From: Bacteroidota bacterium
Lineage (GTDB): Bacteria; Bacteroidota; Bacteroidia; B-17B0; Aurantibacillaceae
NCBI GenBank assembly: GCA_021155905.1
Contig: JAJNBG010000010.1
Span: forward strand, 1 to 64,000
Direction of reading: 5' to 3'
DNA length: 64,000 nucleotides
The position numbers and the translations under genes were made by a program. Positions 1 through 64,000 of this stretch are shown here, piece by piece. Under the pieces are notes generated by a model. The model had not been told where the DNA came from and did no database searches. It worked only from the letters and a program-made list of their open reading frames with translations. Numbering within the stretch: position 1 is the first letter of the stretch; the number at the start of each line of letters is the position of its first letter.

Positions 1-264
1 GAACGTGCCGAAAAAATAAATGATAAATTTCATTTTATTGTAAGCCGGGCGGTGACAGCTTTTCCGGAATTTTATAACTGGATCCACAAAAAAGTTCTGA
101 AAGATAATTTCAATGATCTTCCAAATGGTATTTTATATCTCAAAGGTGGAGATCTTCGGGAAGAGTTCGGACATCACTACGACAAAGCTGTTTTTTATGA
201 CCTTAAAGATTACTTCAACGAAGAATTTTTTGATACCAAGAAGGTAGTTTATTATAAATTGTAG
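1..264 (+). CDS. rsmG: 16S rRNA (guanine527-N7)-methyltransferase RsmG, 5'-truncated by window edge
   Basis: Frame 1 is open from base 1: ERAEKINDKFHFIVSRAVTAFPEFYNW..., typical RsmG C-terminal half (SRAV motif); stop at 262-264. Confidence 0.88.
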   Translation, partial: ERAEKINDKFHFIVSRAVTAFPEFYNWIHKKVLKDNFNDLPNGILYLKGGDLREEFGHHYDKAVFYDLKDYFNEEFFDTKKVVYYKL

Positions 265-313
265 TTTCGTCATTGCGATCGTCCTGATCGGAGAAGCAAT
301 GTATGATGAAAAT

Positions 314-350
314 AAAAAAGCCTCAACGTTATTCGCTGAGGCTTTTTTTT
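314..350. terminator. Rho-independent, possibly bidirectional terminator
   Basis: AAAAAAGCCTCA-acgttattcgc-TGAGGCTTTTTTTT between convergent rsmG and tal. Confidence 0.85.
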
Positions 351-351
351 G

Positions 352-397
352 TCAGTTCGAGCTGTTCACACTGAGCGTAGTCGAAGTGCGAGAACAA
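352..397. repeat. Dispersed intergenic repeat (GTCAGTTCGAGC...CACTGAGCGTAGTCGAAGTGCGAGAACA type)
   Basis: Contains ACTGAGCGTAGTCGAAGTGCGAGAACA; related sequences at 43674-43731 and 8778-8800. Confidence 0.6.
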
Positions 398-403
398 CGA
401 AAT

Positions 404-1051
404 TTACTTCTTAGCATCTGCTAAAAACTGGGCCAAACCTTTATCCGTTAAAGGGTGGTTCAGTAAAGCAGTAATAGCACTTAATGGAGCAGTGATCACA
501 TCAGCCGCTAATTTGGCACATTGAACAATGTGTAAAGGATGACGGATTGAAGCCGCTAAAATTTCAGTTTCGTAACCGTAGTTATCATAAATCGTTCTGA
601 TATCGTCAATCAGGTCCATACCATCCTGGCTGATATCATCCAAGCGCCCTACGAATGGAGAAACGTATGATGCACCTGCTTTTGCTGCTAATAACGCTTG
701 CCCTGCAGAGAACACAAGTGTACAGTTAGTTTTAATGCCTTTGTCGCTGAAGTATTTAATGGCTTTTAAGCCTTCCTTGATCATCGGGATTTTCACGACG
801 ATGCGTGGATGAAGGTCTGCCAGCATTTCGCCTTCCCGTACCATACCGTCAAAATCGGTAGCGATCACTTCCGCGCTCACATCACCGGTAGTGATATTGC
901 AGATATCCACATAATGTTTCATAATATTGTCCTGTCCTTTAATGCCTTCTTTGGCCATTAAGGATGGGTTTGTCGTAACCCCGTCTAAAACGCCAAGGTC
1001 TTGTGCTTCTTTGATTTGTGCTAAATTCGCTGTATCAATAAAAAATTTCAT
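404..1051 (-). CDS. tal: Transaldolase / fructose-6-phosphate aldolase family
   Basis: [36 protein letters not shown]; 215 aa, TalC/FSA-like. Confidence 0.93.
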
Positions 1052-1141
1052 AGTGGTTATTTTTTTTGTAAATTTAGGATAAGCTAAAGTATATTTTACG
1101 CTTGTTTGTAGTTTGTTTAAAGTTTATTTTTACCCCCAATA

Positions 1142-1837
1142 ATGCCGAAAAAGAAAATAGTTGTTTTTAGTGGAGCCGGGATGAGCGCTGAGAGTGGGAT
1201 CAAGACTTTCAGGGATACAGGCGGTTTATGGGAAGAATATAAGATTGAGGATGTAGCCACTTTTGATGCATGGGAAAGGAATCGCGAACTGGTATTGGAT
1301 TTTTACAACCAGCGCCGCAAGCAGGTAATGAATGCAAAGCCGAATGAAGCTCATTTATTGGTGGCAGAATTACAAAACCATTTTGATGTACAGGTTATTA
1401 CCCAGAATATTGATGACCTGCATGAAAGGGCAGGGAGTAAAAAAGTACTGCATTTACATGGGGAGATTATGAAAGGTCGGAGCACGGCAAAGAATGACCT
1501 GGTATTTCCATTAAAGCACTGGGAAATTAAGTCGGGAGATGTTTGTGAAGTTGGTTCGCAGGTCAGGCCGCATATAGTGTGGTTTGGGGAAGCAGTTCCG
1601 GAAATGGATAAAGCAACCGCACTGGCCGAAGAAGCAGATATTTTTATTACAATCGGGACTTCTTTAAACGTGTATCCGGCAGCTAATTTAATCCACGTGA
1701 TTAAAAACGATGTTCCCAAATACCTGGTTGACCCGGGAGAATTTAATTTAGATTATATCAAAAACCTGAAGGTTATTAAAGCTACGGCGGTTGAAGGCAT
1801 GAAAGTGCTGATGAAAACCCTGAAGGAGTTTGCTTAA
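1142..1837 (+). CDS. cobB: SIR2-family NAD-dependent protein deacylase
   Basis: GAGMSAESGIKTFRD, TQNIDDLHERAG, HLHGE motifs. Confidence 0.92.
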   Translation: MPKKKIVVFSGAGMSAESGIKTFRDTGGLWEEYKIEDVATFDAWERNRELVLDFYNQRRKQVMNAKPNEAHLLVAELQNHFDVQVITQNIDDLHERAGSKKVLHLHGEIMKGRSTAKNDLVFPLKHWEIKSGDVCEVGSQVRPHIVWFGEAVPEMDKATALAEEADIFITIGTSLNVYPAANLIHVIKNDVPKYLVDPGEFNLDYIKNLKVIKATAVEGMKVLMKTLKEFA

Positions 1838-1864
1838 CTGTCAATAACGTATTAGAAAAGATTA

Positions 1865-3124
1865 ATGAGTAACCCAGCCACTGTTAAATGTCCCAATTGT
1901 AAAACCGAATTCCAATTAGGTGATGCGATCTCCTCTGAAATAGAAGCGAAGATCAAAGCCCGCTATGTAGAGCGTTTCAATAAGGATCAGAAAGAATTAG
2001 CCGATAAAGAAAAACAATATGAGTTGCAGCTGGAACAATTCAAAAAACAGCAGGAAGACCAGGACCGCATCATCGCTGAAAAAGTAAAATTGCAAAAAGC
2101 CGTATTGGAGCAGGAAGCGATTAAGAAAGCTGCTTCAGAGATGCAGCAGCAAATGGATATGATCAATAAACAGCTGACCGAGAAAGAGCAAAAACTAAAG
2201 GAAAGCCAGGCAAAAGAATTAGAATTTATCCTTAAAGAAAAAGAATTAAAAACCAAGGAAGAGGAATTTGAACTGACCCTTCAAAAGAAATTGCAGGCGG
2301 AACGCGAACAATTAGCGGACCAGATCCGCAAGCAGGAATTGGAAAAGAATGCCATCAAAGAAAAAGATCATGAAATAAAATTGATGGAATTGAAAAAGCA
2401 GTTGGAAGATCAGAAGAAATTGACGGAAGAAATGGTTCGAAAACAGGGGCAAGGTTCCATGCAGATGCAAGGTGAAGTGCATGAGTTGGCCCTGGAAGAA
2501 TTATTAAAAAGCACTTTTCCGTTTGATTCCATTGATGAAGTAGGGAAGGGTGTGAAAGGAGCTGATGCCATCCATACCGTTCGTAATCCTTTAGGTCAGG
2601 TATGTGGAAAGATCATTTATGAAAGTAAAAACACCAAAGCTTTTGGAGGAGACTGGATCGATAAATTAAAACATGATATGCGAGCGTCGCAGGCTGACAT
2701 CGCGGTAATTGTGACGGAGACCATGCCTAAAGAAATGGCACGTTTTGGAATGAAAGATGGTGTTTGGGTTTGTGACTTTACAGAAATCAAATCTTTGGCT
2801 TTTGTGTTACGCGACAGTTTAATTAAAATTCACGCGGCACAGTCCAGCCAGGAAAATAAAGGTGATAAAATGAGTATGCTCTATTCTTACTTAACCGGTA
2901 CAGAATTCAGGCAGCAGATAGAAGCGATCGTCGAAGGTTTTACTGAATTACAGTATGGGATCCAACGTGAAAAGAATGCCATGCAAAAGATCTGGAAAGA
3001 GCGCGAAAAACAATTAGAGAAAGTATTGCTCAACACAACCAACTTTTACGGTTCCGTAAAAGGCATTGCAGGCAATGCCATTGGTGATATTAAGTTATTG
3101 GAGTTGGGAGAGGATAAAGAATAG
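1865..3124 (+). CDS. DUF2130 domain protein (coiled-coil plus restriction-like core)
   Basis: N-terminal CPNCKTEF, long coiled coil, then GKIIYESKNTKAFGGDWIDKLKHDMRASQADIAVIVTE typical of DUF2130. Confidence 0.85.
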   Translation: MSNPATVKCPNCKTEFQLGDAISSEIEAKIKARYVERFNKDQKELADKEKQYELQLEQFKKQQEDQDRIIAEKVKLQKAVLEQEAIKKAASEMQQQMDMINKQLTEKEQKLKESQAKELEFILKEKELKTKEEEFELTLQKKLQAEREQLADQIRKQELEKNAIKEKDHEIKLMELKKQLEDQKKLTEEMVRKQGQGSMQMQGEVHELALEELLKSTFPFDSIDEVGKGVKGADAIHTVRNPLGQVCGKIIYESKNTKAFGGDWIDKLKHDMRASQADIAVIVTETMPKEMARFGMKDGVWVCDFTEIKSLAFVLRDSLIKIHAAQSSQENKGDKMSMLYSYLTGTEFRQQIEAIVEGFTELQYGIQREKNAMQKIWKEREKQLEKVLLNTTNFYGSVKGIAGNAIGDIKLLELGEDKE

Positions 3125-3137
3125 ATTTGCATTCTAT

Positions 3138-5498
3138 TTATACTCTGATCCCAATCACACAGATATCATCAACCTGCTCCAGCCCACCTTTCCAGCTATC
3201 GAGCGAGTTCTTAAGTTTTTCTTTCTGATCTGTCATTGGTAAATGAGCGATACCCTTTAATAATTCTTTTAATTGTTTGTACATGAATTTTTTTCCTTTT
3301 GGTCCGCCAAACTGATCAGGTAAACCATCCGTTAAGGTATATACCATATCTCCTCTTAGTAAAGACACAGAGTGTTGAGTAAATGGCACCTGGTCTTTGT
3401 CATGTTTACCAACAGGCATTTTATCGGAAGGTAGTTCGATGAGTTCTACATCCCACGGTCCGCTACCATCCCCTTCAAAGTGGGAATTAGAGCGAACTAT
3501 CCAAACCGGGTTATTGGCTGCCGCATACGTCAATTTGCTTTTGGCAAAGTCAAAGCAAATCAAACTGCAATCCATCCCGTCTTTGCCACCTTCTTCACTA
3601 CCATCTTTCTTTAGACGCTCAATAATTTTTGCGCGCGTGTGGTTTAAGATTTCGGCAGGTTCAGTCAGTTTTTCCTGCTCGACGGCTTTTTCCAGACAGG
3701 AAATATTTAAGATACTCATAATGGCTCCGGGAACACCATGCCCGGTGCTGTCTGCGGTGGCTAATGCAAAATTTCCATTATTTAATTGAGAAGCCCAATA
3801 GAAGTCACCGCTGACCACATCTTTTGGTTGGAAAAATACGAAATAAGAATCTTCTGTTCCCGGCTTTGTGTGTGCCGGAAGGTTATCATTCAGCATTTCT
3901 TTGGATGCCAAAAAACTGCGCTGGATGCGCTCAGCGTAAGTGATACTATCGGTTATTTCTTTATGTTTTTCTTCTACTAAGTGTTTTTGGTGCGTGATGA
4001 TTTCGTTTTGTTTTTGTGTTTCAATCTCTTTGAGTTCGATAATTTTCTTTTGTTGATTGGTTACCCTGAAACGGTTTACCATAAATCCGGCAAAAACCAA
4101 TACAAGGACCATACCACCGTATAGCGCATAATTCTTTGTTCTTGCCTGCTTCAGCTGAGCATCCTGCGCAATCAGTTGTGCATTCTTTACTTTCTGTTTT
4201 TCGGCATTTTTAATACTGTCAGCAGCTACCTTCTTCTCATAATCATACTGAAACTGTTTTTTGACAGAAGCTTTTTTAGTTTCTGCATTACTAATACTAT
4301 CATTCATTTGCATTTCCAATTCATACATGGTCAAGGCATCGCTGAATTTGTTTTGTTTTTTATAAATGGATTTTAGAAGAGAAGCCGCTCTTTTGATATT
4401 ATCCGGGTAACCAATTTCGCGGGCTGACTGTAGACTTTTGTTCGCATACTTTTCCGCCTCAACTACTTTTCCTTGTTTTAATAAAATAGTCCCAATGTCT
4501 TTCAAGGCGTTGGTTGAGCCATATTTATTTCCAATCTCTTCAAAGATTACCAAACTTCTTTGAAATTGTGTCAAAGAGGATGTTAAATCTCCTTTGTTTA
4601 AGAAAATGGATCCTATGGCATTGAGGCAGGAAGCAATTCCTTCCTGGTAATCAATTTCTTCACAACGTTTTAAGCTTTCATTAAAGTAATGCAGGGCTTT
4701 TGAATCGTCTTTACTGCTTAAGTGCAAATACCCAATGTTATTTAATGTAAAAGCGATGCCTGATTTGTCCTGAATTTCAGTATACAATTTCAATGCACGC
4801 TGATAGTACTCGAGTGCCTTCATCGGATCGTCCTGGTTCACATATATGTATCCCATATTGTTTAATGTGAGTGCGGTTCCTTCTTTGTCATTAATTCTTT
4901 CCTGAATCTTCAAAGCTCTGTGATAATATTCCAGTCCTTTAGGAATATCACCCTGGTTTTCATAGACCCCACCAATATTAGTTAGAGATGTGGCCAGACC
5001 TTTCTGATCTTTTATTTTCTCTCTGATTGCAATACTTTTCTGAAAGTATTCGATGGCTTTTTCGGTGTTCCCTTCATGGTCATAAAAGATTGCGATGTGG
5101 TTCAGTGAATTTGCAATTCCCTCGTCATCATTAATCTCTTCGCTGATTTTTAAACTTTTGTTCCGGTATTCTCTGGTTTTATCAATGTCCCCCTGCTCAT
5201 CAGCAAGGTAACTTTTGTTATTATATCCAACGGCAAGATGTTTCAGGTATTTTTTTTTATCGTTGGGATTAGATGCACTGGCCGCCGCTTTCTCCGATAG
5301 ATTAATCAATTGATCGTTGTACTCGCTCCAACGCTTGGAATCTTTCTCGGAGTTAATCAATTCATTTAAAAGATTGCAGCGGGTCGTATCGTGTTTTGCT
5401 TTTTTAAGTTCTTGTTTTAGGGAATCAATATTTTTGTCCTGGGCATCAAGGCTCAGTAAACTTAATAACATCCAGATGACCACAAGGATCCGTTTCAT
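3138..5498 (-). CDS. TPR-repeat protein with TM helix and C-terminal SpoIIE/PP2C-type phosphatase
   Basis: Signal peptide, multiple TPRs (ALEYYQRALKLYTEIQDKSGIAFTLNNIGYL), C-terminal DVVSGDFYWA...ADSTGHGVPGA...TDGLPDQFGG. Confidence 0.9.
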   Translation of the reverse strand: MKRILVVIWMLLSLLSLDAQDKNIDSLKQELKKAKHDTTRCNLLNELINSEKDSKRWSEYNDQLINLSEKAAASASNPNDKKKYLKHLAVGYNNKSYLADEQGDIDKTREYRNKSLKISEEINDDEGIANSLNHIAIFYDHEGNTEKAIEYFQKSIAIREKIKDQKGLATSLTNIGGVYENQGDIPKGLEYYHRALKIQERINDKEGTALTLNNMGYIYVNQDDPMKALEYYQRALKLYTEIQDKSGIAFTLNNIGYLHLSSKDDSKALHYFNESLKRCEEIDYQEGIASCLNAIGSIFLNKGDLTSSLTQFQRSLVIFEEIGNKYGSTNALKDIGTILLKQGKVVEAEKYANKSLQSAREIGYPDNIKRAASLLKSIYKKQNKFSDALTMYELEMQMNDSISNAETKKASVKKQFQYDYEKKVAADSIKNAEKQKVKNAQLIAQDAQLKQARTKNYALYGGMVLVLVFAGFMVNRFRVTNQQKKIIELKEIETQKQNEIITHQKHLVEEKHKEITDSITYAERIQRSFLASKEMLNDNLPAHTKPGTEDSYFVFFQPKDVVSGDFYWASQLNNGNFALATADSTGHGVPGAIMSILNISCLEKAVEQEKLTEPAEILNHTRAKIIERLKKDGSEEGGKDGMDCSLICFDFAKSKLTYAAANNPVWIVRSNSHFEGDGSGPWDVELIELPSDKMPVGKHDKDQVPFTQHSVSLLRGDMVYTLTDGLPDQFGGPKGKKFMYKQLKELLKGIAHLPMTDQKEKLKNSLDSWKGGLEQVDDICVIGIRV

Positions 5499-5586
5499 AC
5501 AGTATGATTTATCTTTAATATATTTTAAAGATAGTCGTTTGTCCGCGTTTCCAAATGAAAGTAGTCAGCAAATTATGAAGATTTCT

Positions 5587-6102
5587 TTATACTTTATCAA
5601 CCAGTTCGCTATAGGATTTATCAATTAATTGAAATTGTTCGAGTTCAAAAAAATGGAAATATTGATCACATTGTTCTTTCAGTTTCTCTATGCTGAAAGT
5701 ATTATTATTGTCAATCGCTTCCACTTCAATAAAGGTTCCCAGTCCTTTCACAGTGTCAAAATGAAATTTGATGTTATCGATGAAATAAATCCGGCGTTTC
5801 TTATCTACCACAGTTTTTATTCCCAATTGTAAGCTGAGAATATTTTTTAAAGCAGGGTTCGGTTGGTGTTGGTATAGAATGATATCCGAGCGTTTGGCTT
5901 CAGAGGTATTTTCTCGATTGTAATGGATCAAAGAATTTTCAATATTTCCTTCGCGTAATTTTAAGCGACCTGTTGCCGCATTAAAGTAAGTATCAATTTG
6001 GTGATCGGTGCCTTTGAAAAGAGGATTGAGTCTTAACAATTTATTTTCATAGGGTTCAAGGTTGTCTACTTTTGCTTTGAATTCAAAATTCTTAATGTTC
6101 AT
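5587..6102 (-). CDS. CYTH-domain protein, class IV adenylate cyclase-like
   Basis: NFEFKAKV (ExEaK-like), KLREGNIENSLIHYNR, FIDNIKFHFDTVKGLGTFIEVEA. Confidence 0.82.
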   Translation of the reverse strand: MNIKNFEFKAKVDNLEPYENKLLRLNPLFKGTDHQIDTYFNAATGRLKLREGNIENSLIHYNRENTSEAKRSDIILYQHQPNPALKNILSLQLGIKTVVDKKRRIYFIDNIKFHFDTVKGLGTFIEVEAIDNNNTFSIEKLKEQCDQYFHFFELEQFQLIDKSYSELVDKV

Positions 6103-6111
6103 ACTTGTGTT

Positions 6112-6825
6112 TTATTTATGTTCCTTTAATAATTTCAAAGTATGGTCAATTGATTTTAAGCTCCTCCAGCTCTGGTGACCCGGAATGATAAACTTTGGAC
6201 TCGCACAATGCTTTTTAATACGATTCAATGACTTTGGCCATTCAGACAGGTTCGCTTCTTTCACATAACCGAGGTCGGCGGCTTCCATACTTTTAATGGC
6301 GCAGCCACCATGCAGAATTTTTTCTTTTGGGAACCAGATCACAATATTGTCTTTCGTGTGGCCTTCTCCCGGATAATACGTTTCAAAAGAATATTGTCCC
6401 AGGGTGAAAGTGGTGTCCTTACTGAATAAAAACTCCGCTCGCTTTTCTCCGGTTTTTTCAGAGATGACATCGGTTTGTTTGCTCGTATAGGTTTTAATGC
6501 CTTTCTGTTTGTAGTATTCCAGACCAGCACTGCGGTCTTCGTGTGAGTGGGTGGCAATACATAAAACAACTTTTTGGCGATGCCTGTTTTCAATACTGTC
6601 GAGCAGAGGTTGAAATTGTATCGTGTCCCAGGGTGTGTCGATTATAATCACCCCTTTATTGGTGACCACATACGAACCATTCGCAGAGACTGGAGTTCCC
6701 TTGTATGCTTTGTAAGTAGTATAGACGTAGAAGTCGCCGGTGAGATGGGAGATTTTCAGACCAGGTGTTTGCGCGAAGAGAGATATAGAGAAAAGTAGAG
6801 TGATTAAAAAATGGATTGCTTTCAT
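6112..6825 (-). CDS. Subclass B1 metallo-beta-lactamase
   Basis: Signal peptide; ATHSHEDRSAG (HxHxD), PGEGHTKDNIV, HGGCAIKS, PGHQSW. Likely start MKAIHF at 6825 rather than the 6864 ORF start, which lies in a hairpin. Confidence 0.88.
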   Translation of the reverse strand: MKAIHFLITLLFSISLFAQTPGLKISHLTGDFYVYTTYKAYKGTPVSANGSYVVTNKGVIIIDTPWDTIQFQPLLDSIENRHRQKVVLCIATHSHEDRSAGLEYYKQKGIKTYTSKQTDVISEKTGEKRAEFLFSKDTTFTLGQYSFETYYPGEGHTKDNIVIWFPKEKILHGGCAIKSMEAADLGYVKEANLSEWPKSLNRIKKHCASPKFIIPGHQSWRSLKSIDHTLKLLKEHK

Positions 6826-6840
6826 AATATTTTTATGGCA

Positions 6841-6876
6841 AAAAAATCCCCTTGTGATGAGCAAGGGGATTTTTTT
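6841..6876. terminator. Strong symmetric hairpin terminator between the M23 and MBL genes
   Basis: AAAAAATCCCCTTG-tgatgag-CAAGGGGATTTTTT. Confidence 0.85.
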
Positions 6877-6893
6877 AGAAAATGTATTAAGAG

Positions 6894-7931
6894 TTAAATT
6901 TTTAATTTTTGTCCCGGGCGCAATACTTTGCTTTGTTTGATGCCGTTCTTTTTACAAATAGCTTTAATTGAGGTGTGGTTACGCTGCGCTATTCGGCCAA
7001 GTGTATCTCCCTTTCTCACTGTGATTACTTTACCATGCTTGGATTTAGATCCGGTCACGCGGGTTAAGTTCAAATCTTTTTTCTGGCGGCTGTGTAATGC
7101 TCTTAAATCGTATTTTGTTTCCACATCCGATTTGGTAATCAGGCATTCATTTCTTTTTAACGTTCCGGTTGCAAAGTCAATGAAGTCTTCGGCATCAATT
7201 GCCTGTCCTAAATAACGCATCTCAAAATGCAGATGGGAACCAAATGAATGCCCCGTGTTTCCGCCTAAACCAATAATCTGTCCGGCTTCCAACATTTGAC
7301 CAGCTTCTACTAATATTTTGGATAAATGTGCGTAAACCGTTTCCAATCCGTTTTTATGGCGAATAATAACTACGTTTCCATAACTGCGGTTCAGTTTCGC
7401 AATACGCACCATACCATCAAAGGCAGCCATCACCGTATCACCGGTTTCTAAATCAATGTCTGTTCCGTAATGTGGTCTTCTTTTTCTCCAGCCAAACTCA
7501 GAAGTAACATTTCCGGTGAATGGTAATACGAAGCCGCAATCGGTTGGTTCTGTTAATCTTACAAGCGCGGAGTCGTGTTTAAAACTTTCGGCAAAAGAAT
7601 AAGGATGTATAACCGCCGTGTCCCAGGAAGAATACAAGTCATTTGAAGGAAAAGCTAACAGGGAGTCAACTTCCTCATTTTCATGTTCTTCGTGTTCGTC
7701 AGATGTAAGTACTAAAAGGGCAGGGTTTATAGAAGTTTTGGTAGTATCGTCTCTTTTTGCAACTTTCTTTTTTCCATCGTCTTTTACCGGTTTTTCATCA
7801 GGGTTAAGGACGGAGAATGAAAATAGAGATTTTGGCCCGTTATTTGCTTTATCAGTAGCAGGTGAAAACGCGCTTAACATCAATGATGCAGACATCATGA
7901 TAAATAAAGCGGGTATTTTTTTTCTGTTCAC
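6894..7931 (-). CDS. M23 family metallopeptidase with C-terminal LysM domain
   Basis: GTDIDLETGDTVMAAFDGMV...HKNGLETVYAHLSKI...GSHLHFEMR; LysM VITVRKGDTLGRIAQRNHTSIKAICKKNGIKQ. Confidence 0.92.
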   Translation of the reverse strand: MNRKKIPALFIMMSASLMLSAFSPATDKANNGPKSLFSFSVLNPDEKPVKDDGKKKVAKRDDTTKTSINPALLVLTSDEHEEHENEEVDSLLAFPSNDLYSSWDTAVIHPYSFAESFKHDSALVRLTEPTDCGFVLPFTGNVTSEFGWRKRRPHYGTDIDLETGDTVMAAFDGMVRIAKLNRSYGNVVIIRHKNGLETVYAHLSKILVEAGQMLEAGQIIGLGGNTGHSFGSHLHFEMRYLGQAIDAEDFIDFATGTLKRNECLITKSDVETKYDLRALHSRQKKDLNLTRVTGSKSKHGKVITVRKGDTLGRIAQRNHTSIKAICKKNGIKQSKVLRPGQKLKI

Positions 7932-7989
7932 TACTGGTATAAAATTTCAAGGTTTGCAAATATGTTGGTTTTTTTGATAAAAGCAAGTG

Positions 7990-8013
7990 TTAAATGCTGT
8001 TAATGGCATTTAA
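7990..8013. repeat. Perfect inverted repeat TTAAATGC-tgttaatg-GCATTTAA
   Basis: 8-bp arms, 8-nt loop in the intergenic region between HsdR_N protein and M23 peptidase. Confidence 0.6.
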
Positions 8014-8097
8014 GTTATTAACAAATGTCAAAATGTTACATTCTTTACATCATTTAACTCTTGAAATTCGATAAAAGTTACAGGAAATGCAAAAAAT

Positions 8098-8559
8098 CTA
8101 AAAATTTAGAAGATTCTCGTAAAATGGCACCTCTTTTATAATCTGAGGTCCTGTTGAATCCAGCTTCAAAAAAATATGCTGGAGTCCATTGCTTAGGAAA
8201 ACTGCCGGTACTTTTAGCTCCATATTGTAACGCAGTGCCTGGTTGATGGTTAACTGGTTAATCTCTATGCCTGGAGCTTTGCATTCAATAATCAACAAAG
8301 GCTTTAGGGCTGAATTAAATACCACAACATCAGTTCGCCGTTTGGTTTTATTTAAAATCAGTTGTTTCTCCACGGAAATCATCGAGGCCGGTACCTGCCG
8401 GTGATGTATGAGAAAATGAATGACATGCTGTCTTACCCACTCTTCGGGCGTAGCATCCACAAATTTTTTCCGAATGGAGTCAAATACCTGCAGAGTTCCT
8501 TTGTCGTTCTTCTGGAAACGGAATTCAACATCGGGAAAATTCAGGACAGGCAGGCTCAT
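8098..8559 (-). CDS. Orphan type I restriction enzyme HsdR N-terminal-domain (PD-(D/E)xK) protein
   Basis: EKQLILNKTKRRTDVVVFNSALKPLLIIECKAPGIEINQLTINQALRYNMELKVPAVFLSNG; 153 aa, no helicase, no adjacent hsdM/hsdS. Confidence 0.85.
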   Translation of the reverse strand: MSLPVLNFPDVEFRFQKNDKGTLQVFDSIRKKFVDATPEEWVRQHVIHFLIHHRQVPASMISVEKQLILNKTKRRTDVVVFNSALKPLLIIECKAPGIEINQLTINQALRYNMELKVPAVFLSNGLQHIFLKLDSTGPQIIKEVPFYENLLNF

Positions 8560-8635
8560 GGCGGCAAAGATAGTGGAAAATGTTTTTTACTTTATCACGA
8601 GTTATTAAGAGTATTGATGTTTTTTTATTGGGTTT

Positions 8636-8730
8636 GGCGTGCCCTTCGGGCCGGGCTTTCGGCACTCGCTTTTTTATTTGCCCTTTGGGACAAATAAAAA
8701 GAGCTCAAACAAAGCCTCAATCCCTCACGC
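8636..8730 (+). repeat. Structured multi-hairpin repeat element, copy A
   Basis: Outer stem GCGTG(8637-8641)/CACGC(8726-8730); hairpins CCC-ttc-GGG, GCCG-ggcttt-CGGC, TTTTTATTTG(8671-8680)/CAAATAAAAA(8691-8700). Confidence 0.65.
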
Positions 8731-8738
8731 GAATAGCA

Positions 8739-8860
8739 CACTAGAAGAGGAATGCAAGCGGAAATCCTTTTTTTGTGACTGAGATTTTGAAGTGCGAGAA
8801 AAGATTGTATCCGCCGGCTGGCGAACGGTTCCTGCTGTCTCTTTGCGGGAACGCCCCAAA
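8739..8860 (-). repeat. Structured repeat element, diverged inverted copy B
   Basis: Minus strand reads TTTGGGGCGTTCCC...GGCGGATACAATCTTTT...AAAAAGGATTTCCGCTTGCATTCC, same skeleton as copy A (TTTGGCGTGCCC...); stem GCGGA 8758-8762 / TCCGC 8810-8814. Confidence 0.55.
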
Positions 8861-8941
8861 ATGATAACAAAAAATTGACTTAATAATAATGTGATTAGGA
8901 GCAAATTCTTTTCGTACCTTCACAGACTTAAAAAAAGAGAG

Positions 8942-9643
8942 ATGAAGACGAAAGCAGAAATAAATTTTGGTGGCTACGTGAAAATGTTTGCAGAGTGGAA
9001 TGGAGTAGAAGTAGAAGGTATAGACCGACCTATGCAAACAGCAACGTTTGACGGGATCACCATTATCAACTTTAGTATGGGAAGCGCCATGGCAGCTACC
9101 ATCATGGATTTGTTAACGGCTATTGAACCCAAAGCGGTTTTGTTTTTAGGAAAATGCGGTGGCTTAAAAAAGAAGAACCAGATTGGTGATTTGATTTTAC
9201 CGATTGCAGCCATTCGTGGAGAAGGAACATCAAATGATTATTTCCCGAATGAAGTGCCAGCCTTACCATCTTTTAATTTACAAAAAGCAATTTCTTATAC
9301 TATCCGTTTAAGTGGACGTGATTACTGGACCGGAACAGTTTATACAACCAACCGGAGGGTTTGGGAACATGATGAGGCTTTTAAAGAATATTTACGGGTG
9401 ATTCGTGCAATGGCCATTGATATGGAAACGGCTACTATTTTCAGCGTTGGATTCCATAATGAAATACCGGTTGGTGCTTTATTGTTAGTGAGCGATCAGC
9501 CGATGATTCCAGAAGGAGTAAAGACTGAAGAGAGTGATAAAAAAGTAACGACTGATTTTGTGACTGACCACTTACAGATTGGAATCAACTCTTTGAAGGA
9601 ACTTCAGAAAGCAGGGATTTCAGTAAAGCATTTGAAGTTTTAA
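8942..9643 (+). CDS. amn: AMP nucleosidase
   Basis: MKTKAEINFGGYVKMFAEWNGVEVEGIDRPMQTATFDGITIINFSMGSAMAATIMDLL; LGKCGG; AIDMETATIF. Confidence 0.9.
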   Translation: MKTKAEINFGGYVKMFAEWNGVEVEGIDRPMQTATFDGITIINFSMGSAMAATIMDLLTAIEPKAVLFLGKCGGLKKKNQIGDLILPIAAIRGEGTSNDYFPNEVPALPSFNLQKAISYTIRLSGRDYWTGTVYTTNRRVWEHDEAFKEYLRVIRAMAIDMETATIFSVGFHNEIPVGALLLVSDQPMIPEGVKTEESDKKVTTDFVTDHLQIGINSLKELQKAGISVKHLKF

Positions 9644-9693
9644 TGCATAACGACATAGATTTTAAACTATGTCACTATGTGTTTTAAATTTAT

Positions 9694-10743
9694 CTAAAAC
9701 CTCCGGTACAATTTGGATTGCTGGAATTTCTGGTAGCCTTTGGAAGGCTTCATTTTGAAACGATAGCCCAACGAAAAATTCACGGAACCATACTTTGATA
9801 GGTATGTCACCTGGCTGGCGTTATACCAACTGAAATCGGAAGTAGCGCTCAGCAATACAAAAAACTTTTTGAAGTTGAGGCCAATGGAACCTCTAAAATC
9901 ACCTGAGATGGACGTATAAAACAATGTCCGGTCAGGAGAATTGGCATCAAGGTATTTGTAATTTCGCCACTGTTCTTCAGGGCCGATAATTAGAGTGAAG
10001 TTCATGAAAAAAGCTTTCCATAACACCAGGTTCAGACTGCCACCGCCATAAACGGAGACGGCAAATACATTGAGTCCATGTAACGATTGATGTGTATCAT
10101 AATAACCTCGTATCGGGTGTGGGAAAAAGGAACTGTCCGAATTCAAACGATTATAATAGATGTTAGCTGAAAGCACAAAGCTGAAAGCAGTCTTGAGCTG
10201 TTTATAGCTACAGGAATAACCGGATTTAAAAGAAAATTTATTAGCGTTGGTAAAGAAAAGAAATTTCGTTTTGTAGGCTTCTGAGTAAAGATTAGGGTAC
10301 TGATCATAAATACCGGTGGTTCTAAACGAGGTATCATACAAAGATGTATTTTTATTATAAAACCCCTTGTAACTCCGATAGGAATTTTCCAGGATCCAGC
10401 GATTACCTCCAATGTTTAATGCATAGTTGCGGTATTTGGTATCTCCTTTTTGTTTGATTTGTGTAGAGGGGTTTTTAAAGCCTATGGATAGATTGAATTT
10501 ATCGTAATTTAATTCAATTCCATAAATTAAATTGGCTTCCGCCACATACGCTATTTTAGATTGCCCCAGAGTATCTTTGGTAAGCAATTGACTAATATCC
10601 ATCCCGTAATTTTTGTACGACTGAAAAACCGAAACAATCAGGCGGTCCTTATATTTTACATAATAAGTAGAATCCCAGCCTTTTTTTTGTGCAAAAGAAT
10701 TTAGTGTGAAAACAAAACAAATTATGAATAAGGGGAAACGCAT
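9694..10743 (-). CDS. DUF4421-like outer-membrane beta-barrel protein
   Basis: Signal peptide, WDSTYYVKYKDRLIVSVFQSYKNYGMDI, alternating beta pattern. Confidence 0.75.
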   Translation of the reverse strand: MRFPLFIICFVFTLNSFAQKKGWDSTYYVKYKDRLIVSVFQSYKNYGMDISQLLTKDTLGQSKIAYVAEANLIYGIELNYDKFNLSIGFKNPSTQIKQKGDTKYRNYALNIGGNRWILENSYRSYKGFYNKNTSLYDTSFRTTGIYDQYPNLYSEAYKTKFLFFTNANKFSFKSGYSCSYKQLKTAFSFVLSANIYYNRLNSDSSFFPHPIRGYYDTHQSLHGLNVFAVSVYGGGSLNLVLWKAFFMNFTLIIGPEEQWRNYKYLDANSPDRTLFYTSISGDFRGSIGLNFKKFFVLLSATSDFSWYNASQVTYLSKYGSVNFSLGYRFKMKPSKGYQKFQQSKLYRRF

Positions 10744-10778
10744 AAATAATTATCTTCGAACTTTAAATATAGTTAAAA

Positions 10779-11600
10779 ATGGAAATTAAGACTCCTAATA
10801 TTGAAAAATACATTAATCGCGTTGTGTCGATTTTAACGGAATATACTCCAAAAGTCATTGGGGCATTTGTTGTTCTGATGGTTGGCTTATGGTTGATTCA
10901 ACGATTAGCGAAGTTAGCAACGCGTTCCATGGAGAGAAGAGACCTGGACGTATCACTTCGCACCTTTTTGAAAAGCCTGATATCAATCGGTTTAAAAGTG
11001 GTGTTGATTGTGACCGTAGCAGGAATGATTGGCATTGGCACAACCTCTTTTGTGACGATACTCGGTGCCGCCGGTTTAGCAGTGGGTTTAGCATTGCAGG
11101 GATCTTTATCCAATTTCGCCGGTGGGGTATTGGTTTTAATTTTTAAACCGTTTAAAGTGGGCGATCAGATTGAAGCACAAGGGCAGATAGGGACCGTCAT
11201 TGAAATACAAATTTTTAATACGATACTTTTAACGGGTGATTTGAAAACCATCATTTTACCGAATGGTGCCGTATCAAATGGCACCATCGTCAATTATTCT
11301 AAGAATGGAATGTTACGTGGCGATATCCAGGTAACTGTTTCAGCAGCCAACGATATTGATGAAGTGAAAAGACTATTAACAGATGCGCTATTACAACATC
11401 CGTTAATTTTGAAGGATCCTAAACCTGAAATTGCAGCGGTGAAGATTGCGGATAATTCGGTGACCTTATCGATCAAGCCATATGGGCTTGCTGCCAATCA
11501 CTCTGCGATCAATTCAGACGTTGTGGAAATTGCCAATAAAGTGTTTGAAAAAAATGAGATTTCGGCGCCGATTCAAAAACGAATTGTAATGACTGCGTAA
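10779..11600 (+). CDS. Small-conductance mechanosensitive channel, MscS family
   Basis: GAAGLAVGLALQGSLSNFAGGVLVLIFKPFKVGDQIEAQGQIGTV, ILPNGAVSNGTIVNYS. Confidence 0.95.
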   Translation: MEIKTPNIEKYINRVVSILTEYTPKVIGAFVVLMVGLWLIQRLAKLATRSMERRDLDVSLRTFLKSLISIGLKVVLIVTVAGMIGIGTTSFVTILGAAGLAVGLALQGSLSNFAGGVLVLIFKPFKVGDQIEAQGQIGTVIEIQIFNTILLTGDLKTIILPNGAVSNGTIVNYSKNGMLRGDIQVTVSAANDIDEVKRLLTDALLQHPLILKDPKPEIAAVKIADNSVTLSIKPYGLAANHSAINSDVVEIANKVFEKNEISAPIQKRIVMTA

Positions 11601-11614
11601 TTTTATCGCAGAGC

Positions 11615-14600
11615 TTATAACTTGATGCCGATAACCAGAATGTCATCTACCTGCGCATGGGCGGTACCCATCCAGTTCATGATTTTCTGATCCAATTGTT
11701 CCTCCTGGTAGTTCATTGGAAGCGTCTGTATCTGAATCAAAAAGTCTTTAAAGTTTTTCGTCATTAATTTTTTTCCTTTTTCACCCCCAAACTGATCTGC
11801 GTAACCATCCGTGGTCATATAAAATTGATCATTCTCTAAAACATCGATAACCGTTTCGTTAAAAATAGTTTCTGAATCAGTGAAACCTCCAATGGCATTT
11901 TTGGTTGGTTTGTATTCAATCAACTCGGAGTGACGGATCAGGAGTAATTCGCGGTTGGCGCCGGAGTAGGTTAGCGTTCTTGCTTTCAGGTCAATCATGC
12001 ATAAGGCCATATCCATACCATCCCTCGACTCGGAAGTGTTTTGTTTAAGTACTTTAAAGATGCTTCTATTTAGGTTTGATAATATAGCTGACGGACTTGT
12101 TATTTTTTTAGTCAATACAATTTCATTCAACAGGGAGTTTCCGATCATACTCATAAATGCTCCGGGGACACCGTGTCCGGTACAATCCACGCAGGCAAAA
12201 AATAATTTGTCTTCTGTTTTATTGAACCAGTAAAAGTCACCGCTCACAACATCACGGGGTTTAAATAAAATAAAGCTATTTGGTAAATGCTCCTTGATAA
12301 CGCTTGTTTCCGGCAATATGGAACTTTGAATTCTTTCGGCGTAATTAATACTGTCCTTGATTTCCTCGATTGCCATATTTAGATTAAGATTAGCGCTTTT
12401 TAGTTCTGAAGTTCTTTCTGCAACCTTATGTTCCAGTACCTCTTTCTCTTTGATGAGCTTTTGGGTCCTGTATTTAATGAAGGAAAAAATACTGACGATG
12501 ATGATAATGATCGATAAAACGAAAAACCACCAGCGCATATAAAAAGGAGGAGTGATTTCAAAGGCATATTCAATCACTTCGCTTTCAATGTTGTATTTAT
12601 TGATGGCTTTTAGTTTGAAAACATATTTTCCGGGAGATAAATTGGTGAATACCGCTTCGTTATTTGATTGTGATGGCGACCAATCTTTATCATACCCTTC
12701 TAATAAAAACTGGTATTGGGAAGTTTGGGTCGACAGCGCTTTGAATTTAAAAGTGATGTCGTTTTGCTTATAAGTGAAAACAGGGTTGACAGGAAGATTT
12801 AGTTTGGAGAGTTTTTCATACTTCACTTTACTGCTATCAAGTTTACTGTATTTTAAAAGCAGTTCCGTAATCAGTACTTTTGGTTTTTCATTACTCACAA
12901 TGTCTTCTTTTGCATTATAAGATACAAGTCCTTCGCCCGTACCAAAGTATAAAAATCCGTTTTGTTCAAGCGTCGCGTTTTGTTCAATAGCCGAGGATTT
13001 CAATCCGTCTTCGTCCGTGTAAGCTTTAATGGTTTTTAAAGAAAGATCGTTGTTTAAAATAATCTTGTTGATTCCCAGGTCCGTTCCAATCCACAATTCA
13101 TTGTCTCTGATTTTTTGAATGGCATTAATGGAGTTACTTAACAAGCCATTTTTTTTATTCAGGTTAATGAATTTATGCTGGTCATAAATAAACAAGCCTT
13201 CGTCAATGGAGCCAACCACAACATTGCCGTTTATTTCGTTAATGGAAAAGACATTGTTGCTGGTGAACCCATCCTTTTTATTAAAAGATTTTCGGGTTCC
13301 GTCTGTAATGTTTAAGGTAAGTACGCCTTCACCAATCGTTCCTATCCATAAATTATTTTTAATCAGGTATATGCATAAGATGTCATTCGTTGGTAAGAGG
13401 TTATTTTCTTTGCAGAATAATTTTGTTCCGGTACTTTCCAGTTTCACGATCCCGGTGCCATACAGACTGATCCAAATGCTATTGGAGCTTTTATCTTTTT
13501 GAATGCAGGTAATAATTGTTTTTAGTTCAATGGAATCAACTTTGTTGATGATCTTAGAAATTGTAAAATGATTTCTCGACAGTTCATTTAAAATAAATAA
13601 ACCTTTATTTTCTGTTCCCGTATAAATGGTATTGCCATCACTGTATAAGGAAGTGATCAATGTTTCATTCAGTTCTTTTGGTAAATCAATCGATTCGATC
13701 AGTCCATTATTAAAATAATTTAAACCATTGGTGGTACTGATCAGAAAGCCTTTTTCTTTTTTGCAGAAGGCGATCACGCGGTTCTCTTTTAAGCCATGTT
13801 GTTTGGTAAAAACGGATAGGGCTTCGTTGGTTAATTTGTAAATACCGTTACCAAAACACGAGACCCAGATCTCACCTTCATAATCACAAAAAACAGAGGA
13901 TATGTCGATCCCAGCCAAACCATTATCTTTATTAAATACTTTATAGCTAAGGTCTTTGTATAATTTAACCAGCCCATGTTCTGTCGCACACCAGATATTG
14001 TGTTGTTTGTCTTCAATGATTTTGGAAATATAATCCGTGTTGATTAACGGAATGTCCACCTGATGAAATAAATTATTATCTATATAGAAAACGCCCTTAC
14101 CCGGTGTCCCAATCCATATTTTACCATCGTTACTTTCATAAAAACAAAACGCCGATGCCGAATTGAAATTTTTAGCTTCCTTAATGACGGTAATAGATTT
14201 TCCATTGTAAAGATTGATTCCACCCTTGCTTGTTCCGATCCAGTATTTTCCGTTTTTATCTTTAAACACACTAAATACCTTATCGGAGCTTAATCCGAGT
14301 CCTGTATTTAGGTATGAAAAATTATTGTTTTCCAGGATTGCAATTCCGCCCCCAAAGGTGGAGATCCATACTTTATTATCGTCACATAATACATGAAAGA
14401 CTTTGTTTTCCTTTAAACCATTTGCCGTAGTATAGTTGGTGAATTTTTTTCGGTCGTATTTTGAAACTCCATCCACGGTGCCAATCCATATATTTCTGTC
14501 TTTGTCTTCTGAAATGCAAATCACATCATTACCAACCAGGCCATCCTGCTTATCATAAGTGGTAAATGTTTTTCCATCAAATTTGGAGATTCCGCCTCCC

Positions 14601-14764
14601 TGTGTTGCAAACCACATATAGCCATAGCTATCCTGGAAAATGCATTTGACACTGGTATTAACCAATCCTTGTTTTTGTCCGTAATGTTTGAAATTATAAT
14701 CCTGTGCCCGGGCTTTGGAAAAACAAACAATACAGAAGAATATGAAAATAATTTTTTTATACAT
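11615..14764 (-). CDS. Two-component-regulator propeller / Y_Y_Y sensor with C-terminal SpoIIE phosphatase
   Basis: Repeated propeller motifs (GYMWFATQGGGISKFDGKTFTTYDKQDGLVGNDV), Y_Y_Y, TM, coiled coil, RDVVSGDFYWF...DCTGHGVPGAFMSMIG. Confidence 0.92.
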   Translation of the reverse strand: MYKKIIFIFFCIVCFSKARAQDYNFKHYGQKQGLVNTSVKCIFQDSYGYMWFATQGGGISKFDGKTFTTYDKQDGLVGNDVICISEDKDRNIWIGTVDGVSKYDRKKFTNYTTANGLKENKVFHVLCDDNKVWISTFGGGIAILENNNFSYLNTGLGLSSDKVFSVFKDKNGKYWIGTSKGGINLYNGKSITVIKEAKNFNSASAFCFYESNDGKIWIGTPGKGVFYIDNNLFHQVDIPLINTDYISKIIEDKQHNIWCATEHGLVKLYKDLSYKVFNKDNGLAGIDISSVFCDYEGEIWVSCFGNGIYKLTNEALSVFTKQHGLKENRVIAFCKKEKGFLISTTNGLNYFNNGLIESIDLPKELNETLITSLYSDGNTIYTGTENKGLFILNELSRNHFTISKIINKVDSIELKTIITCIQKDKSSNSIWISLYGTGIVKLESTGTKLFCKENNLLPTNDILCIYLIKNNLWIGTIGEGVLTLNITDGTRKSFNKKDGFTSNNVFSINEINGNVVVGSIDEGLFIYDQHKFINLNKKNGLLSNSINAIQKIRDNELWIGTDLGINKIILNNDLSLKTIKAYTDEDGLKSSAIEQNATLEQNGFLYFGTGEGLVSYNAKEDIVSNEKPKVLITELLLKYSKLDSSKVKYEKLSKLNLPVNPVFTYKQNDITFKFKALSTQTSQYQFLLEGYDKDWSPSQSNNEAVFTNLSPGKYVFKLKAINKYNIESEVIEYAFEITPPFYMRWWFFVLSIIIIIVSIFSFIKYRTQKLIKEKEVLEHKVAERTSELKSANLNLNMAIEEIKDSINYAERIQSSILPETSVIKEHLPNSFILFKPRDVVSGDFYWFNKTEDKLFFACVDCTGHGVPGAFMSMIGNSLLNEIVLTKKITSPSAILSNLNRSIFKVLKQNTSESRDGMDMALCMIDLKARTLTYSGANRELLLIRHSELIEYKPTKNAIGGFTDSETIFNETVIDVLENDQFYMTTDGYADQFGGEKGKKLMTKNFKDFLIQIQTLPMNYQEEQLDQKIMNWMGTAHAQVDDILVIGIKL

Positions 14765-14786
14765 TATCAGTATAAAATTAATAAAA

Positions 14787-14820
14787 AAAGGCCGCCTTGA
14801 ACAGGTGGCCTTTAATTTTT
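14787..14820 (-). terminator. Hairpin terminator of the 14835-18446 gene
   Basis: AAAGGCCgCCT-tgaac-AGGtGGCCTTT with A/T flanks. Confidence 0.75.
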
Positions 14821-14834
14821 TGGTTTTTAATTGT

Positions 14835-17800
14835 TTAGAGTTTAGAAACTCTTTTTGTAGCTGTTCCCATTTTGGTTTTCACCACAACAAAATAAATGCC
14901 TGAACTCAATTCGCTGATATCAATACTTGCTTTGTCTGTATAAGTAATATGCTTTGATAATAGCAGGCTTCCTAACTGGTTATAAATCTCTACATCAAAA
15001 CTATCGAAACCGGATTTGAATTCTATATCAAATACATCTTTGGTTGGATTTGGATATAAAGTCATTGAGTTTAATAGTTCGTTTTGTGATTCAATGCTGG
15101 TTGGAATACTGATCACAAAATCCTTGGTGTTTGATTTTGTTGTGTTTACAATACTCTGAGCAACTTTAGCAGTTGGGTCACATGAATTGCTCCAGATCAC
15201 ATCCACGCGATATTGAACGCTCAGTGCTCCTGCTGGAATGGTATAATCTGTGTAACTTGTTGCATTCGGAGCAAGGTTATTAATCAAAGGAATCCAGTTG
15301 CCTGAATTATTGGTATCTCTTAAAACCCTGTAATTGCTTACGGTCGCACCTGAATATAAATTCCAGCTCAAATCCATTTTTTGCGGAGCCGGGGTATAAA
15401 TACTCTGTAAATGGATGGATTGGTGCTCACCGCTTTTCGGCCCTTCATTTCCACAGAAATCAACCGCTGCAATTTTGTATGTGAAGCTGGTGACATTTGG
15501 ATTTGCTGTGACATCCACCATGCGACTTAAGTCAGCATAGTCCACTGTACCAATCAACGTATCAACAGTAACGGACTGAACTCTATATACTCTGAAACTG
15601 TCTACGTTTGATACGCCGTTTTTTTGCCAGAATATTTCGTTATGAACGGATGAGCTGTCGACAGTTACGACACAAATCTGTTGTGCCGGTAATCCGTCAA
15701 TGTTTACAGATAATACGCTGGAAGTATCTCCGTTACCGCATGCATTCATCCCCACAACTTTAATAACCCCGTTAGATGCTCCAACAGATGCATCAAGGAA
15801 AATAGAATTGCTTGTTCCACCACTTGCAACGGAATAGCCAGCCGGGTAAACCCATGCATAAGCCGTTGCGTTTGGAACGGCAACTATCGAATAATTAATA
15901 TTGGTAGACAAAGGACAGGTTAAATTTGAAGTAGAACCTGATATGATGCCGGCTGCTTCAGGTAGTGGGTTTACGATAATAGCTTTATTTTTAGTTCCAC
16001 CTATACCACAGGTATTGGTTCCAAAGGCACTGATAGAACCCGATACAGCAGCATTCCCGTAATTTACGGTAATTGTTTTTGTATTTATGCCTCCAATAAT
16101 CGTGGCGCCGTTAGGTGTTCCCCATGTATAAGATATCGCATTATTTAAATTATTTGCCACATATACTACTGCGTTTTGTCCCTGGCATACAGTGTTGCTA
16201 CCTGTAATAGTTGGTGCTGTTGTAGGTAACAGACTTGCCGTTACACTTAATGTGGTAACAGAACTAGCCCCACAGGCGTTATACGCAGAGACTCCAACAT
16301 TACCATTGCTTGCCGTTGTTGAGAAGTTAACAGAAATGGAACTTGAATTACCGCCGGTATTTTGTACCACTCCTGAAGGGAAACTCCAGGAATAACCGAT
16401 GGCGGTAGATACCGTTGATATAGAATAAGGTTCTGCGGTTTCACCCTGGCATACAGAAGTATTACCACTAATAGCCAGCGGAGCTGAAGGCGTTGTAATG
16501 ACGTTTATATAATTTGTTTTGATTTCTGTATCGAGGCCCGCTACACTGTTTATGGTTAAAGTAACTGTTTTAGGTCCTACCGATGAATAAACGACTGAAA
16601 CGGTCGATGCGTTTGATACGGATGGCGTGGCGGTTGCCCCAAAGTTCCAGGTATATGATGTAGCACCAATCGATGTACTGGTATAAGTAATAGAAGAGCC
16701 GGCACATGGCGATGTATTGCTGGTTAAGAAATCAGCATCCGGATTACAGCTTGGTGATCCGTTAATATTGGTTACAGTTACCGTTGAATTGCTGGCAGGA
16801 CACACACCATTAGTGACGGTCCACACCGCAGTTACCGTTTGGTTATTTAAAACACTTAAGTTTGCGTTGGGACTGGTAGTGGGCGTCAGAGCACCTGCAA
16901 CAGCAGAACAAAAGGTCCACGCACCTGTACCAACAGATGGTGTGTTAGCAGCCATGCCTACGAGGTTGTTACAGATCAATTGGTTTGGGCCTGCATTTGC
17001 GGTGGTTGGAACATCGTCAAAATTAATCTGCAGGCTTGAATTGGCACCGCTTCCACAACCATTAGTATTGCTTCCATAAACTTTGACGTTGTATGAGCTG
17101 GTGGTGACGTTGAAATTCACTGTAATAGAGTTGGTATTGGCGCCAGCTGTTACGGTCGCATTTGGTGGTAATGACCAGTTATAAGTAGTTGTATTGGCTA
17201 TGGCAGGTACAGTAAACACTACACCGTTTCGTACTTTACATAAAGTGGTAGTAGCTGTTGAAATAGCTCCCGCTGCAGCCGGAATACCCAGAACAGTGAC
17301 TGTAAAATTTCTAATGGTGACGTTATTATTCGGTCCCCCATCATATTCGTAAACGGAAACAATAGCTGTGCCGGATTGTCCGGCGTTTGGTTTAAACGTT
17401 AAAGTACCTGTTGAATTAGGATGAGTATAAGTAATGGTAGGGTTTGGAATTAAGGTCGTGTTATTGGAGTAAGCGGCGAAAGACACAGTTTGTGTTTCAG
17501 CGGAGCTTCCATCACCGATACCTGATAATGAAACCGTGGAAGTTGGTGCATCCTGGCAAACCGTGTAATTGGAAACGGCGTTTAATGTTGGAGGCGTGTT
17601 ATAGGTCGAGAATGATACCAGGTCGTAACCATAATAGTTATAGCTGTTATTCAGTGAAGAGCCTGTACCATTACAGGAATAAGCTCTAGCATGATAAGAT
17701 GTAGCCGGTTGCAGATTTGTTAAGTTGATTGTTCCGTTGGGAGAGCTAAAATAAGTAGTGTAGTTATATGAACCTGTTCCACCCATTTGTGCACCAAAGC

Positions 17801-18446
17801 CGAAAGTAGAAGAGGGCGAATAATAGGTTCCATCTACAGGTGCCGTACCACTGACAGTTTGATTCCGTACTGAAACAACACTCCAGTTGGCGCCGGTTCC
17901 TGTCACACTTAAGGTCGCGGTTGTTGCCCCTGGAGTTCCAACCAAAGTCATCGTTGGTTCAGCCGTTGGCTTTGTAGCTAATGTGTAATGCTGCTCCCTG
18001 TTATTTGAAGTATAAGACGTATTTAATAAATAACCGATGCCTCCGGTACAGTTCCCGAAAGTATATTGCAAACAGCCATAGTTGTAGCTGTAAACTACCG
18101 CTTCGTAATTTGTATTAGGCGTCAAACCAGTTACTGTTACTGAATTGCCCGACCCTTTGTAAACGATCGTATTAAAAACGCCGTATGAAGTTCCGTTACC
18201 GTATACTGAGCTGGCTGAATACGAAGGCATGTTAGAATTGGATGGAAGACTATTGGAAGAGGATGTCTGGTGCATCACCACTAATTCATAGGTTCCGCTT
18301 CCGGAAGTCCAGTCTATTTTCATAGACGTCGGCGTAATATTTGTCATCGTAACGTTAGATGCCTGGGTTCCCGGAGTGGTAATTGCAGTCTGTCCAAAAA
18401 CGATTGTAGTTAAAATGAAGAAAACAGAAGATAAAAGTTGTTTCAT
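14835..18446 (-). CDS. Large secreted Ig-like/PKD-containing protein with T9SS type A sorting domain
   Basis: Signal peptide; many PKD/Ig-like units (SISVNFSTTASNGNVGVSAYNACGASS); C-term TLYPNPTKDVFDIEF...ISELSSGIYFVVVKTKMGTATKRVSKL. Confidence 0.9.
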   Translation of the reverse strand: MKQLLSSVFFILTTIVFGQTAITTPGTQASNVTMTNITPTSMKIDWTSGSGTYELVVMHQTSSSNSLPSNSNMPSYSASSVYGNGTSYGVFNTIVYKGSGNSVTVTGLTPNTNYEAVVYSYNYGCLQYTFGNCTGGIGYLLNTSYTSNNREQHYTLATKPTAEPTMTLVGTPGATTATLSVTGTGANWSVVSVRNQTVSGTAPVDGTYYSPSSTFGFGAQMGGTGSYNYTTYFSSPNGTINLTNLQPATSYHARAYSCNGTGSSLNNSYNYYGYDLVSFSTYNTPPTLNAVSNYTVCQDAPTSTVSLSGIGDGSSAETQTVSFAAYSNNTTLIPNPTITYTHPNSTGTLTFKPNAGQSGTAIVSVYEYDGGPNNNVTIRNFTVTVLGIPAAAGAISTATTTLCKVRNGVVFTVPAIANTTTYNWSLPPNATVTAGANTNSITVNFNVTTSSYNVKVYGSNTNGCGSGANSSLQINFDDVPTTANAGPNQLICNNLVGMAANTPSVGTGAWTFCSAVAGALTPTTSPNANLSVLNNQTVTAVWTVTNGVCPASNSTVTVTNINGSPSCNPDADFLTSNTSPCAGSSITYTSTSIGATSYTWNFGATATPSVSNASTVSVVYSSVGPKTVTLTINSVAGLDTEIKTNYINVITTPSAPLAISGNTSVCQGETAEPYSISTVSTAIGYSWSFPSGVVQNTGGNSSSISVNFSTTASNGNVGVSAYNACGASSVTTLSVTASLLPTTAPTITGSNTVCQGQNAVVYVANNLNNAISYTWGTPNGATIIGGINTKTITVNYGNAAVSGSISAFGTNTCGIGGTKNKAIIVNPLPEAAGIISGSTSNLTCPLSTNINYSIVAVPNATAYAWVYPAGYSVASGGTSNSIFLDASVGASNGVIKVVGMNACGNGDTSSVLSVNIDGLPAQQICVVTVDSSSVHNEIFWQKNGVSNVDSFRVYRVQSVTVDTLIGTVDYADLSRMVDVTANPNVTSFTYKIAAVDFCGNEGPKSGEHQSIHLQSIYTPAPQKMDLSWNLYSGATVSNYRVLRDTNNSGNWIPLINNLAPNATSYTDYTIPAGALSVQYRVDVIWSNSCDPTAKVAQSIVNTTKSNTKDFVISIPTSIESQNELLNSMTLYPNPTKDVFDIEFKSGFDSFDVEIYNQLGSLLLSKHITYTDKASIDISELSSGIYFVVVKTKMGTATKRVSKL

Positions 18447-18472
18447 GTTAGATGAATTATAATTTTTCGTGC

Positions 18473-18480
18473 CAAAAATA
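18473..18480 (-). promoter_or_regulatory. Bacteroidota -7 element (TATTTTTG)
   Basis: Minus strand TATTTTTG, about 27 bp upstream of the start at 18446; matches TAnnTTTG. Confidence 0.5.
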
Positions 18481-18543
18481 TAAAAAAAATCCTCACATAT
18501 TATTGGAAAGTACTAACAAAAAGGCGCAGAAACTGTTAAATGT

Positions 18544-19113
18544 CTATTCAGACCAGCGAAAACTATTAATTTCCAGTCCTGCCAGGTCAAGTACGCGGTC
18601 AACCACTGTAGACGCAAGCTCTTCAAAGGTTTTGGGGTTGCTGTAAAACGAAGGAGATGCCGGGCAAATAATTCCGCCGGCCTGGGTCACGGTTTGCATA
18701 TTGTTAATATGGATCAGGCTATAAGGCGTGTCCCGAACCATGAGAATTAATTTACGTCTCTCCTTTAAAATCACATCAGCGGCTCTGGTGGTGAGGTCAT
18801 TGCTAATACCAGAAGCAATGCGCGCCATAGTACCCATACTGCAGGGGCAAACAATCATAGTTGTATATTTTGCAGAGCCTGAAGCAAAAGGCGCATAGAA
18901 GTTGTTCTTGTCATAAAAAGTAAACTGATCATAATTTTTATATGCCTCATTGCCTAATTCATGTTTCCACACATCTTTGGCATTATCGCTCATGACAATA
19001 CCTACCTGTTCAATTTGAGCCGATAGCTGCGACAGCTTATCCAATAATACTTTGGCGTATATACTACCACTTGCACCGGTAATTGAGATGATTATTTTAT
19101 GTTTTGCTGTCAA
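18544..19113 (-). CDS. ubiX: UbiX-family flavin prenyltransferase
   Basis: IISITGASGSIYAKVLLDKL, IVCPCSMGTMARIASGISNDLTTRAADVILKERRKLILMVRDTPYSLIHINNM. Confidence 0.93.
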   Translation of the reverse strand: MTAKHKIIISITGASGSIYAKVLLDKLSQLSAQIEQVGIVMSDNAKDVWKHELGNEAYKNYDQFTFYDKNNFYAPFASGSAKYTTMIVCPCSMGTMARIASGISNDLTTRAADVILKERRKLILMVRDTPYSLIHINNMQTVTQAGGIICPASPSFYSNPKTFEELASTVVDRVLDLAGLEINSFRWSE

Positions 19114-19772
19114 TTTTTTTTCTTTGGAATAATCCTGTAACCTAATGTAAATTCTAAAATATTATTGTAATATCCTTTATTAAATGTTCGGGCAATAATG
19201 TTGTTGTAATAAATTGCCTGTTTGATCCGGTTTGGCCTGGTAGTAATAAAGGAATTACTGCTTCTAAAATTAACAAACCATTTTGGATTAATGTTATAAC
19301 CTAAGCCGATTTTTACAGAATAATCAAATTTTTGAAACGGAAATATCCCTGTATATACCATATTCTGATCACCTTCATAATAATTAATTAAATAGGCAGC
19401 GGATACTCCTGCATCGAAAATAAATTTTTGCTGCGTATAGGTAACTAATAAGGGCACTTCCAGGTAATTTAAATTAAGGTAATAAGCGGTGAAATCATTT
19501 TTTGTGGGATTTTGATTTTTTCTTGCTCCTTTTTGAATAAATAAAAATGATAAACTCATACTTGCTTTTTCTGAAAATACCGTTTCAACTCCAATACCGC
19601 CCATGCCTCCTAGTTTATGAAAGCCACTATAAGAATCTCCATGAACCTGGGATGGTGAAACACCAGCCATTAATAGTAAATGAAAAGTGTTTCCATTCTT
19701 ACTGACAGGAAGGTTCTCCTGGCTGAAAATGCAAAAGGGAAAAAGGATTAGTATGAATGCGAGGAATTTCAA
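19110..19772 (-). CDS. Outer-membrane beta-barrel (PorT-like) protein
   Basis: Signal peptide, GIGVETVFSEKASMSLSFLFIQKGAR, C-terminal LEFTLGYRI; 4-bp overlap with ubiX. Confidence 0.75.
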   Translation of the reverse strand: MKFLAFILILFPFCIFSQENLPVSKNGNTFHLLLMAGVSPSQVHGDSYSGFHKLGGMGGIGVETVFSEKASMSLSFLFIQKGARKNQNPTKNDFTAYYLNLNYLEVPLLVTYTQQKFIFDAGVSAAYLINYYEGDQNMVYTGIFPFQKFDYSVKIGLGYNINPKWFVNFRSSNSFITTRPNRIKQAIYYNNIIARTFNKGYYNNILEFTLGYRIIPKKKN

Positions 19773-19794
19773 AACAGTCTAAAAGTACTAAAAT

Positions 19795-20172
19795 CTATAT
19801 AAACTGGATAATCCATTCCTGGGCTTCTTCTTTCGAATTAAAAAATCTGGTTGGCCTTTCAGGTTTATAGAACTTTAAATAAAAGTTACCGAATATGCGT
19901 TGAGGCATAGAGCTTACGATAAAGGCAGAGGCTTTTGAGTAAGGCATGTTCTCATTTTTTGAAATGTATTTTAAGGTCTCAATATTAGTGGTAGAAAATA
20001 GTCCTCCTGATACCAGTATTGGGAGTTTTTGTCCGCTAACTTCTTTTTGAGCGGCTTTAATCATTTTCACATCCTCGATACGAACTTCAACCCTATCTTT
20101 TATCTCCAGTTCGTAATATCCTTTTTCATTTAAGTGAAGGATGAATTTATTATTTGAAATGGTTGTAGGCAA
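19795..20172 (-). CDS. STAS/SpoIIAA-like (DUF7793-type) protein, paralog 1
   Basis: Shares ASAFIVSSMPQRIFGNFYLKFYKPERPTRFFNSKEEAQEWI with the adjacent ORF. Confidence 0.65.
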   Translation of the reverse strand: MPTTISNNKFILHLNEKGYYELEIKDRVEVRIEDVKMIKAAQKEVSGQKLPILVSGGLFSTTNIETLKYISKNENMPYSKASAFIVSSMPQRIFGNFYLKFYKPERPTRFFNSKEEAQEWIIQFI

Positions 20173-20190
20173 AATAAATGCTTTAAAGTT

Positions 20191-20583
20191 TTAAGAGGCC
20201 AAATAATCTTTTAACCAGATAAGTGCTGTTTCCGGTTCGTTAAAAAATCTTGTCGGTCGTTCCGGTTTATTGATCTTAATATAAAAATTGGCCAGGATTC
20301 TCTGTGACATGGAGCTCAACACAAAGGCATCCGCAACGGAATAGGGATTAAATGCTTTTTTTGCGAGCGTGTTCAGTAAATCAATATTGGTAGATGCCTG
20401 TTCTGCGCATAGCACCAGAGAGGGGATTAATTTTGCGCCCAACTCTTTTTGACCTTTTACCAGGATTTTAAGATCATCAACTGTAAATTCGTCGTCTCCA
20501 AAAATTCTGATTAGGTAATAACCATCTTCGTGAACTTCCAGTTCAAAATTGTGAGTAGTTATTTTCTTTGATTCACTTACCAT
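20191..20583 (-). CDS. STAS/SpoIIAA-like (DUF7793-type) protein, paralog 2
   Basis: ADAFVLSSMSQRILANFYIKINKPERPTRFFNEPETALIWL; tandem duplicate of 19795-20172. Confidence 0.65.
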   Translation of the reverse strand: MVSESKKITTHNFELEVHEDGYYLIRIFGDDEFTVDDLKILVKGQKELGAKLIPSLVLCAEQASTNIDLLNTLAKKAFNPYSVADAFVLSSMSQRILANFYIKINKPERPTRFFNEPETALIWLKDYLAS

Positions 20584-20661
20584 AAATCACTTGTGGATAT
20601 TAGAAGTTTAGTTAAATATACACTCATTTTGGACTTCTCCTAATTTTTTTCGGTGAACAGC

Positions 20662-20692
20662 AAAAAAATCCCCCGGTTTTGAGGCGGGGGAT
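20662..20692 (-). terminator. pruA terminator
   Basis: AAAAAAATCCCCCG-gttttgagg-CGGGGGAT. Confidence 0.8.
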
Positions 20693-20704
20693 GGGTGGTT
20701 TACA

Positions 20705-22336
20705 TTAATCTGCTTGTAAAAAAGGATATTTATAATCTGAGGGAGGTGTAAATGTCTCTTTAATTGTTCTTGGAGAGACCCAACGCAGCAAATTAATTTT
20801 TGCTCCGGCCTTATCGTTTGTACCGCTGCCTCGCGCACCACCAAATGGCTGCTGGCCAACAACGGCACCTGTACATTTATCATTAATGTAAAAATTACCG
20901 GCTGCGTTACTTAATTTTTTGGTTGCCAACTCTAATGCGTAGCGATCCTGACCCAGGATGGCACCTGTTAATGCATAAATGGATGTCGAATCTACCAGTT
21001 CCAGTGTTTCCTCAAACTTGTCCGCATCATATACAAAAATCGTAAGTACCGGTCCGAACAATTCTTCACACATGGTTACATATTTCGGATCTTTGGCTAC
21101 GATGATGGTTGGCTCGATGAAATAACCCTTGCTCTTATCATAATTTCCACCCGCGATGATTTCCACATTGCTGTCTTTTTTCGCAGCATCGATGTACTTC
21201 GCTAATTTGTCAAAGCTCTTTTCGTCAATAACGGCATTAATAAAATTGGTAAAGTCTTCCGTCGGCCCCATCTTCATGTCTTTCAAATCCGCCAGTACAT
21301 AGTTTTTTACTTCTTCCCATAAATTTGAAGGAACGTATGCGCGGGAAGCAGCTGAACATTTTTGCCCCTGGTACTCAAAAGCTCCACGGGAAATAGCAAC
21401 AGCTAATGATTTTGTTTCCGCTGATTTGTGAGCCATGATAAAATCCTTTCCACCTGTTTCTCCAACAATGCGCGGATAAGATCTGTATTTATGAATGTTA
21501 TTCCCGATGGTTTGCCAGATGTTCTGGAAAACTTCCGTGCTTCCTGTAAAATGAATACCCGCAAAGTCTCTGTGATTAAAGATCACTTCCGCTGCATCAG
21601 GTCCGCTTGGGTAAATTAAATTAATCACACCGGCCGGAACACCAGCTTTCATGAAAATTTCCATTAATACGTTGGCACTGTAAACCTGAGTATTACTTGG
21701 TTTCCAAACTACCACGTTGCCCATCATGGCGCAACTAGTTGGTAAATTACCTGCTATGGCTGTAAAGTTAAATGGCGTTAAGGCATAAATAAAACCTTCC
21801 AAAGGTCTCCATTCTAAACGGTTCCATACACCTGGACCGGAGATTGGCTGTTCTGCATAAATCTCTGTCATGTACTGAACATTGAAACGTAAAAAATCAA
21901 TGATCTCACAGGCACTGTCAATTTCTGCCTGGAACGCGTTCTTGCTTTGTCCAAGCATGGTTGCGGCATTCAGTTTAGCGCGGTATGGACCAGCAATTAA
22001 TTCGGCAGCTTTTAAAAAGATACTTGCTCTGTGTTCCCATGCAAGGTTTGCCCATTGTTCCTTTGCGGCCAATGCCGCCTTAATGGCTTGTTCTACATGG
22101 CTTTTATCACTTTTATGAAAATGCCCTAATACATGCTGATGATCATGCGGCGGGTGAATACGTGAAAGTACATGACTTTCCACTTCTTCGCCACCAATAT
22201 ACATCGGAATATTGATTTCTTTGCTGCGCAAATGAGCAAGCATGGCCTGTAACTCTTTGCGCTCAGGGCTTCCGGCCGCATAGCTTTTGATAGGTTCATT
22301 AGCCGCAACCGGCACTTTATAAATTCCTTTTGGCAT
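20705..22336 (-). CDS. pruA: L-glutamate gamma-semialdehyde dehydrogenase (1-pyrroline-5-carboxylate dehydrogenase)
   Basis: ALTPFNFTAIAGNL, FTGSTEVFQNIW, GETGGKDFIMAH, YQGQKCSAASRAYVP, FGGARGSGTNDKAG. Confidence 0.96.
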   Translation of the reverse strand: MPKGIYKVPVAANEPIKSYAAGSPERKELQAMLAHLRSKEINIPMYIGGEEVESHVLSRIHPPHDHQHVLGHFHKSDKSHVEQAIKAALAAKEQWANLAWEHRASIFLKAAELIAGPYRAKLNAATMLGQSKNAFQAEIDSACEIIDFLRFNVQYMTEIYAEQPISGPGVWNRLEWRPLEGFIYALTPFNFTAIAGNLPTSCAMMGNVVVWKPSNTQVYSANVLMEIFMKAGVPAGVINLIYPSGPDAAEVIFNHRDFAGIHFTGSTEVFQNIWQTIGNNIHKYRSYPRIVGETGGKDFIMAHKSAETKSLAVAISRGAFEYQGQKCSAASRAYVPSNLWEEVKNYVLADLKDMKMGPTEDFTNFINAVIDEKSFDKLAKYIDAAKKDSNVEIIAGGNYDKSKGYFIEPTIIVAKDPKYVTMCEELFGPVLTIFVYDADKFEETLELVDSTSIYALTGAILGQDRYALELATKKLSNAAGNFYINDKCTGAVVGQQPFGGARGSGTNDKAGAKINLLRWVSPRTIKETFTPPSDYKYPFLQAD

Positions 22337-22460
22337 AGTTTAAATTTTTGGTGAGCGAAGTTACTTTTTTTTGGATAAAAGATAAAGGAATTCAGATAAA
22401 AGATACGTTAAATCTCCTTAATCAAGGTCCCTAATACTTTGTCTGCTTCTTTAATTTTCC

Positions 22461-22468
22461 TATCTTTG
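22461..22468 (+). promoter_or_regulatory. Bacteroidota -7 element (TATCTTTG)
   Basis: Exact TAnnTTTG, about 20 bp upstream of ATG at 22488. Confidence 0.6.
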
Positions 22469-22484
22469 CCGACTAAATTTTTGA

Positions 22485-24110
<1,626 letters not shown>

Positions 24111-24130
24111 TAGCATCTGAATATTTAAAT

Positions 24131-24165
24131 AGACCTGTCAGAAAAGCTGGCGGGTCTTTTTATTT
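24131..24165 (+). terminator. Terminator of the ABC-F gene
   Basis: AGACCTGTCAG-aaaag-CTGGCGGGTCT followed by TTTTATTTT. Confidence 0.85.
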
Positions 24166-24244
24166 TAGTATTCTTTAAGAACATGTCACTCAGATTCCTA
24201 AATAAATTTTCTGTAACTTTCCGTCATAATCCAGTTATAAATAA

Positions 24245-25183
24245 ATGCGGAACCTCATTCTCGTTATTTTCACAGCACTTGTTTGTCAATGCGCCTATGC
24301 TCAGTTATCACAAGCAGAGCAAAAATTTTATGCTGATTTAGAAGATTCCCTGAAGCACATTTCCCGAAAAGTCTTTTTTAGTAAAAAAGAAAGCAATCGA
24401 TTTGAAGCTAATAAACAATTACTGGCATTATGGAATGAAGTATTAAAAGATGAAAAATCCATGCAGTATCCCTTTGATAGTTTAAAAAATGACATTTCCC
24501 TGTTAATGGCGCCTGATAAAAAATTCAGGATCATCACCTGGAACATTCTGAAAGAAGATCAGACACATGCCTTTTTTGGATTTATTCAGGTGAACAATTC
24601 AAAGACCGTTAAAAAAGGACTATTGAAAAAGGAAACCACATCGCAGTATGAAGTATTTCCCCTGGCTGATAAATCGGCGACCGTTAAAACTCCCGAAAAT
24701 TATGTATCGGATCATTCCAAATGGTTCGGTATGTTGTACGTGAATGTTATTAAGTCAGATGAAGATTTCTATACGTTGCTTGCCTGGGATGGAAACGACA
24801 AATTAACGCAGCGGAAGTTCATTGATATCCTTTCTTTTAAACCTGATGGTACACCGGTGTTCGGAAAAGATGTGTTTAAATTCCCGGGTAAATTTGCCAA
24901 ACGCATCATGTTTGAATACGCGAGCGAAGTAGCGATGTCTCTAAAATATAATGAAAACAGAAAACAAATTATTTTCAGTCACCTGGCACCGAACAGTTTG
25001 GACCCGACCCTCGAAGGACAGTTTCAGTATTATGGACCGGACGGAAGCTTTGACGCTTTATCTATGAAAAAAGGGAAATGGGTATATGAGCCGGCCATTG
25101 ATATCCGGAAGGATAAGGATAAAACAGATAACGTGAAGAAGCCTGAACCGGGCAAACAAACACCGGTTTATAAACCTAAGTAA
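24245..25183 (+). CDS. Hypothetical secreted protein
   Basis: Signal peptide MRNLILVIFTALVCQCAYAQ; no recognised domain; P/K-rich tail. Confidence 0.75.
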   Translation: MRNLILVIFTALVCQCAYAQLSQAEQKFYADLEDSLKHISRKVFFSKKESNRFEANKQLLALWNEVLKDEKSMQYPFDSLKNDISLLMAPDKKFRIITWNILKEDQTHAFFGFIQVNNSKTVKKGLLKKETTSQYEVFPLADKSATVKTPENYVSDHSKWFGMLYVNVIKSDEDFYTLLAWDGNDKLTQRKFIDILSFKPDGTPVFGKDVFKFPGKFAKRIMFEYASEVAMSLKYNENRKQIIFSHLAPNSLDPTLEGQFQYYGPDGSFDALSMKKGKWVYEPAIDIRKDKDKTDNVKKPEPGKQTPVYKPK

Positions 25184-25258
25184 GTTTAAAAAAATATAAA
25201 GATGTAAGGCTTAACATGATTAAACTCGCTACTTTATACCTTGATTAATTTCAAAAAT

Positions 25259-27286
25259 ATGGTAAAACAATTTATACTTTTTTCATTTTTAGTTTTAAAT
25301 ACTTCTTTGTTCGCGCAGGAAGAAGAGGAATCTGTATCGAAGTTCTGTGTGGAGATCGATAATAAAAAAGCACTGAAGCTCTATGAAAAAGCAATTGATA
25401 AAAAAAAGTACAAAAAAGTAGAGCGCCTTGGCTTCCTGAGAGAGTTATTGGATATGGAACCCGATTTTGCAGAAGCAAATATGGCCATGGCACGCGAGAT
25501 TGTGGTACATAGCAAGCTGGAAAATAAATCGTTTGGAGCAGCAGTACCATTTTTTTTGAAAGCCATTGCAGTTTGTCCTCAAATTCATTCTGAGCCTTAC
25601 TATTACATCGGTTTCAATTACTATGAGGAAACCAAAAATGATTCGGCCATTAAATACCTGACGCAGTTTCTGAAGTTTAAGGACGATGATGATAAAAAAT
25701 TTGCCAAGGAATACGAGGGCCAGATTTACCAGGCAAAAGAAATGATCAAGTATGCAAAAAAGGAAGGCGAGTTAAAGAAGAAAATCGTTCCTTTTGATCC
25801 CAAAGTTGTTACCGGGGTCTCAACCAAAACAGACGAATATCTGGCATATATTTCACCAGACGATAAGTTGTGTTTTTTTACGCGCAAAGTCCCTTTAAAA
25901 TCCATGAATACGGTGAAGGCACTGGACGGCGAAAAAGAAATGTTTATGGTGGCAACCCGTGACAACACCGGTGTATTCAACAAGGGGGAACCAATGTCGC
26001 CACCGTTTAACACCACGGATGATAATCAGGGAGGATGTACTATCTCCATCGATAATAAATTTTTATATTTTGCCATGAGTCGACAGGAAGGTGGTGCACA
26101 ACCCAATTGTGATATTTACATGAGTAAAAATGAAGATGAGTACTGGAGTGACATTGTGAAGATTGGCGCTAACGTTAATCACCCAGTATACTGGGATTCC
26201 CAGCCAACCTTAAGTGCCGACGGCAATGCCTTGTTTTTTGCCAGCGATCGTCCGGGCGGTTATGGAGGAATAGATTTGTATGTAACCCGTAAAGATCCAA
26301 AAACAGGAGTATGGGGAGTGCCAAAAAATTTAGGACCAAAGATCAATACCCAGGGGCATGAAAAAACGCCTTTTATCCATTCCGACAGCGAAACTCTTTA
26401 TTTTAGCAGTGACGGGCATTATGGTTTTGGAGGCATGGATATTTTCTTTATCCGTAAAAATGAAAAAGGGGAATGGATGGAACCGGAGAATATCGGATAT
26501 CCTATAAACACTGAAGCAGATGATGTTGGTTTTTTTGTGAGTACAGACAGTAAGACCGGTTATTTCTTTTCATATGATGAAGGAAAAATGAGAGGCAAAG
26601 GTGTTGGCCGTTATGACCTGTACTCGTTTGAATTATACAAGGAAGCCCGCCCGCAGGAAACCACATTTTTATCGGGAGCATTAAAAGACAAATCGGGCAA
26701 TAAAATTGAAGGTGCCAATGTTGAGATTACAAATACGGTTACAAAAGAAAAAACAATGGCTGTAGTGGATTCCATCAATGGAACATATATGGTGGCCGTT
26801 AATCTGAAAAAGAAAGATGATTTGCTAATCACTGTCAAAAAGGATAATTATGCGTTTTCATCCAAAGTAGTGAGTATTAAAGAAGCGAGTTTTGAAAATA
26901 AGCCGAAACCGGTTGAAATGGAAATCAATGAAGCGTCAGAGGGTAATTCGTTTGTACTTAATAATTTATATTATAATACAAATTCAGCGGATCTGAAACC
27001 AGAATCTTTTGTAGTACTCGAATCCTTTGCAGAATATTTAACCGAGAATCCATCCATTCAAATAGAAATCCAGGGACACACAGATAATGTAGGTGCAGTA
27101 AAGGCCAACGAGGCTTTATCTGCTAACCGTGCTTATACAGTGAAAGCATTCCTGGAGGAAAAAGGAGTGGACGGAAAACGGATTTCAGCAAAAGGTTATG
27201 GTCCTAATAAACCCATAGCGCCGAACACTTCAGAAGACGGAAGAGCGAAGAACAGAAGGACAGAATTCCTGATTGTTGCGAAATAA
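25259..27286 (+). CDS. OmpA-family protein with TPR, PD40 repeats and carboxypeptidase-regulatory-like domain (T9SS PorE-like architecture)
   Basis: TPR; PD40 (QPTLSADGNALFFASDRPGGYGGIDLYV); KDKSGNKIEGANVEI; OmpA IQIEIQGHTDNVG...NRRTEFLIVAK. The ORF-track start at 25241 is TTG; ATG at 25259 opens the signal peptide. Confidence 0.88.
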   Translation: MVKQFILFSFLVLNTSLFAQEEEESVSKFCVEIDNKKALKLYEKAIDKKKYKKVERLGFLRELLDMEPDFAEANMAMAREIVVHSKLENKSFGAAVPFFLKAIAVCPQIHSEPYYYIGFNYYEETKNDSAIKYLTQFLKFKDDDDKKFAKEYEGQIYQAKEMIKYAKKEGELKKKIVPFDPKVVTGVSTKTDEYLAYISPDDKLCFFTRKVPLKSMNTVKALDGEKEMFMVATRDNTGVFNKGEPMSPPFNTTDDNQGGCTISIDNKFLYFAMSRQEGGAQPNCDIYMSKNEDEYWSDIVKIGANVNHPVYWDSQPTLSADGNALFFASDRPGGYGGIDLYVTRKDPKTGVWGVPKNLGPKINTQGHEKTPFIHSDSETLYFSSDGHYGFGGMDIFFIRKNEKGEWMEPENIGYPINTEADDVGFFVSTDSKTGYFFSYDEGKMRGKGVGRYDLYSFELYKEARPQETTFLSGALKDKSGNKIEGANVEITNTVTKEKTMAVVDSINGTYMVAVNLKKKDDLLITVKKDNYAFSSKVVSIKEASFENKPKPVEMEINEASEGNSFVLNNLYYNTNSADLKPESFVVLESFAEYLTENPSIQIEIQGHTDNVGAVKANEALSANRAYTVKAFLEEKGVDGKRISAKGYGPNKPIAPNTSEDGRAKNRRTEFLIVAK

Positions 27287-27298
27287 TTTATCGACCGC

Positions 27299-27796
27299 TT
27301 ATTTTTTTTGTTGCAAATACAAATACGCTTTTAAGGTCAGAAGCTCTTCCTGCGATGTGTAAATATCCACTTCATAGGTAATGGATTGTTGAAGACTCGG
27401 ATTTTGTGTGTATCCATACAGGAAATAAGAAAACATTTTGCGGCGAATGAAATAAATAAGCGTCAGGTCAGCAATATCTATTTCGCTTTTATCTACCAGG
27501 CCTACATTATTGTTGAGGTAATTATCCAGGTTCTTTTCAATATGGTCAACGACCTTTCCTTTTACCAGGGCATTTAAGGCCTGCCGGTTAGATTCCAGAC
27601 TTTTTTCCACCAGTTCTTCTTCACTGAGTTTAGATAAAGGTTTCATAATCGGGAGGTCTTCTTCCCTCGCAAAGCGTATGCCTATCGTGACATACTCTCT
27701 CAGGTGATTATCCATTATATAAGCAGCGAAGGCAGGAAGGTATTTAAAATTAAATTTCTCCCGATTGGTGATGAGGTCTTTAACGTTCTTTTCCAC
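27299..27796 (-). CDS. Hypothetical protein
   Basis: 165-aa ORF with protein-like composition, convergent with the PorE-like gene. Confidence 0.7.
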   Translation of the reverse strand: MEKNVKDLITNREKFNFKYLPAFAAYIMDNHLREYVTIGIRFAREEDLPIMKPLSKLSEEELVEKSLESNRQALNALVKGKVVDHIEKNLDNYLNNNVGLVDKSEIDIADLTLIYFIRRKMFSYFLYGYTQNPSLQQSITYEVDIYTSQEELLTLKAYLYLQQKK

Positions 27797-27919
27797 GTGG
27801 ATTTGTTAGATGATGCTGACCAAATATATAAAAATTAAATAATTTGATCCTTACATTGAGCGTCTCTCCGAATAATTGCTGCTAGTATATTTCTTTGGAT
27901 AATATAAATAAGATGAGAA

Positions 27920-28282
27920 CTAAGCAGTCCCCATCTTATTTTCAAATTGAAAGAAATTATAGTACGTGCTAAATGCTACCAATACCTGTTTCGTCATCGG
28001 ATCCAGGCGATTAATATCATTCGCGGAATAACGGCTGGTCATAGCTCGCTGCAGATGGTTGAAGTTATGGTTTATTTTGGTTCTTAAAATAATAACGTCT
28101 GTCAGGGAATAATTATTTCTCCTGTAAATATCTGTAAGATCCCTAACCAGCGATGCTGTATCAAGGAAAGATTTACTAAGTTCTGCGTTACCTTGTTTTT
28201 TATAAGTTTTGCCGTACTGAATCAATTCATTTTTGATTGCTTCATGCTTCTCATAATTTGTCATAGTGCTTTTTCTTTGCAA
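27920..28282 (-). CDS. Hypothetical helical protein
   Basis: 120-aa ORF; start may be 28264 (MTNYEK). Confidence 0.65.
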   Translation of the reverse strand: MQRKSTMTNYEKHEAIKNELIQYGKTYKKQGNAELSKSFLDTASLVRDLTDIYRRNNYSLTDVIILRTKINHNFNHLQRAMTSRYSANDINRLDPMTKQVLVAFSTYYNFFQFENKMGTA

Positions 28283-28296
28283 AATAAGATCATCGA

Positions 28297-28313
28297 TGTA
28301 ATATCGTATTACA
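28297..28313. promoter_or_regulatory. Perfect palindrome TGTAATA-TCG-TATTACA, candidate operator
   Basis: 7-bp arms, 3-nt spacer, about 15 bp upstream of the 27920-28282 ORF start. Confidence 0.45.
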
Positions 28314-28477
28314 GAATTTTAAGATAGACTGTGATTTGTATTGTATTTTCTACATATTCCTGATAATATGCAATTATTAAAATTGAAAGCATATGAATTA
28401 TGCAAGTCAGAATACATACAACTCGTAATACATAAAATGCAACGTTACCATCGATATTGCACTTTATCTTAGAGATG

Positions 28478-29254
28478 ATGAAAATTGCAACCTACAATGT
28501 CAATGGTGTAAATGGGCGTTTACCCGTTTTATTAAAATGGCTCAAAATAGCAAAGCCGGATGTGGTTTGCCTTCAGGAGTTAAAATCCCCTGATGAAAAG
28601 TTTCCTATGGCTGCTGTTGAAGAGGCTGGCTACAAAGCAATCTGGCACGGACAAAAAAGCTGGAACGGAGTGGCGATTCTCTCACGTAAACATCCGATCC
28701 GGGAAATCGGAAGAGGTCTTCCCGGTGATCCTGAAGATATGCAGAGCCGGTTTATAGAGGCAGAAGTTAAGGGCATTCATATTTGTTGTTTATACCTTCC
28801 AAATGGCAATCCGGCTCCAGGCCCAAAATTCGATTATAAACTTGAGTGGTTTAAAAGACTGACAGCTAAAGCAAAACAACTTCAGAAACTAACGGAGCCC
28901 GTGTTACTTGTTGGCGATTTTAATGTAATGCCTACCGAGCTCGACGTGTATAAACCGGAACGATGGGTAGACGACGCTCTTTTTCGCCCTGAGACACGCG
29001 CCGCATTTCAGAAATTAATTAAACAAGGCTGGACAGATGCTATCCGCACTTTATATCCGGATGAAGTTATTTATACATTCTGGGATTATTTCCGGAATGC
29101 ATATGGCCGCAATGCAGGACTAAGAATAGATCATTTCTTAATGAATGACGCACTATCAAAAAGGTTGCAAAATGGAGGCGTTGATAAAGAAGTGAGAGGA
29201 TGGGAAAAAACCAGCGATCATGCACCAGTATGGATTACCGTGAAAGACAAATAA
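28478..29254 (+). CDS. xth: Exodeoxyribonuclease III
   Basis: MKIATYNVNGVNGRLPVLLKWL, CLQELKSPDEKFP, VGDFNVMPTELD, RIDHFLMN, KTSDHAPVW. Confidence 0.94.
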   Translation: MKIATYNVNGVNGRLPVLLKWLKIAKPDVVCLQELKSPDEKFPMAAVEEAGYKAIWHGQKSWNGVAILSRKHPIREIGRGLPGDPEDMQSRFIEAEVKGIHICCLYLPNGNPAPGPKFDYKLEWFKRLTAKAKQLQKLTEPVLLVGDFNVMPTELDVYKPERWVDDALFRPETRAAFQKLIKQGWTDAIRTLYPDEVIYTFWDYFRNAYGRNAGLRIDHFLMNDALSKRLQNGGVDKEVRGWEKTSDHAPVWITVKDK

Positions 29255-29270
29255 ATTATTATGGAAAGTA

Positions 29271-29537
29271 TTAATGTACGATTGTCACCTTTACTTTACA
29301 GTGTTCTCTAACCCAAACAGAATCAAATTCTTTGATCTCTTTTCTCAAGCCTTTATAAATATAATATTGATTGACTGTGTTGGATTTTCCTAAATTCGGC
29401 ATGTGATCACTGATCATTTCTTCCGGACAGTCTTTTATTAATTCCTGGGCTGAGGTTTCGGATGATAGATTGAGTATTGTTGTTTGACAGGATAATTGCA
29501 GGAGCAAATAAGCGGATAGAATAATGACCCGTTTCAT
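29271..29537 (-). CDS. Small putative lipoprotein
   Basis: 88 aa; N-terminal hydrophobic stretch with LQLSC lipobox-like cysteine. Confidence 0.55.
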   Translation of the reverse strand: MKRVIILSAYLLLQLSCQTTILNLSSETSAQELIKDCPEEMISDHMPNLGKSNTVNQYYIYKGLRKEIKEFDSVWVREHCKVKVTIVH

Positions 29538-29540
29538 TTT

Positions 29541-30248
29541 TCAGACCAGTTTAGTTAACTCATTCCACACCGTATCATCCGTATTGGGCTTACAGGTAAT
29601 ACTGATAGGTTCCAACTTAATAGGATGGATAAATTCTGTTTTATAGGAATGCAGATGAATAAATGGTGTTGCATTCGATCTGTCGAATCCATATTTCAAG
29701 TCACCTTTAATGGGACAACCGATTGCGGATAACTGCGCCCTGATTTGGTGATGACGCCCGGTATATAAATTAATTTCCAGTAAATGGTAATTGGAAATAG
29801 AAGCAATTAAGGTATAGGATAATTCCGCTTTCAAAGCACCGGGTCTTTCCGTAGCAAAAGCTTTGGATGTATTTGTCTTTTCGTTTTTAATGAGGTAATG
29901 CGTTAGGCGTTGGGTAATATGTGGGGGCTTATTTTTAACCACGGCCCAATAGGTTTTTTGAATGGTTTTGTCCCTGAACAATTCGTTCATGCGGGTAAGT
30001 GCCTTGCTTGTTTTAGCAAAGATCACAATGCCCGACACCGGCCTGTCTAAACGATGACACACACCACAAAAGACATTTCCCGGTTTGTGATCGCGTTGCT
30101 TAATGAAATTTTTTACTTTTTCGGATAAAGGTGTATCACCGGTTTTATCACCCTGAACGATTTCAGACGCTTTTTTATTAATAATGATCAGGTGATTGTC
30201 TTCGTAGATAATCTGCCTGGCTTCAATCAGTTCGGAGGGAGGGAACAT
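29541..30248 (-). CDS. RluA-family pseudouridine synthase
   Basis: IYEDNHLIIINKKASEIVQ, CHRLDRPVSGIVIFAKTSKA, YTGRHHQIRAQLSAIGCPIKGDLKYG. Confidence 0.93.
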   Translation of the reverse strand: MFPPSELIEARQIIYEDNHLIIINKKASEIVQGDKTGDTPLSEKVKNFIKQRDHKPGNVFCGVCHRLDRPVSGIVIFAKTSKALTRMNELFRDKTIQKTYWAVVKNKPPHITQRLTHYLIKNEKTNTSKAFATERPGALKAELSYTLIASISNYHLLEINLYTGRHHQIRAQLSAIGCPIKGDLKYGFDRSNATPFIHLHSYKTEFIHPIKLEPISITCKPNTDDTVWNELTKLV

Positions 30249-30251
30249 GTA

Positions 30252-32204
30252 TTATTTGAAAATTAATTTAAATTCCAAACGACGGTTCACCGCATGTTCG
30301 TCATCGCTGCAGATCGCATTATTACCACAATTGTTGATCAGTTTCGATTCGCCATAGCCTTTGGCGGTAATTCTATCCGCGCTAACACCTTTACTGATGA
30401 TGTATGCTTTTGCGCTATTGGCACGTTGTTCACTTAACTTTAAATTATAGGCGTCTCCACCTTTGCTATCACTATGGGCACTTAATTCAATATTGAATTT
30501 TTGATTACTCAGCATGGCCAGAACAACTTTATCAAGAGTTTGCTGAGACTGAGCCTGCAATTCTGCTTTATTGAATTCAAATAAAATGTTTTCAATGATG
30601 GTTTCGCCATCACCGGTTTTAGAATTTGCTTTTAGCTCTCTGTCAATAATCGACAACCACGGATCGTCTACATAGATATCTGAGAAGCGACTTTGTTCGG
30701 TTGACAGAGGTTTGTAATTAAAGCGGTGGCCTTTGATCAATGAAACCAGTTTAATGAGATTGTCCTCATTGTCAAACACTAATACGTTATTAAAAGATTC
30801 TAAAATATTTTTTTCATTTTCAGCTGTCAGTAAAAACTGTTTGGTGTACGGCAAATGCTTAAATGAAAAGTCACCCTCATTATCGGTTAGAGCTGAATCA
30901 ATTCTTTCAAAATTATCGTTCAGTAACAATACTTTCATATTTGCCAAAGGATTGTTTTTGTTATCGCCATACAGTCGGCCTTTGACATTCATTTTTAGAT
31001 CAGCATCGTCCATCACCAGATCATTGAACGTGCTGCTGGAAACCGATAAGAATTTATAAACGAATTTCTTTCCGGATACAGAGTCTAAACGCTTGATGAA
31101 TTTATCTTTAACGCTGTATAAATTCATAATGAAATTTGTTTCCGCATCAGCGCTATCATATGCTATAGAATAAGTCTGGCCTGGTAGGATATTTGAAAAC
31201 AGGAAATTACCTAAGGCATTGGTTTTGGTTTTTTGAAGAACATTGTTTTTATCACCCATCAGGTAAACTGCCTTATTGGAAGCAACTTTTTTCTCTGCAC
31301 CATTGGTGGCGACCAGTTTACCGGCAATGTTATATTTAAAATCCTTATTAATTAATTTGCTGATCAGGTTACTACCTTCTTTATTTTTAAAAGAAAATGA
31401 TTGATTACTACCGGTAGCAACGTCTATTTTTTCGAGCGAACTGTTCTGGAGCTTGATGTTATCGTTATTGGGATTGTCTGCACCTGCTAAAGTAATGGAA
31501 ACGCCCTCTGCTTGTGCTGCATCTACGCCCTGAAACACGAACATGCCATGATTGGTAGTTTGTGAAGTAGAGATCACTTCACCTTTTTTATTTACCAGTT
31601 TAATGGTTTTGTTTTTCAGGGGAGTCTGCTTGTCATTATCGAGGCTTAACTTTCCAGCCAGCTGAACATATTCTTTTAGTTTTTCTGTATTAATAAAAGG
31701 AACGGTCGTGTCTTTCTTTACGATCTCTTCCTTTTTATAGATATTGCGGATGAATTTATTCATATAGACTGTATCATCTACAAATTTTGATTTTCCGTCA
31801 AACACAATCTGGTGAAATTGTTTTGTGAACTGAACTGTGTCGATATTCTGGTCCTTCGTAAAGAATGGAATATCCAGAGCGTAGGTGATCCGGTAATGCC
31901 TTTTGTTTTCAGGGATACCATCTGCGTAAACCCTGATAAACATTTTTTGAGATACGGCATTTATCAGGTAGATATCATACACATTGCCATATTCAAGAGC
32001 CGCCTTAAAATTGTTGTTACTTTTTGTGTTAAATTCAGAAACAACGGTACTTCCCTTCATGATCTTTACCTGTGTAAAGTTGAGGGGTTTGTTGTTTAAA
32101 AAATTTCTGCCTACAAATTGAAGCTCACCATCGTATTGTTGAGCTTTTAATATTATGCTGAGTACAGAAAGCGTAATTAAAAGAAGCGATTTGATAAAAT
32201 TCAT
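30252..32204 (-). CDS. OmpA-family protein with carboxypeptidase-regulatory-like repeats
   Basis: Signal peptide; NPLANMKVLLLNDN...; C-term IELSAHSDSKGGDAYNLKLSEQRANSAKAYI...NRRLEFKLIFK. Confidence 0.88.
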   Translation of the reverse strand: MNFIKSLLLITLSVLSIILKAQQYDGELQFVGRNFLNNKPLNFTQVKIMKGSTVVSEFNTKSNNNFKAALEYGNVYDIYLINAVSQKMFIRVYADGIPENKRHYRITYALDIPFFTKDQNIDTVQFTKQFHQIVFDGKSKFVDDTVYMNKFIRNIYKKEEIVKKDTTVPFINTEKLKEYVQLAGKLSLDNDKQTPLKNKTIKLVNKKGEVISTSQTTNHGMFVFQGVDAAQAEGVSITLAGADNPNNDNIKLQNSSLEKIDVATGSNQSFSFKNKEGSNLISKLINKDFKYNIAGKLVATNGAEKKVASNKAVYLMGDKNNVLQKTKTNALGNFLFSNILPGQTYSIAYDSADAETNFIMNLYSVKDKFIKRLDSVSGKKFVYKFLSVSSSTFNDLVMDDADLKMNVKGRLYGDNKNNPLANMKVLLLNDNFERIDSALTDNEGDFSFKHLPYTKQFLLTAENEKNILESFNNVLVFDNEDNLIKLVSLIKGHRFNYKPLSTEQSRFSDIYVDDPWLSIIDRELKANSKTGDGETIIENILFEFNKAELQAQSQQTLDKVVLAMLSNQKFNIELSAHSDSKGGDAYNLKLSEQRANSAKAYIISKGVSADRITAKGYGESKLINNCGNNAICSDDEHAVNRRLEFKLIFK

Positions 32205-32220
32205 ATATATAAATGTAATT

Positions 32221-32823
32221 TTATTTTTTTATCTTCTGAAGTATTTCAAGAATTTCTTTACAACAGGTTTCCAACGTTGAGGCATTGTACTCTTTGATTG
32301 TTAAACTTAATACCACGGTATTGATCCTGCCATTTACCATGTAATATTTATCAAGCGTTTTCTTTAGCCTTCTCAGGTAGGTTTGTTTTAGGCTCTTTTC
32401 AATTTCACGCCCTCTTTTATGGATGTTTTTTTCCAGCAACTCGGTTGATGTGTCTAGGTATACAACCAGGTCGGGCGTAGGAAGCGTTTTGCGCAAAGGC
32501 TTAAAATGCTTTTTAAAAAACTGGAAATCTACCGGTTCTAAATTGGTCTTTGCAAAACAGAGGCATTTATCAAAATGGAAGTCGCTAATAGTGATTGCAC
32601 CTTTTTTTAATGATTTGAAATGATTCGTGAGCTGTTTTTGCCGCTCTATGAGAAACGAATATTCCGTTGGAAACGCGTAGGTTTCATTATCCTCATAAAA
32701 CAACGGCAGCAAGGTGTTCTCTTCAAACTTCTCCGGTAAATAAGAAGCTTTTAATTTTTTTGATAATGCTTTAGCCAGAGTGGTTTTTCCTGAGCCAATA
32801 TTTCCTTCAATACAAATAAACAT
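32221..32823 (-). CDS. Deoxynucleoside kinase
   Basis: MFICIEGNIGSGKTTLAKALSKKL...; LVVYLDTSTELLEKNIHKRGREIE. Confidence 0.9.
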   Translation of the reverse strand: MFICIEGNIGSGKTTLAKALSKKLKASYLPEKFEENTLLPLFYEDNETYAFPTEYSFLIERQKQLTNHFKSLKKGAITISDFHFDKCLCFAKTNLEPVDFQFFKKHFKPLRKTLPTPDLVVYLDTSTELLEKNIHKRGREIEKSLKQTYLRRLKKTLDKYYMVNGRINTVVLSLTIKEYNASTLETCCKEILEILQKIKK

Positions 32824-32825
32824 GA

Positions 32826-33323
32826 TTAATGACCAGCTTTAAATGGTTTAACTTCGGAAGTATCTATACATTCCTTTAGCAAATTAAAGATAGTTTTATT
32901 TAACAAAGGATGCAAATGGTTTGATGCAATTTCATCCAGGGGAATCAATACAAATTTTCTCAGGTGTAACCGGGGATGGGGGATTACTAAATGCTCACGC
33001 TCCATAGCCAGGTCATTGTAAAAAAGGATGTCGATATCGAGGGTCCGGGGTTCGTAGGTGTGGTCAAAATTTCGTTCACGGCCCAGGTTTTTTTCAATCA
33101 ACAATAATGTTTTTATGAGTTCCTGAGGTGTTAGCTCTGTGTAGATTTTCACGCATTGGTTCAGATAAGCCTGCTGGTTTTCGACACCCCAGGCTTCCGT
33201 TTCATAGATCCCGGATTTGGTTTCAATTTTCCCCGCCTGTTCACTGATTTGTATGTGAGCCATTGTCAGGGCTTTTTCCCTGTCTCCAATATTACCGCCC
33301 AAACATAAATACGCCTCGTTCAT
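32826..33323 (-). CDS. folK: 2-amino-4-hydroxy-6-hydroxymethyldihydropteridine diphosphokinase
   Basis: CLGGNIGDREKALT, ETEAWGVENQQAYLNQCV, EPRTLDIDILFYND, VIPHPRLHLRKFVLIPL. Confidence 0.95.
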   Translation of the reverse strand: MNEAYLCLGGNIGDREKALTMAHIQISEQAGKIETKSGIYETEAWGVENQQAYLNQCVKIYTELTPQELIKTLLLIEKNLGRERNFDHTYEPRTLDIDILFYNDLAMEREHLVIPHPRLHLRKFVLIPLDEIASNHLHPLLNKTIFNLLKECIDTSEVKPFKAGH

Positions 33324-33460
33324 AAAATTATTGGTAAAAATACAAGAATGTAGACTAAATTGGCCTCTCTGAAGGAATTTTTATCATAAAATAACAGGGT
33401 ATTAAAAACTAAGCTTTAATTTAGCCCATATCGCTTACTACAATTAAATAAAAGAAATAT

Positions 33461-35236
33461 ATGAAACAGTTTTTTGGAGCATTTTTCGGCTCATGTTTAG
33501 GGATCCTGGTGACGGGTGTCATTATGATTATCATCGTCATTGCGTCAATTACCAGTGTATTTACAGAAGCTATTAAAATGAACACAAAGCAGGGGTATAA
33601 GCCAACTGAGAATTCTGTTTTGAGAATAGATCTGGACGGTGAGATCAAAGAGCGGAGTGTGAAAAATCCTTTTGGAAATCTGGACCTGGGACCTTTTATG
33701 GAGAAAGCATCAGTTGGATTGAATGATATCATTGATAATCTTAAAAAAGCAAAGGACGACAAAAATATCAAGGGAATTTATCTTGAGATCAGTGATCCGT
33801 CGGCCGGTTTTGCAACGTTAGAGGAAGTGCGTAATGCCCTGGTTGATTTTAAAACTTCAGGCAAGTTCATCTATGCATATTCTGAACTGTATTCTCAAAA
33901 AGCTTATTACCTGGCCTGTACGGCAGATAAAGTTTACCTGAATCCGCAGGGAGGCATGGAAATAAAAGGGCTAAGCACTCAATTGATGTTTTTTAAAAAA
34001 ATGCTGGAGAAACTCGACATGGAAGTTCAGATTTTCCGACATGGTAAATTTAAAAGCGCGATTGAGCCTTTTATGTTAGATAAAATGAGTGACGCTAACC
34101 GCACACAGGTGGAAAAATATTTGGGGTCGTTATGGGGACACATTGTTGAGGGTATTTCAAAAAGCAGAAATATCACAGCGAAAGATATCAATGACATGGC
34201 TGATGAGCTGTCAATCCGAAGTCCCGAAGATGCACTTGCACATAAACTAGTGGACGAATTAAAATATGAAGACGAAGTGTATAGTTTAATTCGGAAACAC
34301 ATTAATTTAGGGGAAAGCGATAAAATTCATTTCGTTTCCCTGGATGATTATTCAGATGCTTATAGTAAATCAAAAATGTCGAAAGACAGGATTGCCGTTA
34401 TTTATGCAGTGGGCGAAATTGAGAGTGGAGATGGCAATGATCAAAAAATCGGAAGTGATCGCATTGTCAAAGCGATTCGCGATGCCCGTTTGGATAAAAA
34501 TGTAAAGGCAATTGTACTGCGTGTCAATTCCCCGGGAGGAAGCGCTTTAGCCTCTGATGTGATCTGGAGAGAAACTGTACTGGCTCAAAAAACCAAACCA
34601 TTTATCGTATCTATGGGTGATGTGGCAGCCAGTGGCGGATATTATATCAGTTGTGCCGCCGATCGTATTTTTGCACAGCCCAATACCATTACAGGTTCTA
34701 TCGGCGTTTTCGGAATGATCCCGAATGCACAAAAAACGTTGTCTGAAAAGTTAGGGATTACCATCGACACTGTAAATACCAATAAGCATAGTGATGTGGG
34801 AACTATCCTGAGAAGAGCGACGACTGAGGAGTATGAGTACATTCAGCAAAGTGTTGAACATATTTATGATGTATTCATTTCTAAAGTAGCTCTTGGAAGA
34901 AAAACTTCTAAAAACAGTGTCGATAGTATTGGGCAAGGAAGGGTATGGAGCGGGGCAGACGCTATTAAAATTAATCTGGTCGATGAACTGGGAGGAATAA
35001 ATGATGCAATTCATTATGCCGCCAAACAAGCTAAAATAACAGATTATAAAATAATGGAACTCCCAAAACAAAGAGACCCCTTACAGGAGTTATTAGGACA
35101 TACAGAAGAGGAAATGGAAGCCCGTGCGATGAAAGCTAGTCTTGGAGATCAGTACCTTTATATGAAGCAATTGAAAAATGTTTTAAAGTTAAAAGGTGTA
35201 CAGGCGCGATTGCCTTATGAAATGATAATTCAATAG
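33461..35236 (+). CDS. sppA: Signal peptide peptidase SppA, 67K type
   Basis: VLRVNSPGGSALASDVIWRE, SMGDVAASGGYYISCAADRIFAQPNTITGSIGVFG. Confidence 0.95.
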   Translation: MKQFFGAFFGSCLGILVTGVIMIIIVIASITSVFTEAIKMNTKQGYKPTENSVLRIDLDGEIKERSVKNPFGNLDLGPFMEKASVGLNDIIDNLKKAKDDKNIKGIYLEISDPSAGFATLEEVRNALVDFKTSGKFIYAYSELYSQKAYYLACTADKVYLNPQGGMEIKGLSTQLMFFKKMLEKLDMEVQIFRHGKFKSAIEPFMLDKMSDANRTQVEKYLGSLWGHIVEGISKSRNITAKDINDMADELSIRSPEDALAHKLVDELKYEDEVYSLIRKHINLGESDKIHFVSLDDYSDAYSKSKMSKDRIAVIYAVGEIESGDGNDQKIGSDRIVKAIRDARLDKNVKAIVLRVNSPGGSALASDVIWRETVLAQKTKPFIVSMGDVAASGGYYISCAADRIFAQPNTITGSIGVFGMIPNAQKTLSEKLGITIDTVNTNKHSDVGTILRRATTEEYEYIQQSVEHIYDVFISKVALGRKTSKNSVDSIGQGRVWSGADAIKINLVDELGGINDAIHYAAKQAKITDYKIMELPKQRDPLQELLGHTEEEMEARAMKASLGDQYLYMKQLKNVLKLKGVQARLPYEMIIQ

Positions 35237-35400
35237 TTCGCTGTCGGCAGTTTTAAATTTCGGAAGCAGTGAGAACCTTCCCGAAGGCGTTTACAAATTG
35301 TTCTAAGGAAGATGTCAATTTATACACATCTAACATTTTTTAAGAAATGATGTTCCATAGGCTGATTTTTAATACCTATTTTCACTTAAAATTAGCAATC

Positions 35401-35868
35401 ATGAAGCATATAATTCTACTGGTATTTTTCTTTTCAGCTGTAACCGGCTTTTCCCAAAATGCTTTAAAACCTGTTACATGGAGCGTTTCCTATGTTGAAA
35501 AAACGGCAACAGAAGGTGAAATTGTATTTAAAGCAATTATTGAAAAGAAGTGGCATATTTATTCCCAACGTCCTACGGATGTAGGCCCGATTCCTACGTC
35601 TTTCACGGTTACTACGGACTCAAACCTTGAGCTGGTTGGGAAAACCGAAGAGATGGAAGCGCATGAAGAATACGTGACAGCTTTTGAAGCGAAGGTATTT
35701 GTATTTTCCGGAGAAGCGATTTTTAAGCAAAAAGTGAAGAGAAAAAACGCAAAAGGATTTTCTGTAAACACATCTTTAGAATTCATGACGTGCAATGACG
35801 TTCAGTGTTTGCCGCCATCGACTCAGAATTTTACCGTAGCCGTGCCAGATGCTACAGTCAAAAAATAA
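35401..35868 (+). CDS. DsbD N-terminal-domain protein
   Basis: KWHIYSQRPTDVGPIPTSF...; FMTCNDVQCLPPS; likely start MKHIILL. Confidence 0.85.
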   Translation: MKHIILLVFFFSAVTGFSQNALKPVTWSVSYVEKTATEGEIVFKAIIEKKWHIYSQRPTDVGPIPTSFTVTTDSNLELVGKTEEMEAHEEYVTAFEAKVFVFSGEAIFKQKVKRKNAKGFSVNTSLEFMTCNDVQCLPPSTQNFTVAVPDATVKK

Positions 35869-35960
35869 GATTTTAGGAATCTCATAATTATAGGAGTTTA
35901 ATTGTAAACTCAACGCTGTTCCAATAAAAATTGCCCTATTTTTACCAAACAAATTAATTT

Positions 35961-38033
35961 ATGCTGAAAAAAATATCTCTCCTTCTTTTATTACTAGTCA
36001 CAGGTTCTTCCCTTTTGATTTCCCAGCAGCTACATGCCGATTTAAAATTCACAACTAAAAAAGTATCTGATTGTGAATTTGACCTGCTTTTCAATGTTAC
36101 TATTGACGATGGCTGGCATATGTATTCTTTAAACGAAGTAAAAGATGGTCCTTTACCAACTGTATTTAAATTTGAAAAATCAAGTGAGTACGAATTAGTT
36201 GGTAAGGTAAAACAAAGCGCACCTATTAAGGAATTTGATAAAGTATTTGAAGTGAACGTAGAATACTATGAGCACAAAGCCACTTTTACACAACGGATTA
36301 AATTAAAAACGGATAAAAAAATTAAAATAACCGGTACGTACGAATACCAGGTTTGCACCGATACTAAATGTGACCTTTCACCTCCGGGAGAAACATTTGA
36401 GTTTACTGCACAAGGAACGTCTTCTTGTCTAAATTCGGTTCTGTCAACGACATTGGCATCTAATACACCAACCTTAACCGAAACGGTGGTCGCAGATTCG
36501 GTTGCAGTCAAAGATTCGACAGCTCAGGCTATGCAAATTGAATCGGTAGCTCCGGTAATTTCTGAAGCCGACACAACCCCGGTTGAAGAGCGCTCCTTTT
36601 GGGGAATTTTCATTGCCGGATTTATAGGGGGATTAGCGGCTTTACTAACACCGTGTGTATTTCCTATGATCCCAATGAATGTAAGTTTTTTTACCAAGCA
36701 AAGTAAAACGAAAGCACAGGGAATCCGTAATGCATTATTGTATTCCATTTCCATTATCGTATTATATGTTGGTTTAGGACTCGGGGTAACGTTGATTTTT
36801 GGAGCGGGCGCTTTACATTCCTTATCAACCAACGTATGGTTTAACCTTGCCTTCTTTTTCTTATTACTGGTGTTTGCCATCTCTTTCCTCGGCGCTTTTG
36901 AAATTACGTTGCCAAGCGGGTTCGTGAATAAAATCGACGCAAGGTCTGATAAAGGAGGATACCTTGGGATTTTCTTTATGGCGTTTACATTAGCATTGGT
37001 GTCCTTTTCATGCACCGGGCCAATCATCGGAACATTATTAGTTCAGGCTTCCTCCACAGGGAATATTACGGGACCATTTTTTGGGATGTTTGGTTTTGCA
37101 TTGGCATTGGCACTCCCGTTTGGGTTATTCGCTGCCTTTCCGGGCTGGTTAAATTCATTACCGCAATCAGGAGGATGGTTAAACGCGGTGAAAGTAACTT
37201 TAGGGTTCTTAGAGCTGGCCCTGGCTTTAAAGTTTGCCTCGAATGCGGATTTGGTTGTGCAGGCCGGTATATTAACCCGCGAGGTATTTATAGGTTTATG
37301 GATCGTCATCTTTGCTTTATTGACCATGTATTTATTAGGGATGTATAAAACCTCTCACGACAGTGATCTGAAACATGTTTCGGTCAGTAGATTATTTGTA
37401 GCCATCACATCTTTCTTTGTGACTATTTATTTAATCCCTGGAATGTGGGGAGCACCTTTAAAATTATTCTCAGGAATTTTACCACCGTTGGAATATTCTG
37501 AATCCCCACATGGATTTGGTAGTTCCGTGAATGGTGCAGAAGATGCTGTTTCTATGGACGCAGAATTTGGTAAGTATATGGAAGTGAATAAAAACGGAAT
37601 CGTGCATTTTAAAAACGATTACGAACATGCTCTCGCGTATTCTAAAAAAGTGGGTAAGCCTTTGCTGATTGATTTCACAGGTCATGCCTGTGCCAATTGT
37701 CGTAAAACAGAAGATTATGTCTGGCCGGATTCGGAAGTGACAAAACGTCTAAATAATGATGTGGTACTGGTTTCATTGTATGTGGACGATAAACGGGAAC
37801 TGGATCCGAAAGAATATATGACGGTGCACTGGTATGGTAAAGAAAGACAGATCACCGATATAGGTGATAAATTCAAATACATGGAAGAAAAGGTGTATGG
37901 ACAAAGCACTCAGCCCTTGTACGTATTGGTGGATGGTAATGAAAAAGTCCTGGCGCCTATCCGCGGGTATAATCCAAGCATTCCTGAATACATTACCTGG
38001 CTGCAAAAAGGAATTGATAATTACAAAAAGTAA
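35961..38033 (+). CDS. dsbD: Thiol:disulfide interchange protein DsbD
   Basis: DsbD_N with CTDTKCDLS; TM core TPCVFPMIPMNVSFFT, SFSCTGPIIGTLLVQ; C-terminal thioredoxin HACANCRKTEDYVW. Confidence 0.94.
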   Translation: MLKKISLLLLLLVTGSSLLISQQLHADLKFTTKKVSDCEFDLLFNVTIDDGWHMYSLNEVKDGPLPTVFKFEKSSEYELVGKVKQSAPIKEFDKVFEVNVEYYEHKATFTQRIKLKTDKKIKITGTYEYQVCTDTKCDLSPPGETFEFTAQGTSSCLNSVLSTTLASNTPTLTETVVADSVAVKDSTAQAMQIESVAPVISEADTTPVEERSFWGIFIAGFIGGLAALLTPCVFPMIPMNVSFFTKQSKTKAQGIRNALLYSISIIVLYVGLGLGVTLIFGAGALHSLSTNVWFNLAFFFLLLVFAISFLGAFEITLPSGFVNKIDARSDKGGYLGIFFMAFTLALVSFSCTGPIIGTLLVQASSTGNITGPFFGMFGFALALALPFGLFAAFPGWLNSLPQSGGWLNAVKVTLGFLELALALKFASNADLVVQAGILTREVFIGLWIVIFALLTMYLLGMYKTSHDSDLKHVSVSRLFVAITSFFVTIYLIPGMWGAPLKLFSGILPPLEYSESPHGFGSSVNGAEDAVSMDAEFGKYMEVNKNGIVHFKNDYEHALAYSKKVGKPLLIDFTGHACANCRKTEDYVWPDSEVTKRLNNDVVLVSLYVDDKRELDPKEYMTVHWYGKERQITDIGDKFKYMEEKVYGQSTQPLYVLVDGNEKVLAPIRGYNPSIPEYITWLQKGIDNYKK

Positions 38034-38035
38034 AT

Positions 38036-38488
38036 ATGCGTTTTGTTATCCAGCGTGTTTCTGAAGCCTCTGTGAAAATTGCCGGAACAATTTATTCTGA
38101 AATTCAACATGGTTTCCTGGTGTTGGTTGGTATTGAAGAATCCGACAGTAAAGAAGATGCAGACTGGTTGTGTAATAAGTTAATTTCTCTAAGAATTTTT
38201 TCGGACGCAGACGATAAAATGAATCTATCGTTACAGGAAATTCATGGAGATGTTTTACTGGTTTCCCAATTTACTTTATTTGCCTCTACGAAGAAAGGAA
38301 ACCGTCCTTCTTTTATTCGTTCTGCTAAACCGGAGCAGGCGGTTCCTTTGTATGAGTATTGTATTACTCAATTATCCGGACTGCTGAATAAGCCAGTGAG
38401 AACCGGACAGTTTGGCGCAGATATGAAAGTGAGTCTGGTCAACGATGGACCTGTCACCATTTTAATTGATAGCAAGAACAGAGAATAA
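38036..38488 (+). CDS. dtd: D-aminoacyl-tRNA deacylase
   Basis: MRFVIQRVSEASVKIAG, LLVSQFTLFASTKKGNRPSF, VRTGQFGADMKVSLVNDGPVTILID. Confidence 0.96.
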   Translation: MRFVIQRVSEASVKIAGTIYSEIQHGFLVLVGIEESDSKEDADWLCNKLISLRIFSDADDKMNLSLQEIHGDVLLVSQFTLFASTKKGNRPSFIRSAKPEQAVPLYEYCITQLSGLLNKPVRTGQFGADMKVSLVNDGPVTILIDSKNRE

Positions 38489-38503
38489 TTTTATATTAAA
38501 CGT

Positions 38504-38956
38504 TTGATTTTCATGAATTACCTTGTTGTAATATTTAGTTTGTTGATTGGCATAGGCTGTTTCTGGATAAGCCTTAAAATGATCAGGCTGTATCTGAAGG
38601 TTAAAAAATGGAGTAGGGTAGACGCGCTGGTAAATTCTAAAGAAATAATTATTCATCCGAAGTATTCTACTACCAATACACCTTATGGCTTAAAAGTAAA
38701 TTACACCTACACGCTTAATAATCAAACCTACGAAGGGCACGACGTTTACCTGGCGGAGCTTGCCGGTGGTCAGGCCAATCATATGAAGAGTGATGCTGAA
38801 AATAAATTGAATAAGATTCAGGAGCACATGCCCGTTTTTGTCAATCCACAGGATCCTGCACAATCTGTGATGTATTGTGAAGGTATCGGATTGTATGTTT
38901 TTGTTTTTTGTATGGGGATCCTGTCTCTTTTAATTGGATTGGGTTCGCTGGTATAA
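38504..38956 (+). CDS. DUF3592 membrane protein
   Basis: Two TM segments flanking KVNYTYTLNNQTYEGHDVYLAE...VFVNPQDPAQSVM. Confidence 0.8.
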   Translation: MIFMNYLVVIFSLLIGIGCFWISLKMIRLYLKVKKWSRVDALVNSKEIIIHPKYSTTNTPYGLKVNYTYTLNNQTYEGHDVYLAELAGGQANHMKSDAENKLNKIQEHMPVFVNPQDPAQSVMYCEGIGLYVFVFCMGILSLLIGLGSLV

Positions 38957-38986
38957 CCGAACCGCCTTATTTCCTAAACAAACATA

Positions 38987-39898
38987 TTATTTTTTATCTA
39001 AGCTTAATCGGTAAAGCAATGTTACCTGGAATAATAATCCATCTGAAAAATCAGAATTCAATTGTTTCCGTTTCGGTCCCAGAATAGTTGCAGGGAGACC
39101 TAAATTTGCATTGTCTTTTTCGTCGTACACTTTATAACTCCTTCCTATCGAGTGGCCAAGTTTTGTTTGGAGACTGATGTTCTTTGTGAAATTAAATTTT
39201 ATATACCCATATATTTCGTTGCTTGACCTGGCTATATAAGTATTGGGATGCGTATCGGTTATATGATTTAAATGATAGGATCTTATTTGTCCAACAAAAT
39301 TAACACCAACATTCATCAAAGGTATTATTTGATAATTGATGTCAGCCTGCAGGGGTAACATTAAATTGGCTTCAAATTTTTTGTTAGGACTCAGGTAATA
39401 CAGTCCAGCCATTGGGACAAATAGTGGCCCGAATAATTCTGAATTATAATACAGGCCAACTTTATAATTTAAATTCTCTCTTTTCCTGAATTTAAAAACG
39501 GCAAGACCTCCTAGCTGAAAATCTTTATCAGAATAAGACTTATAATCCGATGCTATTTTTGGTAATGCTACAGCCGTCACCGACCATCTGTCATTGAACT
39601 GTTTATTGATACCTAATTTCAGCGTGGTTGATCCGAAATTGACATAGTCTCCATCGTTAAACAATTTAGTTTGTATGGCTTCGTAGATTATACCGGTAAT
39701 TACGGATGTTTTTTCATTGATTTTTAAAGGTATAGTCAGGTCAGCTGATAGATCATGGATTTTAGTTTTAGCAGAGCTGCTATCAAATTGATTATAGGGT
39801 GTAGTACAGGCACTGATTTTTAAGAGATCCACATAATTCTGAGAAAGAATGATGTTTCCAATTAAAAAGAAAAGTGATGCCAGAATGTATGATTTCAT
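38987..39898 (-). CDS. Outer-membrane beta-barrel protein (DUF6268-like)
   Basis: Signal peptide MKSYILASLFFLIGNIILSQ; alternating beta strands; terminal VTLLYRLSLDKK. Confidence 0.65.
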   Translation of the reverse strand: MKSYILASLFFLIGNIILSQNYVDLLKISACTTPYNQFDSSSAKTKIHDLSADLTIPLKINEKTSVITGIIYEAIQTKLFNDGDYVNFGSTTLKLGINKQFNDRWSVTAVALPKIASDYKSYSDKDFQLGGLAVFKFRKRENLNYKVGLYYNSELFGPLFVPMAGLYYLSPNKKFEANLMLPLQADINYQIIPLMNVGVNFVGQIRSYHLNHITDTHPNTYIARSSNEIYGYIKFNFTKNISLQTKLGHSIGRSYKVYDEKDNANLGLPATILGPKRKQLNSDFSDGLLFQVTLLYRLSLDKK

Positions 39899-40213
39899 AG
39901 TTGAATGTATTAATGTACACAATTAAGATCAAAACTACCATCTGTTGGATGTATCAGGAAATTGATTTCCGAACCGTTTTTCTGAATAATTTTCAAAATC
40001 GCAAAAACCCGAAACTTTTTTTCCTGAAAAGCATGGCGTTTGGAACTATTTAATAATACCCGGATTCTAAGTGCAAAAAATGCAAATTATTAAGCACGGT
40101 TGAATTAGTTTATCCCAATCGTTGTGAGGCCTTGTGTTGTTGATGAATTCAGGAATCAGTGATTAATGTAACTTCTTTCTCACGGAATGTATAATTAACA
40201 GGCTTTGCTAAGA

Positions 40214-40221
40214 TACCTTTG
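40214..40221 (+). promoter_or_regulatory. Bacteroidota -7 element (TACCTTTG)
   Basis: Exact TAnnTTTG upstream of the DUF3494 gene. Confidence 0.6.
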
Positions 40222-40226
40222 CAGGG

Positions 40227-40246
40227 TCATGAAACTTCTTTCATGA
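40227..40246 (+). promoter_or_regulatory. Perfect stem-loop at the predicted 5' end of the mRNA (TCATGAAA-CTTC-TTTCATGA)
   Basis: 8-bp perfect arms, 4-nt loop, starting 6 nt after the -7 element. Confidence 0.55.
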
Positions 40247-40262
40247 AATTAAATTAAGAAAC

Positions 40263-41882
40263 ATGAAAACAAATTTACTTTTTTCAATAGCAACAGTCGT
40301 GCTTTTGATGCCAACAGATATTTTTTCACAGGCTCCCGCTTTAGGGACAGCTGCAAATTTCGCGCTTTTTTCCACCAATGGAGCTGTAACAAACATGGGC
40401 ATTTCACATGTAACCGGAAATGTTGGAACTAATAATGGTTCCAGTACAGGATTCGGAAACGTAAATGGTGTTATGAATGATGGTAATGGAACAAGCGCTC
40501 AATGTGCAGCTGATCTTTTAATTGCGTATAACCAATTAAACTCAACCACTCCCGGTTTTTTCCCTGCTTCTTTAATGGGCAACGGAGATACGCTGACGGC
40601 TGGAGTTTACCAGGTTGCAGGTGGTGCTACTCTTAACCTTGATCTATATCTTGATGCTCAGAATGATCCTAACGCGGTTTTTATTTTTCAGGTGCAGGGC
40701 GCTATGTCCGCAAATGCTTCTGCTAAAGTAAAACTTTTGAATGACGCAATGGCCTGTAATGTGTTTTGGAAGGTTGAAGGATTGGTAAGTCTTGCGGCAG
40801 GTGTTTCCATGAAAGGAACGATCATAGCCAACAACGCTGCTATCAATATCAATACCGGAGATACACTGGAAGGAAGAGCATTGTCAACAGCAGGGGCTGT
40901 AAACACAGATGGCGTTTTAGTTTATACTCCAATTGGTTGTGGCAGTCCAACATTGAACGGTCCAACTGCCCCGGTTTTAGGTGGAGCAGCCTGTTATGCG
41001 GTGTTTTCAGGTAACGGAGCTGTATCTAATTCAGGAATTACTTATTTGACAGGTGATGTGGGAACAAATGTTGGTTTAACAACCGGCTTTAACCCTTTGC
41101 ATGTTAATGGTACTATTCATCCTAATCCGGATGGTTCAACTGCCCAGGCAGCTTCTGATCTCTTGGTTGCCTATACTTATTTAAACACATTACCACATGA
41201 TATTGAATTATTATATCCGGCTCAGTTTGGAAATAATTTAGTATTGACTCCACATACTTATTTGCTGAATGCAGCCACTGTGTTTACAGATACTCTTTAT
41301 TTGAACGCGCTGGGAAACCCAAATGCAGTGTTTGTAATGAAATGTAATGGCGCATTTTCTACAAGCACTTACTCAAAAGTTAAGTTTATAAATGGAACAC
41401 AGGCGAAAAATGTGTATTGGAAAATTGAAGGTGCGGTAGCTATCAATGATTATTCTGTATTTAAAGGAACTATCATTTGTAACAACGGCGCATTGGGAGC
41501 AATTGGCACAGGTGTAAAAATTGATGGAAGAGCCTTGACAACAAACGGTGCGCTTAGTGTTACGGCATCTACAATAAACGCTCAAAATATTCCTACAAAT
41601 TGTGCATCGGTTGGGATTAAAGATTTATCAGGAACTGACGCAGGACTTCAGATTTTCCCAAATCCATTTTCTTCGATGATCACTATTACATTGACTAATG
41701 TATCACAGGATATTAAGACAGAGTTCAAAATGTATGATTTAGTTGGTAAAGAGGTTTATTCACAAACTCTTACACAGCAATCAACACAAATGGAAGTGAC
41801 AGGACTTGAAAAAGGATTGTATTTCTATAAAATATTTAAAGCCAATGTACTTTCCCAATCAGGAAAATTAATTGCAGAATAA
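40263..41882 (+). CDS. Ice-binding-like protein with two DUF3494 domains and T9SS type A sorting domain
   Basis: Two units ALGTAANFALFSTNGAVTNMGISHVTGNVGTN... and LGGAACYAVFSGNGAVSNSGITYLTGDVGTN...; C-term LQIFPNPFSSMITITL...LEKGLYFYKIFKANVLSQSGKLIAE. Confidence 0.93.
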   Translation: MKTNLLFSIATVVLLMPTDIFSQAPALGTAANFALFSTNGAVTNMGISHVTGNVGTNNGSSTGFGNVNGVMNDGNGTSAQCAADLLIAYNQLNSTTPGFFPASLMGNGDTLTAGVYQVAGGATLNLDLYLDAQNDPNAVFIFQVQGAMSANASAKVKLLNDAMACNVFWKVEGLVSLAAGVSMKGTIIANNAAININTGDTLEGRALSTAGAVNTDGVLVYTPIGCGSPTLNGPTAPVLGGAACYAVFSGNGAVSNSGITYLTGDVGTNVGLTTGFNPLHVNGTIHPNPDGSTAQAASDLLVAYTYLNTLPHDIELLYPAQFGNNLVLTPHTYLLNAATVFTDTLYLNALGNPNAVFVMKCNGAFSTSTYSKVKFINGTQAKNVYWKIEGAVAINDYSVFKGTIICNNGALGAIGTGVKIDGRALTTNGALSVTASTINAQNIPTNCASVGIKDLSGTDAGLQIFPNPFSSMITITLTNVSQDIKTEFKMYDLVGKEVYSQTLTQQSTQMEVTGLEKGLYFYKIFKANVLSQSGKLIAE

Positions 41883-41898
41883 CTAAATACTATCAACG

Positions 41899-41932
41899 AA
41901 AAGCCTCTTTATTAATTTAAAGAGGCTTTTTT
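41899..41932. terminator. Bidirectional terminator
   Basis: AAAAGCCTCTTTA-ttaatt-TAAAGAGGCTTTTTT between convergent DUF3494 gene and recJ. Confidence 0.88.
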
Positions 41933-41944
41933 ATGTTCTGATTT

Positions 41945-43690
41945 TTAAGAAGCTTTGATCTCATCGATCAACAACTGAATGGAAGTGGCCCCCCGGAACT
42001 CATTTACTTTGATTTTATAAACGATATCAACCGGAATATTGCGTTTAAAGAAATTAAGGTAATCTCCTTTATTGAAACCAATGGCTTCCAGTTTTGTTAG
42101 TTTAGTGTTGGGTTGGTAAACTTCCAGTTTCAAATGATTGTTCCCAACAAGTCTCGCAAATCCGGTATCCAACACACCACGGCTACAGAAAACCGGCGTC
42201 ATGTTATGAGGGCCATGAGGAGCAAACTGATTTAAAATCCGGATGAGTTTATCATTGATGTCATCCAGTAAAATCTCCAGGTCAATCTCCACGGTCGGAA
42301 TTAACATTTCAGGTTTGATGGTACGTGAGACCTCATGTTCGAAAGCTTCGATAAAGGCTTTGATGTTACCTGTTTTCAGAGAAAGCCCTGCCGCAAATTT
42401 ATGTCCGCCAAATTGTTCCAACAAATGGCTGCAGTTCTCAATGGCTGTATACACGTCAAAATCTTTCACGCTTCTTGCTGAACCGGTTGCCATGCCATTG
42501 GACTCGGTTAAAATAATGGTAGGCTTATAATAGCGCTCAATCATACGGGACGCCACAATGCCAACCACCCCTTTGTGCCAGGAAGGATTAAATAAGACAG
42601 TTGATTTCTTAAATGGCGTGATCGGATCACGGTCTAATGTTTCGAACGCTTCATCAGTGATGCTGATATCAATATCACGTCGCGTTAAATTGGTCTCATT
42701 TATCTTTTTTGAAAATTCAGTAGCTTCATCTGTATTGCTGATCAACAACTCCACCGCTTTGGAACCGTGTTCGATTCGACCGGCTGCATTAATGCGTGGC
42801 GCAATGGTAAATACCAGTGTATTAATGTCCAGTTCTTTTTCCTGCTTATTTAATGCCAGTAAAGCTTTTAAGCCCGGACGAGGATCGGCATTCAATTGCT
42901 TCAATCCAAAATGCGCCAATACACGGTTCTCACCGGTGATGGGTACAATATCTGCTGCAATACTGGTTACGACCAGGTCCAGGTAATCAAATACTTCCTG
43001 TTCATCCATTCCGTTTTGAATACAAAACGCTTGCGCCAGTTTGAACCCTATGCCGCAACCGGCTAATTCTTTGTAAGGGTAAGGGCAATCATCTTGTTTT
43101 GGATCCAATACCGCTACAGCTTTTGGAATTTCATCTCCCGGTAAGTGATGATCACAAATGATGAAATCAATGTTCTTTGAATTGGCATAATCAATTTTAT
43201 CATTGGCTTTGATCCCGCAATCCAAAGCAATAATTAATGAGTAATTATTTTCTTCGGCATAATCAATGCTCTTAAAGGAGATGCCATAACCTTCTGCATA
43301 ACGGTCAGGGATATAATAGCGTATTTCCGGAATGTATTTTCTGAAAAAGCTATACACCAAAGCGACCGACGTTGTACCATCCACATCATAATCGCCAAAA
43401 ATCATCACTTTTTCATGGTTGGCAATGGCTTTGATAATGCGTTCGATAGCCGCGCCCATGCCTTTCATTAAAAAAGGATCATGCAGCATATCTAATGAAG
43501 GGCGGAAAAAAGTTTTAGCATCGTCAAAACTTTTAATACCTCTTAAGGATAATAATTTGGCAATGGTTTCATCAACGGCAAGACTTGCCTGCAGGGAAGA
43601 AATGTCTTCAGCCTGTTTCGCCTGGTGTATGTTCCATTTTTTTTCCAAACCGTTTGTTTTTAAGTCAGTTCGTGCTGTCACCCTGAGCAT
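41945..43690 (-). CDS. recJ: Single-stranded-DNA-specific exonuclease RecJ
   Basis: MIFGDYDVDGTTSVALVYSFFRK, IICDHHLPGDEIP, PRINAAGRIEHGSKAVELL, GGHKFAAGLSL; true start may be TTG at 43648 (LEKKWNIHQ). Confidence 0.93.
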   Translation of the reverse strand: MLRVTARTDLKTNGLEKKWNIHQAKQAEDISSLQASLAVDETIAKLLSLRGIKSFDDAKTFFRPSLDMLHDPFLMKGMGAAIERIIKAIANHEKVMIFGDYDVDGTTSVALVYSFFRKYIPEIRYYIPDRYAEGYGISFKSIDYAEENNYSLIIALDCGIKANDKIDYANSKNIDFIICDHHLPGDEIPKAVAVLDPKQDDCPYPYKELAGCGIGFKLAQAFCIQNGMDEQEVFDYLDLVVTSIAADIVPITGENRVLAHFGLKQLNADPRPGLKALLALNKQEKELDINTLVFTIAPRINAAGRIEHGSKAVELLISNTDEATEFSKKINETNLTRRDIDISITDEAFETLDRDPITPFKKSTVLFNPSWHKGVVGIVASRMIERYYKPTIILTESNGMATGSARSVKDFDVYTAIENCSHLLEQFGGHKFAAGLSLKTGNIKAFIEAFEHEVSRTIKPEMLIPTVEIDLEILLDDINDKLIRILNQFAPHGPHNMTPVFCSRGVLDTGFARLVGNNHLKLEVYQPNTKLTKLEAIGFNKGDYLNFFKRNIPVDIVYKIKVNEFRGATSIQLLIDEIKAS

Positions 43691-43731
43691 GTCACTTCGA
43701 GCGGAGTCGAGAAGCGAAGGGCGAGAACAGA
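43674..43731. repeat. Dispersed intergenic repeat (GTCACCCTGAGC...CTTCGAGCGGAGTCGAGAAG...GCGAGAACA)
   Basis: Related to 352-397 (CTGAGC, gTCGAnaag, GCGAGAACA); lies between yebC and recJ. Confidence 0.6.
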
Positions 43732-43740
43732 CATTTGATA

Positions 43741-44454
43741 TTAAGCAATGTTATGATAAACAGCCATCACATCATCGTCATCTTCCATTTTATCCAGCAT
43801 TTTTTGAAATTCAATTTCCTGTTCTTCTGTTAATTCCTTAGTTGTAGTTGGAATAAAGGTTTTAATCGTTTCTTTAACAACGTATTTTTTTTCCTCCAAG
43901 CCGGCCTGCATGACCCCAAAATCAGTAAAAGCCACTTGCACGATCAGTTCATTGGCTTCATCATCCCATGTTAAATCTTCCGCACCAAAATCAATAATGT
44001 CCAATTCCACATCATCATGATTTAAGCCGGTAGAATCTATTTTAAATAAGCCCTTTCGTTCAAACATAAAGCTTACCGAACCGGTTGTTCCTACCGAACC
44101 GTTCGCACGGCTAAAATACAGACGTAAATTGGCAATTGTGCGTGTCGGGTTATCGGTGGCACATTCTACCAATACAGGAACTCCGAAAGGACCATAACCT
44201 TCGTAAACAACTTCATCATAATTACTGGTGTCTTTTTCAGAAGCACGCTTAATAGCAGCATCGATGTTTGCTTTAGGCATATTCACTGCTTTTGCATTTG
44301 CAATACAAGCCCTTAAACGTGGGTTTAACTCTGGATGAGGGCCGCTCAGCTTAACCGCCATGACTATTTCTTTCCCGATTTTAGTAAACTGCTTCGCCAT
44401 TTTAGCGTAGCGCTTGAACATTGTTGCTTTCCTTGTTTGAAAAATACGTCCCAT
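43741..44454 (-). CDS. yebC: YebC/PmpR-family DNA-binding regulatory protein
   Basis: MGRIFQTRKATMFKRYAKMAKQFTKIGKEIVMAVK, MPKANIDAAIKRA, YEGYGPFGVPVLVECATDNPTRT. Confidence 0.93.
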   Translation of the reverse strand: MGRIFQTRKATMFKRYAKMAKQFTKIGKEIVMAVKLSGPHPELNPRLRACIANAKAVNMPKANIDAAIKRASEKDTSNYDEVVYEGYGPFGVPVLVECATDNPTRTIANLRLYFSRANGSVGTTGSVSFMFERKGLFKIDSTGLNHDDVELDIIDFGAEDLTWDDEANELIVQVAFTDFGVMQAGLEEKKYVVKETIKTFIPTTTKELTEEQEIEFQKMLDKMEDDDDVMAVYHNIA

Positions 44455-44544
44455 CGATTTTAAGTCTTAAATTGTCTAAATTTCGACAAATTTAACTCAA
44501 AATCCCAATAGCTTCACTACTTTTACTATAAATTAAGAACAAAA

Positions 44545-44859
44545 ATGAACTCTTTACCATCCTTAAACTCTTTTCAGATTCACATTACTTTACCTGATTT
44601 TTTTTCCCGTCGTTTTGCCGCGTTGATTCCTCAACAGCGTGAACGTGTGAATCAGTTACTGGAGGAACGCGTGATCCTGAATTATGCCCTTGATATGGAA
44701 AGAAGCCATTTATGGGTGACGATGCAGGCCAAAGATCAGGAAGCCATTATGGATATTTTAGCGACCTTTCCTATCATCAAAGATGTGAAAGTGGAAATTT
44801 TTGAATTGGCATTTTTTGACACGGCGCATATGGGACTCCCGGAATTGAATATGAATTAA
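44545..44859 (+). CDS. Hypothetical protein, possible dimeric alpha/beta-barrel fold
   Basis: 104 aa; FQIHITLPDFFSRRFAALIPQQRERVNQLLEERVILNYALDMERSHLWVTMQA. Confidence 0.7.
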   Translation: MNSLPSLNSFQIHITLPDFFSRRFAALIPQQRERVNQLLEERVILNYALDMERSHLWVTMQAKDQEAIMDILATFPIIKDVKVEIFELAFFDTAHMGLPELNMN

Positions 44860-44860
44860 C

Positions 44861-46009
44861 CTATTTAGAAAAAATAAATTCCGTCCGCCTATTTAACTTA
44901 TGTTCTTCTTCTGAACAATCTACATTGTTTTTACAGCGGTTGATAATTTTTGTTTCTCCCAAGCCTTTAGACGTTAGGTTTTCTTTTTGAATGCCTTTTG
45001 AAAGAAAATAGTCCATCACATTTCTTGCTCTTTTCTCAGACAAATTCATATTGGCAACATCATCTCCCTGGGAATCAGTATGACTAATAATAGATAATTT
45101 CAATGACTTATTATTTTTCATTGAACTTATAATTCCATCTAAAATAAGTTTGGATTCAGGAGTTATTTCAGAAGAATTTACTTTGTAATAAACGTCTTTT
45201 GTAACTGTCAACTCATTTTTGCTTGAGCCTGAGAAATTTTTTAATGTCATTTCTGTGTCATCTATTTTTTCTTCGGAAAGTTTAGTGAGTTCAATGGGTA
45301 ATAATTCATAAACAAAATTATTACCCACTTTTTTTAATGAGCGGATATCGGAACCGTCCTGTTTCGCTATAAACATTTGATCATCTTTTATTTTTGGCCC
45401 ACTTACTACCTCTACTTTATAAGAATTTTTTGCGTCTATGCTCTGAAAAGTAAAATCACCATATTTATCGGTTGTGGTTGCCTGAACTTCAAAATCTTTA
45501 TTATCTTTCAGTATCACTTTTTGATTTACTAATGGCTCTTTAGTATTGTTTCCAGTTAATAATTTTCCTTTATACGCGATATCCTTAGCAATACCATTAC
45601 TCCCTGAGCATTTACCCCCAACTCTCGATACATAAAAAACAACGCTTTTTAAGCTAGCGATACGGCCGTCCGGATAGGATACAACTATATCATCAAAAAT
45701 CATTTTCTTTGAATTTTTTTTAAGATCTTTGATAAGTTCGGTTTTTATTTCAGGATAGAGTAAGTAACCAGAATTTGGGTTGCTTTTATAGGATTTTATC
45801 TGTCCACTTGACGAAAATGTTAACGACCATTTTACCAGTTTCATTTTTTGACTTCCGTCATCCATGTTATGGACTTCTATAACGGTTGTTTTATTAAGCA
45901 CTTCCAATGATAATGTGTCTCCTGGTTTGTAACAAAATAAATTGAGTTGGATATTTTGCCCATAAACAAGAGGAGATAAAAAGACTAACACTATTAAATA
46001 ATTTTTCAT
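44861..46009 (-). CDS. OmpA-family protein
   Basis: Signal peptide; C-term LKLSIISHTDSQGDDVANMNLSEKRARNVMDYFLSKGIQKENLTSKGLGETKIINRCKNNVDCSEEEHKLNRRTEF. Confidence 0.88.
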   Translation of the reverse strand: MKNYLIVLVFLSPLVYGQNIQLNLFCYKPGDTLSLEVLNKTTVIEVHNMDDGSQKMKLVKWSLTFSSSGQIKSYKSNPNSGYLLYPEIKTELIKDLKKNSKKMIFDDIVVSYPDGRIASLKSVVFYVSRVGGKCSGSNGIAKDIAYKGKLLTGNNTKEPLVNQKVILKDNKDFEVQATTTDKYGDFTFQSIDAKNSYKVEVVSGPKIKDDQMFIAKQDGSDIRSLKKVGNNFVYELLPIELTKLSEEKIDDTEMTLKNFSGSSKNELTVTKDVYYKVNSSEITPESKLILDGIISSMKNNKSLKLSIISHTDSQGDDVANMNLSEKRARNVMDYFLSKGIQKENLTSKGLGETKIINRCKNNVDCSEEEHKLNRRTEFIFSK

Positions 46010-46022
46010 AAGTTTTATTTTT

Positions 46023-46862
46023 TTACAGTCCTGCTAAATCAAAACTCTTATCCATCCTGATTCCTCTTTCTGTTTGAGCAACCGTGCAACATTCAATAGT
46101 AGGGTCATGTTCAAAGAACAAGGTCCAGTTGTTTTCTACGGCCTGTTTCAAAATGTATTCTTTTTCTTTCATCGTGTTTAATGGACGAACATCATAACCC
46201 ATGATGTATGGCATAGGTAAATGTCCGGCAGAAGGAATCAGGTCCGCTAAAAAAGCAACGGTTGTTCCTTTGTAGTTGATCAAAGGTAACATCATGGCTT
46301 CCGTATGTCCATTGGCTTCATACATTGAAATGCCCGGCATAAAATCTTTGGTGGCATCCAGGAAATTCAATTGTCCGCTTTCTTTGATCGGCATAATGTT
46401 TTCTTTTAAGAAACTTGCCTTTTCGCGCGGATTTGGATTCACGGCCCACTCCCAGTGTTTTTCATTGCACCAGTATTTGGCATTTTTAAAAGCAGGCTCT
46501 AATTTTGTGCGGTCGGCATTATAAGAAATACTTCCGCCACAATGATCAAAATGCAAATGCGTTAAAAACACATCCGTAATATCATCTTTATGAAAACCAT
46601 GTTTCGCTAAAGAAAGATCGAGTGTGTCATTACCATGCAAAAAGTAGTAGCCAAAGAATTTGTCATCCTGTTTATTTCCCATGCCGTTATCTATTAGGAT
46701 CAAACGTTTGCCATCCTGTATCAGCAGACAACGCATGGCCCAACTGCACATGTTATTATCATCGGCAGGATTAACCCTGTTCCAGATGGATTTTGGAACC
46801 ACGCCAAACATGGCGCCTCCGTCTAATTTAAAATGGCCGGTGTTTATGGAATATAATTGCAT
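46023..46862 (-). CDS. MBL-fold metallohydrolase (AHL-lactonase-like family)
   Basis: TDVFLTHLHFDHCGGSI, EANGHTEAMMLPL, FLADLIPSAGH, FFEHDP. Confidence 0.85.
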   Translation of the reverse strand: MQLYSINTGHFKLDGGAMFGVVPKSIWNRVNPADDNNMCSWAMRCLLIQDGKRLILIDNGMGNKQDDKFFGYYFLHGNDTLDLSLAKHGFHKDDITDVFLTHLHFDHCGGSISYNADRTKLEPAFKNAKYWCNEKHWEWAVNPNPREKASFLKENIMPIKESGQLNFLDATKDFMPGISMYEANGHTEAMMLPLINYKGTTVAFLADLIPSAGHLPMPYIMGYDVRPLNTMKEKEYILKQAVENNWTLFFEHDPTIECCTVAQTERGIRMDKSFDLAGL

Positions 46863-46890
46863 AATGTTTTTTATAAAAATAAATATTTAT

Positions 46891-47787
46891 TTAGTAATAA
46901 TTAAACTTCATTTTCCCTTCACTTAATTCCAGATTTGGAAAAGGAATTTTGATCATGTTCATACAGGAAAAAACTGACTTTAAAATTTTTGATTTGGTTT
47001 TGATGCGTGTGAGATCCACATCCAAGGAAAAATAACCCTGGCGGTAACGATTAAAACTCGTGACCCTCCCTGTTTCATCTTCAATTAAAATATTATTATA
47101 TCGGGCACCCAACATGCCATCTGCTCCATAACCAAATGACACGCTCAACCATTTCGGAAACTTCGTTTCCTTTTTCATGAAGGTCGAGGGATTAATGCTC
47201 AGCCAGTAAATTTGTCCGTTATAGTCCTTTAAGATCTGAGTCGCAAAGGATTTTCCTAAAAGATCTGTTCTGTATTTAGCATAGGCAGATGAATAAAAAG
47301 AAAATTTTAATTGTATCCGTTGCTCATTCCATAAAGCTTTCTGGCCGATAGCCAGTCCACTTCCGATGGCATTAGCACCCATATCGCCCCAGCTAAATCC
47401 CCAGCCATCGCTGTAGCCATCCATAATCTCAATAACGCCCATGTAAGCAAATCCGCTTAATCCTCCAATCAATAGTTGTTTTCTTTTTGAGTAGCCGGCC
47501 CATTCCATGGCATTCATCATTAAGCGCCCGGTTTGGTAAGTCGTGTATACGTGCCCGCATTTGTCCATCTGGAACCATTCTTCGTTATCGTTGAATTCGT
47601 GAAACTTAGACGTATTATAATCCTGGTACCAGGCCTGGTTTAAATAAATAAGAGAGCCTGATGTCAGGGCTAATGAAGTAATACCCAGGGTAATCTTCCT
47701 TTTTTTAAACAGGGATAATGAATCTGAAGAGAACGAGTTAAATGGAAAGAAATAAAAAGCAAGGATGACTATCAGGCTATTTTTCAA
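46891..47787 (-). CDS. DUF2279 family protein
   Basis: FQMDKCGHVYTTYQTGRLMMNAMEWAGYSKRKQLLIGGLSGFAYMGVIEIMDGYSDGWGFSWGDMGANAIGSGL. Confidence 0.82.
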   Translation of the reverse strand: MKNSLIVILAFYFFPFNSFSSDSLSLFKKRKITLGITSLALTSGSLIYLNQAWYQDYNTSKFHEFNDNEEWFQMDKCGHVYTTYQTGRLMMNAMEWAGYSKRKQLLIGGLSGFAYMGVIEIMDGYSDGWGFSWGDMGANAIGSGLAIGQKALWNEQRIQLKFSFYSSAYAKYRTDLLGKSFATQILKDYNGQIYWLSINPSTFMKKETKFPKWLSVSFGYGADGMLGARYNNILIEDETGRVTSFNRYRQGYFSLDVDLTRIKTKSKILKSVFSCMNMIKIPFPNLELSEGKMKFNYY

Positions 47788-47793
47788 ATGGCT

Positions 47794-49125
47794 TTAAGCT
47801 AAGTCTTTCACCAACATGTTTCCCTTGCTGGTATTTAATACATCATCCATATCTTTCATCAGACGGTTAACAATGGCCAATTCCTTACTGTCTTCAATCG
47901 GTAATTCATTCACGCCTTTTTCATCCAGTTTATCAATGATAAATTTGACGGTCAGTTTTGAATCCGAGATACCGGGTTGATATCCTGTTTCCTTGTCCAC
48001 TGGTGTTTTTACTTCATTGAATATCCCTGTTTCTGTGAATTCAAAAATGATTGTCCTGGCCAGGCGGATCGGAAGATCCAGTTTTTTAGCGATCTGCATT
48101 GCTGTTGGAGCAGGTTTTCCTTCATTAAAATTCTTCACCACATAATTAGCAATCAGTAAAGCAATAACGCGTTTATATCGGTCGCTGATATTAGTAATAT
48201 CATTTTCCAGTTCATAATGATCGACATTTTGATTGGCAAATGAAAGCTCTGAACCGAACAACATGATGTACCAGGAATATTGCACCCAGATTAAAAATAA
48301 AGGTAGGGCCGCGAAACTTCCGTAAATAGCATTGTATTGTGCTACTCCAACCTGTGAAGCCACATAAGCCCATTGTAATAACTCAAAGAGAACAGCCGCT
48401 ACAAAGCCCCCTTTAGCGCCGGCAAGAAAAGTTACTTTTGTGTTAGGAAGTGCAACATACACAAATATGAAGATGGCCCATATCAAAGAAAATGCAAGAA
48501 GTTTTAAAAGCACCCCACTTACAGGATCAAGATATACATAGGAAGAAGTGACTGCTTCAACACTTGTTTTAAACCCTACAGTGATAGCACCGGATAAAAT
48601 CAAAAAAATGGGAGCAATCAACATGATGGATAAATAATCAGTTATTTTTCTTATCCAGGTACGGTCGCGTTTTATTTCCCATATTTCATTAAAGCTATCT
48701 TCAATACTGCTTAACAATTTCATCACCGACCATAACAATACGATTACACCAATACCGGCAATCAATCCTCCACGGGTATTCGCCAGCATTTTATCGGCAT
48801 AATCAAAAGCCTGCATTAAAATATCGTGTTGATCACCGAACTTTAAAAGAATTTGTGTTTTCAGGTCTTCCTGGTAACCAAAGCCTTTCGCAATGGCAAA
48901 AATTAAAGCAATTACGGGTACAATTGAAAATAAGGTATAATAAGTTAGGGCAGATGCTTTTAACAAGCAATTATCTTCATTGAAACCTTTGATGGCCAGC
49001 ATAAAAATACGGAGCTGTTTTACAAAGAAGCCCTGTTTTTTATTCAGCTTGTCAATTCTTAAACGCCATAATTTGGTATTTAAGAAATGCGATATGTTCT
49101 TAATGGTACTAACCGCTTTTGCCAT
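47794..49125 (-). CDS. YihY/BrkB family membrane protein
   Basis: LKASALTYYTLFSIVPVIALIFAIAKGFG...GSFAALPLFLIWVQYSWYIMLFGSELSFANQN. Confidence 0.9.
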   Translation of the reverse strand: MAKAVSTIKNISHFLNTKLWRLRIDKLNKKQGFFVKQLRIFMLAIKGFNEDNCLLKASALTYYTLFSIVPVIALIFAIAKGFGYQEDLKTQILLKFGDQHDILMQAFDYADKMLANTRGGLIAGIGVIVLLWSVMKLLSSIEDSFNEIWEIKRDRTWIRKITDYLSIMLIAPIFLILSGAITVGFKTSVEAVTSSYVYLDPVSGVLLKLLAFSLIWAIFIFVYVALPNTKVTFLAGAKGGFVAAVLFELLQWAYVASQVGVAQYNAIYGSFAALPLFLIWVQYSWYIMLFGSELSFANQNVDHYELENDITNISDRYKRVIALLIANYVVKNFNEGKPAPTAMQIAKKLDLPIRLARTIIFEFTETGIFNEVKTPVDKETGYQPGISDSKLTVKFIIDKLDEKGVNELPIEDSKELAIVNRLMKDMDDVLNTSKGNMLVKDLA

Positions 49126-49151
49126 AATAAAGTAAAGATAAACAAAACTAT

Positions 49152-50042
49152 TTATTTTTTGTTTAATTCATCTCTTAATTGGCGGGAGGTTTTTCTGCTT
49201 CCGTCATGGCTCCAGCCCGGTGGCCCGAATATGTACAAAAGCTTATGTTTCAATGTGGTTTCTTTTTTTAAATCTGTGAAAATTGCATGCCATTCATGAA
49301 ACACCATGGTGATAGGGTTGTAAGATTCCAGGTTCGTGGTTAAACCATATATTACTTTTTCACCCTCTTCTTCCTCGGCAAAGGTTCCAAATACTCGGTC
49401 CCAGATAATGAAGATCATTCCCATATTTTTGTCCAGGTATTTTACATTACTGGCATGATGGACACGGTGGTGAGAAGGCGTTGAAAGAAACCATTCTAAA
49501 ATCCCAAGCTTGCCCACTGTTTTAGTGTGAATCAGGATCCCGTATATCTGCGTAGCCGCATACATGAACATTACATCCAATGGATCAAAACCAAAAAGAG
49601 ACAATGGAATAAAATAAATAAAACGGTATAATGGCTGAAAAACCGAAGAGCGGAACCCAACGGTTAGATTAAATTCTTCAGAGGAATGATGAGTGACATG
49701 AACCGCCCAAAACAAACGGCAATAATGATCAACACGGTGCATCCAATAGAACAGGAAATCTTCTGCACAAAGCAAAGCGGTCCAATAGATAACAGGATGA
49801 ATAGATTTATCAATGCCAACAAATTCAAAGCGCTGGAAATACCAAAGGACTCCTAAACAAATGCCCCTCACTAAAATGTCCAGAGAAAAATTAAGCGTGG
49901 TTAAATAGATATTCGACAATAATCCTTTTGTAGAATAATATTTTTTTTCATGCCAGTAACTATATAAAATTTCTATTCCTATGACAAGGGCATAGATCGG
50001 AATAGAAAGTTTAATCAGTAACTCTTCTCTGAATTCGTTCAT
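49152..50042 (-). CDS. Sterol desaturase / fatty acid hydroxylase family protein
   Basis: Histidine motifs HRVDH, HVTHHSSE, HHRVHHASN. Confidence 0.92.
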   Translation of the reverse strand: MNEFREELLIKLSIPIYALVIGIEILYSYWHEKKYYSTKGLLSNIYLTTLNFSLDILVRGICLGVLWYFQRFEFVGIDKSIHPVIYWTALLCAEDFLFYWMHRVDHYCRLFWAVHVTHHSSEEFNLTVGFRSSVFQPLYRFIYFIPLSLFGFDPLDVMFMYAATQIYGILIHTKTVGKLGILEWFLSTPSHHRVHHASNVKYLDKNMGMIFIIWDRVFGTFAEEEEGEKVIYGLTTNLESYNPITMVFHEWHAIFTDLKKETTLKHKLLYIFGPPGWSHDGSRKTSRQLRDELNKK

Positions 50043-50054
50043 TAAATGGTGCCT

Positions 50055-53000
50055 TTAATCGCGGAACAAATTTAAGAAACCTTTTTCAGTTGTGGCTTGA
50101 TCCAGTTGATCTGTATAGTTAATAATATAAAAATAAGTACCGGCCGGCGCTACCCCGCTTTTTGCATTACCATCCCAGTAGCCGTTCAAACCATCCCATT
50201 CATGCATTTTTAAACCCCAGCGGTCATAGATAACACAATTCAGGGTTTTTAGTCCCGAGGATGGTATTTTAAATAATTCGTTACTGCCGTCTCCGTTTGG
50301 CGTAAATACGTTAGGAATGACGACAACGGCTTCTCTTACAATAGCAATGCATTTAGTAACTGAATTTGTACATGTACTGTTGGAAGCCAATAAAGATATA
50401 CAGCAATTGCCGGTATCCGCATAGGTAATATTGGCATCGGTTAATGATGAAATATTGCCGTCACATAAGCCCCATGTATACGTGTTTGCATTTGTACTGG
50501 CGTTACTGAAATGCACGGTTGTTCCTACCAATACGGTATTACCTTCCTGAATATTAAAATCGGCAACCGGTGTTAAATTTACCTGAATCACAGATGGGAG
50601 CGTATAGGTTGATGAGCATCCTAATGTATTGGTACAGGTTGCTGTGACCGTATAATTACCTCCTACATTATAACAATAGGTCGGATTATTAGCATTTCCT
50701 GTCGTACCATCGCCATAATTATAACTAATGGTCGAGCAGGATGAACTGGTTATATCCGAGAAGTTAACACATAAAGGGGCACAACCAATCGTATTTAGTG
50801 CATTTACCGAAAGGGTTGGTGACGGTGAAACGGTTACGGTTGTGGTAAAAGGAACGGAATTGCAATTATTGTTAGAACCTACAACGGAATAAGTACTTGT
50901 ATTAACCGGCGAAGGATTGATTGTTCCGGTTGTTTCTGATGTACTCCACAAGTAACTTAAAGCGCTACCAACAGCTGTTAACGTGGCTGACTGGCCCGCG
51001 CAAATCGATGCCGGGAGAACACTGATTGTTGGAGTTGCTGTAACATTTACCGTTGACGTTGCAGATGAACTACTGATACATCCATTGACATCAGTTCCTG
51101 ACACTGCATAGACAGTTGTCGTTGACGGGCTTACAGTCAGTGAAGTACCGGTCACACTGCCTGTCCATGTATAAGTGGAAGCACCACTTGCTTCGATAGT
51201 AGCGGGTTGTCCTGAACAAATGCTTAGTGTTGGATTGTTAACTGAAATCGTTGGCGTTGGATTCACTGTAATCGTTTGAACTGCAGTGTTGGTACAACCG
51301 GCAGCAGAAGTGCCGGTTACAGTATAGGTTGCTGTTACTGTTGGTGAAAACGCAATACCATTGTTTACTCCGTTAGTCCAAGTATACGTGCCAACACCTC
51401 CGCTCGCGGTTAATGAAGTGGAATTGCCTATGCAAATCACTGAACTGCTGGCGGTTGGCGTCAGAGAAGGTGCCGGATTTTCTGTAACGATTACGGTATC
51501 AGAATAAGAACAAACCTGCTGATAAAAAATATCATCCAATGCAAAATCGTTTGCTCCCGGAGCTGTAAAGTTTTGATCGACAATGGTAATTACGGCTGAC
51601 GTGTTTGCACCTGAATTCCAGTTCGTAGAAAAATTCCCCCAGACACCGGCTGTGAATGGAGCGCTATAGGTCGTACCCAATAAACCGCCATTGATAGAAA
51701 ATTGCAACTGAGCTTCATTACCGGCTGACGTATTATAAACCGAAGCTACCCATGCGGAGAAATTATAATTGGTATTTGGAGAAACCGTAATGGTTTCACT
51801 CCATACGATATCATTTGCTACGGCAGATCCATTACACACCATCATGTTGCCTGTACCGGTGGTATGATCTCCAAATGTCACAAAGTTAACATGACCTGCA
51901 TTAGGGTCAGTTGTTATGATATAGGTTCCCGGATTGGATAATAGACCAAAAGGCCCCGGAGTTACAGGAACTACATAATTACTGGTAAACATGGTATTTC
52001 CTAAACTAAAGTCTCCGTTGGCAACCAGGTCGTTGCTAAGCACTGTGGCTGTGCAAACATACGTCCCGGTATTTGTAGCAGTTATGTTTTGACTTGTAGC
52101 GCCACCCGGGGTCCAGGAATAAGAAGTGAACCCTGAAGGGCCATTGACGATATAATTCATAGGAGAGCAAAAGGCAGTGTCGTTACCCAAAGCAAAAGAG
52201 CACACATTATTACAATTTGTTACCGTTACATCTGAAGTTACCGAACCGGTACACGCAGCATCAATACCTGTTACTGTGTAGGTAGTATTTATTGTTGGAG
52301 TAACAGTAACAGAAGTGCCCGTTAAATTTCCGGGGTTCCATGTATAACTCGTTGCACCGCCGGCGGTTAATGTTGCCGCTTGTCCTGCACAAATAGTAGG
52401 CGAATTTACCACTACGGTCGGAGTAGCCGTTACACTGATGGTTCCGTTTGCTGTGCTCGTGCAGGAACCATTTGCTCCCGTAACTGTATAGATTGTTGTT
52501 GAAGAAGGATTATCCGTAATTGCCGATGTCAATTGCCCGTCGGGCATCCATGTATAATTGGTTGCTCCACTGGCTGTTAAAGTTGCAGACTGGCCCGGGC
52601 AAATAGAAGTACTTGTTACAGATACGGATGGGACAGAATTAACGGTTACCACAGCCGTATTACTTCCTGAACATGTACCACTCGTTCCTAAAATTGTATA
52701 AGTTGTAGTTAGAACAGGTGATACATTTAATGTACTGGTACTGGCACCTGTGTCCCAGGTATAGGACGTCGCTCCGTTTGCTGTTAAAGAAGCCGTTTCT
52801 CCGGCACAAATAGTTGGATTGTTTACACTGATGGAAATTCCGGTTCCTATAGTCACTGAGAGCGTTGTTGAGGAAAAACAGCTTCCGATCGCACCTGTTA
52901 AAGATACTGTTGCATCGGATGCAGGACTTATAGTATAACTACTTCCTGAAACATTCCCGGGATTCCAGGTATAAGTGGTTGCACCACTGACTGTTAATGT

Positions 53001-56000
53001 AGCTGTTTGAGTTGGGCAAATGGTTACCGAGTTAGCTACCAGTGTAGGGGCCGGAGTAACATCAACGGTCGCTGTCGTTGTTGCGCTGCACGTTCCATTT
53101 GAGCCTGTAATTGTATAAATTGTAGTAGAACCAGGACTAACAGAAACTGTTGAAGTTGTTTGTCCTCCGGGCATCCACGTATAATTTGTAGTCCCGCTTG
53201 CGGTTAAAGTAGTTGAATTGCCTGAACAAATACTGGCATTGGCAACTGCCACTGTAGGTTGCGAGTCAACTGTTACACTAACTGTTTGTGTGTTTATACA
53301 TAAAGAGCTTGTTCCTGTAACTGTATAAACGGTGAGGGAGGAAGGAGAAACAGAAATGGTATTTGTTGTGGGACCAGTGTTCCAGGAATAAGTTGTGGCA
53401 CCGCTCGCTGTTAATACGACTGTTTGAGTTGGGCAAATCGTTTGACTACTTACTGCCACTGTAGGATTAGGTGTTACTGTAACCGATCGGGTAATTTGTG
53501 TTGAACAACTTCCGTTCACTCCGGTCACTGAAACAGTTCCGGATGAAGCAAGGCTTATGGTAAATGTTGTTCCTGTTACGCCTCCCGGGTTCCAGGTGTA
53601 GCTTGCTGCTCCACTCGCTGTAAAGGTAGCTACTTGTCCTGCACAAATGGTTACAGAGTTTGCGGTTAATGTTGGAGTTGGAGTAACATTGACACTGGCA
53701 GTGGTTGAATTCGTACACGTTCCGTTAGAACCTGTGATGGTATAATTTGCGGCTGCATTGGCAGAAATAGTAGATGTTGTTATACTGCCCGGCATCCATG
53801 TAAAGCTTGAAGCGGTTCCCGATGCCGCCAGTACCGTTGAAGTACCTGAACAGATCGTAGCATTCGGAACGGATACGTTAGGAAGGGCGATAACCGTTAC
53901 TGTGGCCATGGCACTATTCGTACAGGTGCTATTTGATCCGGTAATGGTATAAGTTGTATTTGAATTGGAAGAAATGGTTGACGAAATTATGCTGCCAGGC
54001 ATCCAGGTAAAGCTGGTAGCGGTGCCGGAGACGGTTAACACGGTTGACGTTCCAGTGCAAATTGTAGCATTTGGAACAGATACCGTAGGAATATTATTAA
54101 CGATGACCTGAGTGGTGTGAGACCCAACACAAGAGCTGCTGCTTCCATTGATGGTATAAATGGTAGTTGAGGTTGGTGAAACGGAAAGAGTATTCGTTGT
54201 TGGGGATCCTGCAGCATTCCAGGTATAAGATGTTGCCGAAGTGGTTACTGTAAGAATTGTACTTTGTCCGGAACAAATGGTAGGGCTGTTGATTGAAAAA
54301 GTTGGGCCATTGGTCACTGTAATAATAATCGGCAAACGATAGAGTCCGGGACAAGATCCGGCGTAAACTGTGTAGGTTCCTGTTGTGGTATAAGTAGGCG
54401 TGACATAAACTGTTCCGTTGTTCACAGCGGCAGTGCTTAGAGTGTTATACCACTCAATAGTAGCGGCAGTATTTGTAGAGCTGGCTGTTAAGGTTGCAGA
54501 TTGATTGGTACAGATGGTTTGATTCGACGAAGCTGTTAACGAATAGGATGGAGCAATTACCTGGTTTTTTGTTCCCGCATCGCCGGAAGTAGCACCGTTC
54601 ATAGGAAATTCTGTATCGAACGCCGAAGCGTTAGTAGTTCCATTGGAGCCCCCGTTTGTATTTTGAGTGAACCCAACGTTGGATGCCGCAATGTAACCCC
54701 CACTGCCCCCGCCTCCAGGACCTTGCCCCTCGCTGTTTGAAGTTCCTGATTTTATCTGGTTACCTCCATTTCCGCCGTTAGTGTTTGCTGTTATGCTGGA
54801 AATTGTTCCATTGCTTTTAAGGATGATTGTACCCCCGGCGCCGGCGCCACCTGCGCCATCTATTCCCTGTTGAGGATTAGAAAAAGTGGAACCACCAAAC
54901 GCGTTATTACCATTAGCTCCATTTGAGGAAATATTTCCTGTACCGGAAATAGCTCCATAAGTTAAAAAATAAATTAAACCACCACCGGCACCTCCTGAGC
55001 ATGCATTGCTACCGTTTGATTGGCCGGAAGACATATGGCCCGAGCCTCCGCCGCCTCCCATGAATATTTTTCCTAGAGAATAATCTAATGGTCTGCCTCC
55101 AAATCCCCCATAACTTGGCCGTCTTTGGGTACCCCATGATATGTTGTTCGGTCCAACAGTATTTGGATTATTAGTGCTGACAGTTGAAGTGCCATATCCT
55201 CCCTTACCGCCTCCACTTGAAACTAATGTTGACCTTGTAGGCCATTCAAGGTTAAATGCAACGCTATAGGTAGTATTTGTAATTCCATAACCATACCACC
55301 CGTTAATATTACCCCCGTTTGCTCCTCCACCTCCGCCGCAGTTATTGGCGTTTCCGCCGCCACCGCCATTTGCCGGCGCCCCTTTACACTGATAACCCAA
55401 AGAATCAGGCGTAGCAGTTGTAGTGGCCGCCGCTTTTAATAAACGGTCACTTCCAATGCCCTCGCCTTTTTCAGCACCATCACTGGGATTTTTAGTAACA
55501 AAATTAGTATTACCGGTTCCGCCATTACCTACTGCGGCACCACCTCTAAAACCTAATCCAGTTGCTGTAACAGTTCCGTCAATAGTTGTGAGACCGTCAA
55601 CTTCAACAGCAAGAATGCCGCCAATAGTGCCATTCCAGGCATCAGTGGTTAATACCCCTGCTCCGGTTATATTTAGGCCGGAATATCTTGGAACACGCAC
55701 GATCTGTGTTTTTCCAGTACTGGAGTATGAGTGCGTCAGTCCACATGTTAATTCGATCTGGTTGGTGGATATGGTAGATTTCACTTCAGCAAACTCATAA
55801 TTACCACAGGATGAGTAATCATATATCTTACCATAAGTGCTATCAGGTTGCCATGGCACAGCATAGGTGCCGAGGTTCATTTTTGCACCCTGCATCTGGA
55901 TGATCATCACCAGGTCTCCGGGTGTTAAAGTAGAAGTAAAACGGGCGTTCGCATTTAAACCATTTGCTGTTACATTCAATAGTGTGGCATTAGCAGCCAC

Positions 56001-56141
56001 AGAACTTGTTAAGGCAGTAAATTCATTTACTTTTACATTTGTAACAGAAACTGTTTTGACTCCAAGTTTTCCTTTTTGAGCGAATACTCCATTTAATAAA
56101 CCTAAGCATAAAATGCTGGTAATTAGTCTGTTTAGTACCAT
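50055..56141 (-). CDS. Giant (2028 aa) secreted repeat protein, Gly-rich N-terminal region, Cys-paired Ig-like repeats, PKD, T9SS type B (gliding motility C-terminal) domain
   Basis: Signal peptide; GGGGGNANNCGGGGGANGG; ~13 units of xxICxGxxxTLTASGATxYTWxPG...TxYTVTGxxGxC; C-term IPNVFTPNGDGSNELFKIPS...CVIYDRWGLKMHEWDG...GTYFYIINYTD. Confidence 0.93.
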   Translation of the reverse strand: MVLNRLITSILCLGLLNGVFAQKGKLGVKTVSVTNVKVNEFTALTSSVAANATLLNVTANGLNANARFTSTLTPGDLVMIIQMQGAKMNLGTYAVPWQPDSTYGKIYDYSSCGNYEFAEVKSTISTNQIELTCGLTHSYSSTGKTQIVRVPRYSGLNITGAGVLTTDAWNGTIGGILAVEVDGLTTIDGTVTATGLGFRGGAAVGNGGTGNTNFVTKNPSDGAEKGEGIGSDRLLKAAATTTATPDSLGYQCKGAPANGGGGGNANNCGGGGGANGGNINGWYGYGITNTTYSVAFNLEWPTRSTLVSSGGGKGGYGTSTVSTNNPNTVGPNNISWGTQRRPSYGGFGGRPLDYSLGKIFMGGGGGSGHMSSGQSNGSNACSGGAGGGLIYFLTYGAISGTGNISSNGANGNNAFGGSTFSNPQQGIDGAGGAGAGGTIILKSNGTISSITANTNGGNGGNQIKSGTSNSEGQGPGGGGSGGYIAASNVGFTQNTNGGSNGTTNASAFDTEFPMNGATSGDAGTKNQVIAPSYSLTASSNQTICTNQSATLTASSTNTAATIEWYNTLSTAAVNNGTVYVTPTYTTTGTYTVYAGSCPGLYRLPIIITVTNGPTFSINSPTICSGQSTILTVTTSATSYTWNAAGSPTTNTLSVSPTSTTIYTINGSSSSCVGSHTTQVIVNNIPTVSVPNATICTGTSTVLTVSGTATSFTWMPGSIISSTISSNSNTTYTITGSNSTCTNSAMATVTVIALPNVSVPNATICSGTSTVLAASGTASSFTWMPGSITTSTISANAAANYTITGSNGTCTNSTTASVNVTPTPTLTANSVTICAGQVATFTASGAASYTWNPGGVTGTTFTISLASSGTVSVTGVNGSCSTQITRSVTVTPNPTVAVSSQTICPTQTVVLTASGATTYSWNTGPTTNTISVSPSSLTVYTVTGTSSLCINTQTVSVTVDSQPTVAVANASICSGNSTTLTASGTTNYTWMPGGQTTSTVSVSPGSTTIYTITGSNGTCSATTTATVDVTPAPTLVANSVTICPTQTATLTVSGATTYTWNPGNVSGSSYTISPASDATVSLTGAIGSCFSSTTLSVTIGTGISISVNNPTICAGETASLTANGATSYTWDTGASTSTLNVSPVLTTTYTILGTSGTCSGSNTAVVTVNSVPSVSVTSTSICPGQSATLTASGATNYTWMPDGQLTSAITDNPSSTTIYTVTGANGSCTSTANGTISVTATPTVVVNSPTICAGQAATLTAGGATSYTWNPGNLTGTSVTVTPTINTTYTVTGIDAACTGSVTSDVTVTNCNNVCSFALGNDTAFCSPMNYIVNGPSGFTSYSWTPGGATSQNITATNTGTYVCTATVLSNDLVANGDFSLGNTMFTSNYVVPVTPGPFGLLSNPGTYIITTDPNAGHVNFVTFGDHTTGTGNMMVCNGSAVANDIVWSETITVSPNTNYNFSAWVASVYNTSAGNEAQLQFSINGGLLGTTYSAPFTAGVWGNFSTNWNSGANTSAVITIVDQNFTAPGANDFALDDIFYQQVCSYSDTVIVTENPAPSLTPTASSSVICIGNSTSLTASGGVGTYTWTNGVNNGIAFSPTVTATYTVTGTSAAGCTNTAVQTITVNPTPTISVNNPTLSICSGQPATIEASGASTYTWTGSVTGTSLTVSPSTTTVYAVSGTDVNGCISSSSATSTVNVTATPTISVLPASICAGQSATLTAVGSALSYLWSTSETTGTINPSPVNTSTYSVVGSNNNCNSVPFTTTVTVSPSPTLSVNALNTIGCAPLCVNFSDITSSSCSTISYNYGDGTTGNANNPTYCYNVGGNYTVTATCTNTLGCSSTYTLPSVIQVNLTPVADFNIQEGNTVLVGTTVHFSNASTNANTYTWGLCDGNISSLTDANITYADTGNCCISLLASNSTCTNSVTKCIAIVREAVVVIPNVFTPNGDGSNELFKIPSSGLKTLNCVIYDRWGLKMHEWDGLNGYWDGNAKSGVAPAGTYFYIINYTDQLDQATTEKGFLNLFRD

Positions 56142-56167
56142 TTGAAATTCATTTTAAAAATGAGTAC

Positions 56168-56175
56168 CAAATATA
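56168..56175 (-). promoter_or_regulatory. Bacteroidota -7 element (TATATTTG)
   Basis: Minus strand TATATTTG upstream of the 50055-56141 gene; followed by palindrome CATTTTTAAAATG at 56150-56162. Confidence 0.5.
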
Positions 56176-56200
56176 ACGAAATTAGGCCTTAAAGAGAAAA

Positions 56201-57454
56201 CTACTTAAATTCTCCAAAAAGTATCGAAAGGTATTCGGTATAATTCCAGGAATCTGAGGTAAACAAACAACTGTCATAACTAAACATGAACTTGATGTTT
56301 AGCAGGCTGCAAATAACGAGCAGGCTTAAAAAAATGGGATCTGTTTTTTTACCATTCGTAAATATTGGAACAAATAGAATCAGGACAATATCATTGATCG
56401 CGCGATGCCCGAAACCGCAACCTAATGATAAACTCCACCAGGACGCATAAATCAGAACATACATTAATAAGAGCCCGATACCCAACCTGCTTATGGTATT
56501 AAAGCTTTTTACCAGGTAAAACAGTAAAACTACGAGGATCGGATAGTAAATAAACAAACCATTATCAGAACCAAATAACAAAATTAGTATCCGGTTGAAA
56601 GATGGAAATACAAAAGGTTCGTTTTGGTAGGAATTCGTGAAATAACTTCCAAACGCATATTGATAGTAAAGTAATTGAGGTATGATGAATAAAGCGGCCA
56701 ATAAAACCATCACCAGAATAAATTTTCCAGAAAATAAATAAGAGCGGATGAAGTGACCGGTTGAAAAATAGAAGTACAATAATATAGGAATTAAGAACAA
56801 CAGGTTTAAGGGGCGGATTATTATGTACAGAATTGAAGCCAGTAGAATCAACATGAGATATTTTTTATAGTTAGCGTCCTTCAAATGGATTGCGAAATAT
56901 AAAATGGCCGAAAGACAGGCAAAAGAATAAACATGAGACATGCCTGTTTCAAAAATGCCGTAATAGAAAATTCCTGTACTTAAGATAATCCCCATGCTTA
57001 AAGCAATGGATTGTAAAGGAGGTCTGAATTTTCGGAGGGTAAAAAAAAGGAAAAATAATCCTAGACTTAAGTAAAAACTGCCGGCTATGTCAATCGATTT
57101 CTGGTACAAAAAAGAATAGCCGTCTTTTTCAGTACTGATGACATGAGCCATTAACCAGAAAGGACTTTGCAATAACGAAACGCCGTAAGGATATTTGGTG
57201 ATTATTTTACCTGACGTGGAATCTGCATGAAATCCATTACCCGTTTTAACTTCAATTTGCCCGGGTAATTGCTCCGCCTTAAAATCATAAATAAATAAAG
57301 CCGGTAAATATACATTATAACCCGCTTTATCTGCCCAGAGCTCGGAGTGGTATGTGAAATTCCTTGCGACTGAATGCCGGTTTAATGAAATAAAGGCAAA
57401 CAAACCAAAAACCAAAAAAAAGGCAGATATTATTTTGAATTTGTTTTGGGACAT
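56201..57454 (-). CDS. Polytopic membrane protein, mannosyltransferase-like
   Basis: About 10 hydrophobic helices; no catalytic motif assigned; start probably MSQNKFK at 57454. Confidence 0.7.
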   Translation of the reverse strand: MSQNKFKIISAFFLVFGLFAFISLNRHSVARNFTYHSELWADKAGYNVYLPALFIYDFKAEQLPGQIEVKTGNGFHADSTSGKIITKYPYGVSLLQSPFWLMAHVISTEKDGYSFLYQKSIDIAGSFYLSLGLFFLFFTLRKFRPPLQSIALSMGIILSTGIFYYGIFETGMSHVYSFACLSAILYFAIHLKDANYKKYLMLILLASILYIIIRPLNLLFLIPILLYFYFSTGHFIRSYLFSGKFILVMVLLAALFIIPQLLYYQYAFGSYFTNSYQNEPFVFPSFNRILILLFGSDNGLFIYYPILVVLLFYLVKSFNTISRLGIGLLLMYVLIYASWWSLSLGCGFGHRAINDIVLILFVPIFTNGKKTDPIFLSLLVICSLLNIKFMFSYDSCLFTSDSWNYTEYLSILFGEFK

Positions 57455-57487
57455 CAGTAATGAATTGTATTTAAATATAATCAATTT

Positions 57488-58423
57488 TTAAAACCGGTTT
57501 CTCCATATCAATAATAAGACACCAACTAAAGCAATGAGGCATGCAAAAATAGATTGCAGAGTTATTTTTTCTTTGTATACAAAATAACTGATGGGTAAAA
57601 CAAATAATGGTAATAATGCAAAAATGGTTTGCGCAACGGCTACTTCTAATTTTTGAATCGCAAACAGGGAGAGGGTTACCCCCATTACCGGACCTAATAA
57701 AGTTCCCAGGAACATATAGGGTAAATTGTTTTTTTCATTCGTGAGAATGGGTTTGCTGTTTGAAATCAATTTACCGGCCAGCAGGGAAACGATAAATGCC
57801 GCCGAAAAGGCAAATAACAAACGGATCCAAACGGCATGCATGGTAGGTAATTTATCTGCATAATAATCCATTCCGTATTTCGATAAAACCAGTCCAATAC
57901 CCTGGCAGAGTGCGCCAGTGATTCCAAACAGAATTCCTTTCTTATCCCTGGTATATCCAACCTTAAGCGCCGCACCGGCGTCTTTTTTTGAAAGAGTTAA
58001 CCAAATCACCCCGGCTACAGTGACCAGTATGCCAAGCATTCCAATCAGGTTAATCGTTTCGTTCAAGGCAATATAACCAACTACTAAAGCAGCACCGGGA
58101 GCAAAGGTCGTGTAGAGGCTTCCCAGTTTTGGACCTAATAGTTTGAAAGAAGTAAAGCTGCAGTAATCACCAATAGAAAAACCGATAATTCCGGACAAAC
58201 CCAAAAAGACATAATGATAAGACTGATGTGTTATAAACAAATCAACAGGGTTTAATCCATTCCAGAAAAACAAAATAATAGTGAGTATGAGCCAAGCTAA
58301 TAATAAACGGTACTGATTCAGAGGGGCCGATCCAATACGTTTAGCAGCTTCTGTGAACGGAAAAATACCTAAACTCCAGCAAAGTGTTGTGAGAAGAGCA
58401 ATTAATTCGCCACTTAAATTCAC
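57488..58423 (-). CDS. DMT-superfamily (EamA) transporter
   Basis: Ten-TM pattern; LIALLTTLCWSLGIFPFTEAAKRIG...; duplicated EamA halves. Confidence 0.87.
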   Translation of the reverse strand: MNLSGELIALLTTLCWSLGIFPFTEAAKRIGSAPLNQYRLLLAWLILTIILFFWNGLNPVDLFITHQSYHYVFLGLSGIIGFSIGDYCSFTSFKLLGPKLGSLYTTFAPGAALVVGYIALNETINLIGMLGILVTVAGVIWLTLSKKDAGAALKVGYTRDKKGILFGITGALCQGIGLVLSKYGMDYYADKLPTMHAVWIRLLFAFSAAFIVSLLAGKLISNSKPILTNEKNNLPYMFLGTLLGPVMGVTLSLFAIQKLEVAVAQTIFALLPLFVLPISYFVYKEKITLQSIFACLIALVGVLLLIWRNRF

Positions 58424-58833
58424 TGTTTACTTTCTTTTTGAAATCCAATCAAGGCAATAAAAATCCAACCGGCGATAAAAAATAAACCACCGATAGGCGT
58501 AACCGGACCCAGCACTTTTAACCAATCCGCACCGTATAAATGGCGAGTACACAAAAAATAAAGTGAACCTGAAAACATGCAAATACCGATTAAAAAACTG
58601 CTGTAGGCCCATCCTATAAGTTTATGATCATGGTGTTTTGAAAATAAAAATAGTCCGAACATCGCAAGGACATGATACATCTGGTATTTGACAGCGGTAT
58701 CAAATCCATTTAACTGGTCGGGCGTGATGAGCCCGGTGCTGAGTTTCCCTTTTAAAAAATGTGCGCCTAAAGCGCCTAAAGCAACCGCGATAGCGCCTAA
58801 AAGACCAATACTGATTAATTTTTTTGAGTTCAT
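58420..58833 (-). CDS. DUF423 membrane protein
   Basis: GAIAVALGALGAHFLKGKL...FDTAVKYQMYHVLAMF...LFCTRHLYGADWLKVLGPVTPIGGLFFIAGW; 4-bp overlaps with both neighbours. Confidence 0.92.
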   Translation of the reverse strand: MNSKKLISIGLLGAIAVALGALGAHFLKGKLSTGLITPDQLNGFDTAVKYQMYHVLAMFGLFLFSKHHDHKLIGWAYSSFLIGICMFSGSLYFLCTRHLYGADWLKVLGPVTPIGGLFFIAGWIFIALIGFQKESKQ

Positions 58834-59933
58834 TTTTGTTGTGAAATAAATTTTAAGAATTCTTCCTTCGAATCTTTAAATTGAAATTCGTCTGCTAAAG
58901 TTGCAGCGTTTTCTTTATCCGTTAAAATATAATAAGCAGATTTTAGAAGTTCGGTCTTTTCGCGGTCGTGCGTGATTAAGTCGCTAAGTTTTTTAACCTG
59001 GCTGCAGGATAAACAAACATCTACCAGGAGTTTTTTAGCCAGGTTGATTTTTTGATTTTCATAAGGTGTATTTTTTATCCTTGAATAAATTTCATCCAGT
59101 TTATTTGAACCGATCGGTTCTTTACATTGCAATTTCTTTTGTTTGTCGATATTTTCCTGGTCTTTCAGAAAAGAAGCAAAGGATTCTCTCATGGCAGGAT
59201 AACGGAACAAAATCATTAATGCATTGATATTCTCTTTATCACTAATGTGAGGATAAGCCTTTTTCGCCGAATTCAATTTATCCATATCGATATATACCGC
59301 TTCCAGTAATTCTTTTAATTGAAGTACAGTATAACAATTGTTTTCAATAATCTGGTTCAAATGGTGGTAAGCGGTTTCCTTGTCGTTGACTTTAAACATT
59401 AAGTTCAGCGCGTATTTTATTTCCTTATCCGTTAGAGCAATTTTGCAGGAAGATGTTTCCTCGTCATAATTGTCAAAGAACACTGGTTTATTTTTTACAG
59501 CCTGGTATAAATTTCCATAAATACTGTTATCTACCAAGGGCACTGTTTCTTTTGGCGCTTCCGGAACAGGAGGTGTTTCCGGCCCGGAACGTTCAGAAAC
59601 GGCTTTGAATTTTAATTGCAGCTTTTCATTCTTTTCTGATAACACATAGGTAAATTCTTTGTCCAAAAATTTTGAATTGGCACTCAATAGAATGGAGTCT
59701 TTTAAACTTAGTTCTGTGTTGGTTCCCGGCATTTTAATTTCAATAAAATTCCATCCGGTTGACAGGTTAAAAACTTTCACAATAGATTCAGCTGTTTTAT
59801 TAACCGGTTCACGATTCATGCTCAGGAAAAAAGGTCGTCCCTGTTCACTGACAATAACCATTGAATTGGTTTGAGATTTAGCCAAAAGCCCGCAAAAAAG
59901 TAAATAAAATAGGGTATGGATTTTTGGGACCAT
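58830..59933 (-). CDS. DUF4476-type secreted protein with internal duplication
   Basis: Signal peptide; two similar halves FDNYDEETSSCKIALTDKEIKYALNLM...FRYPAMRESFASFL and KNTPYENQKINLAKKLLVDVCLSCSQVKKL...FKDSKEEFLKFI. Confidence 0.75.
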   Translation of the reverse strand: MVPKIHTLFYLLFCGLLAKSQTNSMVIVSEQGRPFFLSMNREPVNKTAESIVKVFNLSTGWNFIEIKMPGTNTELSLKDSILLSANSKFLDKEFTYVLSEKNEKLQLKFKAVSERSGPETPPVPEAPKETVPLVDNSIYGNLYQAVKNKPVFFDNYDEETSSCKIALTDKEIKYALNLMFKVNDKETAYHHLNQIIENNCYTVLQLKELLEAVYIDMDKLNSAKKAYPHISDKENINALMILFRYPAMRESFASFLKDQENIDKQKKLQCKEPIGSNKLDEIYSRIKNTPYENQKINLAKKLLVDVCLSCSQVKKLSDLITHDREKTELLKSAYYILTDKENAATLADEFQFKDSKEEFLKFISQQK

Positions 59934-59962
59934 ATTATCTGTTTAGATAACAAATTTAAGGT

Positions 59963-59970
59963 TATTTTTG
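59963..59970 (+). promoter_or_regulatory. Bacteroidota -7 element (TATTTTTG)
   Basis: Exact TAnnTTTG 17 bp before ATG at 59988. Confidence 0.5.
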
Positions 59971-59987
59971 TGGCAGAAATTATTTTT

Positions 59988-61319
59988 ATGAGCAAAATCT
60001 TAATTATAGGAGCAGGTCGCTCTTCTTCCAGTTTGATCGATTATTTTTTATCAAATGCTAAAACCCATTCGTGGCATATAACAATCGCAGACACCAATAA
60101 ACAGGCAGTAGAATCCAAAATAAGCAAGTACCAGGATGTGGCTGCGGCTGTGGCATTTGATGTGCATAATGTTGCCTTAAGAGAATCAATGATCAAAGAA
60201 GCTGATTTTGTTGTTTCAATGTTGCCGGCTCTTATGCATGGAGAGGTAGCAAGGGATTGTGTCCGTTTAGGAAAACATTTGGCTACGGCCAGTTATGTGA
60301 GTCAGGATATGAAGGATCTCGATAAAGAAGCGAAAAGTAAAAATCTTTTATTGTTGAATGAGTGCGGACTGGATCCCGGAATTGATCACGCATCTGCTAT
60401 GAAAATCATTCACGAGATACAGGAGAAAGGCGGAAAAGTAACCGGGTTCAAATCCTTTTGTGGTGGCCTGGTAGCTCCTGAAAGCAACGACAATCCATGG
60501 GGATATAAGTTCAGCTGGAATCCTCGTAATGTTGTTTTGGCGGGACAAGGCACAGCACAATTCATCGAAAATGGTAAACTGAAATTTATTCCCTATAACC
60601 GTATCTATACGCAAATCGAAACCATTAAAGTGGAGGGTTACGGAAACTTTGATGCCTATGCCAACCGTGATAGTATTGGTTATAAAGAGCCTTACGGTTT
60701 AACCGACGTAAGCACAATGTTGCGCGGAACTTTAAGAATGCCCGGTTATTGCAAAGCCTGGAATGTGTTTGTGAAACTGGGTTTAACAGACGATACATAT
60801 AAAATTAAGAACGCAGATGCTTTAACCTACACCGATTTGCTGGAGTCTTTTTTGCCAAAGGGAAATAGTTCGGTAAAAGAAAAACTGGTTGCTTTTATGG
60901 GGTCCGATATCAATGCTGAGGTAATGGCAAAACTGGAATATTTAGAATTGTTTGCAAACCGCCCGATAAAACTAAAAGAAGGATCTCCCGCAGAATTGCT
61001 ACAGAACTTACTGGAAGAAAAATGGTTACTGAAGGAAGGCGATAAAGATATGATTGTGATGCAGCACCAGTTTGAATATGAACTGAAAGGCGCACATAAA
61101 AAATTAATTTCTTCATTAGTGGTCATTGGTGACGATGAGGTTCATACCGCTATGGCCAAGACTGTTGGCTTGCCTCTGGCTATTACCATCAAGAATTTTC
61201 TAACGGGTAAATTCAAATTATATGGTGTTCAGATTCCGACTGTCAAAGAAATTTATGAACCCATGTTAACCGAACTCGAGGAATTAGGCATCCGTTTTAC
61301 GGAGACAGAAGTCGCATAA
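59988..61319 (+). CDS. Saccharopine dehydrogenase family protein
   Basis: MSKILIIGAGRSSSSLIDYFLS, LLNECGLDPGIDHASAMKIIHEI, FKSFCGGLVAPESNDNPWGYKFSWNPRNVVLAGQG. Confidence 0.92.
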   Translation: MSKILIIGAGRSSSSLIDYFLSNAKTHSWHITIADTNKQAVESKISKYQDVAAAVAFDVHNVALRESMIKEADFVVSMLPALMHGEVARDCVRLGKHLATASYVSQDMKDLDKEAKSKNLLLLNECGLDPGIDHASAMKIIHEIQEKGGKVTGFKSFCGGLVAPESNDNPWGYKFSWNPRNVVLAGQGTAQFIENGKLKFIPYNRIYTQIETIKVEGYGNFDAYANRDSIGYKEPYGLTDVSTMLRGTLRMPGYCKAWNVFVKLGLTDDTYKIKNADALTYTDLLESFLPKGNSSVKEKLVAFMGSDINAEVMAKLEYLELFANRPIKLKEGSPAELLQNLLEEKWLLKEGDKDMIVMQHQFEYELKGAHKKLISSLVVIGDDEVHTAMAKTVGLPLAITIKNFLTGKFKLYGVQIPTVKEIYEPMLTELEELGIRFTETEVA

Positions 61320-61391
61320 ACTTAATAAAAAAATGTTGCAAAATTAACAGCATAGTGCTTATTTATTAATGCAGGGATTCGTTTAATTACT

Positions 61392-61399
61392 TAAATTTG
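61392..61399 (+). promoter_or_regulatory. Bacteroidota -7 element (TAAATTTG)
   Basis: Exact TAnnTTTG upstream of ATG at 61425. Confidence 0.5.
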
Positions 61400-61424
61400 G
61401 CCTAAACAATAAAAAACGATAAAC

Positions 61425-62345
61425 ATGATAAAAAATTTACTTTTTGGAGCTTTGATTTTTTCAGGCTTTTGCCTTAGTGCACAAACGTCTCAAACATTTA
61501 CTGCAACTTATGATTTTGCAGCAACCACTTCTGTAACAGGAACCACGGATCCTACTCCGACACCTATGGTAACAGGATTAACCACCGGATCATTCGTGGC
61601 AGTTGGTACGCCATCAGCAAACCCGAATGCAACAGGTCGTTTTTCTTTTGTTGGTTGGCCAACAGGAGCTACAACCACTGTTGATACGTATTCAACTATG
61701 ACTGGTGCAATCAATACAGGTGAGTATTATGAGGTGGTTTTAACACCTCAGGCAGGTTTCACTTTAGGTTTAAATTCTATCACGTTTACTTCTCAGCGTT
61801 CAGGTACAGGTATCAGAAGCTATGCCGTGAGAACAAGCGCTGATGGTTTTGTGATGAATTTACCGGCTTCTGTGCCGACTAACACAAATTTATCTGTAGT
61901 GGGTTCCAACGAATTTTTCTGGAATTTCGATGCAATTACTTCTGCTCAAAACGGAAATATGATTACGTTATTTGGTGCAACAACTACTTCCTCTGTTTCT
62001 TTCCGTTTTTATGGATGGAACAGCGAGGGATCAGGTGGAACTTTCAGTATTGACAACGTGGTATTCGATGGTACAATGACTTCCTTGTCAACAGGCGTTA
62101 AAGCATTCACAACAGCAGCATTTAATGTGTATCCTAATCCAAACAACGGGTTATTTACTATTCAATCTCCGGTTTTCCCGGCAACAGTGAATGTGTTTGA
62201 TGTGAATGGAAAGCAAGTAGCTTCACATACGATTTCATCTAAAGAGAACATGGTAGATTTATCCAAAATGTCAAATGGTGTTTACCAGTTGAACATTTCT
62301 GCCGGAACAGATTCTTTCAATCACAAAATCGTGATCAGTAAATAA
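61425..62345 (+). CDS. Secreted protein with T9SS type A sorting domain
   Basis: Signal peptide; C-term FNVYPNPNNGLFTIQSPVFPATVNVFDVNGKQVASHTISSKENMVDLSKMSNGVYQLNISAG. Confidence 0.9.
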   Translation: MIKNLLFGALIFSGFCLSAQTSQTFTATYDFAATTSVTGTTDPTPTPMVTGLTTGSFVAVGTPSANPNATGRFSFVGWPTGATTTVDTYSTMTGAINTGEYYEVVLTPQAGFTLGLNSITFTSQRSGTGIRSYAVRTSADGFVMNLPASVPTNTNLSVVGSNEFFWNFDAITSAQNGNMITLFGATTTSSVSFRFYGWNSEGSGGTFSIDNVVFDGTMTSLSTGVKAFTTAAFNVYPNPNNGLFTIQSPVFPATVNVFDVNGKQVASHTISSKENMVDLSKMSNGVYQLNISAGTDSFNHKIVISK

Positions 62346-62363
62346 ACTGGTACTATAAAATTG

Positions 62364-62395
62364 AAAAAGGCTTTGTTTTTACAAAGCCTTTTTTA
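62364..62395. terminator. Bidirectional terminator
   Basis: AAAAAGGCTTTG-ttttta-CAAAGCCTTTTTT between convergent T9SS cargo gene and ruvX. Confidence 0.88.
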
Positions 62396-62809
62396 TTTTC
62401 CCATAAAGGACAAATAATCCTGTAAGATAATGGTAGCACTTACCATATCCACGGTATCTTTATTGGCACGGGCTTTTTTCTTTAAACCGCCCATCAGCAT
62501 GGTTTGGTGCGCCATGGCGGAGGTAAAGCGCTCATCATAGCGTGCAATTTTAATATGTGGAAATTTGCGTGTTAAATGAGTGACAAAGGGGTCAATGTAA
62601 CGGGCACTGTCTGAAGCTTCGTTTTGCAAAGTTTTTGGTTCACCCACCACAATGCATTCGACCTGTTCTTTTTTTAAATACTCTTCCAGGTAAGCAATCA
62701 GATCTTTGCTATGAACTGTCGTTAAGCCGGAGGCGATAATTTGCAAGGGATCGGTCACCGCCAAACCAACACGCTTGCTTCCATAATCTATTGCCATGAT
62801 TCTTGCCAT
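62393..62809 (-). CDS. ruvX: Holliday junction resolvase RuvX/YqgF
   Basis: MARIMAIDYGSKRVGLAVTDPLQIIASGL, CIVVGEPKTLQNEAS, YDERFTSAMA; ORF-track start 62893 is probably too far upstream. Confidence 0.93.
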   Translation of the reverse strand: MARIMAIDYGSKRVGLAVTDPLQIIASGLTTVHSKDLIAYLEEYLKKEQVECIVVGEPKTLQNEASDSARYIDPFVTHLTRKFPHIKIARYDERFTSAMAHQTMLMGGLKKKARANKDTVDMVSATIILQDYLSFMGK

Positions 62810-63012
62810 GAGGTAAAGGTAGGGATTTATGACTTTACCCGGACCAGGTTTTAAAAATAAGATATTTCTAATCAGGGAAAAAGCTTGGAACACTTTCCAG
62901 GTATTGTTCGCGACGGAAAAGCGTTATTATTCCTAAGTGTTTAAGGGGAGATGTATAACAAGTATTACATGTTTGAAAAGTATTTTTATTTTTTGCCTGT
63001 GTTTATCTACAT

Positions 63013-63606
63013 TTGAAACAGATACACGTTAACGACATGCTTATGAAACAGATTCTTGCAATAATTTTCCTGATAGGAAGCTTTTCGCTTAGTTTTGGCC
63101 AGGAAAAAAGTAAACGATCAAACACGTATATTGATACTTACTACCATGGAGAAAAGCACTTTTCAATTAAAGATGCGTCAGTAATATCATTTAATGAAGG
63201 CAATTCGGAACTAACTTTAGTCATCGATTTTGCCAGTCTTAAAAGCGGTGTCGATAGTTTGGACGAATGGTTGCTCGACTTAACAGACAGCAAATTTGTT
63301 TTTAAAGGCTTTTTACCGCCTGGTGATTTGTTAACGCTTTCGCATCATAATTTGAAATCACTTGAGATTACGGGAATTGCCGAATTCAACGGAATAACAC
63401 ATCGGCAGGAAGTTCTTATAAGTTTTTATGAAGTCTCAATGGATGGCATGCTGTTCATAAACAGTGGAGCGGATTACTATGATAGAATTGCAGCAAATAT
63501 TCAATTGACTTTCCTGCCAAAGTTTTTTGGTGTTGATAAAAAACCCCATCACTTAAAGAAGCAAATATCAATTGCCATAGGGAGGGGAATTATCAATAAA
63601 GTGTAA
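63013..63606 (+). CDS. Secreted protein, weakly YceI-like
   Basis: Signal peptide MKQILAIIFLIGSFSLSFGQ; FSIKDASVISFNEGNSELTLVIDFASLKSGVDSLDEWL...ITGIAEFNGITHRQEVLISF. Confidence 0.65.
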   Translation: MKQIHVNDMLMKQILAIIFLIGSFSLSFGQEKSKRSNTYIDTYYHGEKHFSIKDASVISFNEGNSELTLVIDFASLKSGVDSLDEWLLDLTDSKFVFKGFLPPGDLLTLSHHNLKSLEITGIAEFNGITHRQEVLISFYEVSMDGMLFINSGADYYDRIAANIQLTFLPKFFGVDKKPHHLKKQISIAIGRGIINKV

Positions 63607-63711
63607 GTTGACAAATTCGGTCACGTAGCCTTGCGATTTCCTGTTTTGTTTAAATGAGTGATCTTCCACAAAATTATTGTTAAAATAAATTGCCGGTATC
63701 CAAATTCCTTA

Positions 63712-63719
63712 TAACTTTG
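63712..63719 (+). promoter_or_regulatory. Bacteroidota -7 element (TAACTTTG)
   Basis: Exact TAnnTTTG upstream of ATG 63740; ATTG about 19 nt further upstream. Confidence 0.5.
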
Positions 63720-63739
63720 TATCTCAAAGTGCTTTTATT

Positions 63740-64000
63740 ATGACAACAGAAAACCTTGAACACCTCGAAGCGATACAGGATATTCGCCAGATGATGAAGA
63801 AATCAACCCGTTTTTTATCACTCAGTGGTTTATCGGGAGTCTTTGCCGGGATCTTTGCGTTAGCGGGAGCGGCAGTAGGTTATCTCTACTTAAACTCCAT
63901 TTATGAAAATTGGGTGAAAGGAAATTCAGAAGCCCTGAACCGAAATGAAATTTACCTGAATTTTATTTTAATTGCTGCCGTCGTTTTAGTCTTGTCTATT
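63740..64000 (+). CDS. Hypothetical membrane protein, 3'-truncated by window edge
   Basis: MTTENLEHLEAIQDIRQMMKKSTRFLSLSGLSGVFAGIFALAGAAVGYLYL... open to the last base. Confidence 0.75.
   Translation, partial: MTTENLEHLEAIQDIRQMMKKSTRFLSLSGLSGVFAGIFALAGAAVGYLYLNSIYENWVKGNSEALNRNEIYLNFILIAAVVLVLSI

Follow-up and report, generated by a model that had tools for sequence, protein, structure and literature searches.

An inverted pair of structured repeats between divergent genes

The window analyzed here, a 64-kb stretch of a Bacteroidota genome, contains an intergenic region rich in inverted sequence, which raises the question of whether it holds a mobile DNA element or a structured RNA. A sequence-only reading had proposed a BIME-like inverted pair of structured repeats and considered both a non-autonomous element mobilized in trans and a structured RNA plausible. 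A single structured repeat was found to occur there twice, as diverged copies that are inverted and arranged 3′ end to 3′ end, in agreement with the proposed pair. A covariance model (R1), built with a hand-drawn structure from seven aligned copies of the same genome, none of them from the window, gave exactly two matches across the 64-kb window: plus-strand copy A spans 8632-8730 (29.3 bits, E 9e-5), and minus-strand copy B spans 8743-8861 (22.5 bits, E 0.003). The second match corresponds to the diverged copy in opposite orientation that had been claimed from the letters. Copy A is a three-way-junction repeat of type 1, belonging to an ‘A-type’ subfamily (TTTCGGCACTCGCTTTTTTATT core). Copy B is a decayed type 2 repeat (TTGCAT tail) with a degraded outer stem, and its minus-strand sequence reads TTTTGGGGCGTTCCCGC...ACAATCTTTT...AAAAAAAGGATTTCCGCTTGCATTCC. 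The spacer between the two 3′ ends (8731-8742) is 12 bp long and has probably been shortened by deletion, since the usual spacer is 47-50 bp.

The flanking genes encode an HSDR_N_2 domain protein (8098-8559, minus strand) and a phosphorylase-superfamily protein (8942-9643, plus strand), and both lie outside the element. As these genes are divergent, the pair occupies their shared upstream region. Near the 5′ end of the phosphorylase-superfamily gene (8942-8980), ~63 bases are absent relative to the relatives seen; this is an in-frame loss of ~21 residues, where a congener (G009) reads ...GCAGAAATAGTAAACAACTGGTTACCACG...CTGACCAATTTTGGTGG.

The DNA fold of copy A was better than all 200 shuffles (z -2.95). 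That of copy B was no better than shuffled sequence (z 0.37), and copy B is accordingly regarded as decayed. The subfamily of copy A has about 40 matches in the genus, with 76-98% identity, and copy A is 98% identical over 80 bp to a repeat on another contig (C46) of the window’s genome (G000). A 25-mer of copy B, AATGCAAGCGGAAATCCTTTTTTTG, is common to other family copies, and the orthologous sites of G007 and G009 hold copies that resemble copy B. Both window copies look old and decayed, and the pair is degraded and probably immobile.

Fold and covariation

Each copy comprises ~100 nt and forms a three-way junction. An outer stem (P1) encloses a hairpin (P2) and a long arm (P3); the arm has GGG paired with CCC at its base and bears a hairpin whose length varies. 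On the plus strand of copy A, P1 is formed by GCGTG (8637-8641) and CACGC (8726-8730), the latter being the 3′ end or ‘tail’ of the copy, and P2 by CCC-TTC-GGG (8642-8650). The P3 arm (8653-8724) has GGG (8653-8655) and CCC (8722-8724) at its base and carries the variable hairpin, in which TTTTTATTTG (8671-8680) pairs with CAAATAAAAA (8691-8700). The outer stem, the CCC-TTC-GGG hairpin, and the long arm had all been drawn correctly from the single sequence. A further hairpin proposed there, GCCG-ggcttt-CGGC (8650-8663), falls outside the family structure, as comparison of the copies favours pairing of GGG with CCC at the base of the long arm instead.

The expectation that the stems would covary was borne out for all four helices. 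The P1 stem appears in other copies as GTGTG/CACAC, GCGTA/TACGC, GCGTT/AACGC, and GCACA/TGTGC, and the double changes to GTGTG/CACAC and GCGTA/TACGC are visible in the raw sequences. Helix 2 (P2) varies on both sides at all six pairs in alignments A3, A4, A5, and A7, and helices 3 and 4, which make up P3, covary as well. The four alignments comprised 61, 113, 68, and 75 distinct copies. Paired cells amounted to 94.6-97.8%, compared with 74-85% in shuffles and 40-65% in slid-partner controls, and the observed covariation score was reached by 0 of 500 shuffles; the fitting of alignments A3-A7 to the model structure biases these values in its favour. Compensatory changes alone are not proof of selection, since template-switch repair of palindromes could also yield them.

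Family size and distribution

R1 matched at least 23 copies in the window’s genome, 31 in a relative (G056), and 73 and 118 in two congeners (G007 and G017, respectively). Matches were present in 48 of 79 related genomes, and many others had none. With a 25-base pattern, the family was found in genomes labelled Flavobacteriaceae, Chitinophagaceae, Sphingobacteriaceae, Cytophagaceae, and Bacteroidales. The sequence-only reading had associated the motif with intergenic regions of many Bacteroidota genomes, and the survey agrees. The proposal of a repeat family was to be abandoned if the sequence proved single-copy, lacked homologues, or showed no covariation; multiple copies, homologues, and covariation were all found.

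Within one genome, near-identical copies occur with unrelated upstream flanks. A plasmid or phage vehicle was considered and rejected, as there are essentially no family copies in either: phages gave no match, and plasmids gave only two partial unannotated Paraclostridium matches. Integron-like arrays in G007 were also rejected, as ordinary chromosomal genes lie between the copies. Several copies in this genome (L272, L273, L276, and L278) have a second palindromic repeat, ATACTTTTTGGCTGCAAAAAGTAT, just upstream of their 5′ end.

Pair geometry and end types

Inverted neighbours are nearly always tail-to-tail. For copies less than 400 bp apart, 33 neighbours were arranged tail-to-tail, 18 directly, and 1 head-to-head, and the tail-to-tail spacing peaked at 47-50 bp. 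Direct neighbours (16) outnumbered tail-to-tail ones (11) in G007. According to their 3′ ends, copies were assigned to type 1 (CAATCCC or CTATCCC; the window’s A-type belongs here) or type 2 (GCATCCC). Heterotypic pairs accounted for 37 of 46 classifiable pairs against 22.7 expected, a number reached by 0 of 20,000 shuffles, under a type rule that was picked after inspection of the pairs. Pairs of two A-type copies made up 0 of 16. The window pair is itself heterotypic, copy A being of type 1 and copy B of type 2.

Such inverted halves might also be read as the long terminal inverted repeats of a MITE, i.e., an internally deleted DNA transposon moved by a DDE transposase. A compact composite of ~250 bp with inverted ends and a non-conserved spacer would suit such an element, as would the outer inverted AATAATGTAGGTTTATTTTA common to some G017 units. 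However, the two ends differ in type more often than expected by chance, and each half has its own covarying three-way junction, which is unusual for MITE ends. Moreover, no full-length version whose ends enclose a gene was found, and no target-site duplication was seen by eye in the diverged flanks. A MITE origin is therefore improbable in our judgement. The AATAATGTAGGTTTATTTTA sequence was observed outside units L387, L389, L392, and L398 of G017, on both sides and inverted at L387, and perhaps marks an extended outer end or a preferred target.

Presence and absence at orthologous sites

The window locus was compared in 20 congeneric genomes, including the window’s own, all of which have the phosphorylase gene and keep both flanking genes wherever measured. 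According to R1, the pair is present in G000, G005, G009, and G017 and, with one half still recognisable, in G007, whereas the other 15 gave no match. The intergenic stretch is short in the genomes without the element that were measured. The tree of the flanking gene requires at least two gains or losses, with the carrier G005 being sister to the empty G019.

Those orthologous sites that could be compared between G000 and G009 were mostly occupied in both, indicating that insertion is slow or old. At several sites, one species carried a pair where the other had a single half, left or right, and singles were sometimes left in opposite orientation (L025, L027, L029, L030, and L038). At the fixed sites L020 and L021, P3 arms appear to have been exchanged. 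From the pair, half, and empty states at orthologous sites, together with the near-identical copies in unrelated flanks, we infer that pairs were inserted and then decayed to singles. The flanks at the compared sites were too diverged for a target-site duplication or an exact empty site to be resolved.

Relation to Flavo-1 and gene context

The sequence-only reading knew of no described function for the motif. The family is not undescribed, as its core arm matches Rfam RF01705 (Flavo-1) and the sequence family is thus partly known. A gathering-level Rfam scan of the window gave no match. A permissive scan of the short region matched RF01705 to both copies, each on the strand opposite to the repeat and below the 42-bit cut-off: copy A at 8645-8738 on the minus strand (19.3 bits) and copy B at 8760-8809 on the plus strand (21.9 bits). 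Typical family copies from other loci exceed the gathering score; the family therefore qualifies as Flavo-1, whereas the two window copies, with 19-22 bits, do not. In the window’s genome, 19 of 20 RF01705 matches coincide with R1 copies on the opposite strand, and 11 of the 12 matches that reach the cut-off are R1 copies. A Flavo-1 match was found in 45 of 299 genomes drawn from the phylum.

The P3 arm and the flanking motifs AGCGGAAAnCC and GATTGnAGCGG are common to Flavo-1 and the family described here, but the Rfam model has 76 nt and covers the P3 arm only, without P1 and P2. In G282, the single genome of genus g45 that was inspected, most of the 30 copies examined stand alone and have ends of the form TAGCCCCGAT...GCGGGATTAGCTCC, in contrast to the window type with its GGGCGTG/CACGC ends and its inverted pairs. 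Two of these 30 copies (L458 and L461) have ends of the GGGCG...ACGC type, and on this basis the window type is regarded as a sister form in the Flavo-1 superfamily. A copy of the other form was also observed in the window’s genome (L462, G000:C27:96743-96818; TAGCCCCGATAGAAGCGGCATCC...GCGGGAAATAGCTCC; 74.9 bits), where it was missed by R1. At another locus, a SAM riboswitch (L176:5937-6055, 70.5 bits) lies ~60 bp from a Flavo-1 match.

If Flavo-1 is a small structured RNA, the copies would be transcribed and act as sRNAs or 5′-UTR elements. Rfam types RF01705 as ‘Gene; sRNA’, and typical copies score above its gathering threshold. Flavo-1 was rated as probably RNA and probably not cis-regulatory by Weinberg et al. 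2010 (PMC2864571), and a 2022 review places it among the most abundant sRNA families, without a stated function (PMC9029176). On the modelled strand, G-U pairs and A-C mismatches numbered 46:16, 14:19, and 40:10 in three alignments; the G-U excess in two of the three mildly favours one strand, yet it is the opposite of Rfam’s. The numbers and arrangement of the copies point away from an RNA gene: they are dispersed with up to 118 per genome, are missing from many relatives, and form inverted heterotypic pairs that are hard to explain for such a gene. Furthermore, the transcriptome of Flavobacterium psychrophilum places Flavo-1 matches sense or antisense of transcribed regions indistinctly, with many outside them (PMC9723704).

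The gene context was analyzed for 182 copies for which a simple ORF finder had called a gene on both sides. These copies lie between tandem, convergent, and divergent genes in 102, 54, and 26 cases, respectively, compared with 211, 53, and 68 background intervals, which include the element-bearing ones. Within tandem intervals, 55 copies have the same direction as the genes and 47 the opposite one, i.e., there is no strand preference, and copies are not oriented relative to neighbouring genes. This context is as expected of an orientation-blind DNA element and not of a cis-regulatory RNA. The structured-RNA alternative of the sequence-only reading is weakened by the absent strand preference and the published transcriptome data (PMC9723704), and we consider it unlikely that the copies function as small RNAs. 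A BIME/REPIN-like DNA element fits the evidence better than an RNA gene. If the family is a DNA repeat, corrections are due in the annotation of many Bacteroidota genomes, and efforts to find an ‘RNA function’ are misdirected.

A proposed two-ended mobile unit

We think it likely, although well short of certain, that the window pair was inserted long ago as a non-autonomous, BIME/REPIN-like Bacteroidota repeat, mobilized in trans as a two-ended unit. The inserting unit would be a ~250-bp composite of a type 1 and a type 2 repeat, inverted, with their 3′ ends pointing inward ~48 bp apart. Folding would matter at the level of DNA, with each half folding on one strand once the DNA becomes single-stranded, and the most likely mechanism would be recognition of the folded halves as the two unit ends by an enzyme acting in trans. 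Decay may afterwards involve loss of one half, deletions in the spacer, and exchange of arms between copies.

Like enterobacterial REPs, BIMEs, and REPINs, the family is intergenic, dispersed, imperfectly palindromic, non-autonomous, and found in inverted pairs. Enterobacterial REP/BIME elements are built on a hairpin of 20-40 nt with a GTAG foot, whereas the repeats described here are ~100-nt three-way junctions with GGGCGTG/CACGC ends and no GTAG foot. The family also differs from REP/BIME and REPIN systems in that its halves are of different types and have no RAYT association. The sequence family is already known in part as Flavo-1. New are the nearly exclusive tail-to-tail arrangement of inverted neighbours with a 47-50 bp spacer, their heterotypy, the pair, half, and empty sites, and the lack of strand preference. 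As far as searches of open-licence papers show, neither the three-way-junction fold, nor the inverted unit with its unlike halves, nor the presence and absence of copies at orthologous sites has been described, and searches of these papers with the motif sequence returned nothing relevant.

Candidate mobilizing enzymes

Non-autonomous behaviour, as suggested by the sequence-only reading, is supported indirectly: the copies listed include no gene-containing, autonomous form, and no recurrent neighbouring gene suggesting a mobilizer was found next to them. The gene for the mobilizer may lie at another place in the genome or may have been lost.

An obvious candidate is a RAYT/TnpA-REP (HUH Y1) transposase, in which case the copies would be REPs and the enzyme a Bacteroidota RAYT of subclass 2.6. 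The inverted pairs resemble REPINs and BIMEs, and ‘atypical secondary structures’ have been reported to flank subclass 2.6 genes and to recur at other sites of the genome (PMC6006769). In addition, a weak family copy lies ~200 bp from the RAYT-like locus L107. However, the Y1_Tnp profile had no match in the window’s genome, which is 94% complete, or in seven others among the 17 genomes with at least ten copies; these eight (G000, G007, G010, G016, G019, G043, G056, and G063) each hold at least 11 copies. Copy number was not correlated with Y1_Tnp count (rho -0.11, p 0.33), and 19 of the 20 weakly matching RAYT-like loci (L102-L121) had no family copy nearby. The RAYT-like genes, which lie in relatives, were mostly accompanied by a different short hairpin, e.g., GCGGATTTGTAATCCGC followed by (A)GCGG. 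Hairpins of this kind plausibly correspond to the ‘atypical’ REPs described for RAYT subclass 2.6. The REP-like hairpins of this subclass (PMC6006769) share with the present family their occurrence in Bacteroidota as dispersed structured DNA, but those seen beside RAYT-like genes are of a short GCGGATT...AATCCGC type that is sequence-unrelated to it. Given the lack of Y1_Tnp matches in these genomes and the different hairpin at the RAYT-like loci, the RAYT-type mobilizer envisaged from the sequence is not supported, and mobilization by such an enzyme is very doubtful.

Returning to the trans-mobilized two-ended unit, we tentatively suggest, as a possibility for which the odds are somewhat unfavourable, that Flavo-1 may be a fragment of a distinct type of non-autonomous mobile DNA, with two different folded ends that are recognized as single-stranded DNA by a putative enzyme outside the RAYT/HUH Y1 group. 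The asymmetric unit, with its two end types, fixed spacer, and empty sites, provides a concrete handle on the mobilizing enzyme.

A single Y1 gene with a family copy 190 bp away (L101, in G062) was considered as a candidate and rejected, as it has the subclass 1.2 motifs DHIH...YIKNQKVHH and hairpins of its own. It was the sole clear match among 30 such Y1 loci. Y1 genes of subclass 1.2 are reportedly without typical terminal structures. At L101 (1020-1990), the subclass-1.2-like gene was observed among repeated hairpins, CAACCCCnGGGGTTG and GAAGTCCTTCGGACTTC.
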